Source: Actinomycetes bacterium
GTDB taxonomy: Bacteria > Actinomycetota > Thermoleophilia > BMS3ABIN01
Assembly: GCA_021790115.1 (NCBI GenBank)
Contig: JAJYIM010000007.1
Location: 1 to 56,572 of the forward strand
Reading direction: 5' to 3'
DNA: 56,572 nucleotides
This document shows positions 1 through 56,572 of the stretch, in pieces (position 1 is the first letter of the stretch; each line of letters starts with the position of its first letter). The notes under the pieces are model-generated. The model worked only from the letters and a program-made list of their open reading frames with translations. It did not search any database and was not told the origin of the DNA. Position numbers and translations under genes: made by a program.

Positions 1-110
1 CTCACCCGTTCGCCGCTTTACTCACGCCCGAAGGCGCTTTCTCGCTCGACTTGCATGTGTTAAGCACGCCGCCAGCGTTCGTCCTGAGCCAGGATCAAAC
101 TCTCCATGAA
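1..110 (-). rRNA. rrs: 16S ribosomal RNA, 5' end (partial)
   Basis: The reverse strand carries the conserved 5' region of 16S rRNA: AGAGTTTGATCCTGGCTCAG (positions 84-103) followed by GACGAACGCTGGCGGCG and the helix leading to CGGCGAACGGGTGAG. By analogy with E. coli numbering (AGAGTTTG at nucleotide 8) the mature end falls near position 110. The gene runs off the left edge, so only about 110 nt are present, too little to place the organism. It is preceded by a roughly 500-nt leader with several promoters. Confidence 0.97.
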
Positions 111-137
111 AGAGTTGCTTCACGGGAAGGCATCCCA

Positions 138-178
138 GGGACCTGACCCAATTTCCGCAGGAAACTGGGTCAGGTCCC
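138..178. repeat. REP-like 19-bp palindrome in the 16S leader
   Basis: A near-perfect inverted repeat: arms 138-156 and 160-178 match at 18 of 19 positions around a 3-nt loop, with GGGACCTGACCC at the outer end. The GGGTCAGGTC core resembles repetitive extragenic palindromes mobilised by RAYT (IS200-like) transposases in other bacteria; that link is from memory and unproven here. It lies only about 30 nt upstream of the mature 16S end, so an RNase III site is an alternative. Confidence 0.6.
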
Positions 179-268
179 GGATGTCAAGCCCGGGAATAAC
201 GTTTTGAGCTTGATCTTTGCCAGCCTCCCAAAGGAAACTGGCCAAAGAAATTGACTGGCTTACAGAGT

Positions 269-304
269 ATACCGTCTTCCTGATGATTAACCATCAGACG
301 GTAT
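269..304 (-). other. Hairpin in the 16S leader
   Basis: Arms 269-276 and 297-304 (ATACCGTC/GACGGTAT) are complementary, with a second paired segment inside (281-285 with 292-296). In the transcribed leader this forms a stable stem-loop downstream of the boxA-like site. It may act in rRNA processing or antitermination; no function can be assigned from sequence alone. Confidence 0.55.
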
Positions 305-324
305 TTCGCTGTCTCATACTGTTT

Positions 325-338
325 AGTTTTCAAAGACC
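325..338 (-). promoter_or_regulatory. boxA-like antitermination site of the rRNA leader
   Basis: The minus strand reads GGTCTTTGAAAACT, the leader motif found before rRNA genes in Gram-positive bacteria that contains boxA, the Nus-factor antitermination signal. It lies downstream of the promoter at 363-391 and upstream of the 16S gene, as expected. Confidence 0.6.
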
Positions 339-362
339 GGTGCGCCTGCAAAGCGCGGGGAT

Positions 363-391
363 AGACTAACAGCAAGCAAATGCTCCGTCAA
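363..391 (-). promoter_or_regulatory. rRNA promoter P3
   Basis: TTGACG (386-391) and TAGTCT (363-368) are separated by exactly 17 bp on the minus strand. This housekeeping-sigma-type promoter is the nearest to the boxA-like site and the 16S gene, and lies downstream of the terminator-like hairpin at 471-502. Confidence 0.7.
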
Positions 392-470
392 CCCGGGTTT
401 TCCCGCCTGGCAGGCCTTCTAAACTTGCGTTCAGACCGCCATCGCCACCGACAGGAATACTTTGCTGCAA

Positions 471-502
471 TAAAAAATGTCACCGGAAAACACGCGGTGA
501 CA
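471..502 (-). terminator. Terminator-like hairpin inside the rRNA leader
   Basis: On the minus strand TGTCACCG and CGGTGACA (478-485 and 495-502) form an 8-bp stem followed by ATTTTTTATT. It sits downstream of promoters P1 and P2 but upstream of P3, so it could end or attenuate transcripts from P1/P2 before the 16S gene unless antiterminated. Confidence 0.55.
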
Positions 503-549
503 TGCAAGAGCTCTCATTTTCTGAGTTATCGCTCTAGCGATGCCTCCCG

Positions 550-578
550 GCTATAGAAGAAGTAATATAAAGTGACAA
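550..578 (-). promoter_or_regulatory. rRNA promoter P2
   Basis: TTGTCA (573-578) and TATAGC (550-555) are separated by 17 bp on the minus strand, in tandem with P1. It is weaker than P1 by match to consensus. Tandem promoters are usual for rRNA operons. Confidence 0.5.
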
Positions 579-609
579 GCAGCAATCCTTCTTCGCTTCC
601 CGAATTAGT

Positions 610-638
610 AGTATAGACCGGCGCATCGGCAGAGTCAA
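610..638 (-). promoter_or_regulatory. rRNA promoter P1
   Basis: TTGACT (633-638), a 17-bp spacer and TATACT (610-615) on the minus strand give a near-consensus housekeeping promoter. It is directed towards the 16S gene about 500 bp downstream. From 650 to 812, between this promoter and the preceding gene, I see no gene or clear signal. Confidence 0.75.
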
Positions 639-812
639 GGCAATTTCAGAAGCAATCAAGGGTTCATTTTTGGCTTGTTTATGCGGGTTTTTCAGAAGTC
701 TGGCCAAGTGCCCTTCCTTTTGGCCGACAAACCATCACCATAAGAACCCGGCTCGGCAGGTTATTCGTTGCGTCCGGCAGCAAAGACTTCAGACGGCGGC
801 GGCTTTTTTGTG

Positions 813-1133
813 CTACTTGCCTTCCAGAATATCATCAACCCAGGTAAGGGCGGCCGAGACGGTCGGGAAACCAATTGTGCTCGTGAGCAGAATAACAGCA
901 TGATTAACCTCCTCTGGCGTGGCGCCGGACTGAAGCGCCCGGCGGGCATGGCTATGAACTGCGCCCTCAGAGCGGATTGCCACAGCGGCCGCCATCCTGA
1001 TCAAATGGCTGCTTTTTTCATCGATGGGTCCCTGGTGGGTGACGACATCTCCCAGGTTATCGAGCGCACCCATTAGCTCCTTATATTTATTGCGCACATT
1101 GACGTACTGATCGGGCAGATCCATTTTTGACAT
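813..1133 (-). CDS. Carboxymuconolactone decarboxylase/AhpD-like family protein
   Basis: A 106-residue, all-helical protein. Residues from about 50 to the end match the CMD/AhpD-like fold: GAVHSHARRALQSGAT followed by EEVNHAVILLTSTIGFP. The CxxC pair that makes AhpD a peroxidase partner is absent and no cysteine occurs in the protein, so a disulfide-reductase role is unlikely. Small stand-alone family members are often of unknown function. The start is well supported by AGGAGG about 10 nt upstream of the ATG at 1133. It is the last protein gene before the rRNA leader and shares orientation with the MscS gene, with a 109-bp gap. Confidence 0.8.
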   Translation of the reverse strand: MSKMDLPDQYVNVRNKYKELMGALDNLGDVVTHQGPIDEKSSHLIRMAAAVAIRSEGAVHSHARRALQSGATPEEVNHAVILLTSTIGFPTVSAALTWVDDILEGK

Positions 1134-1242
1134 GATGTCATCTCCTCCTAAAAGCGGCTATTGGATCTTTGATGCTGGGTTTTGGAAGCAACAAAGCGAA
1201 AAGCAAACCCTGTATCCAGATTTAATAACATGTACCCAGTTT

Positions 1243-2067
1243 TTAGGCTCCCACACTTATATTGTTCTCGGCCAGCGACTTTGCCACCAGCCTGCGGATC
1301 TCACGCGCCACTACCGCATCTTTAAAAGGCTTTGTACGCGCCACCACGCGGATGCTCACCGTCTTGCCCTTCAACGATTCAACGCCGAGAACATCCGGGC
1401 CATCGAGAATATATACGCCGACCGGAGACCCGCTTTGAGCCGCCCGCCGTGCTGCCTCGCCGATCAAGTTAATCACATTATCAATATCTTCCTGAATATC
1501 AAAATCGAAATCAAGGTTAACCTTCGACCATCCCTTGGTTAGATTTGAGACAACGCGCATTTCACCGTTTGGAACCAAGTGCAAGGCGCCCTCATCATCT
1601 CTTACCAGGGTAGTCCTTAACTTGATTGACTCGACCTTTCCCTTGACGCCGCCAATCTCAACTACGTCGCCAATGTTAAACTGCCCCTCCAGCAAGACAA
1701 AAAAACCGCCAATCATGTCCTTGACCAGTGTCTGAGCGCCCAGACCGATGGCAAGGCCGGCGATGCCGGCTCCCGCCAGGAGCGGACCAACATCGTAGCC
1801 CAGCTCGTGCAAAACCATTAGCGAGACGACCACAACAATTACGGAAATTAGCAGGCCGCGGATGATGCCGGCCAGGGTGCGGGCCCGCATCTCCTGCTCG
1901 CGGGTAACCAGGTCGCCCTCCCCCACCTTGCGCGCCACATTAAGCAGCCGCCGGAACGCGGCGCGGATTACGTAATAAAACACAACAGCCGCCAAGACGA
2001 TGGCGAAAATCCGCACGCCGCTGCTGGTGCTCCAGTCATATAACCTATCGGGAAAATTGGTGTTCAT
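1243..2067 (-). CDS. Small-conductance mechanosensitive channel, MscS family
   Basis: A 274-residue channel that in this family opens under membrane tension to release solutes on osmotic downshock. Three membrane helices are visible at about 19-36, 68-87 and 95-127. The third is the Gly/Ala-rich pore helix (GAGIAGLAIGLGAQTLVKD) followed by GGFFVLLEGQFNIGD, the beginning of the beta domain. The C-terminal cytosolic cage is short, making this a minimal YggB/YkuT-type channel. It lies 42 bp downstream of the glycosyltransferase gene and could be cotranscribed with it, though no functional link is evident. Confidence 0.93.
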   Translation of the reverse strand: MNTNFPDRLYDWSTSSGVRIFAIVLAAVVFYYVIRAAFRRLLNVARKVGEGDLVTREQEMRARTLAGIIRGLLISVIVVVVSLMVLHELGYDVGPLLAGAGIAGLAIGLGAQTLVKDMIGGFFVLLEGQFNIGDVVEIGGVKGKVESIKLRTTLVRDDEGALHLVPNGEMRVVSNLTKGWSKVNLDFDFDIQEDIDNVINLIGEAARRAAQSGSPVGVYILDGPDVLGVESLKGKTVSIRVVARTKPFKDAVVAREIRRLVAKSLAENNISVGA

Positions 2068-2109
2068 GGTCCAGATGTCGATGGGAAGGTTTGTGACAGC
2101 AAATCTGCG

Positions 2110-3753
2110 TTAGCCACTCAGCCGGTAAATTATTGTATCCTCACCCGTGCCGGCGCCGTAACGGTATATCATCCTTAGCCCGGGGCCGGCAAGGGCCGGA
2201 TCCATCAGGTTTTCGAGCTCCGGCCGCTGCTGATCAATAATAGGCCGCGAAACTATCAGATAATCAACACCCTGGCGGTGGCCGTAATCCAGCACTTGTT
2301 GGGTTGACGCATAAGGCAAAAGCACCAGGGTGCCGTCGGCATAATAAGCTGTCGACGACTCGCGGCTCATGATGCGGCCTCCCTGGCCGCCATGCGCCTT
2401 GAGCCACTTGCCGGCCAGTTTGTACTCAACCGGATAATCAGTCCTGGCCACCGACCAAAGGGCGAGGGCCGCCACTGGAATCAGCACCAGCGCCGCAACC
2501 CCGGCCCGCACTGCCAGTTTTCCGCGTGGATTATCGTGCTTCCATCCTAATAATTCACCTACGGTGCCGATGCCCCAGGCTTCAAGGCTAAGCCAGCCTT
2601 TCGCCGCCCAAAGCATGAATATGGCCATGTATGGCATCATGAAGCGCACGTCCGGCCATTTGAGCGGCAATGTCGCCAGCGGCAACAGCATCAGCGCGAA
2701 ATAACCGTATTTTAAAGCTTCCCTGCGGCTCCAAACTGTCTTGAAAATGCCGAGCCCAATTAACATCAGCAGCCATGCCGGAAACAGCGTTGCCACATTG
2801 CGAATGTAATAAAAGTTAATCTGCCTCAGCATTGCTGATAAAACGCCAAGAGGATTCTTGACCAGCATGACCGCCAAGCCGTCGCCCTGCTGCAGCTTGG
2901 GCAGAACCAGATTCCCCGAGCTGTCCAGTCTCATCATCTGCTGCTCCCACTGAAGGCTTCCCGGCCTCAGATTATGGACGGCGGCGTAAAGCTCGTCGAC
3001 CGGGCGGTCCTGCACGGTAAAGCTGCCAATTGCCAGAGACATAAAGATGATGTTGGGTATGGCAAATAAAAGAAACATGAGGACGAAATGAGAAGCCGCC
3101 TTGTTGGCATAACTGGCCACCTCCTGCCGGAAGCCGATGATAACCAGCAGGCCGAACAGCACGACAAGGTAATAAAGGGCGGTCGGATCGTCAAGATAGG
3201 CGATGCCGAGGCAGGTTCCAGCCAACATGCCGCACATGCACCGCTTCGTGAACTGCATTCTGTAACCGAAGAACATGGCGCACATCAGCCAGAAAGCAAA
3301 CAGGTTCTGACCATCGATAGTGCTGCTTTTGTCAACCATTACCGGCAGGACGGCAACGAGCGCTGCCGCGGCAACGCCAACCCGCTGGTTCCACATTACC
3401 TTGCCAAACATGAATGTTGGCAGAACGAGCAACGAGCCGAACAGAACCGATACTACATAACCTGCGGTTACGTAGTTGCGAATAACTACCGCAAAAGAAG
3501 CTGTAACAACAGGATAGAGGACAGAAAGATGAACCGCGGAGGTGTGAGTGATATCCCAAGGAGCATGGCCGTGGAGCAGGTTTTCAGCCATGCGCGCGTA
3601 CGATGCTTCATCAAGCTGGACCATCTGCCGGGTCAGCACCGCGATGGTCCTCAGCACAGCCGCCAGCAAGAAGACGCCAAGCAGCCAAAAAATGATCGGG
3701 CTTTCCTTTTTCTTGCCAGCCGCGGTATTTAATCCGGACGACTCTGCAGCCAT
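2110..3753 (-). CDS. Polytopic membrane glycosyltransferase, GT39/GT83-like (ArnT/PMT superfamily)
   Basis: A 547-residue protein with a long series of hydrophobic helices and a soluble C-terminal part of about 120 residues. The first extracytoplasmic loop has QLDEASYARMAENLLHG (Asp48-Glu49), the acidic motif typical of GT-C enzymes that use lipid-linked sugars. A second acidic pair follows in YLDDPTALYYL. Such enzymes transfer a sugar from polyprenyl phosphate to a lipid or protein on the outer face of the membrane. Donor and acceptor cannot be predicted here. No other sugar genes are adjacent, so it is an isolated envelope-modifying enzyme. Confidence 0.8.
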   Translation of the reverse strand: MAAESSGLNTAAGKKKESPIIFWLLGVFLLAAVLRTIAVLTRQMVQLDEASYARMAENLLHGHAPWDITHTSAVHLSVLYPVVTASFAVVIRNYVTAGYVVSVLFGSLLVLPTFMFGKVMWNQRVGVAAAALVAVLPVMVDKSSTIDGQNLFAFWLMCAMFFGYRMQFTKRCMCGMLAGTCLGIAYLDDPTALYYLVVLFGLLVIIGFRQEVASYANKAASHFVLMFLLFAIPNIIFMSLAIGSFTVQDRPVDELYAAVHNLRPGSLQWEQQMMRLDSSGNLVLPKLQQGDGLAVMLVKNPLGVLSAMLRQINFYYIRNVATLFPAWLLMLIGLGIFKTVWSRREALKYGYFALMLLPLATLPLKWPDVRFMMPYMAIFMLWAAKGWLSLEAWGIGTVGELLGWKHDNPRGKLAVRAGVAALVLIPVAALALWSVARTDYPVEYKLAGKWLKAHGGQGGRIMSRESSTAYYADGTLVLLPYASTQQVLDYGHRQGVDYLIVSRPIIDQQRPELENLMDPALAGPGLRMIYRYGAGTGEDTIIYRLSG

Positions 3754-3809
3754 CTCCGGCTCCCCTCAGGTTCCTTGCCGTTTCCAGAAGCCCGCAAATA
3801 ATCAGCCGC

Positions 3810-3860
3810 TTGCTAAAAAGGCTAAACCAAATTATGATGATACTATGCTAACGTAGTAAA
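3810..3860. promoter_or_regulatory. Overlapping divergent promoters for the glycosyltransferase and the 48-residue peptide
   Basis: Plus strand: TTGCTA (3810-3815), 17-bp spacer, TATGAT (3833-3838), reading towards the small gene at 3888. Minus strand: TTTACT (3855-3860), 18-bp spacer, CATAAT (3831-3836), reading towards the glycosyltransferase. The two -10 elements overlap in ATTATGAT, so the promoters would compete. The plus-strand one is the better match. Confidence 0.5.
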
Positions 3861-3887
3861 CGTCAGGAAGAAAAGGAAGGTGCCCCC

Positions 3888-4034
3888 TTGGATACTATGG
3901 CAACCATCGAAGCCTTTACCGTAATTGGCTTCGGCCTGGGAATTACAGCCTTTATCATCGGCGAGCTGATTGTGACCTGGCGCCGCGAGCTGCAGCGCAA
4001 CCGTTGCGAAATCCGCCCCACTAGCCGCCACTAA
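3888..4034 (+). CDS. Small single-span membrane protein, 48 residues, unknown function
   Basis: A short reading frame with TTG start at 3888, preceded by AAGGAAGG seven bases upstream. An in-frame ATG at 3897 is the alternative start. The product has one hydrophobic helix (about residues 9-28, IEAFTVIGFGLGITAFIIG) followed by a basic, cytosol-facing tail (TWRRELQRNRCEIRPTSRH). A plausible promoter at 3810-3838 and good ribosome site support expression. It is on the opposite strand to its neighbours, between the glycosyltransferase and the cytochrome b6 operon. I do not recognise the family. Small single-helix proteins often modulate larger membrane complexes, but nothing ties this one to a partner. 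Confidence 0.55.
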   Translation: MDTMATIEAFTVIGFGLGITAFIIGELIVTWRRELQRNRCEIRPTSRH

Positions 4035-4243
4035 GCATTTCATTGCAAATAAGCAGCCGGCTCAATGAAGCTGATCTCGTTGCTGCTTGACATGATGTGA
4101 GCATTGACAAATATTTTCATCTTGCCCACACATGTTAGGCGCCAAGCCTTAACCGTGTTACCACCCCTTATTGATCCAGACGTTGTGCTGCCTGCCGGCC
4201 CCCACAATTCATATGGCCCAGGTGCGCCTTCCTGCCTCCTGCC

Positions 4244-4657
4244 TTACTCAAATCCCAAATATGCAAGGAAGGCCAGGAAAACGGCGAACAGCACACCCAA
4301 TGCCACAATTGTGTGCAAGATCAGCCGGCCATACCTAAATCGCGTGTACTGCCTGTAAAAAAACGGAAAAATGATCAATATCGGCGGGAAGATCAAAAAG
4401 GACCAGGCAATGCCCACATTCTTGGGCACATATTTAAGAATCTGATAAACACTCAGGAAGTACCACTCCGGCTTGATGCCAGCCGGAGTCTTGAGCGGGT
4501 CGGCAGGCAGGCCCACCGGCACCGGCATCAGCGTCGCCAGGAAAATAAGCACCCCCATGATCAACGTAATCACGGCCAGTTCCTTGACGAAATGATCCGG
4601 GAGAAAAGGAACTCCGCCTTCGCCGTGGTCGCCGTTTCTATCATTATCAGGGCTCAT
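4244..4657 (-). CDS. petD: Cytochrome b6/f-type complex subunit IV
   Basis: A 137-residue protein equal to the C-terminal half of cytochrome b. It carries the Qo-site PEWY motif (63-66, in IKPEWYFLSVYQILKYVP) and three membrane helices at about 26-44, 78-98 and 108-132, as in split b6/subunit IV systems. The ATG at 4657 is chosen because AAGGAGA lies just upstream; a longer in-frame start would overlap the end of petB. It is the last gene of a coupled operon (haem c protein, Rieske, b6, subunit IV), 22 bp after petB. With b6 it forms the quinol-oxidising and proton-releasing core of the membrane complex. Confidence 0.93.
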   Translation of the reverse strand: MSPDNDRNGDHGEGGVPFLPDHFVKELAVITLIMGVLIFLATLMPVPVGLPADPLKTPAGIKPEWYFLSVYQILKYVPKNVGIAWSFLIFPPILIIFPFFYRQYTRFRYGRLILHTIVALGVLFAVFLAFLAYLGFE

Positions 4658-4679
4658 TACTCTCCTTAAAAATATAAAC

Positions 4680-5330
4680 CTAGAGCGGGTCTGCAATTCC
4701 CTGCTTGCGAATCATGTAAAAATGCGCCGCCAGGAAAGCCGACAGCACCACGGGCAGGATAACAACGTGAATGGCGTAAAACCTGGTCAGGGTCGCGTCA
4801 CTGATCTTCGCGCCCCCCAGCAAAAAATTCTGGATGTACTGGCCCACAAACGGCATTGCCCCCGCTATTTCGCTGCCAACTTTAGTGGCCCAATACGACA
4901 GCTGGTTCATGGGCAGCAGGTAGCCGGAAAAACCAAAGGTGACCGTCATGAAAAACAACAGCACACCGGTAACCCAGTTAAGTTCCCGCGGCGGCCGGTA
5001 AGCACCGTGGAAAAAGACGCGCAGCATATGAACAATGACCATGATGATCATGATGTTGGCCGTCCAGGCATGCAGGCTCCTTAAGATGACTCCAAAAGGC
5101 AGGTCATCGGAAATATGCAGCACGCTGGTGTAGGCGGAGGCGGTCGTGGGCTGGTAATAAAACGCTAGCAGAATGCCGGTTGCCACCTGCACCATGAAGC
5201 ACAGGAATGTAATGCCGCCAAAACAGTAAAGCCAGTTGACGTGATCAGGGACCCGGTGCTCAGCAAACTCCCGGGCAATGCGCCTGACATCTAACCGCTC
5301 ATCCAGAAAATCAACAACTCCCAGCCTCAT
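4680..5330 (-). CDS. petB: Cytochrome b6 (quinol:acceptor oxidoreductase cytochrome b subunit)
   Basis: A 216-residue, four-helix cytochrome b N-terminal half. The bis-His haem ligands are His87/His101 and His188/His203, the spacing seen in chloroplast b6. Cys36 in NWLYCFGGIT aligns with the Cys that covalently holds haem c(n)/c(i) near the Qi site of b6 and related Gram-positive complexes, so this is a true b6-type subunit, not a bc1 type. It starts with an ATGA overlap with the Rieske stop codon, showing translational coupling. The product ends in RKQGIADPL, close to the b6 consensus end. Confidence 0.96.
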   Translation of the reverse strand: MRLGVVDFLDERLDVRRIAREFAEHRVPDHVNWLYCFGGITFLCFMVQVATGILLAFYYQPTTASAYTSVLHISDDLPFGVILRSLHAWTANIMIIMVIVHMLRVFFHGAYRPPRELNWVTGVLLFFMTVTFGFSGYLLPMNQLSYWATKVGSEIAGAMPFVGQYIQNFLLGGAKISDATLTRFYAIHVVILPVVLSAFLAAHFYMIRKQGIADPL

Positions 5331-5806
5331 GAAGCAATTCCCTCCACATAAATAGCATTACCTTGAATTGAAGTTTTATATTTCGTCAACGGCTTCGGCG
5401 GGGGCCCGGAAATGTTTTTGCCGGTTTCATCGAATTTGCCGCCGTGGCAGGGGCAATGGAAAATATGGTTGTTTGCTTCCCACTTGACAATACATCCTAA
5501 ATGTGTGCAAACAAGTGAATAAGCGGCAAAACTCTTGTCCTTCAGTTGGATCAGCTCGGAAGGCACATCCTGATAATCAAAGCGGATGCCGGTGCTAGTG
5601 ACGTCACTTAGGTTAGCCACTTTAACCTTGGGGTATTCCTCCGGTTTAATCACCGGGTAGGCATACCTGACCAGGGGCGCCATAAAAGCGCCCAGGCCAA
5701 TTGCCGTCGCCAGCCCAAAGAGGAAACTTAAGAACCGGCGCCGGGTAACCTCCATTCCGCTGGGTTTTTCTTCCTCCGTCATAACTGTTTTGTCTGCCTC
5801 GTTCAT
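5327..5806 (-). CDS. petC: Rieske [2Fe-2S] protein of the b6-type complex
   Basis: A 159-residue protein with an N-terminal membrane anchor preceded by a twin-arginine-like segment (TRRRFLSFLFG, 21-31). Cluster-binding boxes CTHLGC (100-105) and CPCHGG (118-123) supply two Cys and two His ligands (Cys100, His102, Cys118, His121) plus the Cys105/Cys120 disulfide pair. It transfers one electron from quinol at the Qo site to a c-type cytochrome. Both ends overlap neighbours by 4 nt (ATGA), first with the haem c gene and then with petB, implying tightly matched synthesis of the complex. Confidence 0.95.
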   Translation of the reverse strand: MNEADKTVMTEEEKPSGMEVTRRRFLSFLFGLATAIGLGAFMAPLVRYAYPVIKPEEYPKVKVANLSDVTSTGIRFDYQDVPSELIQLKDKSFAAYSLVCTHLGCIVKWEANNHIFHCPCHGGKFDETGKNISGPPPKPLTKYKTSIQGNAIYVEGIAS

Positions 5807-6972
5807 TTTTTCCCCGGCAGCCTCCTGCGTCTCGGCTTCAGCACACCCTGGTGGAAGAGGAAGGTCAACAGGCTGGCGCTGGCGATCAGGTAAGCAATCC
5901 AGAGCGTTACCGGACCAATGCCGCGGCTGCCTGATGTTGTGTTCAGCACTTCCGCCATCACGACATAAATAGCATAAAGATCAGTAATGATGACAGCGGC
6001 CGCCAGGACGGCCGCAATCCAGCCTTCAAAAATGAATTTTTGCACTTTGGGATACGGCACCAGCGTCACCAGGAAGACGCCAATCACCAGGCCGAACATG
6101 CCCAGGGGCGCGGCGCTGGCCCTCTGCGTCTCCGTGGTTGCCGAAAAAGTCGGCTCTGTCGGGAAGTGACAGCTTTTGCATACTTTTGCCACAGTGGAAT
6201 CCTGATGACAGGCAAGACAGGTTTGCGGCTCAATCTTGTCATACATGACGCCGTTGATCACGCCGGGGCCGTGAGCCAGCCGCCAGTGGTTGTTGCGCCA
6301 GATTGCCGTGTCGATCTTGGGAACTCCCGGGTGCTGCCGGCCGGACAGCTTTATGGGGCCAAACAGGATGGGGGCCGTGTCGCCGGTGTGACAGCTGGCG
6401 CAAAATTCCGGCTTGGCCTCTGCCTGCGGCTGGTCGCTGATGAGATTCCCGTGCACAACACCCGAGTGGCAGTCGGCGCACTGGATCTGCGCCACGTTGA
6501 CATGGAAGTCGTGCGGGAACATGATCGTCCTGGTGGCTGGATTCGGGTCATACTGGTCGGTGACGGCAATTTTTGGATAGCTGGGCGCGTTCGCGTTAAC
6601 AACGTCCTGCGCATCTGGATACTGCGTGTTTTTTTCATTTCCGTGGCACTGCAGGCAAGCCGAACTGGTAAGCAAAGTGGTCGACGCCGGCGGACGGTTG
6701 TAAGTCCTGAAAGCATATTCGGTGAGTTTGATCAGGGAATAAACCTTGCCCCGGAAGTAACCAAGAACGCCGGGGTCAAAATGGCAGTCGATGCATGTGA
6801 CGCCGCGCTTTCCCATGTAGGAAGTCTTCCAGGTATCCACATAGGGCTTAATAATGTGGCAGCTTTCGCAGAACTGCGGAGAATTGGTTTTGTGTACGCC
6901 CCAGATGGTCAAACCGACAAGTCCCACGAACAGGACCAGCACCAATGAGGCTAAGATTGATCTACCCTTCAT
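5803..6972 (-). CDS. Heptahaem c-type cytochrome with NapC/NirT-like N-terminus and C-terminal membrane domain
   Basis: A 389-residue protein with seven CxxCH haem sites at residues 35, 60, 106, 165, 191, 252 and 265. An N-terminal anchor (6-26) followed by SPQFCESCH resembles the NapC/NrfH family. After the last haem come about three membrane helices (290-307, 315-340, 354-374) and a basic tail (KPRRRR). It is the first gene of the Rieske/b6/subunit IV operon and overlaps the Rieske gene by 4 nt. I infer that it replaces cytochrome f or c1 as the electron exit, or entry, of the complex. No haem-lyase or terminal oxidase gene lies nearby to show the final acceptor. The ATG at 6972 has AAGGAAG upstream. 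Confidence 0.9.
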   Translation of the reverse strand: MKGRSILASLVLVLFVGLVGLTIWGVHKTNSPQFCESCHIIKPYVDTWKTSYMGKRGVTCIDCHFDPGVLGYFRGKVYSLIKLTEYAFRTYNRPPASTTLLTSSACLQCHGNEKNTQYPDAQDVVNANAPSYPKIAVTDQYDPNPATRTIMFPHDFHVNVAQIQCADCHSGVVHGNLISDQPQAEAKPEFCASCHTGDTAPILFGPIKLSGRQHPGVPKIDTAIWRNNHWRLAHGPGVINGVMYDKIEPQTCLACHQDSTVAKVCKSCHFPTEPTFSATTETQRASAAPLGMFGLVIGVFLVTLVPYPKVQKFIFEGWIAAVLAAAVIITDLYAIYVVMAEVLNTTSGSRGIGPVTLWIAYLIASASLLTFLFHQGVLKPRRRRLPGKK

Positions 6973-7431
6973 TCATCTTCCTTGACAGAGGTAATTATAT
7001 TACATCGGTGAAAAAAGGCACAAGCGCCGGACGAAATTCTACACTCCGGGACAATATGGTGTCAAACCGATGCCAAACCTGAATGCAATAGCGGCATTTA
7101 CAGGTATTTTTTTAATTGAATCCTGCCGGCGCCGGTGACGGACTTTTTTTTAAATGACTTTTCAGATGAAAAAACTTAATAAACAAAATGGTAGGGCCAG
7201 CCGAATGGCTGCTTCTCAAGCCTTTTGAGATAGATTCTAAAGGACCGACGTGGAGTTCCGATGCATGATATAAATTTGCGCAAACTGAATATCCGGCTTG
7301 CAATCGAAGCGGCAGGGCCGCTATGATTGCCACGAGTAGCAGAACTGTTTCACTAGGTGACTAGGTGTTATATATGGACATCAATGGTATAATAAAAGTA
7401 AGATTAATTTGCACCCCGGGAGGTGACAGCG
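6973..7431. other. 459-bp intergenic region between divergent cytochrome and DUF192 units
   Basis: Besides the minus-strand -10 TATAAT at 6994-6999 (about 22 bp before the cytochrome start codon, without a clear -35) and the plus-strand promoter near 7352-7393, I see no convincing gene. Short frames here lack ribosome sites and recognisable content. A GC-rich palindrome CCGGCGCCGG near 7127 is followed by a T-run, but the stem is poor as a terminator. Confidence 0.5.
7352..7393 (+). promoter_or_regulatory. Extended -10 promoter with tandem 8-bp upstream repeats
   Basis: TGGTATAAT (7385-7393) is an extended -10 element with no recognisable -35. In the place of the -35 are two directly adjacent copies of ACTAGGTG (7352-7359 and 7360-7367). 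Direct repeats overlapping a missing -35 are typical of sites for an activator. The promoter drives the 40-residue peptide gene at 7432 and probably the DUF192 gene. Confidence 0.55.
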
Positions 7432-7554
7432 GTGCCGGTTGAGGCTATCATTTTTCTGTTCTTTATCCTGGTTCTGGCGCCAGTGGTTGCAGTGCTTGCA
7501 TACTGCGGCATCAGAGGAACTTGCGGGCAGGAAGATGAAGATACGAAGGGTTAA
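7432..7554 (+). CDS. Small single-span membrane protein, 40 residues, unknown function
   Basis: A GTG-start frame with a strong ribosome site (GGGAGGTGA about 7 nt upstream) and a promoter 39 bp before it. The peptide has a short acidic N-terminus, one hydrophobic helix (residues 4-24, ending in VAVLAYCGI) and a charged tail, CGQEDEDTKG. It lies 25 bp before the DUF192 gene in the same orientation, so the two are probably cotranscribed. No known family is recognised. The two cysteines (Cys25, Cys31) flank the membrane boundary. Confidence 0.6.
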   Translation: MPVEAIIFLFFILVLAPVVAVLAYCGIRGTCGQEDEDTKG

Positions 7555-7579
7555 CTAGAAAGGCCTTGCTGACTTTTAC

Positions 7580-8074
7580 ATGCGGCCTTTCTTGTCCGTT
7601 GGCATCATAGCAGCTTGCATCGCAATCGTTATGTTGCCGGGGAATGGTTGCGGCGGCATTGTTGGCGCCCAGCTTCCCACCACTTCCACGCAGCAACAGC
7701 CTCACATCATATTACATGGCCGCCAGGACGTGCTTCTTACAGTTGAAGTCGCCTCCACTGCAAAGCAAAGAGAAAATGGCCTCATGGACAGAACTTCGCT
7801 GAGCCCGGATGATGGGATGATCTTCATTTGGGGTCATGATGTCCGCGAAGGCTTCTGGATGAAAGATACGCTCATCCCTTTATCAGTGGCTTTCGTTGCT
7901 GCCGACGGCATGATTGTTAACATCCAGGACATGGCCCCGCTGACACTCGATGACCACCGGCCGCCAGTGCCGTACCGTTATGCAGTTGAAGCTAACCAGG
8001 GCTTTTTTCCCCGCCATAGCATACAAGCAGGCAATAAAGTCAGCCTGGCCGGCATTCAGCAAGACTATAATTAA
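7580..8074 (+). CDS. DUF192 family exported protein
   Basis: A 164-residue protein with an N-terminal hydrophobic segment (about 4-19) that acts as signal peptide or anchor. It is followed by a DUF192 domain from about residue 42: RENGLMDRTSLSPDDGMIF, then FWMKDTLIPLSVAFV and a C-terminal YAVEANQGFFPRH. The nearby cysteine (LPGNGCGG) does not make a good lipobox. DUF192 is a small beta-barrel family, usually extracytoplasmic, of unknown biochemical role. Here it is downstream of a 40-residue membrane peptide and convergent with the sigma factor gene. A microsatellite-like AT palindrome (CAATAATAATAATTATTG near 8123) separates the two converging units. Confidence 0.88.
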   Translation: MRPFLSVGIIAACIAIVMLPGNGCGGIVGAQLPTTSTQQQPHIILHGRQDVLLTVEVASTAKQRENGLMDRTSLSPDDGMIFIWGHDVREGFWMKDTLIPLSVAFVAADGMIVNIQDMAPLTLDDHRPPVPYRYAVEANQGFFPRHSIQAGNKVSLAGIQQDYN

Positions 8075-8134
8075 TGAAAAAAGTCAATGACGGCAACGGT
8101 GGCCTGCTGGCAGATGACCGCGCAATAATAATAA

Positions 8135-8923
8135 TTATTGTATCTGGGCGGGCTCAATCTGGTCCCTGAGGCGGCCCTTCAGCCGCAAAATCGCTTTGGT
8201 ATGAAGCTGGGAAACCCGGGACTCAGTAACGCCAAGAACGTCGCCAATCTCCCGCAGCGTCAGGCCCTCGTAATAATAAAGGGCAACAACAATCTTTTCG
8301 CGCTCCGGCAGCTTGGCGATAGCCGCCGCCAGCCGCTCCTTAATCTCGTTAACATCGACAACGGCAGCAGGATCCTTGCTCTGGCGGTCCTCAATGGTGT
8401 CTATTAAGGCTACCGATTCAGTGCCGGTGCTGGAGATCGTCCACAATTCCTCCAGGGCCACCATTGAGCTGGAGCTGATTTTTGTCAGAGCCTCCTGAAA
8501 CTCCTCATCCGTAATTCCCAGATCCTTGGCCAACTCTTCGTCGCTCGGCGCCCGGTGCAGCTTGTTCTCCAGCTTGGCGCTGCTGCGCTCAATCTGCCGG
8601 GCCATGCTGCGAACCGAGCGCGGCACCCAGTCCAGCGACCTCAGCTCGTCCAGGATAGACCCTTTGATGCGCGTGATGGCGTAAGTTTCAAACTTGATAT
8701 TGCGCGAAAGATCGAAACGCTCGATGGCGCCAATCAGCCCCAGCAGGCCGTAGCTGATCAAGTCTGACTCATCCACATGGGATGGAAAGTTGGTTCCCAG
8801 CCGGCCGGCGACATACTTCACCAGGGGAGAATAATTGAGGATGAGGCGGTCCCGCGCCTGCGGGTCAGCCTCTTCCTTGTAACGGCGCCAGAGCTCGTTT
8901 ATTTCCTTGTCTTCTTCCGGCAA
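8135..8923 (-). CDS. whiG: RNA polymerase sigma factor, FliA/WhiG family
   Basis: A 262-residue sigma factor lacking region 1, with region 2 (DLISYGLLGLIGAIERFDL, about 54-72), region 3 and a region 4 helix-turn-helix (LTLREIGDVLGVTESRVSQL, about 221-240). This is the sigma-28/WhiG group that directs flagellar genes in many bacteria or sporulation genes in Streptomyces. Position after dprA and xerC matches the actinobacterial whiG locus, which is why I use that symbol. No flagellar genes are in the window. The start is TTG at 8923, 18 bp after the xerC stop, with GAGG upstream. It is the last gene of the rplS operon. Confidence 0.88.
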   Translation of the reverse strand: MPEEDKEINELWRRYKEEADPQARDRLILNYSPLVKYVAGRLGTNFPSHVDESDLISYGLLGLIGAIERFDLSRNIKFETYAITRIKGSILDELRSLDWVPRSVRSMARQIERSSAKLENKLHRAPSDEELAKDLGITDEEFQEALTKISSSSMVALEELWTISSTGTESVALIDTIEDRQSKDPAAVVDVNEIKERLAAAIAKLPEREKIVVALYYYEGLTLREIGDVLGVTESRVSQLHTKAILRLKGRLRDQIEPAQIQ

Positions 8924-8941
8924 CCCCTGTACCTCACAATT

Positions 8942-9922
8942 CTAGCGGTTTAGCAATGCACGCGGGTGGGCGCGCTTATAAACTTTTCTTAAATGCGCCC
9001 CGCTCACATGCGTATAGCGTTGCGTGGTAGAAATCGAAGCATGACCCAACAACTCCTGCACTGCCCTCAAATCAGCGCCTCCTTCAAGCAAATGAGTAGC
9101 AAAACAGTGCCGGAATACATGCGACGACGTTCCCTGTTTAACAGCTGCTCTTCTAACATATTTTATCGTCCGGCGCCTGATATCGGATGTTCCCAGCCGC
9201 TTGCCCCGTGAAGACAAAAAGAGCGCACCAATATTTTTGCCTTCGTTTCCCTGAGTGCAAACCAGCTCCGGCCGGCCCTTCTGCAAATATTCCCATACAG
9301 CCTGCAATGCAACCTCGCCCACAGGCACTATCCGCGTCCTGTGTCCCTTGCCGCGGACGGTGACCTCTTCCTGCTCGAAATCAATACTAACTATATCAAG
9401 TAAAGTGACCTCCTCGCTGCGAAGTCCGCTGCCATACAACAGCTCAAAGATTGCCCGGTCCCGCAAACCCAAAGGGCTGGCAGCATCAATAGCCTCCAGA
9501 AATGACTCCACCTCTGACGGCCGCAGAACCACAGGCAGCTTCCGCGGCTGTTTGGGCGAGACCAGCAGTTCGGCCGGGCTTGACATGATCAGGCCTTCGG
9601 AACGGCAGAATTTCAGCAGCCCGCGCACAGCCGAAAGCTTGCGGCTCACAGTTGACTTCTGGTAATTAAACCCTGCCAGAAATACGGCATAACGCCGCAG
9701 CAAACGGTAATCGACTCCACCGGGGAACTCGGCTTCTTCGCCGGCAGCGTACTTTAAAAACTGGCGACAGTCCCGGTCATAGGCGCGCACGGTTTTGTCT
9801 GAACTCCCTGCCTGTGCCAGCGAAGCCAGATAACGTCCCAGGATCGCCAAGCCATGTTTCCTGGCCCCCCTGAGCGGCAATGTCCCGGAATTTCCTAATT
9901 TGTCTAAAGTTTTCGGTTCCAA
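8942..9922 (-). CDS. xerC: Tyrosine recombinase XerC/XerD
   Basis: A site-specific recombinase that resolves chromosome dimers. The N-terminal SAM-like domain spans about 26-110, and catalytic residues are Arg168 (GSGLRSEEV), Lys192, His268, Arg271 (HVFRHCFATHLLEGG), His294 (LLGHASI) and Tyr303. Coordinates use the longest frame, whose TTG start has no ribosome site. An internal TTG at 9850 preceded by AGGA would give 302 residues, the usual family length, and may be the true start. It lies between dprA and whiG. Choice of xerC over xerD rests on locus order only. Confidence 0.92.
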   Translation of the reverse strand: MEPKTLDKLGNSGTLPLRGARKHGLAILGRYLASLAQAGSSDKTVRAYDRDCRQFLKYAAGEEAEFPGGVDYRLLRRYAVFLAGFNYQKSTVSRKLSAVRGLLKFCRSEGLIMSSPAELLVSPKQPRKLPVVLRPSEVESFLEAIDAASPLGLRDRAIFELLYGSGLRSEEVTLLDIVSIDFEQEEVTVRGKGHRTRIVPVGEVALQAVWEYLQKGRPELVCTQGNEGKNIGALFLSSRGKRLGTSDIRRRTIKYVRRAAVKQGTSSHVFRHCFATHLLEGGADLRAVQELLGHASISTTQRYTHVSGAHLRKVYKRAHPRALLNR

Positions 9923-10015
9923 TTTACATCAGTTTGGAATCAATTGACATCATTTTATGCTGCCGGGTTCTCAGCAAGCTGGAAAATTTTATGAAACATA
10001 TACTTTGTCAATACC

Positions 10016-11209
10016 CTAACGAGAGTAGCCGCGGCCCGGCTCATGCCGGGCAAGCCCTTTGATCTCCAGAGACACCAGGACCGCCGTGATTTTGCGGCTG
10101 TCCATTCCAGCGATGACGCCCAGCGAGTCCTGGTGACGAAAAGTGCTATCCAGCGCCCGGTAAACCAGCTCCTCATCACCGGTTAAATCCGTCGGTGGCA
10201 CATCATTCCCGCCATCGCCTTTGGTCTCGATTCCCCAGCTTTCCAGAATGTCTGCCGCACCGGTCATGGGAGTTGCTCCCATCTTGATTAACGCATTCGG
10301 CCCCGCCGAAAGATCAGAGAAAATGCTGCCCGGCACAGCGAAAACCTCCTTGCCCTGTTGTAAGCAAAAATCTGAGGTTATCAAGGCTCCGCTTTTGTCC
10401 CGCGCCTCAACCACTACCGCCGCCTCGGACAGTCCGGCGATGATCCGGTTGCGGGCCGGGAACCGCCAGGGCAGCGGCCTGGTCCCCGGCGGATATTCGG
10501 AAATTATAACGCCGGACTTTAGCAAGCGCCGGTAAAGACCGCTGTTAGCAATGGGATAAACATTGTCCGCGCCGCATCCCAGCACGGCGATCGTGCCGCC
10601 GCCACCTTCAAGGGCGCCGCGGTGGGCGGCCGCATCTACACCCAAAGCAAGGCCGCTGATAATACAGACCGACCGGCCGGACAGCTGCGCCGCCAACTGC
10701 CTGGCTGCGTCGAGGCCGTAGCGGGACGCAGCCCTGGCTCCTATTATCGCAATTCGATGACAAGACATCAGTTCCTGCAAACGCCGGGATGCACGTGCTC
10801 TTGCAGCTTCTGGCGCCAGGTCCGCTTTTCCCCCATCCAGCCTGCCCGCAGGCGGCCCGCAAGCGCCGGCAAGGAAAAGACCAGCGGGAGGATCGTAAAT
10901 CAGCCCCAGTTCTGCCGGATAGAGCTCATCGCCAAGCGCCACGAACTCCATTCCCGCATCTCTTAACTGCTGCTCCGCACAGGCATGAGAGAAAGATTTC
11001 CTGAAAGACGCCAGGAGGGCGGCCTCGGTTGCGGAAAGCTTAAGCAGAGCGGCAAGAGCCGCACTGGAGCATCCCCAAATCTCCCCCGGAGCCATCTTTG
11101 CAGTGGGCAGCCGCACGGGCCGCTTAATGACGCCTCCCAGAAAAAAAGACAGCGCCAGCGCGGCAGTTCGCTCCGGATCTTTCCGGCATCTCCTGCTAAC
11201 CAGCGCCAA
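10016..11209 (-). CDS. dprA: DNA processing protein DprA
   Basis: A Rossmann-fold protein that loads RecA onto incoming single-stranded DNA in natural transformation. The signature SGLALGVDAAAHRGAL and the FPARNRIIAGLS motif are present, and a C-terminal winged-helix segment (SLGVIAGMDSRKITAVLVSLE) follows. At 397 residues it is normal length; the segment between the N-terminal domain and the Rossmann fold holds an Ala/Arg-rich insert. The TTG start overlaps the comM end by 14 bp. Adjacent comM and dprA are common in many phyla and do not by themselves prove that the organism is competent, since no comEA/comEC genes are in the window. Confidence 0.95.
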   Translation of the reverse strand: MALVSRRCRKDPERTAALALSFFLGGVIKRPVRLPTAKMAPGEIWGCSSAALAALLKLSATEAALLASFRKSFSHACAEQQLRDAGMEFVALGDELYPAELGLIYDPPAGLFLAGACGPPAGRLDGGKADLAPEAARARASRRLQELMSCHRIAIIGARAASRYGLDAARQLAAQLSGRSVCIISGLALGVDAAAHRGALEGGGGTIAVLGCGADNVYPIANSGLYRRLLKSGVIISEYPPGTRPLPWRFPARNRIIAGLSEAAVVVEARDKSGALITSDFCLQQGKEVFAVPGSIFSDLSAGPNALIKMGATPMTGAADILESWGIETKGDGGNDVPPTDLTGDEELVYRALDSTFRHQDSLGVIAGMDSRKITAVLVSLEIKGLARHEPGRGYSR

Positions 11210-12734
11210 GCCAACCCCGGTGGTCGATACCGCGGTAACTTATTGCCTCTGCCAGATGCGCGGGCTCAATAACGCCGGCGCCATCGAGGTCGGCAATTGT
11301 CCTGGCGACTTTGAGGATGCGCTGGTGGGAGCGGGCGCTGAGGCTGAGACGGTCAATGGCCGCATCCAGCAGTTGGGAGGCAGCTTCGCCGGGCCGGCAG
11401 AACTGTTCCACCTGCCCAGCCCGCATTTGCGCATTACAGTAAATGCCGGTTGCATTAAAACGCCAGGCCTGGCGCTGCCGCGCCGCCGCCACGCGCCCGG
11501 CGACTGCCCCGGACCCCTCCCGGTTCCCTGTTGACACAAGCTCTTTTTTGTTTAACGCCGGCACTTCAACAGCAATATCAACCCTATCCATTAATGGACC
11601 ACTGATGCGGCTGCGGTAGGCGGCCACCTTTTGCGGCGGGCAGGCGCAGGTCCGGCCGCCGCCGCCCAGATAGCCGCAAGGGCACGGATTCATCGCTGCC
11701 ACCAACATGAACCTGGAAGGGAAGGTTACTGAAGTCAGCGCCCGCGAGACGGAAATCTGGCCATCTTCCATCGGCTGGCGCAGGGTCTCGAGCGCCAGGC
11801 GTGAGAATTCCGGCAGCTCATCGAGGAACAGGACGCCAAGGTGCGCCAGGCTGACCTCCCCCGGCCGCGGACTGGCGCCGCCCCCGGCGAGGCCGACGTG
11901 CGATATTGTGTGGTGCGGAGAGCGAAACGGGCGTTTGGCGATAAGGCAATTTCCATCAAGCAGGCCGGCAACGCTGTAGATGCGCGTCACTTCAATTGCT
12001 TCATTGATATCAAGCGGCGGCAAAATGGAAGGCAGGCGGCGGGCAAGCATCGTCTTGCCGGAGCCCGGCGGGCCAATCATAAGCAGGTTGTGGCCGCCGG
12101 CGGCGCAGACTTCCAGAGCCCGGCGGGCATGTTGCTGGCCCTTGACGTCGGCAAGATCCAGCACTTCGGCGGATCTTGCCTTCAGCAGCGCGGCAGTATC
12201 AACGCGCGCCGGCGGCAGTGTTTCCTCTCCGGAGAAAAAAGCGGCCGCCCGCCTGAGGCTGTCAACGCCGATGACCTCAAGACCATCAATCAAAGCGGCT
12301 TCTTCGGCATTCGCCTCCGGGACAACCAGCCCTCGCAGGCGGCTGCGCCTCGCCCCTTCCGCCATGGCAAGCGCGCCGCTGATGCTGCGCACGGCGCCAT
12401 CGAGGGAAAGCTCGCCGGCGGCGCCGAAATCCGTCAGCAGCGCGGATTTCATTTGCCCGGAAGCAGCCAGCAACGACAGCGCAATCGGCAGATCAAACTG
12501 GGATCCTTCCTTGCGCAGGTCGGCAGGGGCCAGGTTGACAGTGATTCTTCTCAGCGGGAACTCAAACTGGGAATTGGCGATGCCGGCGCGGACGCGCTCC
12601 TTTGCCTCGCGCACGGAAGCATCGGGAAGACCGACAATATTAAAAGCCGGCAGGCCCCAGCCCAAATCAGCCTCAACGGCAACCAGGCGCGCATCCATTC
12701 CCAGAACCGCATGGCTTTGCAGCCTGGCAAGCAT
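11196..12734 (-). CDS. comM: Mg-chelatase-like AAA+ helicase ComM/YifB
   Basis: A 512-residue protein with an N-terminal Lon-protease-like S5 domain (1-170) and a Mg-chelatase-type AAA+ domain. Walker A is GPPGSGKT (221-228), Walker B is in VLFLDELPEF, and a Cys-rich loop (CPCGYLGGGGRTCACPP) is present. In ComM-family members the ring translocates on branched DNA to extend recombination during transformation. It ends with a C-terminal lid domain. It is followed directly by dprA, with a 14-bp overlap, in the same operon. Length is typical. Confidence 0.96.
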   Translation of the reverse strand: MLARLQSHAVLGMDARLVAVEADLGWGLPAFNIVGLPDASVREAKERVRAGIANSQFEFPLRRITVNLAPADLRKEGSQFDLPIALSLLAASGQMKSALLTDFGAAGELSLDGAVRSISGALAMAEGARRSRLRGLVVPEANAEEAALIDGLEVIGVDSLRRAAAFFSGEETLPPARVDTAALLKARSAEVLDLADVKGQQHARRALEVCAAGGHNLLMIGPPGSGKTMLARRLPSILPPLDINEAIEVTRIYSVAGLLDGNCLIAKRPFRSPHHTISHVGLAGGGASPRPGEVSLAHLGVLFLDELPEFSRLALETLRQPMEDGQISVSRALTSVTFPSRFMLVAAMNPCPCGYLGGGGRTCACPPQKVAAYRSRISGPLMDRVDIAVEVPALNKKELVSTGNREGSGAVAGRVAAARQRQAWRFNATGIYCNAQMRAGQVEQFCRPGEAASQLLDAAIDRLSLSARSHQRILKVARTIADLDGAGVIEPAHLAEAISYRGIDHRGWLGAG

Positions 12735-12836
12735 CTTCGCACCACTCCTTGGGAGAGATGCAGCCGGGGCAGTTATGGCGGTGGGGAATTCAGGATATCA
12801 CGAGACGCCAGCTAATTCAAAAAGGCCTGCGGAAGC

Positions 12837-13292
12837 TCATTGAAATGCATCTTTGATGTGCTCGATGCTGGCGGCGGCGCCCTCCTCATTCAGCATCACC
12901 GAGATGACATCAAAGCGGAAATCATAATCGCCAATCTTCTCATCGTGCTGATGCTCAGCCAGCCAGATGCTGGCCATGCGGCGGATCTGAGCCTGTTTGC
13001 GGGGGCCAACTGACTCGTATGGCTCACCCAGGCGCTTGTCACGACGAGCCTTGACCTCAATAAAAGCGATGATATTACCACGCCTGGCAATGATGTCAAG
13101 TTCGCCGTAGCGGCTGCGGTAATTGGTCTCCATGATTTGATACAGGCGCCTCCGTAAATAGCGGCGTGCAATTTCCTCGCCGTCGCGGCCCCGAAGCCGC
13201 CTGGGGTCAGGCGGTTTTTCATTCCCGTTTCCTTCGGGCCGGCCAGCCGCCGGGCCCCGGCCCTCCCCCCTTGTCTCTTTTGCGCGACTCAT
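12837..13292 (-). CDS. yraN: UPF0102 family protein YraN (endonuclease-like fold)
   Basis: A 151-residue member of UPF0102. The restriction-endonuclease-like core shows GELDIIARRGNIIAFIEVKARR, with the Asp66, Glu79 and Lys81 triad expected for metal-dependent nucleases. An N-terminal extension of about 35 polar residues is poorly conserved. The start ATG overlaps the rnhB stop in ATGA. The family occurs beside rnhB and comM in many bacteria. A DNA repair or recombination role is assumed but unproven. Confidence 0.92.
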   Translation of the reverse strand: MSRAKETRGEGRGPAAGRPEGNGNEKPPDPRRLRGRDGEEIARRYLRRRLYQIMETNYRSRYGELDIIARRGNIIAFIEVKARRDKRLGEPYESVGPRKQAQIRRMASIWLAEHQHDEKIGDYDFRFDVISVMLNEEGAAASIEHIKDAFQ

Positions 13293-13939
13293 TCTGTACC
13301 GGCGGCCACTAAACCGGTCTTAAATGACCTGCGGTGCAGCGGACAGTATCCATGTCTGACGATCGCCTCGCGGTGGGCCAGGGTTCCGTAACCTACATGC
13401 CGGTCAAAGCCGTACTGGGGATAGAGGGCATGGAAACGGCGCATGAGGCTGTCCCGCGTCACCTTGGCGATCACGGACGCCGCCGCAATGCAGGCGCTCT
13501 TGGAATCTCCTCCCTTGACCGGATGGTGGGGCGGCGCCCCGTCCGGCAGCCGCCAGCCATCGATCAAAACCAGCTCAGGCAAAGGCGCCAGCATCTCCAG
13601 GCAACGGGAAAGATCGGCCAGGTTTGTTTTGTGCACGCCGTTTTCATCAATCCTCTCCGGGCTCGAGACGACCACGGCGATTCGGACCGCGCACCTGAGG
13701 ATGAATGGGTAGAGCCGTTCGCGCGCGAGCCGGGAAAGTTTTTTTGAATCCCTGAGCCCGGCCAGCAGATCCCGGCAATCGCATTGTTCAAACCGCGAGT
13801 AATCAAACACAACCGCGGCGCTGACCAGCGGTCCGGCAAAACAGCCCCGCCCGGCCTCATCTGCGCCTGCCGCCTCTTTTGTGCCGTTGCATAACTTGAG
13901 GTCAAAATCGAACAAACCGCTGCCGCCGGCGGCAAACAT
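13289..13939 (-). CDS. rnhB: Ribonuclease HII
   Basis: Removes misincorporated ribonucleotides from DNA and degrades RNA:DNA hybrids. GADEAGRGCFAGPLVSAA near the N-terminus holds the first catalytic Asp-Glu pair, and LVLIDGWRLP and SACIAAASVIAKVTRD are the later conserved boxes. I chose the ATG at 13939, 2 nt beyond the lepB stop; a TTG five codons further upstream is an alternative. The product has 216 residues, normal for the family. It is coupled to yraN by a 4-nt overlap. Confidence 0.95.
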   Translation of the reverse strand: MFAAGGSGLFDFDLKLCNGTKEAAGADEAGRGCFAGPLVSAAVVFDYSRFEQCDCRDLLAGLRDSKKLSRLARERLYPFILRCAVRIAVVVSSPERIDENGVHKTNLADLSRCLEMLAPLPELVLIDGWRLPDGAPPHHPVKGGDSKSACIAAASVIAKVTRDSLMRRFHALYPQYGFDRHVGYGTLAHREAIVRHGYCPLHRRSFKTGLVAAGTE

Positions 13940-13941
13940 GC

Positions 13942-14589
13942 CTACCCCAGCCAAGCAATGTGATTGAGCGGCCAGTAAATCATGAACGCCCGGCCGATAA
14001 TGTCTTTAACCGGCACCCAGGGAGACTTCCAGTAGCGGCTGTCGAGGCTGTCGCGGCGGTTGTCGCCCAGCACAAACACGGTTCCCGCCGGCACCGTTTG
14101 CTGCTGGAAGTTGCTGATGTCTTTTCCTTTAACATAAGGCTCAACTTGCGGCTCATGCTCGTTATTAATAAATACCCGGCCATTGTCTACCCGGATGGTG
14201 TCGCCACCTACTGCAATGACGCGCTTGATGAGATCTATGCCAGGCTCCTGGGAAGAAGTAAAGACAATGATGTCTCCCCGTTGGGGAGAGCCAAACCGGT
14301 AAGCCTGGCGGTTAACCAGCACCCGGTCGCCTATCTCAAGGGTGTCCTCCATCGATCCTGAGGGGATCACAAACGGCTTGACCAAAAGCAGCTGCAGAAG
14401 GTAAGCGAGGCTTACTGCTACGGCCGCGAAGACGATGAACTCAAGCGCGCTTCTCTTCAGGTTGCGCCCGGGCGAAGACGGCGGTTTGCCGGCTGGAGGG
14501 CCGGGGTCAAGAGGGGGAGAACCTGATGGCGCTTCCGGCTCGCGGGCAGGGCCTTCGCTCCCGGGCGCCTGCTTTGGTTCCTCGCCCAT
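13942..14589 (-). CDS. lepB: Signal peptidase I
   Basis: Cleaves signal peptides from exported proteins at the outer face of the membrane. Catalytic Ser79 lies in PSGSMEDTL and Lys122 in DLIKRVIAVGGD; the box GTVFVLGDNRRDSLDSR is also present. One membrane helix (about 49-70) precedes the catalytic domain. The first 45 residues form an unusual Pro/Glu/Gly-rich cytosolic tail, as seen in several actinobacterial LepB proteins. It follows rplS by 14 bp in the operon. Its activity would serve exported proteins such as the carboxypeptidase at 26538. Confidence 0.96.
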   Translation of the reverse strand: MGEEPKQAPGSEGPAREPEAPSGSPPLDPGPPAGKPPSSPGRNLKRSALEFIVFAAVAVSLAYLLQLLLVKPFVIPSGSMEDTLEIGDRVLVNRQAYRFGSPQRGDIIVFTSSQEPGIDLIKRVIAVGGDTIRVDNGRVFINNEHEPQVEPYVKGKDISNFQQQTVPAGTVFVLGDNRRDSLDSRYWKSPWVPVKDIIGRAFMIYWPLNHIAWLG

Positions 14590-14603
14590 TCCTGCGGGAA
14601 TAT

Positions 14604-14966
14604 CTAGCGCTGCTTCTCGCGCACCCGCGCTTTCTTGCCCACTTTGGAGCGCAGGTAATAAAGCTTGGCGCGGTGGACATCACCGATGCTGACCACTTCA
14701 ATTTTGCCAATTTTGGGAGAAAAAAGAGGGAAAGTCCGCTCCACGCCCACGCCAAACGATTGCTTGCGCACCGTGAATGTCTCGCGGGCCCCCGCACCCT
14801 GACGCTTGATCACGATGCCCTGAAAAACCTGCACGCGGCGGCGGCTGCCTTCAATAACCTGAAAATGCACCCTTACCGTATCGCCCGCCTTGAACTGGGG
14901 GATGCCCTTCCTAAGCTGCTGTTCTTCGATTCTGGCGATGGTCTGGTTCATGATCTCCTCTATCAA
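14604..14966 (-). CDS. rplS: 50S ribosomal protein L19
   Basis: A 120-residue L19, located at the 30S-50S interface. The core [22 protein letters not shown] (in parts) and [19 protein letters not shown] are highly conserved, and the end [12 protein letters not shown] is typical. The ATG has GAGGAGAT immediately upstream. It heads the transcription unit rplS-lepB-rnhB-yraN-comM-dprA-xerC-whiG, driven by the promoter at 14984-15012. Confidence 0.97.
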
Positions 14967-14983
14967 CTTGTGCCAAATTCGAA

Positions 14984-15012
14984 ATTCTAGAAGGTTTTGA
15001 CGGGGAATGCAA
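14984..15012 (-). promoter_or_regulatory. Promoter of the rplS operon
   Basis: TTGCAT (15007-15012), a 17-bp spacer and TAGAAT (14984-14989) on the minus strand, placing the transcript start about 12 nt before the ribosome-binding region of rplS. This separates rplS from trmD, with which it is often cotranscribed. Confidence 0.65.
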
Positions 15013-15107
15013 CATAGCCCTTTTGAATAGGTTTATTAATAAAGCAATGGGCATGCTTTGCGCCTGCACATGCTAAAAGCCTGTGCCTACCCGCCTCTCA
15101 GCGACTT

Positions 15108-15770
15108 CTAGCCCAGATGCTTGCGGCGCCACTTTTCAATCTCGGCATGATTGCCGGACAGGAGCACATCCGGAACCTGCCAGCCATGAAAATTTGCCGG
15201 TTTTGTATACTGGGGATATTCACGCCGGCCATCCAGCCCGGCGGAAAAAGATTCGAGCCGGACGCTGTCCTCAGCGCCGAGGGCGCCGGGAATGCGGCGC
15301 GCCAGCGCGTCTACCAGGACCATGGCGGCCAGCTCGCCGCCGCTGAGAACGTAGTCGCCGATTGAGATTTCTTCCGTGGCAAGGTGATCGGAGATTCTTT
15401 GGTCAAATCCTTCGTAGCGCCCGCAAAGAAGAGTAAAATCGCCGCAGCTGCCAAGCTCGTCGAGCAGCATGCTGCCCAGGCGCCGCCCCCGCGGCGAAAG
15501 CAGAAACACCGGCTGCTTTCTCTTTACAGCCCGGCAGTCTCCCCCATAGACAGCGCTCAGCGCCGCGCAAACAACGTCAACGCGCAACACCATGCCGGCG
15601 CCGCCCCCAAACGGGGTATCGTCGACCTGCCCATGCTTGAGGGGAGAGTAGTCACGGTAGTTAAAGAGCCGGGCGGTGAGGCCGCCTGACTGAATAGCAT
15701 TTGTCAAATGCCGCTGTTGGAAAAACCAGTTAAACCATTGGGGGAACAGGGTGAAGACGTCTATGCGCAA
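15108..15770 (-). CDS. trmD: tRNA (guanine-N1-)-methyltransferase TrmD
   Basis: Makes m1G37 in tRNAs with a G36G37 sequence, using SAM, and so prevents +1 frameshifting. The SPOUT trefoil-knot motifs LLCGRYEGFDQRI and EISIGDYVLSGGELAA are intact, with the N-terminal DVFTLFPQWF and DDTPFGGGAGMVL boxes. The 220-residue length is standard but lacks the longer C-terminal tail of some enzymes. It follows khpA with only 62 bp between, where rimM would be expected. It ends about 140 bp before rplS. Confidence 0.97.
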   Translation of the reverse strand: MRIDVFTLFPQWFNWFFQQRHLTNAIQSGGLTARLFNYRDYSPLKHGQVDDTPFGGGAGMVLRVDVVCAALSAVYGGDCRAVKRKQPVFLLSPRGRRLGSMLLDELGSCGDFTLLCGRYEGFDQRISDHLATEEISIGDYVLSGGELAAMVLVDALARRIPGALGAEDSVRLESFSAGLDGRREYPQYTKPANFHGWQVPDVLLSGNHAEIEKWRRKHLG

Positions 15771-15832
15771 GCAGAATCCTTTCCCAGGCCGGTTCCGGCG
15801 CTCTTGGGTGTGGCCGGGATGTGCTCAACCAG

Positions 15833-16075
15833 TCAGTCAACAATCTCCACGATAGCCCGCTTGCCGTTCTTGACGGCGCTTGCCTTGACAATTGTTCTCA
15901 GCGCCCGGGCAATGCGGCCCTGCTTGCCGATCACCTTGCCAATATCATCTTTGGCCACTGTCAGCTCGAGCACCACCGTCGTGTCGGTCTCTGTCTCCTG
16001 TACAATGACTTCGTCAGGCTTGTCAACCAAAGACTTGGCCAAATATTCAAGTAACTCTCTCACTTTCTCCTCCAT
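15833..16075 (-). CDS. khpA: KH-domain RNA-binding protein KhpA
   Basis: An 80-residue single KH domain with the GxxG loop in IGKVIGKQGRIARALR. KhpA dimerises, or pairs with KhpB/Jag, and binds RNA; in Gram-positive bacteria it influences cell elongation and division. I use the internal ATG at 16075 (MEEKVRELLEYLAKSL), which matches the family start; longer in-frame extensions would overlap rpsP. It lies 34 bp after rpsP, the normal rpsP-khpA-(rimM)-trmD arrangement. Confidence 0.93.
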   Translation of the reverse strand: MEEKVRELLEYLAKSLVDKPDEVIVQETETDTTVVLELTVAKDDIGKVIGKQGRIARALRTIVKASAVKNGKRAIVEIVD

Positions 16076-16109
16076 TTCCACTTGCGTTTCAACCTGTGCC
16101 CGCAGCGTC

Positions 16110-16355
16110 TCACCCGGAGATTCCCTTGTTTGCCAGCAGCCTGCTGACCGTCCCTGTCGGCTGCGCCCCCTTCGCCAGCCAGTCACGGACCTTGGCTTCA
16201 TCAATCTCGATTAGAGAAGGCTCCTCCTGGGGGCCATAGCGTCCAATGCTCTCGATCACCTTTCCGTCCCGCGGGGAGCGGGAATCGGCAACCACAATCC
16301 GGTAAATTGGCTTTTTCTTGCGCCCAACCCGGCTCAACCTTATCTTTACCGCCAC
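16110..16355 (-). CDS. rpsP: 30S ribosomal protein S16
   Basis: An 81-residue S16, needed for 30S assembly. It contains [20 protein letters not shown], then [18 protein letters not shown], which are diagnostic. The start is GTG at 16355 behind a near-perfect ribosome site (AAGGAGGTGA). It follows ffh by 68 bp, in a gap that contains one of the short-period repeats. Confidence 0.97.
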
Positions 16356-16397
16356 TAAATCACCTCCTTAAACACTTCCGCGTTCTCAATTACATTT

Positions 16398-16425
16398 TTG
16401 AACTTGGAACTTTGAACTTGAAACT
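16398..16425. repeat. Short-period intergenic repeat (GAACTT type)
   Basis: TTGAACTTGGAACTTTGAAC followed by TTGAAACT: three or four degenerate copies of a 6-8-nt GAACTT/GAAACT unit in the ffh-rpsP gap. It belongs to the same style of repeat seen at many other intergenic sites in the window. Confidence 0.5.
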
Positions 16426-17755
16426 ACAAGCCTTTCAGCAACTCCGGCGGCAGGCCTTTTATTTTCTTGCCGCCGGCAAGCTGTTTCATCAGTTTTTGCA
16501 TCTGTTTGAACCTGTTTAAAAGCTGGTTGACCGCATGCGTGTCAGAGCCGCTCCCCAGGGCTATTCTTCTGCGGCGGCTGCCGTTAATGATATCAGGGTG
16601 GCGCCTTTCTTCGGCAGTCATGGAGCAGATGATTGCCTCTACCCGGTCCAGCTCCCTCTCGTCGATTTGCGCCTGTTTCAGTTGCTTGGGAATCCCGGGA
16701 ATCATTGAAAGCATGCCTGCCAGCGGGCCCATTTTGCGCATGCTTTGCATTTGGTCCAAAAAATCATCAAAAGTAAACTGCGCCTTGCGCAGTTTTTCCT
16801 CCATCTCCAGCGCTTTCTTTCCAGAGATGGTTTCCTGAGCCCGCTCAATCAGAGTAAGCACGTCGCCCATTCCCAGGATGCGGCTGGCCATCCGGTCTGG
16901 ATGAAAGAAATCAAAATCTTTAATTTTCTCGCCGGTGGAAGCGAATTTGATTGGTTTGCCGGTGACTGCTTTTACTGACAGGGCGGCGCCGCCGCGGGCG
17001 TCCCCGTCCAGTTTTGTGAGGACAACGCCATCGAAATTTACCCGCTGCTGGAACTGTTCTGCGACGTTGACCGCATCTTGGCCCGTCATCGCATCCAGGA
17101 CCAGCAAAATGTTATGAGGCTTAACCTGTCCGCGAATCTGTGCCAGCTCCTGCATGAGCTCTTCATCGATATGCAGGCGCCCGGCGGTATCAATAATAGC
17201 AACATCCCGGCCGGCTGCCTGAGCGTCGGCAACTCCACTTTTGGCAATTTCAACGGCGTCCTTGTTGTTCTCGATGGCGAACACGGGTACTTTCACCTGT
17301 TGGCCCAGAACCTGTAGTTGGCGGATTGCGGCGGGACGGTAGATGTCGGCGGCAATCAGCTCCGGCTGCTTGCCCTGCTGCGCCAGTTGGCGCGCCAGCT
17401 TGGCGCAGGCGGTCGTTTTTCCCGATCCCTGCAGGCCGACCATCAATACAACCGTTGGCGGCCGCGAAGAAAATGTCAGCTTGGTGGAAGACGAGCCCAT
17501 TAACTTTACCAGCTCGTCGTGAACTATCTTCACCACCTGCTGGCCCGGGGTTAAGCTCTCCATAACCTCTTCCCCGAGAGCGCGCTGCTTGACTGCGGCT
17601 ACGAATTGCTTGACGACCCGGAAATTAACATCGGCCTCCAGCAGGGCCAGGCGGATTTCACGCATGGCCTTGGCGACATCTTCATCGCTCAACCGGCCTT
17701 GACCCTTGAGGCCGCCGAGCACATCCTGTAATTTATCTGACAAAGTATCAAACAT
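16424..17755 (-). CDS. ffh: Signal recognition particle protein Ffh (SRP54)
   Basis: A 443-residue SRP GTPase that binds signal sequences of nascent membrane proteins together with 4.5S RNA. It has an N domain, a G domain with GLQGSGKTTACAKLA and DTAGRLHIDEELM, the TKLDGDARGGAALS motif, and a Met-rich M domain (LDQMQSMRKMGPLAGMLSMI, about 335-355). The tail KIKGLPPELLKGL is slightly shorter than in many species. It is the first gene of ffh-rpsP-khpA-trmD. Just upstream is a hairpin (GGGCCTG...CAGGCCC, 17774-17793), then AAGG before the ATG. Confidence 0.97.
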   Translation of the reverse strand: MFDTLSDKLQDVLGGLKGQGRLSDEDVAKAMREIRLALLEADVNFRVVKQFVAAVKQRALGEEVMESLTPGQQVVKIVHDELVKLMGSSSTKLTFSSRPPTVVLMVGLQGSGKTTACAKLARQLAQQGKQPELIAADIYRPAAIRQLQVLGQQVKVPVFAIENNKDAVEIAKSGVADAQAAGRDVAIIDTAGRLHIDEELMQELAQIRGQVKPHNILLVLDAMTGQDAVNVAEQFQQRVNFDGVVLTKLDGDARGGAALSVKAVTGKPIKFASTGEKIKDFDFFHPDRMASRILGMGDVLTLIERAQETISGKKALEMEEKLRKAQFTFDDFLDQMQSMRKMGPLAGMLSMIPGIPKQLKQAQIDERELDRVEAIICSMTAEERRHPDIINGSRRRRIALGSGSDTHAVNQLLNRFKQMQKLMKQLAGGKKIKGLPPELLKGL

Positions 17756-18200
17756 GATTTAACCTTGGCCAAGGGCCTGCCACAACAGGCCCATCGGCGC
17801 GCCAGCCCCGCTAGGAATACCTTGGTGAACAGGCCCTGCAGGAGGGGTCGCCCTGAATTGGGAAAGGGGTGCGGTTTTTGACAGGTTTGGCCGGCAGGGC
17901 CGCGGCAGATGCCGTCGGCACTGAATCAAGGAAAAACAACCAAAAGGAAAAACCTCCGCCGCCATTCGACTTTCCGCCTTGCGCGCTATCTGTTTCCGCT
18001 GCCTCAACCAGGCCCTGGCAGGTTCCTTACTGCTGCCCAGCGCCTAAAAAACCATGCAGCCACCGCTGCATGGCAATGATTAATATTAGAAATTACAATT
18101 GCAACTGTCAAGGCGCGCAACACAGAACGCCTGCATAATTCAGCAAGTGATGTTGCTCAAACAAGAGCGCCGCCGGCAACGGAAGCTTGAAAAACGAAGC
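17756..18200. other. 445-bp gap between ftsY and ffh
   Basis: It holds the ftsY terminator (18046-18073) and a hairpin near 17774-17793 in the ffh leader. No ylxM gene, which sits here in Firmicutes, is present. I looked for a 4.5S RNA by its GGAAGCAGC loop and for RNase P RNA by GAGGAAAGTC and found neither. Open frames in the gap lack ribosome sites and recognisable content. Confidence 0.5.
18046..18073 (-). terminator. Intrinsic terminator after ftsY
   Basis: On the minus strand CCATGCAG (18066-18073) pairs with CTGCATGG (18052-18059) around a 6-nt loop, followed by TTTTTTA. It ends the plsX-acpP-rnc-smc-ftsY transcript about 130 bp after the ftsY stop codon. Confidence 0.8.
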
Positions 18201-19193
18201 TTATGCTTCCACCAAAGCTTCAGCAAAGCCGGCTGGATCGAAAGGCCGGAGGTCTTCCATTTGTTCCCCTACTCCCAACAGCTTGATGGGCAGGCCCAGT
18301 TCATGGGAGATGGCGACGGCAATGCCGCCCTTGGCCGTGCCGTCAAGCTTGGTCAGCACTATGCCGGAGACATCCACCGCCTCGCCAAAGAGGCGCGCCT
18401 GCGTTAAGCCGTTCTGGCCTGTTGTCGCGTCAACAGTAAGCAGAGTTTCATGCGGCGCACCCGGAATCTGCTTGGCAATCACGCGGTGAATTTTTTTTAA
18501 CTCCTCCATCAGCGGCACCTGGGTATGCAACCGCCCAGCGGTGTCGGCAATGACTACATCGCCGCCGCGGGAGCGGGCTGCTGCAATAGCATCAAAAACA
18601 ACAGCGCCGGGGTCGCTGCCATGCTCTTGCCTGATGACAGGGCAATCGGTGCGCTTGCCCCATTCAACCAGCTGATCGATGGCTGCGGCCCGAAAAGTGT
18701 CCGCAGCCGCCAGCAGCACGCTCTTGCCCTCACGTTTTAAGTGGAAGGCAATTTTGCCAATGGTGGTTGTCTTGCCGGTGCCGTTGACGCCAACTACCAT
18801 GATCACCGATGGTTGATGAGAAACGTCTATTTGATAATCACCAGCGGCAAACATGCCAACAAGGGATTGTTGCAAGAAAGCATAAAACTGATCCTTGTCC
18901 CTGATCTTGCCCTGGTTGGCTGCCTGCTCCATCTGCTCGACAACGGCAACCGTGCTGGCGACGCCGCAGTCGGCATATATGAGCGTCTCCTCAAGCTGTT
19001 CCCAGACCTCTGCATCCAGCTTGTCAAACATGATCGCCGACAATTGCTGCCCCATGGCCTGGCGGCTCTTGGCAAGGCCTTTCCGCAGGCGTTTTAACCA
19101 GCCGCTCTTCTTATCCAAAGCCTCTGGCGCCACTGCCGGTTCGGGCGCTGCGTCCCCAAGGCCCTTAAAAACTTCATGCCAGGATTTAGTCAT
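18201..19193 (-). CDS. ftsY: Signal recognition particle receptor FtsY
   Basis: The membrane-associated SRP receptor GTPase (330 residues). The G domain has GVNGTGKTTTIGKIA, DTAGRLHTQVPLMEELKKI, TKLDGTAKGGIA and the closing LPIKLLGVGEQMEDLRPFD. The N domain is preceded by only about 30 residues, so the acidic A domain found in E. coli is absent; membrane contact would use the N-terminal helix (KKSGWLKRLRKGLAKS). It follows smc with an 88-bp gap containing degenerate repeats, in the order rnc-smc-ftsY common to Gram-positive bacteria. Confidence 0.97.
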   Translation of the reverse strand: MTKSWHEVFKGLGDAAPEPAVAPEALDKKSGWLKRLRKGLAKSRQAMGQQLSAIMFDKLDAEVWEQLEETLIYADCGVASTVAVVEQMEQAANQGKIRDKDQFYAFLQQSLVGMFAAGDYQIDVSHQPSVIMVVGVNGTGKTTTIGKIAFHLKREGKSVLLAAADTFRAAAIDQLVEWGKRTDCPVIRQEHGSDPGAVVFDAIAAARSRGGDVVIADTAGRLHTQVPLMEELKKIHRVIAKQIPGAPHETLLTVDATTGQNGLTQARLFGEAVDVSGIVLTKLDGTAKGGIAVAISHELGLPIKLLGVGEQMEDLRPFDPAGFAEALVEA

Positions 19194-19200
19194 AAGATTT

Positions 19201-19269
19201 CAAGTTGCAGTTGCTAGTTGCCGGTTAAACCATCTTTCTGGTCAACCCGGAACCCGGAAGTCGGAACTA
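19201..19269. repeat. Short-period intergenic repeat (GTTGC / CCCGGAA types)
   Basis: The smc-ftsY gap contains CAAGTTGCAGTTGCTAGTTG and, after a short spacer, CCCGGAACCCGGAAGTCGG. Both are runs of a degenerate 6-8-nt unit. GGTTAAACC lies between them, as in the rplU leader repeat at 31488. Confidence 0.5.
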
Positions 19270-19281
19270 TCTTGATAGGGG

Positions 19282-22200
19282 TTATCCCGCCAGCGCCGGC
19301 TCGGCCTCTTCCTGAATGTTATTATCTTTGCCGCTGCCGGCGATGTTGTCCATTCTACGCGAGAGGATCTTGGAAGTCCCATCAGTCCCCATGCTGACGC
19401 CGTAAAGGACATCAGCGCATTCCATCGTGCGCTTCTGGTGAGTGATGACGATAAACTGGGTTTTGTGCTGGTAACGCCTGATCATGTTGAGCAGCCGCGT
19501 AATATTGACATCGTCGAGCGCCGCCTCAATTTCATCCAGAATATAGAAGGGCGCCGGCCGCGCCAGAAAAATGGCGAACAAAAATGCAACCGCAACCAGC
19601 GAGCGCTCGCCTCCCGAAAGCAGCGACAGGCTGCGGGCCGCCTTGCGCGCCGGCTTAACCAATATCTCGATTCCGCGCCGGTCTGCCCCCCGGAAGAAAT
19701 CCTCATCTTCATCGCCCGCTTCCGCCCGAAAAGAACCCTCTTCCCCGGCCACCTCCACTTCTTCCCCGACCGTGGCCGCCTTCTCCGGCTCAGTCAATGC
19801 CAGCCGTCCCTGACCACCGGGGAAAAGCGTTGACACCACGTCAGCAAAATGGTCACGGACGGCAGCAAAAGTGTCATTGAAGCTGGTTTCGATCCGGCTG
19901 GTTAGCTCTCCGATAAGGCCGGAAAGCTCTTTGAGGCTGGCCTCCAGGTCGGCCCGCTGCTGCGCCAGGAATTGCTGCCTCTGCAATAACTCTTCGTACT
20001 CCTGCCCGGCCAATGGATTAACCGGTCCAATCAACTCATGGCGGCGGACCAAGCGCTCCAGCTGAGCCTCCATTTCTTCCAGGCCGCTTTCCGCCACCGC
20101 CTCAGTTCCCTCGAGGCCAGCCTCCGGGAAACGCTCGTACAGGCTTTCCAGTCTTGACGACAACTCCGCCGCCTGCTCGCGCAGCCTGGCGGCCTTAACT
20201 TCGCATTCCGTGCCCCGTTTGCCTGCCTCGGCAAGCTTTTGCTGCAGCCCGGCTTCAACAGTGGAAAGCTCCCCAAGGGAAACCGAATGGCGTTCAGCCA
20301 GTTCTTCTCCCTGAGCCAACTTTGCCTCAAGCCCACCGGCAATACCGTTGAATAAATCGGCGAGGCGCCCCATTTTTTCCAGCAACAAAAAGCAAGCGGG
20401 CTTCAGGCGCGCGTAAGCATCCATTTGAAACAGGCTGGCGTCAAGTTCGCCCTTAATCCCGGTAAGCGCCGCTTCCAAGCGCCCGGCTGCCTGAGTAGCG
20501 GCTTGCTTGCGTTCGCGCATGCGGGCGGCAGCAATTTTGAGCTCCGTAGTCTTTTGTGACAGACGCAGGCGGGCAGCAGCCAGGGCATCATCGCCGGCTG
20601 ACCGGTCATCGCTGGAGAGGGTGGAGATCTCGCGCAGGGAAGACTCGGTTTCACCGAGGCGCGCAGCCGCCGCGTCCATCTCCTCCTCAAGCGCTTTTTG
20701 CTCGGTTAAAAGGTGCCGGCGGGCAACATCTTTTAACTCGGCTTCCTGCTCCAGAACTTCTTTCTGGCGCTGGGCGGCAGCGGCTGCTGCTTCGGCATCG
20801 TCCCGCTTAAGCAGCACCCGGCGCAGATCGTTTTCCGCCTCTGACTTTTCTTCTTCGAGCCGGCCGCGCTCGCGGTCCATTGCGGCCAGCCTGGCCTCCA
20901 GGTCTTTGCAAAGCCGATCCGCCTGGTCGCGCTCCTGCTCCAGCAGGCGCTGTTCTTTGCGGTGCTTCATCACCAGCGAAGCAGGCAGCTGTGACCGGAA
21001 GCTAAAAAACCGGCGGCCGGGCCGGTAAATGACTCCTTCCCTGGTCACCCAGGTTGAGGCTTCATCTTGATCTTTTTCTTTTTCAGCCTCGGCGGCGCGC
21101 TCCGCAATTTCCTGCATGCTCCCGGCAATTCGCACGCCCGCCAAGGCCGGCTCCAGATAAGGAAGCCACCGGGCGGGAACGGCAATATGATCAATCAAAT
21201 AGTCACCGGTGTCGTCCCGGCCCGCGGCAGGACGCCCGTTCGGAGTGATGAGGTCAAGACCTCCCAGCTTGGCCATCATCGCCTCCTCCAGAATTTCCTT
21301 TGCCTGATTTAAATCCGGAACAGCCAGCGCAAAAAGCACATCGCTTAAAACAGCTGCGGCAGCCTGCTCGTAGCCGGGTTCCACCTCGATCAGATCCATG
21401 ATCGCCGGAAAGCCGCTGTCCTCGGAAATTTTCTTGGCGGCCGGCGACAGGCCGGCGCGATCCCTGTCGTTGCCGGCAATAAATGTCAGCCGCGCCTTGG
21501 CGATCCTTAAGTCCTCATGAACCCGGCGCAGCCTCTTCTCAACCTCGTCCCGGCTGCTGTCGGCCCCGCTGCAGCTGGCGCTAACCTGGCTCAGCCTGGA
21601 TTCAGCTTCAGCGGCGCGTCGGCTCCGCTCAGCCATCTGCGCCTGCCGCGCGCCGGCCTGATCCTTAAGCACCTCCAGTTGGCGGCGGCAATCCTGGCAG
21701 TCCAGGCTGGCGCGTTCGGCCAATGCAGCTAATTTTTGCCGGCGCTGCGATAGATATTCAAACTGAAGATTATACTTGTCCTTGAGGACACCAAGTTCGC
21801 TCTGGCGGCGGTTTTTCTGTTCGCTGGCCTGCCGGCGGCGACCAATTTCCTCTTCCACCCGCTCCTGCTCGGCCAGCATGCCAGCCAGCTCGGTTTCAAT
21901 ATTCTCGATGTTGACCATGCTGCTTTCACGCTCAGCCTGGGCCTCTGCCAGCTCCGTCCGGATGCGTGATACCTGGCCCAGCAAGCTGGCTTTTCTCGCC
22001 CCTGCCCTCTGGCTTGCCTCTTTTAAAACGGTTAGGCGCTGGCGTAGTTCATTGCGCCTGCCGGATAAATTTTCCTGGCGCGATTTAAGCTGGTAAAAGC
22101 TGGCAGCCAGCTGCTTGTGCTCTTTCAGTGAAGCCGAAAGCAACTCTTCGGTGCGGCGGCGCTCCGAGGATGTGCCGGCTATTTGTTTTTCCAGATTCTC

Positions 22201-22962
22201 TCGCTCGGCGCTGACCTCAGCAATCGCGGCATCAGCCCTGTCCAACTGCCTGGAAAGCAACTCAAGCTTGCCCTTCAGCAGGCGCGTTTCCGCTTCAGCC
22301 ACCTGCCGCCTCAGCCTGGCGGAGCGCTCTGCAGCTGTCGCCTGCCGCTTTAACGGCCTTGCTTTTGACCTCAATTCTTCTTCAACGTCTGAGAGACGCT
22401 CAAGGTTGCGGCCAACAGCCGCCAGTTTGAGGCCGGCGCGATGGCGCCGCTTCTTGAATTTTCCCAAGCCGGCGGCCTCTTCGATGAAGCCGCGCCTTTC
22501 CTCGGGCTTGCTTTCCAGGATGGCTTCCACCCGGCCCTGGCTGATGATGTGGGCTCCTTTCCCCAGACCGGCATCAGAAAGCAGCTCCACAACATCAATA
22601 AGGCGGCACGGCGACTTGTTGATATAATAAGCCCCCTCGCCATCACGGTAGAGCCGCCGTGACACAGCGACTTCTGAAAACTCTATCGGCAGGATGCCTT
22701 TGCTGTTGTCTAAAACCAGCTCCACCTCCGCCATGCCGGCAGGAGGCAGCTTGTCGCTCCCGGAAAAGATCACGTCCTGCATGCTGGCGCCCCGGACTGC
22801 CGAGGGACTCTGCTCACCCATGGCCCACATGACAGAGTCGGCAATATTGCTCTTGCCGCTGCCGTTGGGACCGACAACCACCGTAACGCCGGGCTCGAAC
22901 CCAAATTCAACTGGCCTGGCAAACGATTTAAAACCCCGGGCCTTCACTGATTTTAAAAACAT
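19282..22962 (-). CDS. smc: Chromosome segregation ATPase SMC
   Basis: A 1226-residue condensin subunit that extrudes and organises DNA loops. Walker A GPNGSGKSNIADSVMWAMGE is near residue 34; long coiled coils flank a hinge at about 500-660; the signature LSLLSGGERSLVAVAFLFAI and Walker B FYILDEIEAALDD are near the C-terminus. I use the ATG at 22962, preceded by GAGAGGAGG, not a longer in-frame start that would overlap rnc. No scpA/scpB genes are in the window. The head has an acidic insert (GDEDEDFFRGADRRG) just before the ABC signature. Confidence 0.97.
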   Translation of the reverse strand: MFLKSVKARGFKSFARPVEFGFEPGVTVVVGPNGSGKSNIADSVMWAMGEQSPSAVRGASMQDVIFSGSDKLPPAGMAEVELVLDNSKGILPIEFSEVAVSRRLYRDGEGAYYINKSPCRLIDVVELLSDAGLGKGAHIISQGRVEAILESKPEERRGFIEEAAGLGKFKKRRHRAGLKLAAVGRNLERLSDVEEELRSKARPLKRQATAAERSARLRRQVAEAETRLLKGKLELLSRQLDRADAAIAEVSAERENLEKQIAGTSSERRRTEELLSASLKEHKQLAASFYQLKSRQENLSGRRNELRQRLTVLKEASQRAGARKASLLGQVSRIRTELAEAQAERESSMVNIENIETELAGMLAEQERVEEEIGRRRQASEQKNRRQSELGVLKDKYNLQFEYLSQRRQKLAALAERASLDCQDCRRQLEVLKDQAGARQAQMAERSRRAAEAESRLSQVSASCSGADSSRDEVEKRLRRVHEDLRIAKARLTFIAGNDRDRAGLSPAAKKISEDSGFPAIMDLIEVEPGYEQAAAAVLSDVLFALAVPDLNQAKEILEEAMMAKLGGLDLITPNGRPAAGRDDTGDYLIDHIAVPARWLPYLEPALAGVRIAGSMQEIAERAAEAEKEKDQDEASTWVTREGVIYRPGRRFFSFRSQLPASLVMKHRKEQRLLEQERDQADRLCKDLEARLAAMDRERGRLEEEKSEAENDLRRVLLKRDDAEAAAAAAQRQKEVLEQEAELKDVARRHLLTEQKALEEEMDAAAARLGETESSLREISTLSSDDRSAGDDALAAARLRLSQKTTELKIAAARMRERKQAATQAAGRLEAALTGIKGELDASLFQMDAYARLKPACFLLLEKMGRLADLFNGIAGGLEAKLAQGEELAERHSVSLGELSTVEAGLQQKLAEAGKRGTECEVKAARLREQAAELSSRLESLYERFPEAGLEGTEAVAESGLEEMEAQLERLVRRHELIGPVNPLAGQEYEELLQRQQFLAQQRADLEASLKELSGLIGELTSRIETSFNDTFAAVRDHFADVVSTLFPGGQGRLALTEPEKAATVGEEVEVAGEEGSFRAEAGDEDEDFFRGADRRGIEILVKPARKAARSLSLLSGGERSLVAVAFLFAIFLARPAPFYILDEIEAALDDVNITRLLNMIRRYQHKTQFIVITHQKRTMECADVLYGVSMGTDGTSKILSRRMDNIAGSGKDNNIQEEAEPALAG

Positions 22963-22981
22963 CAGCCTCCTCTCAGAAAAG

Positions 22982-23662
22982 TCAGTTTGCCGCCTCCTGC
23001 GCCCTGAGCACATTTAGTGCTTCCTTCGCTGCTTCTTGCTGTGAAACCTTTTTTGTCCTGCCAGTCCCCTGGCCCAGCACTTTGCCCGCAAGGCTCACCT
23101 GTGATGTGAAGGTGCGCGCGTGCGGCGGCCCTTCAGCGGCTACTATCTCATAAAAGACTTCCTGGCTTGACTTGGCCACGTATTCCTGGAGAACGGTCTT
23201 GTAATCCTCATGCTCGCTGGCGGCATAGGCAATATGTTCATCAAAGGCAGCGATCACGGCGTCCATGATGCTTTCCAGCCCAAACTGCAGATAGAGCGCC
23301 CCAATAAGCGCCTCCAGCACTGCCGCCAGCACGTTGGCATTGTCAGCTAAAGACGCCAAGCTGGCGACTTCCGCCGCCTCGGCAGACTCGGCCAGCTTCC
23401 GGGCCAGGCCCAGGGAGGCGCCGACTTTGGCACAAGTATACCGGCTGACAACATAAGCGCGCACCTTGGCCAGCTCGCCTTCGTTATAATCAGGATAACG
23501 CCGGTAAATGCCGGTGCTGATGCAAATGCTAAGAACGCTGTCGCCCAGGAATTCCAGGCGTTCATAGGAGAGAGTTCTTGCCGATGCCCATGAGGAGTGG
23601 GTGAAAACTTGCCGGGCAAGCTCCGGCTGCAATTGTTCCGCTAGTTCCGCAAGAGATGACAC
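22982..23662 (-). CDS. rnc: Ribonuclease III
   Basis: A 226-residue double-strand-specific RNase that matures rRNA precursors. The catalytic signature ERLEFLGDSVLSICIS and the second acidic motif ALIGALYLQFGLE are present, followed by a C-terminal dsRNA-binding domain (DYKTVLQEYVAKSSQEVFYE to VSQQEAAKEALNVL). It lies 19 bp upstream of smc and 30 bp after acpP. Hairpins in the 16S leader at 138-178 and 269-304 are possible substrates. Confidence 0.96.
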   Translation of the reverse strand: MSSLAELAEQLQPELARQVFTHSSWASARTLSYERLEFLGDSVLSICISTGIYRRYPDYNEGELAKVRAYVVSRYTCAKVGASLGLARKLAESAEAAEVASLASLADNANVLAAVLEALIGALYLQFGLESIMDAVIAAFDEHIAYAASEHEDYKTVLQEYVAKSSQEVFYEIVAAEGPPHARTFTSQVSLAGKVLGQGTGRTKKVSQQEAAKEALNVLRAQEAAN

Positions 23663-23692
23663 TAAAAAAAGCTTCTCCGTACCAGATACGTA

Positions 23693-23932
23693 TTAAACCC
23701 GCGCTGCGACAAAATCAACTGCTTGTCCCACCGTCCGGATTTTCTCAGCCTCCGCGTCAGAGATCTTGACTGAAAACTTGTCTTCCATTTCCATTATCAT
23801 TTCGACCAAGTCGAGGGAGTCGGCATCTAAATCATCCTGGAAAGAAGCCTCCAGAGTCACATCGGTCTCATCAAGACCAAGCTGGTTCACCAGCATCTCC
23901 CTGATCTGTCCGAAAATCTCCTCTTTCGTCAT
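23693..23932 (-). CDS. acpP: Acyl carrier protein
   Basis: A 79-residue acidic ACP. The phosphopantetheine attachment serine is in DLDADSLDLVEMIM, and the whole sequence keeps the four-helix pattern. It carries growing acyl chains in fatty acid synthesis and feeds PlsX/PlsY. The gene sits between plsX (90 bp upstream) and rnc, the common plsX-acpP-rnc order, but fabD, fabG and fabH, which often lie between them, are missing from this locus. Confidence 0.96.
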   Translation of the reverse strand: MTKEEIFGQIREMLVNQLGLDETDVTLEASFQDDLDADSLDLVEMIMEMEDKFSVKISDAEAEKIRTVGQAVDFVAARV

Positions 23933-24022
23933 TCATGACCTCCGCTTGCTGTCGCTTTGAGCCTGGCGTGACAGGCCCTTGAGATTTCATCCGGGTGAAT
24001 CTAACACGAAAGAAAACAATTT

Positions 24023-25066
24023 TCAAAGCGCAGCGGCTCTCTTTTCCAAATTGCCGACCAGATCCTGCCGCGCCGCCCGGGCGGCATATCCGAGCGCGCT
24101 GGCGATCGCCCGGCGGCCGGAGTTCCCATGACACACGACAACAAGTCCGCGCACTCCCAGCAAGTAGGCGCCACCGATTTCCTTGGCGTCAATGCTTTTT
24201 TTAAGGTTGCCAAGCTTGCGTTTCAGCAGCGCCCCACCGATTTTTGCCGGCAAACTGCCGGTTGCCGCTTTTTTGACTTCTTCTACTATTAATGATGAAG
24301 TGCTCTCCATTAGCTTCAGGCACACATTTCCGGTAAAACCATCTGTTACGACAACGTCAACGACACTTCGGACGATGTCGCGGCCCTCAACATTCCCATA
24401 AAAATTAAGCCGGGGCTGGGCGGCCATCATCCTGTGCGCCTCCAGGACCAGATCATTTCCCTTCCCCGATTCCTCGCCAATTGACACCAGGCCCACGGAA
24501 GGGTTGGTTATCTCCAGGACATCTTCGGCAAAAATGCTCGCCATGTTGGCGAACTCGAGCAGATGTAGCGGCCGCACCACGGCATTGGCACCGACGTCAA
24601 TGAAAACGGTCGGCCTGCCCGGCGTGGGCAGCACTGCGCAAAGCCCCGGGCGCTTCAGGCCCTTGATACGGCCCAGATGCATCAAAGCAGCCGCCAGCAT
24701 AGCGCCGGTATTGCCGGCTGAAACCACTCCGCCGGCGCGTCCTTCGGCAACCATGCGGCAGGCGGCCACCAGCGACGAGTTGCCCTTGGAGCGCACCGCC
24801 CGCGCGGGTTCTTCATCAAAGCCGATTATTTCCGGCGCCTCGATAACCTCAATGAAATCGCGTCCGCTGTTTTTCGCCCCCGCCAACGCCTTTTCAATCT
24901 CGCCCTGCCTTCCCGTAAGCAGAATTTTTAACGACGGTCCGGCGGCAGCAGCAGCGCCCAGAACTACCTCGGCGGGAGCAAAATCACCGCCCATGGCGTC
25001 CAAAGCCAGAACAACCGGTTTGCCCGCGTCCGCCTGCTTGCTACTGATATCAGCGTTTTGTTTCAC
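24023..25066 (-). CDS. plsX: Phosphate acyltransferase PlsX
   Basis: Converts acyl-ACP and phosphate into acyl phosphate, the first step of the PlsX/PlsY/PlsC phospholipid route. A 347-residue soluble enzyme with VVLALDAMGGDFAPAEVV near the N-terminus and conserved VSAGNTGAMLAAALM, FIDVGANAVVRPLHLLEFA and VVTDGFTGNVCLKL. It heads the plsX-acpP-rnc-smc-ftsY unit. The usual upstream rpmF (L32) gene is absent here. The promoter region overlaps that of a small plus-strand gene. Confidence 0.96.
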   Translation of the reverse strand: MKQNADISSKQADAGKPVVLALDAMGGDFAPAEVVLGAAAAAGPSLKILLTGRQGEIEKALAGAKNSGRDFIEVIEAPEIIGFDEEPARAVRSKGNSSLVAACRMVAEGRAGGVVSAGNTGAMLAAALMHLGRIKGLKRPGLCAVLPTPGRPTVFIDVGANAVVRPLHLLEFANMASIFAEDVLEITNPSVGLVSIGEESGKGNDLVLEAHRMMAAQPRLNFYGNVEGRDIVRSVVDVVVTDGFTGNVCLKLMESTSSLIVEEVKKAATGSLPAKIGGALLKRKLGNLKKSIDAKEIGGAYLLGVRGLVVVCHGNSGRRAIASALGYAARAARQDLVGNLEKRAAAL

Positions 25067-25150
25067 ACGGTCCCCAACTTCACACCTTATGTTTTTCCGT
25101 CCCGGCAGCGCAGCATGCCAACTTCGTTTCTACCGCAAGAATAATCATCG

Positions 25151-25158
25151 AGTATAAT
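25151..25158. promoter_or_regulatory. Overlapping divergent -10 elements (plsX and the small gene at 25201)
   Basis: The plus strand has TATAAT at 25153-25158 and the minus strand TATACT at 25151-25156. They face a small membrane-protein gene and plsX respectively. Neither has a strong -35 at 17 bp. Overlap implies mutually exclusive use. Confidence 0.4.
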
Positions 25159-25200
25159 ATGAAGTGACCGCTTTGGAAGATGACACCCGGCAAAGGAGTC

Positions 25201-25341
25201 ATGCAAGTGCCACGCCCAGTTTACCTCATTATAACCCTCGGTTGTTTCATCACAGCCATTTCTCTCTGGTTTTCAGGCTACCATGGCTACAGCGGCCTGA
25301 TGGTAGCCATCGGCGTCGCCGCGGCAATTAACCTTAAATGA
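25201..25341 (+). CDS. Small two-helix membrane protein, 46 residues, unknown function
   Basis: An unrecognised short frame preceded by AAAGGAG. ATG at 25201 is only 2 nt from that site, so the in-frame GTG at 25207 (8-nt spacing) may be the real start. The product has two hydrophobic segments (about 7-22 and 31-44, YLIITLGCFITAISLWF and GLMVAIGVAAAINL) joined by SGYHGYSG, a small hairpin membrane protein. A TATAAT element lies 42 bp upstream. Its stop overlaps the next frame's ATG in ATGA. Confidence 0.5.
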   Translation: MQVPRPVYLIITLGCFITAISLWFSGYHGYSGLMVAIGVAAAINLK

Positions 25342-25532
25342 GGAACTTCAATATAAAAAATATAAAGTTTTTGGTGGACTTTGACGATAAAGCAAGCATA
25401 GAAAAATTGCAGTGGGTAAGAGAGACCAGCCCCGCCAGGACGGCCGAACAGGCCGAAACCAGACGGAGCATCCCGCTCCCCGCAAGCGGACACTGTAGTT
25501 TTCTAGACAATAAAACACCCTTCATCCTCTAA
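25338..25532 (+). CDS. Possible small protein, 64 residues, no recognised family
   Basis: The frame opens with an ATGA overlap with the preceding small gene and closes exactly at the bidirectional terminator, which suggests a two-gene unit. Its first 18 codons are AT-rich (MRNFNIKNIKFLVDF...), then composition becomes GC-rich with ETSPARTAEQAETRRS. No hydrophobic span or known motif is seen. The region could instead be an untranslated structured RNA; there is no ribosome site of its own beyond the coupling. Confidence 0.3.
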   Translation: MRNFNIKNIKFLVDFDDKASIEKLQWVRETSPARTAEQAETRRSIPLPASGHCSFLDNKTPFIL

Positions 25533-25561
25533 AAAAGGAAGCCCGGTCAGCTTCCTTTTTT
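25531..25561. terminator. Bidirectional intrinsic terminator between converging units
   Basis: AAAAAAGGAAGC (25531-25542), loop CCGGTCA, and GCTTCCTTTTTT (25550-25561) form a symmetrical hairpin with T-runs on both strands. It ends the plus-strand small-protein transcript and the minus-strand pyrF...pfkB transcript. Confidence 0.88.
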
Positions 25562-25593
25562 ATTTGCGTCTCCGGACATTTCACTTTTCGAAC

Positions 25594-26541
25594 CTATAAC
25601 TCATGTTCTTCCACCTTTGTTTTCGCCAGCAGCCGTTTCATCTCATTGGGGTCAAAGACGCCGGCGCCGTATTTCTGGGTGTTGGCGGCTCCACAGGCAA
25701 CGCCGTGGCGCAGGCATTCTCCGCGTTCCTTGCCGGAAACACGGGCAGAAACAAATCCGGCCAGAAAAGCGTCGCCAGAACCAACCGTGCTAATAGGATC
25801 AAGCGGCGGGATCGTAACCTTGAAAAAATCTTTTTTGCCGTTTCCATCTGCCAGGCAGGCGTAGCAACCGCCTGAATGAGTAATAATGCTGGAACCGGCG
25901 CCCAGTTTGCAAAGCTGCCTGGCGGCCATGAGGAAATCCACATCTTCGCTGAATTCATGCCCCACCAGCGCTTCCGCCTCGAAGATGTTTGGGGAAACAA
26001 GACCGGGGCCCGCTTTAATCGCCAGCCGCAAGGGCTCGCCGGCGCTATCGAGCACCACCGGGGCATGAGCGGCTGCCAGGGCAGTGGTTAAATCACGGTA
26101 AAAGCCGTCCCTGACCTTACGGGGAAGTGACCCGGCCAGAATAACCACATCCGCTCCTTTGGCGATATAGGTGAATTTTTCCATAAATGCCCGCACTTCC
26201 CTGGGAGTCACCTGCGGGCCGTATTCGTTGACTTCTGTTTGAATATTGCTGGTCGGATCGATGATCGCCGTCGACGTCCTTGACTCGTCCCGAATACGGA
26301 CAAAATCATTCAGGATTCCTTCGGCGGTGAGGTCCTCAACGATTCTGGTGCCAGTTTTTCCCCCGGCAAGACCGGTGGCAATAACAGGCTGGCCCAGCGT
26401 TTTCAGGGCTCTGGCGATATTAACGCCCTTGCCGCCCGGCAGAGTCAGGCTTTCGCTGGCCCGGTGCCGGAACCCGGCCTGGAAGTTGGGCACAGTCAGG
26501 GTTCTGTCAAGCGCAGCATTGACGGTCACGGTGACGATCAT
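25594..26541 (-). CDS. PfkB-family hexose-phosphate kinase (1-phosphofructokinase type)
   Basis: A 315-residue ribokinase-fold sugar kinase of the FruK/LacC group. N-terminal TVTVNAALDRTLTVPNF, the substrate box LPGGKGVNIARALKTLG and the catalytic STVGSGDAFLAGF (Asp is the base) are intact. FruK makes fructose 1,6-bisphosphate from fructose 1-phosphate; tagatose-6-phosphate kinase is an alternative. No PTS or fru regulator gene is adjacent, so the substrate is unsettled. The ATG at 26541 overlaps the carboxypeptidase stop (ATGA). A longer in-frame start would intrude into that gene. Confidence 0.88.
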   Translation of the reverse strand: MIVTVTVNAALDRTLTVPNFQAGFRHRASESLTLPGGKGVNIARALKTLGQPVIATGLAGGKTGTRIVEDLTAEGILNDFVRIRDESRTSTAIIDPTSNIQTEVNEYGPQVTPREVRAFMEKFTYIAKGADVVILAGSLPRKVRDGFYRDLTTALAAAHAPVVLDSAGEPLRLAIKAGPGLVSPNIFEAEALVGHEFSEDVDFLMAARQLCKLGAGSSIITHSGGCYACLADGNGKKDFFKVTIPPLDPISTVGSGDAFLAGFVSARVSGKERGECLRHGVACGAANTQKYGAGVFDPNEMKRLLAKTKVEEHEL

Positions 26542-27755
26542 GAAGCTAATGCTCCCCTGAAGCCGCCATTTAGTAACCACACGGACGCCATGCCAAGCAC
26601 ATGCACAATGGATGTCAGATAATATGAGATCTTGTCAGCGAAACCTGGCGCCGGGACATCTTGAGCCGCCAACAGGTAGGTGCTTCCCATCAAAGTGTTG
26701 CCATCATACGCCTCCACCAGCCCTACCTTGTCGCCCTTGCGGATCGGCAGCGTTGGCTTGTCTGGCAGCACCAGCCGTTGCTGGACGCTGTCCTTGGTGT
26801 AAATGTGCCTGACCAAGCCGGCGGCTGAAACCAACGGCAGCTTGCTACCACGAGAATACGGAATGTCAACGGAAGCATACTGCTTTCCGGCAGTTATTAC
26901 CGTCCGGTCCGAGTAAGCGCTAAAGCCATAATTGAGCACGTTGATGACGTCCTGGTCGCGCTGCGCCAGCGTGGGGCCGCCCAGATACGACATGATAAAT
27001 TCGTTGCCATGGTCCTCGGCGGAAATGACAATGCACTCCTGAGCACTATCCGTATAACCTGTTTTTATGCCATCAATAAAAGGGTATTTGTCAAGAAGGT
27101 GATTTGTGTTAATTAACGTGCGGCCGTCTGGCTGCCCATAACCGGGAATTGAATAAACAGAGTGCTTGACGATTTCCCGAATTTTCTGATGCGTCATCAG
27201 TACTGCACCCAGCTTGGCAATATCGGCGGCAGAAGTATAATGCCCGGGCTCGTCGAGGCCATGCGGGGTGACGTAATGGGTGTTTGTCAGTCCCAGTTGG
27301 GCCGCGCGCTGGTTCATCTTGTTGACAAAAGCTTCAACGCTGCCGGCGTCATACTCGGCCAGGGCAATGGCGCAATCATTGCCACTGGGGAGCAGCAGGC
27401 CATAAAGCATCTGCTCAACGGTCAGGGTTTCTCCTGCCTTAAGGTAGATGGAAGACTCGCCTATATCAGCGCAGCGCTGGCTGCATGTGACCGGATCATT
27501 CACGTTGTGGCCATCCTCGATGATGAGAAGCGCTGTCATCATCTTGGTCGTGCTGGCCATTGGCAATTGCATATCGGGGTTCTTGCTGTAAATGACCTGG
27601 CCATTACTGGCGTTTATCATGACGGCGGCTTTGGCGGCTATATCCGGCGGCTGCTCCTGCGCCATCGCGGCGGGAGCCAGCATCAAGGACACAATCAGGC
27701 AAACCAAACCCGTTAATGCAAAAAAGTGGGCTTTTATCAGGCCGGCCCTAATCAT
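26538..27755 (-). CDS. Serine-type D-Ala-D-Ala carboxypeptidase (DacA/PBP5-like)
   Basis: A 405-residue exported low-molecular-weight penicillin-binding protein that trims the terminal D-Ala from peptidoglycan pentapeptides. A signal peptide ends near AMA/QEQ (about residue 32). Active-site motifs are STTK in MASTTKMMTALL, SGN in LLPSGNDCAIAL and KTG in GIKTGYTDSA. The C-terminal beta domain is followed by a hydrophobic segment (about 380-400) that may anchor the protein. It lies 31 bp after the LysM gene and is translationally coupled to the PfkB kinase gene. Confidence 0.94.
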   Translation of the reverse strand: MIRAGLIKAHFFALTGLVCLIVSLMLAPAAMAQEQPPDIAAKAAVMINASNGQVIYSKNPDMQLPMASTTKMMTALLIIEDGHNVNDPVTCSQRCADIGESSIYLKAGETLTVEQMLYGLLLPSGNDCAIALAEYDAGSVEAFVNKMNQRAAQLGLTNTHYVTPHGLDEPGHYTSAADIAKLGAVLMTHQKIREIVKHSVYSIPGYGQPDGRTLINTNHLLDKYPFIDGIKTGYTDSAQECIVISAEDHGNEFIMSYLGGPTLAQRDQDVINVLNYGFSAYSDRTVITAGKQYASVDIPYSRGSKLPLVSAAGLVRHIYTKDSVQQRLVLPDKPTLPIRKGDKVGLVEAYDGNTLMGSTYLLAAQDVPAPGFADKISYYLTSIVHVLGMASVWLLNGGFRGALAS

Positions 27756-27786
27756 CTTTTCTCCATGGCTCGCACGGTGTTTTCAG

Positions 27787-28146
27787 TTACTGCGGCACAA
27801 TCAACTTCACGCCAGTTGTCAAGTTCTGAGGGTCGATGTTTGGATTCAGCTTCTGAATGTCTGAAATGGTGGTGTTGAACTTCCGCGCTATGCTGTAAAA
27901 GGTGTCCCCATCCTGGACAACGTATGTGTTGCCGGCTGTTGTAGCCGTACCAGTCTGCAGGCTCTGACCAGATGGGCCGGCGGCGGCCGCGCCGCCGCCA
28001 GAGCCGGAGAGCGGCGCTGTCGTGATTATCGTGGCTTCGCCGCCGCCGAGAACACCGGCGTTTTTGGCTAAAACCCCAACCGTAAGCAGGGCGGCTGCAA
28101 GCCCGATAACCGCCAGCGCGTGCAGAACTTTAGCTTCGCTGCTCAT
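27787..28146 (-). CDS. Membrane-anchored LysM-domain protein
   Basis: A 119-residue protein with an N-terminal membrane helix (about 7-26), a low-complexity Gly/Ala/Thr linker (about 30-72) and one C-terminal LysM domain (YVVQDGDTFYSIARKFN to LTTGVKLIVPQ). LysM binds N-acetylglucosamine in peptidoglycan. It carries no enzymatic domain, so it is likely a wall-binding or scaffold protein. It begins 3 bp after the pyrF stop, and the carboxypeptidase gene follows, a sensible wall-related pairing. Confidence 0.9.
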   Translation of the reverse strand: MSSEAKVLHALAVIGLAAALLTVGVLAKNAGVLGGGEATIITTAPLSGSGGGAAAAGPSGQSLQTGTATTAGNTYVVQDGDTFYSIARKFNTTISDIQKLNPNIDPQNLTTGVKLIVPQ

Positions 28147-28149
28147 CTT

Positions 28150-29085
28150 TTACCTAGAGCCGTCCTGGCAGGAGTCCCACAACTCTGTTTGCATCCTTTC
28201 CGCCGCAGCCGCCGCCCCCGAAGCGAAAGCGGCGTCGTTTCCAGCGTAGATTATACTACGTGAAGCGGTGACCAGCCCTCCCAATCCTTCTGAATCAAAA
28301 GCCGCGGCGACATCGGCGGCGCCGGCGCCCTGCGCCCCATATCCCGGAAGCAGAAAAAAAGCGCGCGGCATTAACCGGCGCAGGCGGCTGATTGCGTCAG
28401 GACGCGTAGCGCCCACCACTGCCCCAGCGCTGCTGTAGCCGCAGCTTCCCGTCAAGCCGGCGCCCCAATCGCTTACTAGGCGGGCAAGGTGCTCATGCCA
28501 GAACGCTCCATCGTCCAGGCGCAGGTCCTGCAGCGCAGCTGCCCCCGAATTTGATGTTCTGACCAGAATAAAGATACCCTTGCCGTAGTCCCTGCAATCA
28601 GTGAGAAACGGCCGAACGCCGTCATCGCCAAAAATGGGGTTGACTGTCATCGCGTCGATGTCCGCGCTGCCGGGCGTTTCCCCGAGAGCTTCCGGCCGGC
28701 CAATATATGCCGACGAGTACAATGATGCGGATGCGCCGATATCGCCACGCTTGCCGTCGGCAATCACAAGCAGGCCGGCCTGCGAGCTGGCGCGCGCCAG
28801 TTGCCAGAAAACCTTCATCCCGGGCGGCCCGTATGCCTCAAAACAGGCAAGCTGCAATTTAACGGCAACCGCGTGCGGCTCAACCGCCTCGATAATTGCC
28901 AGTGAAAACTGTTTGAATATCTCAGCCACCCGCCCGCTGCTGAGGCCATGACTTTCTTTTTCCAGGCTGCCTTCCCTCGCCATTAAAAAAGCAGGCATCA
29001 AATTGATTTTGGGATCAAGCCCTACACAAACCTGGGATTTTTTTTTCAGGATTGCTGCGGCCAGCCTGTCGGCAAAGTTATCCAT
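28150..29085 (-). CDS. pyrF: Orotidine 5'-phosphate decarboxylase, type 2
   Basis: Last step of UMP synthesis. The catalytic motif is VIADGKRGDIGASA, the Asp-Lys-Asp array in the form characteristic of the type-2 (PyrF2) subfamily found in actinobacteria and some other groups. N-terminal QVCVGLDPKINLMP and C-terminal PGYGAQGAGAADVAA are also typical. At 311 residues it has the longer type-2 length. No other pyr genes adjoin it. The -10-like TACAAT at 29094-29099 is so close to the ATG that the mRNA may be leaderless. Confidence 0.95.
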   Translation of the reverse strand: MDNFADRLAAAILKKKSQVCVGLDPKINLMPAFLMAREGSLEKESHGLSSGRVAEIFKQFSLAIIEAVEPHAVAVKLQLACFEAYGPPGMKVFWQLARASSQAGLLVIADGKRGDIGASASLYSSAYIGRPEALGETPGSADIDAMTVNPIFGDDGVRPFLTDCRDYGKGIFILVRTSNSGAAALQDLRLDDGAFWHEHLARLVSDWGAGLTGSCGYSSAGAVVGATRPDAISRLRRLMPRAFFLLPGYGAQGAGAADVAAAFDSEGLGGLVTASRSIIYAGNDAAFASGAAAAAERMQTELWDSCQDGSR

Positions 29086-29093
29086 CGCACCGG

Positions 29094-29099
29094 ATTGTA
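29094..29099 (-). promoter_or_regulatory. -10 element implying a leaderless pyrF mRNA
   Basis: TACAAT on the minus strand ends 8 nt before the pyrF start codon, so transcription would begin at or next to the A of ATG. There is no purine-rich ribosome site in the interval. Such leaderless promoters are common in Actinomycetota. The -35 match is poor. Confidence 0.4.
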
Positions 29100-29198
29100 C
29101 TATGAAACCCGGGCCCGAATCATCAAAAGCCTTCTAACCATAAAGCATCCTGCCGAGTTGACAGCCGTAACAGAACGACGCTTTAACATAAAGCCAGG

Positions 29199-30650
<1,452 letters not shown>

Positions 30651-30742
30651 TCAGGGTGAACCTTGATGGATGACATTCACTGTCCCCAAAATAAAAAAGG
30701 CCACCCATCGGCAGCCTCGGCAATTTTAGCAAAGCTGGACGG

Positions 30743-31000
30743 CTAGGCGTTTTTGTCCGGAACCACACTGATCACGCGTGAAGCACCGTTGGAAAATTGA
30801 ACCCGTCCCTTAACTTTGGCAAAGATGGTGTCATCTGCGCCTATGCCGGCGCCAGGGCCGGGCAGAAACCGGGTACCGCGCTGACGAACGATGATCGCCC
30901 CCGCCGGCACAAGCTGGCCGCCAAAGCGCTTGCAGCCCAGCCGCTGCGCGCGTGAGTCGCGACCGTTCCTGCTTGTACCTGATCCTTTTTTGTGTGCCAT
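30743..31000 (-). CDS. rpmA: 50S ribosomal protein L27
   Basis: An 85-residue L27 whose N-terminus reaches the peptidyl transferase centre. It begins [20 protein letters not shown] and holds the family core [20 protein letters not shown]. The protein starts directly with MAHKKG, without the cleavable N-terminal extension seen in Firmicutes. The ATG at 31000 with AAAGGA upstream is chosen over a longer frame that overlaps rplU territory. It follows rplU by 60 bp. Confidence 0.97.
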
Positions 31001-31060
31001 TTCAGTTTCCTTTGTACAATTCTCTGCGGCTGATCGCCACAAACGCCCCAAGAGCAGTGC

Positions 31061-31444
31061 TTACCCTGCTTTTTCCACCTTTTTCGCCTTTTCCTCATTT
31101 TCGGTTTTTGCGGCCGCCTCTGGTTTCTTCTTGGCGGGCGCCGCGGTGATGGACTGGATCGTTATGCGCGACAGCCGGCTGCGATGACCGCGCGTCCGCC
31201 GGTAAGTCGTCTTGGGCTTATACTTGAAAACCATGATCTTCTTCCCTAGCAGATGCTCTTCTACCCGGGCCTTGACTCTGCTCCCCTTTAATTCTGCCGA
31301 AGTGACGGCGCGCTTGCCGCCGCCCAGGAGGAGGGGCTTTAAGGTTACCGTCTTGCCTTCGGCAAGGCTAAGCCGGTCAACAATCACATCGTCGCCTTTT
31401 TCAACCCTGTATTGTTTGCCGCCTATGTCGATGACTGCGTACAT
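31061..31444 (-). CDS. rplU: 50S ribosomal protein L21
   Basis: A 127-residue L21 with MYAVIDIGGKQYRVEKGDDV and the C-terminal core FKYKPKTTYRRTRGHRSR. After about residue 100 it carries an Ala/Lys/Glu-rich tail (AAPAKKKPEAAAKTENEEKA) not found in the compact E. coli protein; such tails occur in several actinobacterial homologues. Its leader contains an AT-rich stretch and a 10-bp hairpin made from short-period repeats. It probably starts the rplU-rpmA-obgE unit. Confidence 0.97.
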   Translation of the reverse strand: MYAVIDIGGKQYRVEKGDDVIVDRLSLAEGKTVTLKPLLLGGGKRAVTSAELKGSRVKARVEEHLLGKKIMVFKYKPKTTYRRTRGHRSRLSRITIQSITAAPAKKKPEAAAKTENEEKAKKVEKAG

Positions 31445-31481
31445 ATATAAACAGAATATAAACAGAAAATAAGTTTCGGGC

Positions 31482-31523
31482 TTCGGGTTAAACCATCCCG
31501 GAAGAACTGCTTGTTAACCCGAA
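31482..31523 (-). other. Hairpin in the rplU leader built from a short-period repeat
   Basis: Arms TTCGGGTTAA (31482-31491) and TTAACCCGAA (31514-31523) pair over 10 bp with a 22-nt loop, between the -10 element at 31563 and the rplU start. A further TTTCGGG copy lies at 31474. It may be an L21 autoregulatory site or simply the local copy of the intergenic repeat family. Confidence 0.5.
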
Positions 31524-31562
31524 ACAAACACTCCCAACCGGAGACAGTTTTTTGCTCTCGAA

Positions 31563-31568
31563 ATTATA
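31563..31568 (-). promoter_or_regulatory. Extended -10 promoter of rplU-rpmA-obgE
   Basis: The minus strand reads TGCTATAAT, an extended -10, in the gap between the RNase E/G and rplU genes. It has no good -35. Transcription would give a leader of about 110 nt before rplU. Confidence 0.55.
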
Positions 31569-31602
31569 GCAAACCCCACAGGGCAGCGCCAGAAAAGTCC
31601 GG

Positions 31603-33357
31603 TTATTTGCGCCATTCTTGCCGTTTGGGGACTTCGATCTCCTCCGGCTCTTCTTCCGCATCGGCTTCAAGTTTCTCTTCTTCGGTGACAACAGTGCCGT
31701 AGGCGCAAGTTCTGGTAACGCTATCAATGCGGACTTTCTTGTCTTCCCCAACCATGCTGCTGGCGCCGGCGATGCTGACTACATATCCGTCAATCTTGGC
31801 AATGGCGTCGGCCGGGTTGTACATATGCGGTTCTTCAATCCGCAAACGGACTTCATCGCCCTCGGCTACCGGCAGCGAGGCCCGCTGAATGGCCTCCCGG
31901 CTGCCTTCGGCTGTGATCTCAAAAGTTTCAATGGGAATGGTGTCCAGGCCCTCAAAGCTGAAGTATTTGCCGGTCTCCAGCTCGAGCTCTTTCAGCTTGA
32001 CGCCCCCCTGGCCAATGAGCATCGCCGCCACTTTTGGATGCACCTCAACCAGGAAGGCCTCGCTGGTGGACAAAGAGGCGAGCCGCCGGAGACGCCGCTC
32101 GATGTCGATAGCCATCGTCTCCTCGGAGACAATCACACCTTCCCCGTTGCAGGTTGGGCAGGTTTTGGTCAGGATGTCGCGCAGGCCCTCGGTGACGTTC
32201 TGACGTGTCATTTCCACTAGGCCCAGCGGCGACAGCTCCACTATGTATGTTTTTGTCCGGTCAGTCTCAAGCTCCTTGTCGAGAGCCTCCAGCACCTGCT
32301 GGCGGTTGCGCGCACGCGCCATGTCAATGAAGTCAATAATGATGATCCCCCCGATGTCACGGAGCCTTAACTGGCGGACAACTTCCTTGCATGCTTCCAT
32401 GTTGGTCCTGACAATCGTGTCTTCCAGCCTCGTCCGTCCCACGTAGCGGCCGGTATTGACATCAATGATGGTCATGGCCTCGGTCTCCTCGATCACGAGG
32501 TAGCCGCCGCTGGGCAGATCCACCCGCTTTTCCAGCGCCAGTTTCATCTCCTCGTCAACACCATACGTTTCCATTAAAGGAATGCTGCCCTGGTACAGCT
32601 CGACGCGGCTGACCAAGCCCGGCGATGTCTTTCTTAAAAAAGAGCGCATTTTGTCATACTCTTTCTGTGAGTCAACAAGGATCTGGCGGTGACTCTCATT
32701 AAAAACGTCGCGCAAAACCTTGAGAGAGACCTCCATCTCCGAGTAGAGCAGCGCCGGCGCCTTCGTCAATTTCTCGCGGCTTTGGACTGTCTGCCACATC
32801 TTCTCCAAAAACTTCATGTCGCTGGCAAGATCATTTTTTGAGACGCCTTCGGCGGCTGTGCGAACTATCAAGCCGGCTTTTTCCACTTTCAACTCACGGC
32901 AAATCTGCCGCAGCCGCTGGCGCTCTTCATCCGGAAGCCTGCGGGAGACGCCCACACCTTCGCCATCAGGAACATAAACCAGGGAATGACCCGGAATTGA
33001 AAGCTGGGTGGTGAGGCGGGCGCCTTTCGTCCCCATCGGGTCCTTGACGATCTGGACCAGAATTTCCTGACCGGAGCGCAGCATCTGCGTGATTTTTTTG
33101 GGCCGCTTATCCGGGTTCTCGTGGACCATCACCTCTTCCACGTAGAGAAAGCCGTTCTTCTCCAGCCCTATGTCGACAAACGCAGCCTCCATCCCCGGCA
33201 GCACATTTTCAACCTTGCCTTTATAGATATTGCCGGCCAGCGGCCGCCGCCCCTTGCGCTCAACATAAATCTCACAAAGCCTGCCTTCTTCAAGGATAGC
33301 AACCCTTGTCTCGCCTGGCTCGGCGCTGACCAGAATCTGTTTGGCGCGAGTGGCCAT
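31603..33357 (-). CDS. rng: Ribonuclease E/G family endoribonuclease
   Basis: A 584-residue RNase G/E catalytic protein that cuts single-stranded RNA from 5'-monophosphate ends. An S1 domain (about 40-125), the catalytic IIDVNTGRYVG and IIIIDFIDMARARN boxes and the CPTC zinc-link motif (roughly 180 residues from the C-terminus) are intact. A C-terminal TRAM-like segment ends in an acidic tail. There is no long degradosome scaffold arm. The ATG at 33357 has AAAGGT upstream; a longer frame is rejected. It precedes rplU, as in many Actinomycetota. Confidence 0.95.
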   Translation of the reverse strand: MATRAKQILVSAEPGETRVAILEEGRLCEIYVERKGRRPLAGNIYKGKVENVLPGMEAAFVDIGLEKNGFLYVEEVMVHENPDKRPKKITQMLRSGQEILVQIVKDPMGTKGARLTTQLSIPGHSLVYVPDGEGVGVSRRLPDEERQRLRQICRELKVEKAGLIVRTAAEGVSKNDLASDMKFLEKMWQTVQSREKLTKAPALLYSEMEVSLKVLRDVFNESHRQILVDSQKEYDKMRSFLRKTSPGLVSRVELYQGSIPLMETYGVDEEMKLALEKRVDLPSGGYLVIEETEAMTIIDVNTGRYVGRTRLEDTIVRTNMEACKEVVRQLRLRDIGGIIIIDFIDMARARNRQQVLEALDKELETDRTKTYIVELSPLGLVEMTRQNVTEGLRDILTKTCPTCNGEGVIVSEETMAIDIERRLRRLASLSTSEAFLVEVHPKVAAMLIGQGGVKLKELELETGKYFSFEGLDTIPIETFEITAEGSREAIQRASLPVAEGDEVRLRIEEPHMYNPADAIAKIDGYVVSIAGASSMVGEDKKVRIDSVTRTCAYGTVVTEEEKLEADAEEEPEEIEVPKRQEWRK

Positions 33358-33434
33358 ATTTTTACCTTTCGAATCAGAGCAGGTTGACACAATAATTAAC
33401 CTGCTGTAAGTCCTGGGCTTATTAACACCAATGT

Positions 33435-33463
33435 TACATATGCCCGCTGAGAGCATATTTCAA
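33435..33463 (-). promoter_or_regulatory. Proximal promoter of the RNase E/G gene
   Basis: TTGAAA (33458-33463), 17-bp spacer, TATGTA (33435-33440) on the minus strand, about 75 bp before the start codon. Confidence 0.4.
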
Positions 33464-33552
33464 TAGGTTCTTGGCAGCCAGAAATTCCTGCCGGCCTGCC
33501 CGCCGGAAGCAATCAATCCAGCCGCGGTTTCTTTTTTTAGCAGCAAATCGGC

Positions 33553-33576
33553 ATTATACCCCGCCGCCAAGCCGGA
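33553..33576 (-). promoter_or_regulatory. Distal promoter of the RNase E/G gene
   Basis: TATAAT at 33553-33558 with TTCCAT about 18 bp upstream on the minus strand. Use of it would give an RNase E/G leader of roughly 190 nt, long enough for feedback control by the enzyme as known for E. coli rne. Confidence 0.35.
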
Positions 33577-33600
33577 ATGGAAACATGCCCAGCAGAGTGG

Positions 33601-34287
33601 TTAACGGCGGAGGCGCTTGCCGTGGCCGGGCCTCGGCGGCGGCAAGGGTTTTTCCTGATCAAGAATAATCGCAGTCCGAATTACCTTATACCTGCCGGCC
33701 GGCCGGCCGGCAAATTCTTCGAGCAGCCCGATCACCTCTTCCGGCCGCGCCGTGCCTCCGGAAGTTACGGCCATATCAAATTCAAGGCAACCCTCCTTGC
33801 CAACGCCAACTTTGTCAACATATCTCTTTACGTCAACATTTTTGTCCCCTTTGGGACGTTTCCTCATCACCGTCAATTTCTTCTCGCTGTTGAATTTTTC
33901 CAAGGCCTTTCCCCAGCCTACGGGGCTGGAGAACTGAACCCGGTATGAAACACGGGCCACCCGGGAAGCTGATTTACTGCGGTCGTGGCAGGGCCCTATT
34001 GATTTGAGATCGATTCCCTCCGGCAGTTGCCGGCCCAACATGCGGGAAAACTCACCCAGTGGCACCCGCTGCCTCAAGGAAAAATCGCAAATTTCATCCT
34101 CGCCTTCAATGCCAACACCCAGCGGCATCGCCAGACTGAGGATAGGCTTGGGGCGCATGCCTTCCGTCAACGCCAATTGGTAGCCGGCCCGCCGGATCGC
34201 GCGCACCAGCAGGCTGAGCGTATCCAAGTGCGCAATAAATCTGGCGCGGCCGGTCTTTGAGAATCGCATTTGATAGTTGAAGTTCAT
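33601..34287 (-). CDS. TIGR03936 family (DUF2344) protein
   Basis: A 228-residue protein of the radical SAM-linked TIGR03936/DUF2344 family, normally found fused to or next to TIGR03960. It begins YQMRFSKTGRARFIAHLDTL, has ALTEGMRPKPILSLAMPLGVG, and ends in a basic tail. It is thought to have an RNA-related role because it sits with RNase E/G and ribosomal genes, but no activity is established. The ATG at 34287 gives the family start. The upstream leader consists of degenerate GTTCC/GTTGAAG repeats, 34276-34302. Confidence 0.88.
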   Translation of the reverse strand: MNFNYQMRFSKTGRARFIAHLDTLSLLVRAIRRAGYQLALTEGMRPKPILSLAMPLGVGIEGEDEICDFSLRQRVPLGEFSRMLGRQLPEGIDLKSIGPCHDRSKSASRVARVSYRVQFSSPVGWGKALEKFNSEKKLTVMRKRPKGDKNVDVKRYVDKVGVGKEGCLEFDMAVTSGGTARPEEVIGLLEEFAGRPAGRYKVIRTAIILDQEKPLPPPRPGHGKRLRR

Positions 34288-34339
34288 GGTTCCAAGTTCC
34301 AGAATCATACGCCGCTATAGAACCCAGGCGTTTCGCTAA

Positions 34340-36103
34340 TCACTCTCCTACCCGCATGTCAATTTCTCCTTCACAAACACCACATAACTGACAGTCTGCC
34401 CAGCGGCAATCAAGCGTGAGTTCCGCTTTTGCCGCTTTCTTTTTTTCCGCCAGCAGAAATTGCTTGTCAATACGAGAGTCAATGTCATCCCATGGCAAGG
34501 CCTCATTTTCAGCAAACAGCCGTGATGCTTCAGCCGCAACATTGCTGGAGATGGCGGCAAAGCCCCGGTCCCATGCCTGCTGGTTAAACATCTCCGTCCA
34601 AGCGTCAAAGCGGGCGCCGGCGCGCCAGGCCGTTTCAATGGCGTCGGGAGTGCGATCGCCGCCGCGGGCAATCGCCCCTTCTACAAGGCTGGGGCCGATG
34701 TCGTGCAGGCTCAGGCGGATCTGTTTCCGAGGCATGCTGGTTTTAAGAAATTTCTGTTTTTTGGCCAGCTCGGCACGGCTGTTCATGCCGTCCCATTGAA
34801 ATGGAGTATGCGGCTTGGGAACAAAGGTTGAGATGCTGACGTTTATTTGCGCCCGGCCCGGGGCTGCCGCATTTCTGCGGCCGATGCCACGGGCAGCAAC
34901 GGCAATGTCAACTATTGCCCTAAGATCAGCGTCCGTCTCCCCCGGGAGGCCAATCATGAAATACAGCTTGATGGTGCTGTAACCAAGCTTGAAAGCTTCC
35001 GTGAGAGCCGCCTCAATATCACTGGCTGTCACCTGCTTGTTGATCAAATCACGCAGCCGTTGGCTGCCTGCTTCTGGGGCGAAAGTAATAGAGCCCTTCC
35101 TTGCCGGTATTAACCCCAGCAGCTTAAAAACAGCAGCGTCCACTCTTAATGAGGGCAAGGATATGGTCAACCCCGGCCGCTCTTCAGCCAGGGTCTTAAG
35201 CACCCCGGCAATGGCGCTGTAATCAGTTGTGGATAGCGAGCTTAGAGAGGCCTCCTCATAGCCGGTTGCTGCCAGCAGACCGGTGACGGCGCTGCAAACG
35301 TCATCCCGGCCGCGCTCGCGGACCGGCCGGTACCAAAAGCCGGCCAGGCAAAAACGGCAGCCGCGGGTGCAGCCGCGCATTATCTCCAGTGTGGCGCGGT
35401 CATGAACAGCCATCACCGGCACAATCGGCTTTAGGGGCGCGGCTGAAAGAGAAAGTGCAGGTACAACTGCCCTCACCGCGCGCCGGCCTGACGCCGGTAG
35501 ATAAATGCCCTCAAGCCCGGCGATCTTGCCAATCATCTCATTGCGGGACAGGCCCCTGTTATCCTCAAAAGTGTGGATAATTGCAGGCATCACCAGCTCG
35601 CCATCGCCAATAATGATGAAATCAAAGAACGGCGCCATCGGGTGGGGATTGCTGGCGGCGGGCCCGCCGCCGAAAACGATGGGATCCGATTCGGTCCGCT
35701 CCCGGCTGTGAAGGGGAACACCCGCCAGGTCAAGCAACTCCAGAATGTTGGTATATGTGAGCTCGAACTGCATTGTGATGCCCCAAAGATCGGCCGCCTT
35801 GACCGGCTGCCAGCTCTCCAGAGAGAACAAAGGCAGATGCGTTTCCCGCATGATTTTGGCTGCGTCTGTCCAGGGACAAAAGGCGCGCTCGGCCCAACCC
35901 CCGGTTGTTTCGTTGATCAGGGAATAAATTACCTGAACTGCCTGATTGGCGGTGCCGATTTCATAGACATCCGGATAACTTAAAACAGTGCGGCAGGAAT
36001 ATTCTTTTTTAACGACGCTGCCGACTTCCCCACCTATGTAGCGGGCTGGTTTTTCCACCAGTTCCAGCATCGATTCGATTTTTTCGTTGAGAGAAGACTG
36101 CAT
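34340..36103 (-). CDS. TIGR03960 family B12-binding-like radical SAM protein
   Basis: A 587-residue protein with an N-terminal cobalamin-binding-like region, then a radical SAM domain with CxxxCxxC in GCTRGCRFCLAGFWYRP (near residue 255) that binds a 4Fe-4S cluster. The tail adds a Cys cluster, CRWADCQLCGVCEG, possibly a second metal site. The substrate is unknown. Gene pairing with TIGR03936 52 bp downstream is conserved across Actinomycetota, Firmicutes and others. The ATG at 36103 is chosen; the upstream extension lies in repeat DNA. Confidence 0.93.
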   Translation of the reverse strand: MQSSLNEKIESMLELVEKPARYIGGEVGSVVKKEYSCRTVLSYPDVYEIGTANQAVQVIYSLINETTGGWAERAFCPWTDAAKIMRETHLPLFSLESWQPVKAADLWGITMQFELTYTNILELLDLAGVPLHSRERTESDPIVFGGGPAASNPHPMAPFFDFIIIGDGELVMPAIIHTFEDNRGLSRNEMIGKIAGLEGIYLPASGRRAVRAVVPALSLSAAPLKPIVPVMAVHDRATLEIMRGCTRGCRFCLAGFWYRPVRERGRDDVCSAVTGLLAATGYEEASLSSLSTTDYSAIAGVLKTLAEERPGLTISLPSLRVDAAVFKLLGLIPARKGSITFAPEAGSQRLRDLINKQVTASDIEAALTEAFKLGYSTIKLYFMIGLPGETDADLRAIVDIAVAARGIGRRNAAAPGRAQINVSISTFVPKPHTPFQWDGMNSRAELAKKQKFLKTSMPRKQIRLSLHDIGPSLVEGAIARGGDRTPDAIETAWRAGARFDAWTEMFNQQAWDRGFAAISSNVAAEASRLFAENEALPWDDIDSRIDKQFLLAEKKKAAKAELTLDCRWADCQLCGVCEGEIDMRVGE

Positions 36104-36110
36104 AGAAAAA

Positions 36111-36183
36111 AGTTTCCAGTCTCTAATTAACACAGAAGAATGACTAACTCAACAAGAAACTAGAAACCGGAAACCGGAAACTG
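36111..36183. repeat. Short-period intergenic repeat (GAAACT/CCGGAAAC type)
   Basis: AGTTTCCAGTCTCTAATT and, further on, AGAAACTAGAAACCGGAAAC then CGGAAACTG, inverted copies of a 6-9-nt GAAAC unit that can pair with one another across the gap between the TIGR03960 gene and the DUF697-like gene. Confidence 0.55.
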
Positions 36184-36189
36184 CGTTTT

Positions 36190-37086
36190 TTATCCTCTTA
36201 GCTGCCTGGCTTTGTCCACCACCGGTTTGAGCCGTGAGGGCGTGACGCGAATCGAACCGCTAAAGTAAGCTTGAGCAGCCTGACCAAGAGCCCGGGTGCC
36301 GCTATAAGCAATTCCGCTTTTGATAATCCAGCCGGGACCAGGCATAAAGTCCAGCGCCTGCCTGGCAGCGGCCCTGAAACCAAAGCCCGTCCCGGCCACG
36401 CCAAGCAGCTCAAGCAGCCGCTCGCCGCCAAGCGGCTCATTGTGAGCCGCCGCAATCCTAAGCACCATTTTGGCCTCGTTTAACATCATCACCGGCATGT
36501 CCGAGCCGGGCAGGAAAAACAAGGCTCCCACCACTGCGTTTTGACGCGCCGTCTTTCTTATCAGCTGCCTGCAGGCCTCCTGCCTCAATGCCGGCAGGCG
36601 GGCCGCCAGCGGCACAGCCGCCTCGCCCATCGCGTCTACCACTGCTTCGGCGAGAACATCTCCAGGCACCATGCCCCCGGGAGCCATACCCACCACGCGC
36701 CGGGGCGCTACGCCGGCGGCGGGGAAAGAAACTTCCACCCCGGGAGCCTGGGTTAACACCAGCACGGCCGGAATCCCCGCCTGATGAACCTTGCCCAGCC
36801 TGGCCCCCAGGCTGCCGGTGGAAAGCTCATCACTGGCAGCCACGACAATAATGACACCGGTTGAACCGTTCATTTTAGCTCTAGCGGCGTCAACCCCGGC
36901 ATCGCTGGTTTCCATTAGATGGGCCGCTGCTTCCGGGGAAGCACCGGCGGCAAGCGACTCGCGCACGGAAGCGAGGGCGCTGCTGTTGGAACCAACCATT
37001 ACAACCCGGCCCGGGCCTTCTGCCAAGCGGCGAGCTTCTCTTACAAGCGCCGCAACCTTCCTTGGGCTAACCGGCAGCTTTCGCAA
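36190..37086 (-). CDS. Protein with GTPase-like N-terminus lacking a P-loop and a DUF697-like C-terminal domain
   Basis: A 298-residue, alanine-rich protein. The C-terminal part (about 185-285: ALFFLPGSDMPVMMLNEAKM, then AAARQALDFMPGPGWI) resembles DUF697, a module often fused to Ras-like GTPases. The first 160 residues have the beta-strand pattern of such a GTPase (RVVMVGSNSSALASV, TGVIIVVAASD, AVLVLTQAPG), but the P-loop GxxxxGKS and the NKxD motif are absent. I infer a GTPase that lost nucleotide binding. It overlaps rodA by 20 bp, within the mreBCD-mrdA-rodA run, suggesting a role in envelope growth. The family assignment is by eye. Confidence 0.6.
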   Translation of the reverse strand: MRKLPVSPRKVAALVREARRLAEGPGRVVMVGSNSSALASVRESLAAGASPEAAAHLMETSDAGVDAARAKMNGSTGVIIVVAASDELSTGSLGARLGKVHQAGIPAVLVLTQAPGVEVSFPAAGVAPRRVVGMAPGGMVPGDVLAEAVVDAMGEAAVPLAARLPALRQEACRQLIRKTARQNAVVGALFFLPGSDMPVMMLNEAKMVLRIAAAHNEPLGGERLLELLGVAGTGFGFRAAARQALDFMPGPGWIIKSGIAYSGTRALGQAAQAYFSGSIRVTPSRLKPVVDKARQLRG

Positions 37087-38227
37087 GTGCGTACCTCCTG
37101 TTACCCATCAGCCGGCTGCGAATATGGATACTTTCCAGCAGGCCGACCGCAAGCAAATTGGTAACCATTGAACTCCCTCCATAACTCATGAACGGAAGCG
37201 GGATGCCGGTAATTGGCATAATGCCGATAGTCATGCCTATGTTAACAAAAACCTGAAAGACTAGCATGAAGACAATGCCGGCGGCCACCAGACTGCCAAA
37301 CATGCTTCCCGAAATTATGGCGATCCGCAGGCCCCGCCAGATGACAATAACATAAAGCGCGAGCAGAACCGCCACACCCACGAAACCAAGCTCCTCGCCC
37401 AGGACCGAAAAAATGAAGTCGGTGTGGTGCTCCGGCAGAAAGTTCAGCTGTGTCTGGGTTCCATGGTAGAGGCCCTTGCCGGTGAACATCCCGGAGCCAA
37501 CGGCTATCTTGGACTGCAGCAGTTGAAAGCCGGCGCCGCCGGGATCGTTGCCGGGATGCAGGAACACAAGCAGGCGGTCAATCTGATAAGACTTCAGCAA
37601 CTGAATGCCAATGGCCGGCAGCACCTCAATGACCAACAACAATCCGACGGCAAGGGCGGCGCCCATAATAATGAAGTGCAACAGGCGGGTTCCATATACA
37701 AACAATAGCGCCACTGTGATGGCGACAAGCACCAGGGCGGTGCCGAAATCAGGCTGCAGGAACACCAGCAGCGCCGGTATCATGACGTAACCCAGCGTAA
37801 TCAGCGTTGTATGAGATTCAAGATCGCCCCGCTGACGCCCGGCCAGAAAAGATGAAATCACCAGTATCATCACAATTTTGGCAACCTCGGACGGCTGCAA
37901 ATTAAAAAATCCCAGCCCAAGCCAGCGTTGTCCACCCTTGGCAGCCGCGCCGATAACAAACACCAACAGCATAAAACCTATGATGCCCCCGTACATGTGC
38001 AGGCGATAAGCCCTAAGGCCGCGAAAATCAATCAGAGCGGCAATAATTAACAAGACGGCGCCAATGATTGCGGCAACTGCCTGGATCCTGACGTAATAAT
38101 AGGGACTTGACAAGTTGGGGTCAGAACGGGTAGCACTGTAAATTATTAACATTCCGTAAGCTATCAGGCCCAAGACAGCCGCCAGCAGCGCATAGTCAAA
38201 ATGCCTCAGATATGTTCGAATCTCCAC
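37067..38227 (-). CDS. rodA: Peptidoglycan glycosyltransferase RodA (SEDS family)
   Basis: A 386-residue membrane polymerase that extends glycan strands during cell elongation. It has about ten helices, with the SEDS features LGLGFFNLQPSEVAKIVMIL, FLPEHHTDFIFSVLGEELGF and GIPLPFMSYGGSSM. It pairs with the PBP2 transpeptidase encoded 4 bp upstream. It lies at the end of the mreB-mreC-mreD-mrdA-rodA elongasome cluster. Choice of RodA over FtsW rests on the neighbours. The start overlaps nothing and matches the family length. Confidence 0.96.
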   Translation of the reverse strand: MEIRTYLRHFDYALLAAVLGLIAYGMLIIYSATRSDPNLSSPYYYVRIQAVAAIIGAVLLIIAALIDFRGLRAYRLHMYGGIIGFMLLVFVIGAAAKGGQRWLGLGFFNLQPSEVAKIVMILVISSFLAGRQRGDLESHTTLITLGYVMIPALLVFLQPDFGTALVLVAITVALLFVYGTRLLHFIIMGAALAVGLLLVIEVLPAIGIQLLKSYQIDRLLVFLHPGNDPGGAGFQLLQSKIAVGSGMFTGKGLYHGTQTQLNFLPEHHTDFIFSVLGEELGFVGVAVLLALYVIVIWRGLRIAIISGSMFGSLVAAGIVFMLVFQVFVNIGMTIGIMPITGIPLPFMSYGGSSMVTNLLAVGLLESIHIRSRLMGNRRYALAKAAG

Positions 38228-38231
38228 TTTC

Positions 38232-40157
38232 CTACCTCGCCGGTGCCCTGTTCGCCGCCAGCGGAGCGGGCTGCGGGAAGAGGGCGGACAAGATCTTCTT
38301 CACCGTTGGCGCCGCCACGGCGCCGCCGCCACCACCCTGCTCGAACATGACAGCGACCACATACTGCGGATTGTCCGCGGGGGCATACGCAACATACCAG
38401 GCATAGTCTGTTTTGCCCGCGACCTGAGCCGTGCCGCTCTTGCCGGCGATAACAGGCTTAAAGCCGGCAAACACGCTTCCAATTGCAGAGCCTGGCTGAG
38501 CCGCGCCGATTAGCGCCCGATGCAGCCTCTGCAGGGTGTCGGCAGAAATGCCCAGATCCTGCGGTGGATTCTGCGGCCGCAGATCATGGATGACAGCGTG
38601 TGTGACAGGGTCCTCCACCTCAAGGCCCACATGAGGCTTAACCAGCTTGCCTCCATTGGCAATAGCAGAATAAACGGTGGCCATCTGCAGCGGCGTCACC
38701 AGCACGTCGCCCTGGCCGATGGCCATGTTCACACTGTTTCCCGGCAGCCACATTTTGTCAATAGCTGTCTGGCCCACCTTTTGTTTCCAGGCCGGATCCG
38801 GCACGCGGCCGGCTGCTTCCCCAGGCAGATCAACCCCAGTGGGGCTTCCCAAACTCATCGTCCGCGCCCATTTCTGAATGCCCTGGTTATTGTTTGCTTT
38901 ATAAAAGCGGTAACCAACCTCATAGAAATAAGTGTCACAAGACATCACAATTGCCCTGTTCAGATCAACGACGCCGAGTGGAGCCCAATCGTGAAAGACG
39001 GTGGCTGGGTCCCCGGGCACATGCCAGACACCGGTGCTGTTGACAGTCTCATAGGGATTGATCATCCCCTCCTGCAGGCCGGCAATGGCGGAGATTACCT
39101 TAAAAGTTGAGCCGGGTGGATATTGCCCGGCGATAGCCCGGTTCAGGAGAGGATCATTGGCCGCCGGATCCGTCAGCTGGCTGTACTGGGCGTCGCTCAT
39201 CCCCCCAACCCAAACAGATGGGTCATATGTGGGGTAACTGGCCATCGCCAGTATCTCTCCGTTGTTTGGGTTCATGACCACAGCGGCGCCGCCATTAGCC
39301 GGGTAATGCAAACTGTAGGCAAGGTCGATGCCCTGGCTGAGAGCCTGTTCGGTCACCTGCTGGATGTGACTGTCAATCGTAAGCACGACGTCATTGCCGG
39401 GAACGGCGGCCTTGCTGCTCAGCACCACTGGCTGGCCGGACGCGTCGCTCTTGGGATGGCCGGAAGCGTCTACTTCAATTTCTGTGCCGCCATCAACGCC
39501 TTTTAACCACTTATCATATTCAAACTCAACGCCATCCTTGCCAACTTCATCACCAGACTTGTAGCCCTGAAAATGCGGCTCTGTCAACTCCTGCGCGTCT
39601 ATCTGCCCCACATGCCCCAGCAGTTGCGCGGCCTCGCTGCCGGCAGGATATTTGCGCAAAGGCAGTTTTTTAATATCAACGCCAGGAAAGTAAAGCGGAA
39701 TCCGCTCGATCAGATAGCTTTTCATGTCTGGCGTTATGTCTTTTTTCACAACCACGGAGCTATACGAATCTTCCTGATGCTGCTGCAGTGTGCTCTGGAT
39801 CTTTGCTTCCGGCTCCTGGATGATCTTGCTCAAATCTGCCAGTTCCTGCTGCGGGTTTTTCAGCGCCGCCGGAAAGACGGTGACGGCGAGCCCGGCGCGG
39901 TTGTCCACCAGCGGCTGCTTGTTGCGGTCATAAATGATTCCCCTGGGAGCTTCCGCAGGAACAAAACGGATGCGGTTATTGTTGGCCATGGCTACGTATT
40001 GACCACCGGAGATTACTTCCAGGAACCAAACGCGAAAAACAATCACGCCAAATAACAGCAGCGTGATTACCGCCAATAAGCCCACACGAAAGGCAACAGA
40101 TGGCGATTGCCGGTTGTTCCGCCTCCGCCGGTAACTACTGTTTTGAAGCAAAGACAT
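38232..40157 (-). CDS. mrdA: Penicillin-binding protein 2 (elongasome transpeptidase)
   Basis: A 641-residue class B PBP that cross-links peptidoglycan with RodA. One N-terminal helix, a pedestal domain and a transpeptidase domain with STFK (near residue 350, in PPGSTFKVISAIAG), SCD (near 406) and KSGT (near 573). The product ends in an Ala/Pro-rich tail. I chose the ATG at 40157, which overlaps the mreD end by 23 bp; a longer in-frame start reaches further into mreD. The mreD-mrdA-rodA order is the classical one. Confidence 0.95.
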   Translation of the reverse strand: MSLLQNSSYRRRRNNRQSPSVAFRVGLLAVITLLLFGVIVFRVWFLEVISGGQYVAMANNNRIRFVPAEAPRGIIYDRNKQPLVDNRAGLAVTVFPAALKNPQQELADLSKIIQEPEAKIQSTLQQHQEDSYSSVVVKKDITPDMKSYLIERIPLYFPGVDIKKLPLRKYPAGSEAAQLLGHVGQIDAQELTEPHFQGYKSGDEVGKDGVEFEYDKWLKGVDGGTEIEVDASGHPKSDASGQPVVLSSKAAVPGNDVVLTIDSHIQQVTEQALSQGIDLAYSLHYPANGGAAVVMNPNNGEILAMASYPTYDPSVWVGGMSDAQYSQLTDPAANDPLLNRAIAGQYPPGSTFKVISAIAGLQEGMINPYETVNSTGVWHVPGDPATVFHDWAPLGVVDLNRAIVMSCDTYFYEVGYRFYKANNNQGIQKWARTMSLGSPTGVDLPGEAAGRVPDPAWKQKVGQTAIDKMWLPGNSVNMAIGQGDVLVTPLQMATVYSAIANGGKLVKPHVGLEVEDPVTHAVIHDLRPQNPPQDLGISADTLQRLHRALIGAAQPGSAIGSVFAGFKPVIAGKSGTAQVAGKTDYAWYVAYAPADNPQYVVAVMFEQGGGGGAVAAPTVKKILSALFPQPAPLAANRAPAR

Positions 40158-40731
40158 TCTGTTTATGGCCGGCTCCCAGCCACCAGCGGCAAATGGCAAA
40201 TATCGGCGAGGCCACCAGTGCGTTTAAAAAAGCCGTTGGCAACACTATTCTAAATGCAATGAACCAGACGGACGCTTCCACTCCCAGCAGAAACATGATC
40301 ACCGCGTTTAAGCTCTCGACCACAAGCGTGGCGGCAAATACCGCCACTATAGGCGGCGCCCACGAAGTCGGATCGACCCTTCCTGCCAGGCGGCCGCTGA
40401 AATAGCCCGCCAGCGTAAATAAGAAAGATGAGATTCCCATAACCTGCACCAGAGCAATATCCAAAAACAGCCCCGTCGAAAATCCGCTAACAGCCCCCCA
40501 TACCGGCCCTCTCATCAACGCCAGGCAGACCACTGCCACCAGGGCGGCGTCCGGCTTGGCGCCCAGCACGGTCAGGTAAGGCGCCACGGTAGTCTGGGTG
40601 ATCACAGCGACGACAATGATTATCACAACTTTAAAAAGGTATGTGGGCGTCTCCGCCTTAACGGCTACAGGCGCCGCATCTTGTGCTGGCTGAATAATAT
40701 TAGTATCTCGTTTAGGCTTGGCCCAGTACAT
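40135..40731 (-). CDS. mreD: Rod shape-determining membrane protein MreD
   Basis: A 198-residue protein with five or six hydrophobic helices, including VVIIIVVAVITQTTVAPYL, and the conserved ALMRGPVWGAVSGFSTGLFL stretch of MreD. The first 28 residues form a soluble extension. MreD helps hold MreC and the PBP2/RodA complex together. It lies 7 bp after mreC and overlaps mrdA. MreD sequences diverge strongly, so the call relies partly on position. Confidence 0.93.
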   Translation of the reverse strand: MYWAKPKRDTNIIQPAQDAAPVAVKAETPTYLFKVVIIIVVAVITQTTVAPYLTVLGAKPDAALVAVVCLALMRGPVWGAVSGFSTGLFLDIALVQVMGISSFLFTLAGYFSGRLAGRVDPTSWAPPIVAVFAATLVVESLNAVIMFLLGVEASVWFIAFRIVLPTAFLNALVASPIFAICRWWLGAGHKQNVFASKQ

Positions 40732-40738
40732 AAGCAGA

Positions 40739-41617
40739 TTACCCGCCCGCGTTAACCTGGGGCGGCTGGTCGGTTCCGGGAGGAGGAATGAGCACCATCA
40801 CTTCTTCCAGCCGGTTAAAATCAACAAAAGAGGTTACGGAGATGCGCTTGAAGTAATCGATCTCCTGATCTGACACTTGATCAACAACGCCAATGGGGAT
40901 CCCCTTGACAAAAAGCTTGCCGCTCCCTGATGTTACCACAACGTCGTTTTTGGACACCTTTTCGTTCTTGTCCACGAAATCCATATCCAGCTCGCCATTA
41001 ATGCTGCCAATCACCGTTCCCATCGCCCCGGCTGCTTGATCAGTTTGCAGTTTCGCCTCAACATGTGAATTATGATCAATGATCATCAAAACCTGGGCTG
41101 AATTGGCCGCCACCGCCGACACCTGGCCCACCAGCCCCTGGCCGCTGACCACAGTCTGGCCCATGGAGATGCCGTCACCACTGCCCCGGTTAATGGTAAT
41201 CGTGGCGTTCCAGGAAGAAGCGGAGCGGCCAATGACGCGGGCGGGAACTGTCTTGTAATCACGAGGATAGAAGGGCTGATTGACAAATCCCAGCATTTGG
41301 CGCAACCGCTGGTTCTCGCTTTCCGCCTCCTTTTGCGATATCACCTGATTGCGCAACTGGTCCACCTCCTGGCGCAACTGGGCGTTTTCACTCTGGGCAG
41401 AAAAAATTCCGGTAGCCCAGTGATAAGCGTCCAGCAGTGGCTCAAACAGGCGGGAAGTTCCCGACTCCAGGGGAGAGATGACCACGAGGCCGCCGCGTTG
41501 GGTTGAATGAAGAAGGCCACCAACAGGTTCGCGGTAATACCAAGTGAGCATGGCCACGGAAACCAGCAGTAGTACTGCCAGCACCGCCTGACGTTGAGCT
41601 GCGGTCTTGCGGGCCAC
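40739..41617 (-). CDS. mreC: Rod shape-determining protein MreC
   Basis: A 292-residue bitopic protein with one N-terminal helix (about 10-27), a coiled coil (about 70-105, ENAQLRQEVDQLRNQVISQ) and the double beta-barrel domain (VPARVIGRSASSWNATITIN onward). It links cytosolic MreB filaments to PBP2 outside the membrane. The start codon is GTG, with only weak purine content upstream. It lies 22 bp downstream of mreB. Length and domain order are standard. Confidence 0.95.
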   Translation of the reverse strand: MARKTAAQRQAVLAVLLLVSVAMLTWYYREPVGGLLHSTQRGGLVVISPLESGTSRLFEPLLDAYHWATGIFSAQSENAQLRQEVDQLRNQVISQKEAESENQRLRQMLGFVNQPFYPRDYKTVPARVIGRSASSWNATITINRGSGDGISMGQTVVSGQGLVGQVSAVAANSAQVLMIIDHNSHVEAKLQTDQAAGAMGTVIGSINGELDMDFVDKNEKVSKNDVVVTSGSGKLFVKGIPIGVVDQVSDQEIDYFKRISVTSFVDFNRLEEVMVLIPPPGTDQPPQVNAGG

Positions 41618-41639
41618 GATACAACCTAAGCACTAAAGA

Positions 41640-42689
41640 TTAAAATCGCCGCTTTGACTTGTTTGCGTAACGGGAAGTCTTGTGAAGAGCCTCAAATTCC
41701 TCCAGCGAACGGCCGGAACCAACTGCCACACAGGTAAGCGGAGACTCCGCCATATGAATGGGCATGCCGGTTTCTTCCCGGAGGCGCTCTGACAATCCCT
41801 GCAGCAGGGAGCCGCCTCCGGCAAGCATGACTCCCCGGTCCATAATGTCACTGGCGAGCTCGGGCGGGGTTTTGTCAAGCGTTGTCTTTAAGGCATCAAT
41901 GATGGCTTGAACCGGCTCCGCCAGCGCTTCCCGTATCTCTTCCGAAGTCAAAACGATTGTTTTTGGCAAGCCTGTAACCAGGTCGCGCCCCCGGATCTCG
42001 GCCTGCTCCTCATCTGCCAGCGCCGAGGCCGAGCCAATCTCCAGCTTCAGCTCCTCCGCAGTCTGGCTGCCTATCATCAGCTTATACTCTTTCTTGACGT
42101 GAGCAATGATGGACTCATCCATCTCATCGCCGCCAACGCGGATTGACTGGGATGTCACAATGCCGCCCAGCGAGATCACCGCCACCTCGCTGGTGCCGCC
42201 GCCGATATCGACAATCATGTTGCCGGTAGGTTCGCTGACCGGCAGGCCGGCCCCAATCGCAGCCGCCATTGGCTCCTCGATAAGATAACAAAGGCGGGCC
42301 CCCGCCGACAGCGTCGCTTCCTCCACGGCCCGTTTTTCCACACCGGTGACCCCGGAGGGCACACAAACCACTACGCGGGGATGAGCCCAGCGATTTTGGT
42401 GCACTTTCTGGATAAAATGCCGGAGCATCTGCTCGGTGACATCAAAATCAGCAATTACACCGTCCTTCAGCGGACGGATGGCGCTGATCGTCCCGGGGGT
42501 GCGGCCCAGCATGCGCTTCGCCTCAGCTCCAACTGCATGCACCTCGTTGGTGCGCTGATCGATGGCCACCACGGACGGCTCGCTAAGGACTATGCCCCGG
42601 CCACGAACATAAACAAGAGTGTTGGCGGTGCCCAAATCAACAGCCATATCACGGCCGCCAAAACCGGCAAAATACGTTAGAAAACTTAT
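41640..42689 (-). CDS. mreB: Rod shape-determining protein MreB (actin-like)
   Basis: An actin-fold filament protein guiding cell-wall synthesis. The phosphate-1 motif DLGTANTLVYVRGRGIV, phosphate-2 IVDIGGGTSEVAVISLGG and adenosine motif LAGGGSLLQGL are intact. The family N-terminus aligns with MSFLTYFAGFGGRDMAVD if translation starts at 42689, giving 349 residues, the usual length. That codon is ATA, five bases after a strong AAAGGAG site. The adjacent CTG at 42692 is too close to the site, and a TTG at 42710 lacks one. A 5' extension to 42800 would add about 37 residues with no family match. The transcript has a long structured leader. Confidence 0.94.
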   Translation of the reverse strand: MSFLTYFAGFGGRDMAVDLGTANTLVYVRGRGIVLSEPSVVAIDQRTNEVHAVGAEAKRMLGRTPGTISAIRPLKDGVIADFDVTEQMLRHFIQKVHQNRWAHPRVVVCVPSGVTGVEKRAVEEATLSAGARLCYLIEEPMAAAIGAGLPVSEPTGNMIVDIGGGTSEVAVISLGGIVTSQSIRVGGDEMDESIIAHVKKEYKLMIGSQTAEELKLEIGSASALADEEQAEIRGRDLVTGLPKTIVLTSEEIREALAEPVQAIIDALKTTLDKTPPELASDIMDRGVMLAGGGSLLQGLSERLREETGMPIHMAESPLTCVAVGSGRSLEEFEALHKTSRYANKSKRRF

Positions 42690-42833
42690 CAGATCTCCTT
42701 TCCCGCACAACCGGAGCCATTGGACAGCCGGAGTGACTCTGCCGCTTGCTTGGGTAAACCTGACCGGCCCGCCTTTCCGAAAACCTGTAGCGCGCGCCAC
42801 AGCTCGCGGCCGACCGGGAAAATCAACTTTTCA

Positions 42834-42907
42834 GGGTATCAGAGAGGGGGTGAAGGACGCTTACGCGCACAATATTGCGGCGAGGCGGCAGGCACCCCCT
42901 GATACCC
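42834..42907 (-). promoter_or_regulatory. Long-range stem in the mreB 5' leader
   Basis: GGGTATCAG (42834-42842) and CTGATACCC (42899-42907) are exact complements. With the flanking GGGGGTG/CACCCCC they form a 15- to 16-bp stem with a 4-nt bulge around a 40-nt loop that includes the palindromic GCGCACAATATTGCGG region. It lies wholly within the mreB leader, about 150 nt before the start codon. Confidence 0.6.
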
Positions 42908-42931
42908 GTTTTTCCTATGAAGGAGCACGAC

Positions 42932-42961
42932 ATTATATAACAATTCCGCCAGGGGGGTAAA
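42932..42961 (-). promoter_or_regulatory. Promoter of the mreB operon
   Basis: TTTACC (42956-42961), 18-bp spacer, TATAAT (42932-42937) on the minus strand. The perfect -10 puts the start near 42925, giving a leader of about 235 nt before mreB. Confidence 0.6.
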
Positions 42962-43013
42962 ATTGGAAGTTCTTGCAGCTGGCTGCAGCAGAATGCGTCT
43001 TATGAGATAGATT

Positions 43014-43622
43014 CTAAGGGGAGGCCCAGCTGGCGGGCGGCCAGCAGCCGATTCTGCGAAGCATACCCACCAGCAGCGGCAACGGCAAGCCGACAATATT
43101 GGTATAATCCCCGCGAATTTCTTCCACGAAAGCAGCAGCCCGTCCCTGGATGGCGTACGCGCCGGCTTTGTCACGCCACTCGCCCGTAGCCACGTACTGC
43201 CTCATTTCAGGCTCGGGGATTTGTGTAAAGCGGACTTCTGTAACTGCATGGTCTGTCATCTCCTGCGGCCGCTCATCTGCTCCGTCAGTCCACAAAACTG
43301 TAAGGCCGCTGTAAACAAGATGTGTGCGCCCCGATAACTGGCGTATTAAAGAAAAAGCCTCCTCCTCGCTGGCCGCTTTGCCCGCCGCCCGCCCCTGAAT
43401 AACTACCATTGTGTCAACACCAATAACCGGCCTGCCGGCAGGCAACGGTTTTAGCCAGGGAAGCACAGACCAGGCCTTGCCGCGGCTGTGGCGCTCAACC
43501 TGCTCAGCCGGCAGCTCCATCCCCTGCTCCTCTTCTTCGTACTCAGAGGGGACAACCTCGAAATAAAAGCCAACTGAACTTAGCAGGTCCCGGCGCCTGG
43601 GGGACTTGGATGCTAGGTACAT
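43014..43622 (-). CDS. maf: Maf-like nucleoside triphosphate pyrophosphatase
   Basis: A 202-residue house-cleaning NTP pyrophosphatase that hydrolyses non-canonical nucleotides (m5UTP/dTTP or m7GTP in studied members). The N-terminal LASKSPRRRDLLSSVGF, middle PVIGVDTMVVIQGRAAGKA and C-terminal DKAGAYAIQGRAAAFVEEI boxes are all present. Maf also inhibits septation when overproduced in Bacillus, and its gene often adjoins mreB, as here. It lies 19 bp after ndk. Confidence 0.94.
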   Translation of the reverse strand: MYLASKSPRRRDLLSSVGFYFEVVPSEYEEEEQGMELPAEQVERHSRGKAWSVLPWLKPLPAGRPVIGVDTMVVIQGRAAGKAASEEEAFSLIRQLSGRTHLVYSGLTVLWTDGADERPQEMTDHAVTEVRFTQIPEPEMRQYVATGEWRDKAGAYAIQGRAAAFVEEIRGDYTNIVGLPLPLLVGMLRRIGCWPPASWASP

Positions 43623-43641
43623 AGCTCATCAATTTGGTTTT

Positions 43642-44055
43642 TTAAAGAATTTCTTCCGGGCGAAAATATAGCCCGATCTCGCGCTCGGCACTGGCGGCGC
43701 CATCGGAGCCATGCACCACGTTAGCCAGAATCTCAAGCCCAAAGTCGCCACGGATCGTTCCCGGCTCAGCCGCCAGCGGATTAGTGCTGCCCATCATTTT
43801 GCGCACGACCGCTATCGCCTCCGGGCCCTCAAGCACAAACGCGACCACAGGCCTGGACGTGATCGAAGCCACCAGCTCGCCAAAAAAGTCCTTTTCCCTG
43901 TGCTCATCATAATGACGCTCGGCCATCTCCCGGTCCACCAACAGATACTTCATTGCCCGAATGCGAAGGCCGCGCCTCTCAAACCGGGCCAGTATCTCGC
44001 CGACCAGCCCGCGGCCCACGGCCCCAGGCTTGATCAGCACAAGCGTTTGTTCCAA
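43642..44055 (-). CDS. ndk: Nucleoside diphosphate kinase
   Basis: Balances NTP and dNTP pools by phosphotransfer through a histidine. The 137-residue product starts MEQTLVLIKPGAVGRGL and has the active-site His115 in NVVHGSDGAASAEREI. The usual KPDAV box reads KPGAV, a Gly for Asp change outside the catalytic residue. The start is TTG at 44055, behind GGGAGGA with 4-5-nt spacing; a longer frame would begin inside repeat DNA. It precedes maf. The gap on its upstream side is filled by short-period repeats. Confidence 0.94.
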   Translation of the reverse strand: MEQTLVLIKPGAVGRGLVGEILARFERRGLRIRAMKYLLVDREMAERHYDEHREKDFFGELVASITSRPVVAFVLEGPEAIAVVRKMMGSTNPLAAEPGTIRGDFGLEILANVVHGSDGAASAEREIGLYFRPEEIL

Positions 44056-44073
44056 AAGTCCTCCCAAATGATA

Positions 44074-44176
44074 AAGTTTCGAGTTTCCAGTCATTAATTT
44101 CCGGTTTCCAGCATTTGCCCGGCGCGGTGTTTCCCCGGTTTACAACTGGAAACTACCGGCTGGAAGCTAGAAACTG
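44074..44176. repeat. Short-period intergenic repeat (GTTTCCAG/GGAAACT type)
   Basis: Successive degenerate copies in both orientations: AAGTTTCGAGTTTCCAG, TTCCGGTTTCCAG, then AACTGGAAACTACCGGCTGG and AAGCTAGAAACT. The left and right halves are complementary and could fold into a long imperfect stem between ndk and the zinc-ribbon gene. Confidence 0.6.
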
Positions 44177-44181
44177 TTTTT

Positions 44182-44706
44182 TTACGCGAAAAGCTCGTCT
44201 TCCTCAATCAGCGGTTCCGTGCGGGCAACAGGGGCTTTGACTTCAGCCGCGCAGTAAGGACATGCCCGCCAGGCAGGATCAAGCGGCCTGTCACATTTGC
44301 GGCAAGCCAATTTAAGTTGCCGCCGGCACTTGGGACAAATCAGAAAGTCATCCCTGGCCGGCGTCTGGCAGGCCGGGCAGCGGTCGGCGGCTCCTGAGAT
44401 CTCCAGTTCTTTTGCCCTGATCTCCAAGTCGCGCTCCAGCACGTCTTCCAGGTATTCCGGCGGCCGCAGAATCATGTAAAAGAGCGGACCCACATAAGGA
44501 AAAACCAGCGATGTAACCACAGATATGCCAATCATCAAGGAGCCAGTCATGCGCCGCCTGGCGTCCTTGTAGGTCCAAAATACCAGCGCCAGCCACAGGC
44601 CAATCAAAAGCGCCCAGGACATCAATGAGGCAAACTGCCACCAGGGAGAACTAAAAAAACTGCCGCCGCCCCCGCTGGTGCTTGTTTGTAAAACTACAAA
44701 AAACAA
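44182..44706 (-). CDS. Membrane protein with double zinc ribbon
   Basis: A 174-residue protein. Two N-terminal membrane helices (about 25-44 and 55-80) are followed by a charged linker and two zinc-ribbon units: CPACQTPARDDFLICPKC, then CRKCDRPLDPAWRACPYC. Eight paired Cys give two Zn sites. Similar proteins pair a two-helix membrane anchor with a DZR/zinc-ribbon module and have no known function; interaction with protein or nucleic acid partners is plausible. The TTG start has GGGAGA about nine bases upstream. It lies between folC and ndk. Confidence 0.75.
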   Translation of the reverse strand: MFFVVLQTSTSGGGGSFFSSPWWQFASLMSWALLIGLWLALVFWTYKDARRRMTGSLMIGISVVTSLVFPYVGPLFYMILRPPEYLEDVLERDLEIRAKELEISGAADRCPACQTPARDDFLICPKCRRQLKLACRKCDRPLDPAWRACPYCAAEVKAPVARTEPLIEEDELFA

Positions 44707-44751
44707 TCAGCCATCTCCCGCCTTATCAGTTCTTCCTGTTTTCTTGTTTCC

Positions 44752-44824
44752 GTTCAAAGTTCAAAGTTTCTGGTTCTGGGTTTTGGGTTTATCCACCATC
44801 AACCATCCACCATCTACCATCCGG
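44752..44824. repeat. Short-period intergenic repeats (TTCAAAG and CCATC types)
   Basis: Two families abut: GTTCAAAGTTCAAAGTTTCT, then TCTGGGTTTTGGGTTT, then five copies of a CCAYC unit (ATCCACCATCAACCATCCAC and CATCTACCATCCGG). The second type recurs beside the tRNA genes at 55776-55840 and 56037-56061. Confidence 0.55.
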
Positions 44825-44828
44825 TTTA

Positions 44829-46178
44829 TCACATTCTCCTCTTGATATCAGCCAGCAGATAAAGCGAGCCTGTTACCAGAATTACGTCACGGATAGAGGC
44901 CAGCTTAAACGCGCTTTCCAGCGCTGATTGATTCTCGCGGGCAACAAAGGTCTGCACCGGGCTGGCTTTTACGACAGGCAACTGGGACAGCTCCTGCGCC
45001 CGCGCACACCTAGCATTGGAGTTCTCAGTGATGAATAAGATATCACAAAACTCCAACAGGCGCTTAAGCATAGCGTCAGCGTCCTTGTCCTTCAGAATGG
45101 AGACAACGCCAATAACGCGCTTCCCAGCCGCCAGCGGCTCCAGTGAGGTCAGCAATTGCTCAATACCGGCAGGATTATGGGCGCCGTCCAGAATCACCAG
45201 CGGTTTTTCCGAGACGATCTCCATCCGCGCCGGAATACTGATCCGTGGCAGGGCCCGCCGGAGCTTTCTTTCATCCAGGGCCTTGCGCATAAAAAGCTCT
45301 GCGGCCTGGATGGCCACCGCACAGTTAGTCCGCTGGTAATCTCCGAGCAATGTCAGGGAAAGCTCGGAGTAATGGCCTTTCTTGGCCCAGACATCAAAAT
45401 TTTCCCCCCTGCCCTTGAGCAGGGAAAAATCTTCATCGAAAACAAGTGGTTTCACCTTTAGCCGCCCGCAAACCCTGACCGCTTCGGCGAGCGCCTCTTG
45501 TGACAGCGCCCCCAGCACAACTTTCCCCTTTTCAGGGATAACCGCCATTTTTTCCTTGACGATCGCTGCTACCGTTTTGCCCAGCAGGTCGGTATGCTCC
45601 AGCTCAACATTGGTAAGCACCTGAACCCTGGAGTTGATCACGTTGGTGGCGTCATAGCGACCCCCCAGGCCGGCTTCAATAACGGCCACGTTAATTTTCT
45701 GCTGATGAAAGTAAAGGAAAGCCGCCGCCGTCAAAATTTCAAACTGCGTCAACGGGCCGCTGCTGCGGGAGCGCTTGTTGACCTCATCCGCTTTTTCCTT
45801 TACCTCAAGGATGAGCTTTTCAAAACGCGATTGGTTTATCTCTCTCCCGTCGATGAGGAAACGCTCGGTGAACGAGACCAGGTGGGGAGAAAGATAGGCG
45901 CCGGCTTTAAGGCCCTGACTGCCCAGAACGGCCGCAAGCATGCGGGCCGTGGATGACTTGCCGTTGGTGCCGACAATATGAATCGTTTTCAGCCGCTTCT
46001 CCGGGTTCTTAAGCGCCGCGAGCAGTTTTTTTATCCTCGCCAGCCCAGGCTTCATGCCCAGCCGCTCCAACCCGCCTAAATATTCCTGCACCTCGCGGTC
46101 AAGCATTGGCGCGGCACTTGACGGAAAAGAAGGCCGGGGGGCCAGAATGCGTCTCAGGCTTTTATTCCTGGTTGCCAC
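44829..46178 (-). CDS. folC: Folylpolyglutamate synthase/dihydrofolate synthase
   Basis: Adds glutamates to folates, and may make dihydrofolate. Mur-ligase fold with P-loop HIVGTNGKSSTARMLAAVL, DATNVINSRVQVLTNVELEH and the linker LDGAHNPAGIEQLLTSLEPL. The GTG start at 46178, 5 bp after valS, gives 449 residues. An internal ATG at 46106 (MLDREVQEYLGGLERLGMKP) better matches the typical N-terminus and gives 425. The valS-folC arrangement is common in Gram-positive bacteria. Confidence 0.95.
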   Translation of the reverse strand: MATRNKSLRRILAPRPSFPSSAAPMLDREVQEYLGGLERLGMKPGLARIKKLLAALKNPEKRLKTIHIVGTNGKSSTARMLAAVLGSQGLKAGAYLSPHLVSFTERFLIDGREINQSRFEKLILEVKEKADEVNKRSRSSGPLTQFEILTAAAFLYFHQQKINVAVIEAGLGGRYDATNVINSRVQVLTNVELEHTDLLGKTVAAIVKEKMAVIPEKGKVVLGALSQEALAEAVRVCGRLKVKPLVFDEDFSLLKGRGENFDVWAKKGHYSELSLTLLGDYQRTNCAVAIQAAELFMRKALDERKLRRALPRISIPARMEIVSEKPLVILDGAHNPAGIEQLLTSLEPLAAGKRVIGVVSILKDKDADAMLKRLLEFCDILFITENSNARCARAQELSQLPVVKASPVQTFVARENQSALESAFKLASIRDVILVTGSLYLLADIKRRM

Positions 46179-46183
46179 GCGCG

Positions 46184-48841
46184 TTATCCGGCGGCGCCAA
46201 AATAACGCTCAAATTGTTGCTCCAGCTCAGCAAGCTCATGCTCATGCTGCTTCAATTTGTTCCTTTCCTGCTCAACAATCCGCGCCGGCGCCATTGTCAC
46301 GAAATTTTCGTTTCCAAGCTTTTTGGCAGCGCGCGAAAGCTCCTGCTTCTTTTTGGAGATAGCGCCGCTGAGCCGCGCCTTTTCCTCTTCTATATCTATC
46401 AGCTCATCCAAAGGCAGGAGCAGCTTGCCGCCAGGAACCAAGGTTACGGCCGGGCGTTTGCCAGCGGCCGCCTCGGATTCCGACTGTACGGCTTTGATCA
46501 GACGCGTATTTGCCAGCGATTCTATCAGACCGGAGTTATCCTGTACCACTCGCCGGGCGGACTCATCCGCCATCACGAGCACCGCCGCCGCCTTCCTGGA
46601 AGGCGGCACCCGCAGCTCGTTGCGCAGCGTCCTGAGTGAAACAACCGTCGTCATCAGCTGCTCCATTTGCGCCTCTGCCTGATAATCACGGGCACCGTCG
46701 CCGGCAGGGAAGGTTTCATCGATCAGGAATCCGCGCCGTCCGGGCAACAAAGCGGCCAGCTCCTCGCTGAGGAATGGCATGAAAGGATGCAGCATTCTTA
46801 AAACGTTGTCCATCAAGTATAAAAGGTGGCCGGAGACCTCTTCCCTGACGGCTTGATCGCTGCCGTAAAGCCGCGGCTTGACCGCCTCTACATACCAGTC
46901 GCAAAACTCATTCCAGACAAACCGGTAAATGAGCCTTGTGGCTTCGGAAAATTCATATGCGTCCAGATGGGTGTTTAGCTCCGCCGCTGCCGCCTGCAGG
47001 CGGCTGTCAATCCAGCGGTCGGCCAGATCGGCGCCGGCGCGCTTTGGCTTCACGTCGGCCACGCCCAGCAGAACGAACCGGGCGGCATTGAAAATCTTGT
47101 TACAGAAGTTGCGGCTCATCTCAATGCGCTCGTCAGAAAAACGCACGTCCTGAGCCGACGCCATATTAAGCAGCCCGAAACGCGTGGGGTCAGCGCCAAA
47201 GCTGTCAATCAGCTCCAGTGGATCTACCCCGGTTCCCAGCGACTTGCTCATCCGGCGGCCGTCCCTGGCCATGATGGTAGGGTTGATGATCACATCCCTG
47301 AAGGGAATCTCGCCCGCAAACTCAATTCCCATCATGATCATGCGCGCCACCCATAGAAATATAATGTCGCGGGCGGTGACAAGAACGTTCGTGGGATAGA
47401 AAATATTCAGCCGCTCGGTGGCGTCAGGCCAACCGAGCGTGGCAAAAGGCCAAAGGGCGGAGCTGAACCAGGTGTCCAGCACATCTTCCTCTTGGTGCAA
47501 CTCTGAAGACCCGCACTTGCACGTGGAGGGCGCATTTTCCTGGACAATGACCTGGCCGCATTCATCACAATACCAGACCGGCAGCCGGTGCCCCCACCAA
47601 AGCTGCCGCGAGATGCACCACGGCCTCAAGGACCGCATCCACTCCAGATAGACCCCGGACCAGCGCTCCGGCACGAATTTGACTTCCCCGCCCTCCGCGG
47701 CGCGGATCGCCGGAGCCGCCAGCTCATCCATGCGCATGAACCACTGCAGCGAAATATAAGGCTCAATGGACGTGCCACAACGGTAACAGGCACCCACAGC
47801 ATGAGAATAGGGCTCGATTTTCTCTATCAGGCCTTCCTGCTCAAGACGGGCTGTTACTTGCTCGCGGGCAAGCTCCAGCGTCAGGCCGGCAAACTCCCCC
47901 CCGTTCTTGTTGATATGGCCATCAGAAGTAAAAACGTTGATTTCCTCAAGGCCGTGCTTCTTGCCAATCTCGAAGTCGTTGGGGTCATGAGCCGGGGTGA
48001 TCTTTAAAGCACCGGTGCCAAAGCTTACGTCGACATACTCATCGGTGATTATCGGGATCTCCCTTCCCGCCAGTGGCAGGATCACCTGTTTGCCAACGTA
48101 ATCGCGGTAGCGCTCATCACCGGGATTGACAGCCACAGCCGTATCGCCGAGCATCGTCTCGGGCCGCGCTGTGGCAATCACCAGGTAGCCGTCCTCATCC
48201 TTGAGGGGATAACGCAGATAGTACAGTTTGTCATCGCATTCCTGGTGCTCAACCTCAAGGTCCGACAGAGCCGTGTGGCAGCGAGTACACCAGTTGACCA
48301 TGTACTCGTCCCGGTATATAAACCCTTTTTCGTAAAGTGTTGTAAACACCCTGTAAACGGCGCGGACATATCCCTCATCGAGCGTAAACCGCTCACCATT
48401 GTAATCAAGCGAGCAGCCCAGGCGCTTGAGCTGGTTGATAATAGTTGAGCCGTACTCATCCCGCCATTGCCAGACGCGTTTTTCGAATTCTTTTCTGCCG
48501 ATCTGTTGGCGCGTCAGTCCCTCGGCCGCCAGTTGCTTCTCCACCTGGTTCTGTGTGGCGATGCCGGCGTGGTCGGTGCCGCAGATCCAGAGGGCGTTCT
48601 TCCCCTGCATCCGCGCGCGGCGGATAAGCAGGTCCTGGATCGATGAATTAAGGGCATGGCCCATGTGCAACGAGCCGGTGACATTTGGCGGCGGCAGGGC
48701 AACACAGAAAGACTCCTGGGCGGAGCCGATGTCAGGGGTGAAAAGATGCGCCTCAAGCCAGCGGCTCATCCATTTGAACTCGATGTCGGCCGGCGAGTAG
48801 CGCTTGTTTGTCTGTAAATGTTCGCGAATGTTGTTATCCAT
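46184..48841 (-). CDS. valS: Valyl-tRNA synthetase
   Basis: An 885-residue class I synthetase that charges tRNA-Val. HIGH-type motif HMGHALN, editing domain (about 190-340) and GRRMSKSLGTGVDP are present. A C-terminal coiled coil (EEEKARLSGAISKKKQELSR onward) contacts the tRNA. The ATG at 48841 is used; upstream frame adds 16 residues unlike the family. There is no visible T-box in its short leader. A GC hairpin (48871-48887) sits at the likely 5' end of the mRNA. It is cotranscribed with folC. Confidence 0.97.
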   Translation of the reverse strand: MDNNIREHLQTNKRYSPADIEFKWMSRWLEAHLFTPDIGSAQESFCVALPPPNVTGSLHMGHALNSSIQDLLIRRARMQGKNALWICGTDHAGIATQNQVEKQLAAEGLTRQQIGRKEFEKRVWQWRDEYGSTIINQLKRLGCSLDYNGERFTLDEGYVRAVYRVFTTLYEKGFIYRDEYMVNWCTRCHTALSDLEVEHQECDDKLYYLRYPLKDEDGYLVIATARPETMLGDTAVAVNPGDERYRDYVGKQVILPLAGREIPIITDEYVDVSFGTGALKITPAHDPNDFEIGKKHGLEEINVFTSDGHINKNGGEFAGLTLELAREQVTARLEQEGLIEKIEPYSHAVGACYRCGTSIEPYISLQWFMRMDELAAPAIRAAEGGEVKFVPERWSGVYLEWMRSLRPWCISRQLWWGHRLPVWYCDECGQVIVQENAPSTCKCGSSELHQEEDVLDTWFSSALWPFATLGWPDATERLNIFYPTNVLVTARDIIFLWVARMIMMGIEFAGEIPFRDVIINPTIMARDGRRMSKSLGTGVDPLELIDSFGADPTRFGLLNMASAQDVRFSDERIEMSRNFCNKIFNAARFVLLGVADVKPKRAGADLADRWIDSRLQAAAAELNTHLDAYEFSEATRLIYRFVWNEFCDWYVEAVKPRLYGSDQAVREEVSGHLLYLMDNVLRMLHPFMPFLSEELAALLPGRRGFLIDETFPAGDGARDYQAEAQMEQLMTTVVSLRTLRNELRVPPSRKAAAVLVMADESARRVVQDNSGLIESLANTRLIKAVQSESEAAAGKRPAVTLVPGGKLLLPLDELIDIEEEKARLSGAISKKKQELSRAAKKLGNENFVTMAPARIVEQERNKLKQHEHELAELEQQFERYFGAAG

Positions 48842-48950
48842 GCGATAAACAGCCAAAACGGGCACGCAGAGCCGCGCGGTGCGCGGCACGTTATTTTATC
48901 ATACGTAGGGGAAACCGGTTCGAAGGCGCCACCTATGGCAAAATGGCAAT

Positions 48951-48971
48951 AAAAAAACCGCCGCCGGCGGC
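48951..48971 (-). terminator. Intrinsic terminator after lon
   Basis: On the minus strand a GC-rich stem (CCGCC with GGCGG, three-base loop) is followed directly by TTTTTTT. A second hairpin, CAAATCA/TGATTTG (48978-49000), lies between it and the lon stop codon. It ends the tig-clpP-clpX-lon unit. Confidence 0.75.
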
Positions 48972-49003
48972 TGCTGACAAATCATCAAATAGGTGATTTG
49001 TGT

Positions 49004-51388
49004 TTAGATAAACAGCCGCTCCATGGCCTGGCTGAAATCATCCACAAAAACAAAATCCAGTCCCTGGCGGACGTTCTCCGGCAGTTCTTTGGCATCAGGC
49101 TCATTTGTAACAGGAAGGACGACGGTCTTGACGCCGGTGCGGACAGCAGCCAGGCATTTCTCCCTCAGCCCGCCAACCCGCAATATCTTGCCCCGCAGCG
49201 TGATTTCACCCGTAGCGGCGACAGAGGGCCTGGTGGCGCGGCCGGAGATAGCTGACAGCATCGACGCCGCCAGAGCGATGCCCGCAGAAGGGCCATCCTT
49301 GGGTATGGCGCCCTCCGGCACGTGCAGGCGCAAGTCTTTGTTTACCATGGCCCATTTTCCCGCTTCATCAAAAGCAGGTGCATGCTTTTTAAAGAATCCC
49401 CTAAAGACGCCGTCATTCTCAATTTTTGACAACAGGTAGCCCCAGGCGGTCGAGGCCGACTCTTGCATGACGTCGCCCAATTGACCGGTGAGCACCAGCT
49501 CTCCCTTGCCGGAGCAAACAATGGTCTCTATCGTCAGCACTTCACCGCCTTCTGCAGTGTAGGCCAGCCCCAGGCTGGCTCCGTGCAGCGCCCCCCGCTC
49601 AACCCGCTCCTTCGAAAACGGCGCCGGACCCAGATAGTCCTCCAGGGCTTTAGCCGAAACACGCACCGGCAACCGCAGGCGCTCTTCCAGGTGACGGCGC
49701 GCCACCTTCCGGTAAACTTTTCTCAGCCGGCGCTCCAGCTCCCGCACGCCTGACTCGCGAGTGTAAAAACGGATCATGGCCCTCACGGCCGCAGTTGAAA
49801 AAATAACGCTGCCCTTCTTCAAACCAGACTCTTTGGCAATCTTTGGTATCAGGTGTCGTCTGGCAATCTGCTCCTTTTCCTCAAACGTGTAACCGGCAAG
49901 ACGGATAACCTCAAGCCGGTCGTAAAGCGTTGGCGGGATGCCATCATCGTCATTGGCAGTTGCCAGAAACAGAATCCGGGAAAGATCATAGTCCAGCTCC
50001 AGGTAATTATCGCGAAATTCCTTGTTTTGCAGGGGATCAAGCACCTCCATTAATGCTGCCGCCGGATTCCCGCGAAAATCCGAATCCAGCTTGTCCACTT
50101 CATCAAGCAAAACTACAGCATTGTCAATCTTGGCCTTGCTGATGGCATCGATTATCCGCCCCGGCATGGCGCCGACGTATGTGCGGCGGTGTCCCCTAAT
50201 CTCGGCTTCATCCCGCACGCCTCCCAGGGAAATCCTGACAAAGGGCCGCTTCAGCGCGCCGGCGATCGCTTGGGCCACCGAGCTTTTGCCAACTCCCGGC
50301 GGGCCCACAAAGCACAATGTTGTGTTTGGCTGATCCTCTCCCAGCAACCTGCCCACAGCCAGGAATTCAAGCACTCTTTCCTTAACAGATTTGAGGCCGT
50401 AGTGAGTGTTCTCAAGATGACGCGCCACTGCCGCCAGCTCATAATTGCTGTCTCCGGCAAGCTCGCCCCAGGGCAACGCGAAAACGTTATCGAGGTAATT
50501 GCGAATCACCGAGACTTCCGCCGACATGGGCGACGCCGACTTGAGCTTGTTTATCTCCTTGCGCACAGATTCTGCCGCTGCCGGCCCCAGCTTTTTTTTC
50601 TCAAGCAGCCGGTGATATTCGCGGATGTTCTCGTCCTCAGCCTCGGGAGCGTGTTCCAGCTCTTCCCGAATCACCTTCAACTTTTCGTGCAGGAAAATCT
50701 GCCGCTGGGTGCTTTCAATCTTGTCCTGCACTTTCTGGTTTAGGTTGCGCTCCAGATCAAGCACGGCATTTTCCTCAATCAGAATCTGCAGCACGGCAAG
50801 CAGCCGTTTCTCCGTATCGCCAATCTCCAGCAAGTCCTGCTTTTTCTTAAAAGGAAGCTGCAGGTGCGCCGCCACCGCGTCGGCCAGCTCGCCAGCATCC
50901 GTGACAGCGCCGACAACATGGGCCATTTCTTCAGACATGCCGGGGTTGCCTTCGACGTAATGAATGAATTCCCTCACAACTACACGCGCCAAGGCATCCA
51001 GCCGGTCGCTGTGCTTTTTGGCCTTGCCGCCGGCCAGTGGCGAAAAATGCACCTGGAAATGCGGCGACGTTGAGGCAAAGCTATCTATTCTCACTCTTTG
51101 CTGGCCTTCAACAAGCGCCTTGATAGAACCATCCGGCAGACGGTAGAGCTGTACTACTGTTGCCATAGTGCCGATGCGGACTATATCGTCAACAGACGGA
51201 TCCTCGACTCCCGGCTCCTTCTGGATTGACAGAATGATGGGGGATTTGTCCGCAAAGGCCTGCTCCAGCGCCCGGATAGACTTCTCGCGGCCCACAAATA
51301 TAGGCGCGACCATGCGGGGGAAGACTACTAGCTCTCTGGTTGGCAGTAAAGGAAGTGATTTATCGGGTTTATGCTGACTCTTCGTCAA
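49004..51388 (-). CDS. lon: ATP-dependent protease Lon
   Basis: A 794-residue AAA+ serine protease for damaged and regulatory proteins. N-domain ([20 protein letters not shown]), Walker [17 protein letters not shown], Walker [15 protein letters not shown], and the protease dyad Ser in [14 protein letters not shown] with Lys in TGVKTVVLP. The TTG start overlaps the clpX end by 20 bp and has no separate ribosome site, so translation is probably coupled. Adjacent tig, clpP and clpX make a single proteostasis cluster. No CIRCE or HAIR operator was evident. Confidence 0.96.
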
Positions 51389-52640
51389 GTTGTGGTAACA
51401 TTCTTTCCGCTTCCGTTAACAGTGTCGGATCAATCTCGCGCTCGATCGTTTCCTTGGTAACGACGCACTTGCGCACGTCATTCCGAGACGGAAGCTCAAA
51501 CATCACATTCAGCAGGGACTGCTCGATAATCGAGCGCAAGCCCCGGGCTCCGGTCTCCAGTTTCAGCGCTTTGTCGGCAATAGCCGCCAGGGATTCCGGC
51601 GCAAAGACAAGTTCTATATTATCAAATCTAAAGAAACGCTCAAACTGCTTTACCAAAGCGTTTTTCGGAATTGTGAGAATCCTGACCAAATCTTCACGGT
51701 TCAGGTTGTGAATGGCGGTGACAACCGGCAGGCGGCCGATGAATTCCGGAATCAGGCCGTACTCCAGCAGATCTTCCGGCATAACCTGGGCAAATGTGCT
51801 GCCCACGTCCTTTTCTATCCTGCTCCTGACGTCGGCGCCAAACCCGAGGCCCTTGTGGCCCACGCGGCGCTCGATGATCTTTTCAAGGTGCGCGAATGCC
51901 CCCCCGCAAATAAACAGAATGTTGGTTGTGTCAATGCTGAGGAACTCCTGGTGAGGATGCTTGCGTCCTCCCTGGGGCGGAACGCTGGCAACCGTTCCCT
52001 CCAGGATTTTAAGCAGTGCCTGCTGCACGCCTTCGCCAGAGACATCCCGGGTGATTGACGGATTATCGGCGCGGCGGGCGATCTTGTCTACCTCGTCAAT
52101 ATAGATGATGCCTGTCTCGGCTTTTTTAACATCGTAGTCGGCCGCCTGGATCAGCTTCAGCAGGATGTTCTCCACGTCCTCGCCAACATAACCGGCCTCA
52201 GTAAGCGCTGTCGCATCGGCTATGGCAAAGGGAACATTGAGGAAACGGGCCAGGGTTTGAGCCAGCAAGGTCTTGCCGCAGCCGGTTGGCCCGAGCAACA
52301 TGATGTTTGACTTCTGCAACTCGACGTCATTTTCGTCGCCGGAAAACATCTGGATGCGCTTGTAATGATTGTAAACCGCCACAGAAAGCGTGCGCTTGGC
52401 CTCTTCCTGGCCAACCACATACTCATCAAGAGCCGCGTAAATCTCGGTTGGCTTGGGAAGATTATCGAGATCGAGATTGGCCGGGGGGGCCAGCTCCTCA
52501 TCGATAATCTCATTGCAGAGGTCGATGCATTCGTCGCAAATATAAACGCCGGGCCCGGCGATCAGTTTCTTGACCTGGCGCTGCGACTTGCCGCAAAAAC
52601 TGCAAAGCAATTGTTCATTACCATCCGTGGACCTGGCCAT
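51369..52640 (-). CDS. clpX: ATP-dependent Clp protease ATP-binding subunit ClpX
   Basis: The 423-residue unfoldase that feeds ClpP. N-terminal zinc-binding domain ([15 protein letters not shown] and [12 protein letters not shown]), Walker [15 protein letters not shown], Walker [15 protein letters not shown], and the ClpP-contact loop region with [14 protein letters not shown]. It follows clpP by 3 bp and overlaps lon. Length and domain order are standard. Confidence 0.97.
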
Positions 52641-52643
52641 TGC

Positions 52644-53243
52644 TTACGCTCCCTTTATCGCTGCCCGGTGAGATATGACCTCGTCGATGATACCATAATC
52701 CTTGGCCTCGCCTGCGGTCATGAAATAATCACGGTCGGTGTCGGAAGAGACTTTTTCCAAAGGCTGGCCGGTGTGCTGGGACAGGATTTCATCGAGACGC
52801 TTCCGGAGAGACAATGCTTCCTTGGCATGAATTTCAATATCAGCCGCAGGGCCCTGAAAGCCGCCGGAGAGCTGGTGAATGAGAATCTTGGCGTTGGGCA
52901 GCGCAAAACGCTTGCCCTTTGAGCCTCCCGCGAGAATGAGTGCGCCCATGCTCATAGCAACCCCCACGCAGGTAGTTACCACATCCGGCTTTATAAATTG
53001 CATTGTATCATAGATGGCCAGCCCGGCATAGACGGAGCCGCCCGGGGAGTTGATATAAAGGTTGATATCTTTGTCGGGATCGTCAGACTCCAGATGCAGC
53101 AGCTGGGCCACGACCACATTGGCAACCTCTTCATTAATGCCGCTGCCCAGAAAGATAATCCGCTCATTAAGCAAACGGGAATAAATGTCGAAGGCCCGCT
53201 CGCCGCGGCTGGTCTGCTCGATAACCATCGGGATAAGTGGCAT
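52644..53243 (-). CDS. clpP: ATP-dependent Clp protease proteolytic subunit ClpP
   Basis: A 199-residue serine peptidase that assembles as a double heptamer. The catalytic Ser is in [16 protein letters not shown], the His in [11 protein letters not shown], and the Asp in [11 protein letters not shown]. The ATG at 53243 has GGAG eight bases upstream; an in-frame extension lies in repeat DNA (53256-53291). It follows tig and is 3 bp before clpX. Confidence 0.97.
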
Positions 53244-53255
53244 TTGACTAACTCC

Positions 53256-53291
53256 GGATTTTGGATATTGGATATTGGATTTTGGATAAAA
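53256..53291. repeat. Short-period intergenic repeat (TTGGATAT type)
   Basis: GGATTTTGGATATTGGATAT followed by TGGATTTTGGATAAAAC: five tandem copies of a 7- or 8-nt TTGGATAT unit in the tig-clpP gap. The same unit appears next to tRNA-His at 55933-55960 and in inverted form before tig at 54820-54840. Confidence 0.65.
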
Positions 53292-53337
53292 CATAAATCA
53301 AGACCTGTCATTCCGGACCGCGCAAGCGGCGAAGAGT

Positions 53338-54699
53338 CTACGGCGTAATGATCTCGGGCTTCTCCTCTTCTTTCTTCGTTGCCCCATCGTGTTTGTGCAG
53401 GACCGGAATCGCCTTCTCCGCCAGCAGATCCAGTGCCTTGCGCCGGAGCAGGTTTTCCCTCACAAACCCTTCCCGCCGGGCTTCCTGCGTCTTCTTCAAG
53501 AGCTTCTCGGCGTCAATTCCGCGCCGGCTGGCCTGGGCCCTGATCTCGGCCTCCACTTCATCACTGCTCACTTCCAGGACTTCATTTTCGGCTACGGCGT
53601 CCAGCACAAGGTCCTGCTTTATCTGCCGCTCTGCCTCATTCCGGAAACCCTTTCGCACCTCCTCGGCGGACATGCCTATCTGTTCAGCGTAATGCTCAAA
53701 GGTGACACCACTGTCTTTCAGGGCAATGGCAAACTCTCCTGCAAGCTCCTGACTCCGCTTTTCCAGCATTACCGATGGTATCTCGACCTCGGCGGTTTCA
53801 ACTGCTTTTTCCAGAACCTGCTCACGGAACAGGTTCTCAGCAGCCCCCTCGCGGGCCTTCATCATCCGGGAGCGGATATCATCCCTCAATTCTTCAACAG
53901 TATCAAATTCGCTGTTTTCCGCCACGAACTCGTCGGTGAGCTCCGGCAGCACGCGCTCCTTTATCTCCTTGGCGGTAACATCAAAAACGACTTCCTTGCC
54001 CGCCAGATTTTCCGGCCGGTATTCCTCCGGGAAGGTCAGCGTAAGCTTTTTCGACTGGCCCTCCTCCATTCCTGCAATCCGGTCTTCAAACCCGGGGATA
54101 AACGTGCCTGATCCCAGCTCGAGCATGTAATCGCTGCCGGAACCTCCTTCCAGAGGCTCACCGCCCACGAAACCGGCAAAGTCGATCACGACAAAGTCGC
54201 CGGCGGCCGCCGGCCGGCCATTGATCTTTTCCAGCCTGGCCACCCGCTTGCGCATCCGCTCGATGGGCTCCTCGACCTCCGCGTCCTTGACCTCAACAAC
54301 TTCTTTCTCCGCCTCCAGCCCAACGTACTTGCCCAGCTTGGGCCGGGGAGCCACGGGCACGGTCGCCTTGAACTTGTACGGCTTGTCCTGTTCATCAAGG
54401 TTGTCAAAATCAAGCTCGGGAGAATCAATCGGCTTGATAGCAGACTGGTCAAGCGCTGCCTCATACCATAGGGGCAGTGCGTCGTGCAGGGTACGCGTCA
54501 ATATTGCTTCCTTGCCAAAATGAGAAACGAGCACAGGCCTGGGTGTTTTTCCCTTGCGGAAGCCAGGCACGCGCGCGCTTTTTGCCATTTCCTTGATGGC
54601 ACGGTCTATTTGTGTTTTAATTTCCTCGACCGGCACCTCGACCTCAATCTCGACCTTGCCTGGTTCCAATTTTTTTGCGGTGCTTTTAATTTCTGCCAT
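53338..54699 (-). CDS. tig: Trigger factor
   Basis: A 453-residue ribosome-bound chaperone with the ribosome-docking motif VPGFRKGKTPRPVL (about 43-56), a central FKBP-type prolyl isomerase domain (about 160-245, GDFVVIDFAGFVGGEPLEGG) and a long helical C-terminal domain. The last 15 residues are charged (KHDGATKKEEEKPE). It heads tig-clpP-clpX-lon, the usual order. The interval up to the tRNA-Leu gene holds repeat-like sequence. Confidence 0.96.
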   Translation of the reverse strand: MAEIKSTAKKLEPGKVEIEVEVPVEEIKTQIDRAIKEMAKSARVPGFRKGKTPRPVLVSHFGKEAILTRTLHDALPLWYEAALDQSAIKPIDSPELDFDNLDEQDKPYKFKATVPVAPRPKLGKYVGLEAEKEVVEVKDAEVEEPIERMRKRVARLEKINGRPAAAGDFVVIDFAGFVGGEPLEGGSGSDYMLELGSGTFIPGFEDRIAGMEEGQSKKLTLTFPEEYRPENLAGKEVVFDVTAKEIKERVLPELTDEFVAENSEFDTVEELRDDIRSRMMKAREGAAENLFREQVLEKAVETAEVEIPSVMLEKRSQELAGEFAIALKDSGVTFEHYAEQIGMSAEEVRKGFRNEAERQIKQDLVLDAVAENEVLEVSSDEVEAEIRAQASRRGIDAEKLLKKTQEARREGFVRENLLRRKALDLLAEKAIPVLHKHDGATKKEEEKPEIITP

Positions 54700-54780
54700 G
54701 ACGCTCCGAGCTCACGCCTCAGGGTTAAAAAGATTCAAAGTAAGATGTTAAACAAGATTGGCTCGAAAACCAAATTAAGC

Positions 54781-54840
54781 GGATCTTGGACTTTTGGACT
54801 TTGAACATTAGACATTTCCAACGTCCAAAATCCATTGTCC
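54781..54840. repeat. Short-period intergenic repeat (TTGGACTT/TCCAAAAT type)
   Basis: GGATCTTGGACTTTTGGACT then, 20 nt on, ATTTCCAACGTCCAAAATCC: facing degenerate copies of a TTGGAC unit between tig and tRNA-Leu that can pair imperfectly. Confidence 0.5.
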
Positions 54841-54846
54841 GGGCTT

Positions 54847-54932
54847 TGGTGCGGGCGAGAGGACTTGAACCTCCACAGGGGTAACCCTACCAGCTCCTAA
54901 GGCTGGCGCGTCTGCCATTCCGCCACGCCCGC
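54847..54932 (-). tRNA. tRNA-Leu (anticodon UAG)
   Basis: The minus strand folds into a class II tRNA with acceptor GCGGGCG/CGCCCGC, anticodon stem CCAGC/GCTGG with loop CTTAGGA (anticodon TAG), a long variable arm and T-loop GTTCAAGTC. The 3' CCA is encoded. It is 86 nt and reads CUA and, by wobble, other CUN leucine codons. Confidence 0.95.
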
Positions 54933-54993
54933 AGGCGGCATTTTCATGTTTAAGGTTATATTATATTAAGAAAGAATCCATTATAAAGAGGCC

Positions 54994-55016
54994 GGCTGGC
55001 CGCAGCCTTATTTTTT
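54994..55016 (+). terminator. Terminator-like hairpin upstream of the secreted-protein gene
   Basis: GGCTG (54994-54998) and CAGCC (55003-55007) with loop GCCG are followed by TTATTTTTT on the plus strand. It sits 9 nt before the apparent first codon of the next plus-strand gene, an odd place unless it attenuates that gene or ends antisense transcription. Confidence 0.4.
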
Positions 55017-55024
55017 GTTAAAAT

Positions 55025-55576
55025 TTGCTGGAAGTGCTCAAACATCGCAGAAATAGTCAACGGAACGCAATAATCATCGGCGGCTCTACCGCTATGGCCG
55101 TCATTTTATTGCTGGTCTTCCCCCTGGCCCACTTGCTCGCTCAGGACAGCGACGACAATTACAAAGGCGGTAACCCCTGCCAGAGCGGTAACAATCCCGA
55201 CAAGTTTCAGCTGTATCCCAACCAGGGACCTGCAGGCAGCTTTTTCATCATCAAAGGAAAACCTCACGACCCCAAGACCGTCGGTCCCGGCTCGGATGTC
55301 GATTTCTCCTGGCGCGAAGAACAATCCAGCCCTGGCTTTTCAGCCAAGGTTGACGTCAACGACAACTTTGCCGCACTGATAAAAGTACCGTCAGGTTTTG
55401 CTCCCGGTCAGCACCAGCTGTTATATGAAGAAGCTTCCCCCTACGCATCCTGTCTGGAGTTTACAGTCACAAGCGCCCAGCCGGGCGCCGCGGCCCCTCT
55501 CTTCCCGCAACTCGGCGCCTTGTCCAGGATCCTCACCCTGCTTGTGGACCTGCTCCGCTCGTTTTTCCAGCACTAG
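55025..55576 (+). CDS. Exported protein with Ig-like domain, unknown function
   Basis: A 183-residue protein. A basic N-terminus and hydrophobic helix (about 16-38, ending in AHLLAQ) form a signal peptide or anchor; the mature part (about 40-155) has a beta-rich pattern (FQLYPNQGPAGSFFIIKG) like IPT/TIG or other immunoglobulin-like domains, with two Cys that could form a disulfide. The C-terminus has a second hydrophobic helix (LSRILTLLVDLLRSFF). The start is uncertain: TTG at 55025 has no ribosome site, and an ATG at 55094 lies within the hydrophobic segment. It is on the strand opposite to the tRNA genes around it. Confidence 0.6.
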   Translation: MLEVLKHRRNSQRNAIIIGGSTAMAVILLLVFPLAHLLAQDSDDNYKGGNPCQSGNNPDKFQLYPNQGPAGSFFIIKGKPHDPKTVGPGSDVDFSWREEQSSPGFSAKVDVNDNFAALIKVPSGFAPGQHQLLYEEASPYASCLEFTVTSAQPGAAAPLFPQLGALSRILTLLVDLLRSFFQH

Positions 55577-55689
55577 GAAAAATATATACCGCTACGGACC
55601 GTAAACTCATCAACCAGCAAGTTCCCTGAAACTGACAGTGGTGCCGGTGCAGGCTGAGCGCAGCTGGAAACCTGTATTCCTTGTTTTTC

Positions 55690-55766
<77 letters not shown>

Positions 55767-55775
55767 AAAAAAAAC

Positions 55776-55840
55776 GGATGGTGGATGGTGGATAATCCAA
55801 ATGCCTAAAATACCTGTCATCTATCTACTATCTACCATCA
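55776..55840. repeat. Short-period intergenic repeat (GGATGGT/ATCTACC type)
   Basis: GGATGGTGGATGGTGGATAA followed about 15 nt later by the facing run ATCTATCTACTATCTACCAT, in the gap between tRNA-Arg and tRNA-His. The two halves are partly complementary. Confidence 0.55.
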
Positions 55841-55846
55841 GATTTT

Positions 55847-55923
55847 TGGGGTGGACGATGGGATTTGAACCCACGACCGCCGGATCCACAGTCCGGAGCT
55901 CTACCAGCTGAGCTACGTCCACC
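55847..55923 (-). tRNA. tRNA-His (anticodon GUG)
   Basis: Anticodon stem CCGGA/TCCGG with loop CTGTGGA (anticodon GTG). The acceptor is GTGGACG/CGTCCAC with an encoded extra G at position -1 opposite discriminator C, the identity element of tRNA-His. CCA is encoded. Confidence 0.96.
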
Positions 55924-55932
55924 GCAAAACAG

Positions 55933-55960
55933 ATTCTGGATACTGGATTCTGGATAAAAC
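55933..55960. repeat. Short-period intergenic repeat (TTCTGGAT type)
   Basis: ATTCTGGATACTGGATTCTG then GATAAAAC: four degenerate copies of a CTGGAT unit directly upstream of tRNA-His, ending in the same GGATAAAAC as the repeat in the tig-clpP gap. Confidence 0.5.
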
Positions 55961-56036
55961 CAAACCAAGGCTCCATGAGCTTGCCCAAGGCCGCCACAAT
56001 CAAGCCAAAACAAAGAAGTGCATATCTTAATAAGAC

Positions 56037-56061
56037 TACCACCATCCACCATCCATCATCC
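56037..56061. repeat. Short-period intergenic repeat (CCATCCA type)
   Basis: TACCACCATCCACCATCCAT plus CATCC, four copies of a 7-nt CCATCCA unit just downstream of the tRNA-Gly 3' end. The complement of this unit occurs between tRNA-Arg and tRNA-His. Confidence 0.5.
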
Positions 56062-56066
56062 GCTTT

Positions 56067-56142
56067 TGGAGCGGGCGACGGGGGTCGAACCCGCGACAAT
56101 CGGCTTGGAAGGCCGATGCTCTACCAACTGAGCTACACCCGC
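56067..56142 (-). tRNA. tRNA-Gly (anticodon UCC)
   Basis: Class I tRNA with acceptor GCGGGTG/CGCCCGC (one G-T type pair), anticodon stem TCGGC/GCCGA and loop CTTCCAA (anticodon TCC), T-loop GTTCGACCC and encoded CCA. It reads GGA/GGG. An AT-rich gene of different composition begins about 130 bp upstream of it. Confidence 0.96.
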
Positions 56143-56275
56143 GTAAAACCGGATATTGGTCGAGCTGTTCGGACGTTATCTGAACAGCAACAGCCATATG
56201 ATACACCAGCTGGCGGGACTTACGAAGAAGTTTTCGAGATAACATCCTACGCAATCTCAAGAGGTAGCGAATCAG

Positions 56276-56572
56276 CTAACGTAGTCTTTTGATAATTGTT
56301 TGGTCCTTAGTATTTATTACTTCTCTTGATTTATTATTAATGTAACGAAAATGTTTTTGCACTTGTTTATTATAAAAGTTTGTATTATCAATAATCATAT
56401 ATCCGCCTTTTATCAATCTAGGGAATAAATGATTATATTCAAACATGACTGTTTCGGGTAAGTGGCTCCCATCCAGTAAAACAAAACTCAACTCAGTAAA
56501 ATTCCGCTCTTTTCCTCTGAACCAGTAATGGACCGTGTCCATAATATTGATGAACTCTGCAGATACCCTCTG
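56276..56572 (-). CDS. SAM-dependent methyltransferase-like protein, C-terminal fragment (runs off the window)
   Basis: The open frame continues through the right edge, so its N-terminus is missing. The visible 98 residues include FVLLDGSHLPETVMFEYN and HLFPRLIKGGYMIIDNTN, close to the post-motif region of class I methyltransferases of the CmcI/sugar O-methyltransferase type (IDGSH...LLKPGGxxIxDD). These act on sugars or small molecules. The SAM-binding N-terminus cannot be checked. Codon use is AT-rich (many AAT, TTA, ATA), unlike the rest of the window, and the gene lies beside a tRNA-Gly gene, both suggestive of acquired DNA. Confidence 0.6.
   Translation of the reverse strand, partial: QRVSAEFINIMDTVHYWFRGKERNFTELSFVLLDGSHLPETVMFEYNHLFPRLIKGGYMIIDNTNFYNKQVQKHFRYINNKSREVINTKDQTIIKRLR

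Follow-up and report, generated by a model that had tools for sequence, protein, structure and literature searches.

In respirations based on multihaem cytochromes, electrons usually enter through quinol dehydrogenases, without energy being conserved at that step. Rieske/cytochrome b complexes with multihaem c subunits are also on record: in the b6-type complexes of Kuenenia stuttgartiensis (Kuste4569-4574 and Kustd1480-1485), hexa- and octahaem subunits replace cytochrome f (PMC12954380), and the bc cluster of Geobacter (GSU2930-2937) encodes c proteins with 2, 10, 12, and 5 haems (PMC2825233). The latter paper also cites a tetrahaem c protein for other deltaproteobacterial Rieske/cytochrome b complexes, and in Methanoperedens pentahaem proteins belong to a Rieske/cytb cluster (PMC4683180). 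A previous reading of the DNA analysed here, made from the sequence only, was thus mistaken in stating that the c subunit of known b6 or bc complexes always carries one or two haems. Multihaem proteins were proposed as Rieske acceptors in early anaerobic bc complexes (as cited in PMC5317091). No heptahaem b6/Rieske complex of actinobacteria was found in the openly accessible literature; the Dethiobacter paper contained nothing on Rieske complexes. As far as seen in the open literature, new features are a heptahaem cytochrome that starts like NrfH and ends in three helices, the minimal set of four genes, the occurrence in actinobacteria, and a Rieske protein devoid of both Ser and Tyr.

Operon layout and the Rieske/b6/subunit IV core

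The operon occupies positions 4244-6972, on the minus strand, of the window (the whole stretch of 56,572 nucleotides that was analysed). Its four genes are arranged in the order heptahaem cytochrome, Rieske protein, b6, subunit IV, with 4-nt overlaps between the first two (5803-5806) and between Rieske and b6 (5327-5330), and with 22 bp between b6 and subunit IV (4658-4679). Coordinates, strands, overlaps, and gap all agree with the layout given in the sequence-only reading. The start of subunit IV was placed at the ATG that aligns with its homologues. The features of the operon and of its Rieske/b6/IV part are as follows:

5803..6972, minus strand: heptahaem membrane cytochrome c, 389 aa (NapC/NirT and Cytochrome_C7 Pfam matches above cut-off)
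5327..5806, minus strand: Rieske [2Fe-2S] protein, 159 aa (Pfam Rieske above cut-off)
4680..5330, minus strand: cytochrome b6-type subunit, 216 aa (Pfam Cytochrome_B above cut-off)
4244..4657, minus strand: subunit IV, 137 aa, with PEWY and without a fused c domain (Pfam Cytochrom_B_C above cut-off)
7036..7065, minus strand: promoter-like TTGACA-18-TAGAAT (consensus match only), ~64 bases upstream of the heptahaem start codon
5492-5509, minus strand: Rieske cluster motif CTHLGC
5438-5455, minus strand: Rieske cluster motif CPCHGG, then KF
4680..5330, minus strand: b6 subunit with haem-ligand His87/101/188/203
5223-5225, minus strand: codon for b6 Cys36, the position binding the extra haem in b6f
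4460-4471, minus strand: PEWY of subunit IV

With ligands for two bis-His haems, the PEWY motif of the Qo site, and the CTHxGC and CPCH motifs of the Rieske protein, the core has the marks of a Rieske/cytochrome b (bc/b6f) complex. The b6 of cytochrome b6f was the best solved match for the b6 subunit, and Cys36 and PEWY, both pointed out in the sequence-only reading, proved invariant across all aligned homologues. Like the b6f complex of cyanobacteria and chloroplasts, the operon thus combines a b6 that carries the extra-haem Cys with a split subunit IV containing PEWY and a Rieske protein; in contrast to b6f proper, cytochrome f is missing and a heptahaem subunit is encoded instead. The complex does not belong to the bc1/bcc kind, in which a single-chain b of 7-8 helices is combined with c1 or dihaem QcrC, because its b is split. 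With QcrABC of the Bacillus type and with monohaem relatives from the same class, the operon shares the split b6/IV, the order Rieske-b6-IV, and presumably the use of menaquinol; subunit IV of those complexes, however, carries a fused monohaem c domain, and the relatives from the class lack an equivalent of Cys36.

The gene make-up (b6, subunit IV, Rieske, and a multihaem membrane c protein) is that of the Kuenenia complexes, and on this level the two also resemble each other in having a b6-like four-helix b, a separate subunit IV, and an extra haem c on the negative side. The Kuenenia operons, however, additionally encode a putative NAD(P) oxidoreductase and, in one case, an HAO-like octahaem protein, whereas only four genes are present here; the Kuenenia subunit IV has five helices, in contrast to the short PEWY-containing one of the window. 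At residue 26 of subunit IV (window 4580-4582), which, judged from other complexes, lies near the place expected for the second ligand to the extra haem, the window's family has Glu and a second family of the same class has Phe.

The Rieske protein shows the motif CPCH[GA]G.F in 16/16 heptahaem operons checked, and therefore neither the Ser nor the Tyr that raise the potential of the cluster. The corresponding motifs are CPCHGG.Y (where found) in operons with a monohaem module, CPCH[GD]S.[YF] in those with a dihaem module, and CPCHQS.F in ordinary bcc complexes. In Kuenenia, the Ser is kept and potentials are +303/+335 mV (PMC12954380). Yeast Rieske mutants lose ~130 mV when the Ser is missing and ~65 mV when the Tyr is missing, in a roughly additive manner (PMC12954380). 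By comparison with these shifts, absence of both residues fits a low-potential chain, and the Rieske potential of the heptahaem complex is expected to be the lowest among the groups compared.

Haems, ligands, and membrane helices of the heptahaem cytochrome

The heptahaem protein contains exactly seven CxxCH motifs, and all of its 14 cysteines lie within them:

6166..6870, minus strand: span of the seven haem c motifs, at the residues given below
6856-6870, minus strand: haem motif 1, CESCH (residue 35)
6781-6795, minus strand: haem motif 2, CIDCH (residue 60)
6643-6657, minus strand: haem motif 3, CLQCH (residue 106)
6466-6480, minus strand: haem motif 4, CADCH (residue 165)
6388-6402, minus strand: haem motif 5, CASCH (residue 191)
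6205-6219, minus strand: haem motif 6, CLACH (residue 252)
6166-6180, minus strand: haem motif 7, CKSCH (residue 265)

When the letters of the protein were shuffled 20,000 times, 0.019 CxxCH motifs were obtained on average and two at most. All seven sites are kept across the 19 homologues, site 3 taking the form CxxxxCH in two of them. As claimed at the outset, three hydrophobic helices follow at the C-terminus (residues ~287-310, 317-340, and 354-374); they are helical also in an AlphaFold2 single-chain model built with the 19 homologues, in which mean pLDDT was 48.8 and only parts of helices exceeded 70. Together with one helix at the N-terminus, the protein thus has four membrane helices, and a basic tail (KPRRRRLPGKK) follows the last of them. 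By the positive-inside rule, both termini would reside in the cytoplasm and the haems outside. The three C-terminal helices distinguish the protein from its counterpart in Kuenenia, to which the likeness of the whole complex is judged from gene make-up.

The NapC-like anchor proposed in the sequence-only reading was borne out by the profile (PF03264, NapC/NirT N-terminal domain; 43.9 bits versus a cut-off of 24.1), and NrfH was the best solved relative: a membrane helix at the N-terminus is followed by two haems resembling those of NrfH, and then by a middle part with c7/NrfB-like multihaem sequence. What was not retained is the NrfH-type CxxCHxM feature, since all 19 homologues have Ile or Val at position 41, where NrfH has the Met that ligates haem 1. 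Besides this Met, NrfH has an Asp near the open side of haem 1; if the alignment offset is carried on, that residue (Asp89) falls on position 83, which is Leu. Thus, the likeness to the tetrahaem quinol dehydrogenases of the NrfH/NapC type extends, by profile, over the anchor and the first two haems, whereas seven haems, three additional C-terminal helices, the unconserved Met position, and the constant company of b6/Rieske genes set the protein apart from them.

Outside the haem motifs, exactly five His residues are invariant in the 19 homologues (154, 157, 174, 214, and 229). To these may be added residue 53 (window 6814-6816), which is Met in 15/15 proteins of the window's family and His in 4/4 of the second family; the exchange of one usual axial ligand for the other makes it a probable haem ligand, apparently switched between the two lineages. 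With these six candidates for second ligands, at least six haems would be served and one would be left without. Together, the seven His residues of the CxxCH motifs and the six conserved His/Met residues can thus make at least six of the haems six-coordinate, as in a wire for electrons.

Linkage, distribution, and exchange of the c module

Homologues were searched in 60 related genomes. Of the 19 genomes of the window's family, 15 have the heptahaem protein, as do three from the second family, one of which has two copies; this gives 19 full-length homologues in total. The sequence-only reading had put the origin of the DNA in an actinobacterial lineage, which is supported, and had asked whether the homologues always adjoin b6/Rieske genes. 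They do: the Rieske gene directly follows in 19/19 full-length loci, and the complete four-gene set is present in all 17 loci that are not broken by a contig end. Conversely, where the window's family yielded no b6 match (four genomes: G010, G012, G014, and G016), the heptahaem cytochrome was missing as well. A prevalence of homologues away from b6 genes, which would have spoken against a shared complex, can therefore be rejected. A survey of 396 genomes from across the phylum showed the protein in the two families only, and the five loci returned by a scan of genome contigs all belong to the window's own lineage.

Other multihaem proteins of the related genomes (4-17 CxxCH) were left out of the homologue count because their match was weak and mostly N-terminal, and because b6/Rieske genes of the same type were absent from the stretches read around them. 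In the genome with two copies (G057; L021/L047 on contig C26 and L022/L046 on contig C21), the two heptahaem genes differ while the starts of the Rieske genes look identical; one copy lies at a contig end, so that either the operon was duplicated or the assembly broke within a repeat.

Comparison of the flanks revealed the four genes as the only tight unit common to both families. Their other neighbours differ, and neither an NAD(P) oxidoreductase gene among the conserved neighbours nor a reductase gene adjoining the heptahaem operon was observed. Upstream of the operon, a divergent gene of the DUF192 type (window 7580-8074) is found; such a gene occurs near the operon in both families, at variable distance and, in the second family, not beside it.

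Relatives of the Rieske-b6-IV operon with other c modules occur in the same class. In families f2, f4, f6, f7, and f8, subunit IV is extended at its end by a fused domain with a single CxxCH; in family f3, the gene after subunit IV encodes a separate dihaem protein. As the same b6 core thus occurs with a fused monohaem, a separate dihaem, or a heptahaem module, the c module is, to judge from the genes, exchanged on one b6 core within the class. In the b6 tree, each module forms one clade (heptahaem 97/99, dihaem 100/99, monohaem 85/96), which corresponds to the fewest possible changes; the order among these clades is unsure because some long branches meet, as the program warned. Both the heptahaem and the dihaem group have the equivalent of Cys36; in the monohaem group, Thr takes its place. 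One b6/IV core with three c modules in one class offers a clean natural experiment on exchange of the output subunit.

In the heptahaem operon, the heptahaem protein is the only c protein; neither cytochrome f nor any other c module is encoded. Since relatives with the same core carry other c modules, this supports the earlier suggestion that it stands in for the usual c subunit. The protein might instead be a quinol dehydrogenase of its own, of the NrfH/NapC/TorC type, that is merely cotranscribed while the real c partner of b6 is encoded elsewhere. The NapC/NirT match and the kinship to NrfH would agree with this, as would an invariant Lys76, which falls on Lys82 of the NrfH quinol site when the alignment offset is carried on. 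The idea is weakened by Ile/Val at the haem-1 Met position and by Leu at that of Asp89 (same offset); furthermore, the b6 operon would be left without a c protein, whereas the related operons read have one, and the cytochrome is missing wherever b6 is missing in the window's family. We therefore regard an independent quinol dehydrogenase as unlikely, although the NapC/NrfH-like start could constitute a second quinol-oxidising site.

Proposed electron flow and candidate partners

The operon, then, probably encodes a menaquinol-oxidising Q-cycle complex of the b6 type, in which a heptahaem wire receives the Rieske electron. The four proteins would form one physical complex, although linkage of genes is not proof of a stable one. 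Menaquinol would be oxidised at a site on the positive side; one electron would return to the quinone pool via the b haems and probably also via the extra haem at Cys36, as in a Q cycle, while the other would pass through the low-potential Rieske cluster into the heptahaem cytochrome, whose haem chain would carry it on to partners in the periplasm or at the surface, such as molybdopterin enzymes and multihaem cytochromes encoded in the same genome or, possibly, an extracellular acceptor. Which of these finally accepts the electrons is a guess. With a heptahaem output built into a Rieske/b6 complex, energy would be conserved at the step from quinol to multihaem proteins, which suggests that an ancient proton-pumping engine of the b6 type can pass electrons directly to multihaem networks; Gram-positive bacteria could in this way couple a low-potential menaquinone chain to multihaem partners. 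In these little-known anaerobic actinobacteria, a relative of the photosynthetic b6f complex would have had its one-haem output subunit swapped for a seven-haem wire.

Candidate partners are encoded in the genome, which comprises 1.81 Mb and is 97.6% complete: 219 CxxCH-coding patterns were counted, compared with 54 in a reversed control. Two clusters for molybdopterin oxidoreductases of the PhsA/DMSO-reductase superfamily (L044:6130-12001 on contig C28 and L043:5772-10849 on contig C2 of G000, the window's genome) carry 6- to 7-haem cytochromes of their own, in one case together with an NrfD-type membrane subunit. A further cluster (L042:2631-10879, contig C52) encodes a 1369-aa beta-helix/Ig-like protein with six CxxCH motifs near its end, a 509-aa six-haem protein, an NHL-repeat protein, and a TPR protein; it is possibly a module for electron transfer at the cell surface. 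These clusters are plausible acceptors of the operon's electrons, and their presence agrees with the preferred reading, as does the absence of any match to the haem-copper oxidase family.

Complexes of the bc type are reversible, and electrons might also flow in the opposite direction: an external donor of low potential (a mineral, an electrode-like partner, or a syntroph) would reduce the heptahaem protein, and the proton motive force would drive reduction of menaquinone. A low-potential Rieske cluster would lower the barrier for this, and multihaem proteins with surface-type domains are encoded on contig C52. The genes, however, give no evidence of an external donor, nor of a conduit beside the operon, and the cytochrome bd quinol oxidase present in the genome shows that quinol also serves as a reductant, which makes reverse flow improbable. 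That the heptahaem protein is a terminal reductase (for nitrite, sulfite, or tetrathionate) built into the complex is less probable still: six second-ligand candidates for seven haems may leave one site open, and in Kuenenia an HAO-like octahaem protein accompanies one such complex, but the CxxCK motif is absent and profile matches were to the electron-transfer families c7, NrfH, and NrfB, with no catalytic family above cut-off.

Menaquinol oxidation through the heptahaem wire, as preferred here, may be carried further. Rather tentatively, the operon might represent a minimal low-potential Q-cycle enzyme of four subunits that gives the menaquinone pool a direct link to an extracellular or multihaem network, possibly in a reversible manner, with the heptahaem subunit held in place by its own three helices. 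The Geobacter and deltaproteobacterial complexes likewise join a Rieske/cytochrome b core to multihaem c proteins, several per cluster in Geobacter as opposed to the single heptahaem protein here. If this extended view were true, the enzyme would be a present-day case of those bc complexes with multihaem acceptors that were proposed as early anaerobic forms; a four-gene example renders that proposal (cited in PMC5317091) testable.

The same genome also harbours a canonical actinobacterial QcrCAB (L038:1119-4053, contig C18), comprising dihaem QcrC, QcrA, and QcrB with PDWY. This bcc complex is present despite the fact that the genome yielded no match to the haem-copper oxidase family.
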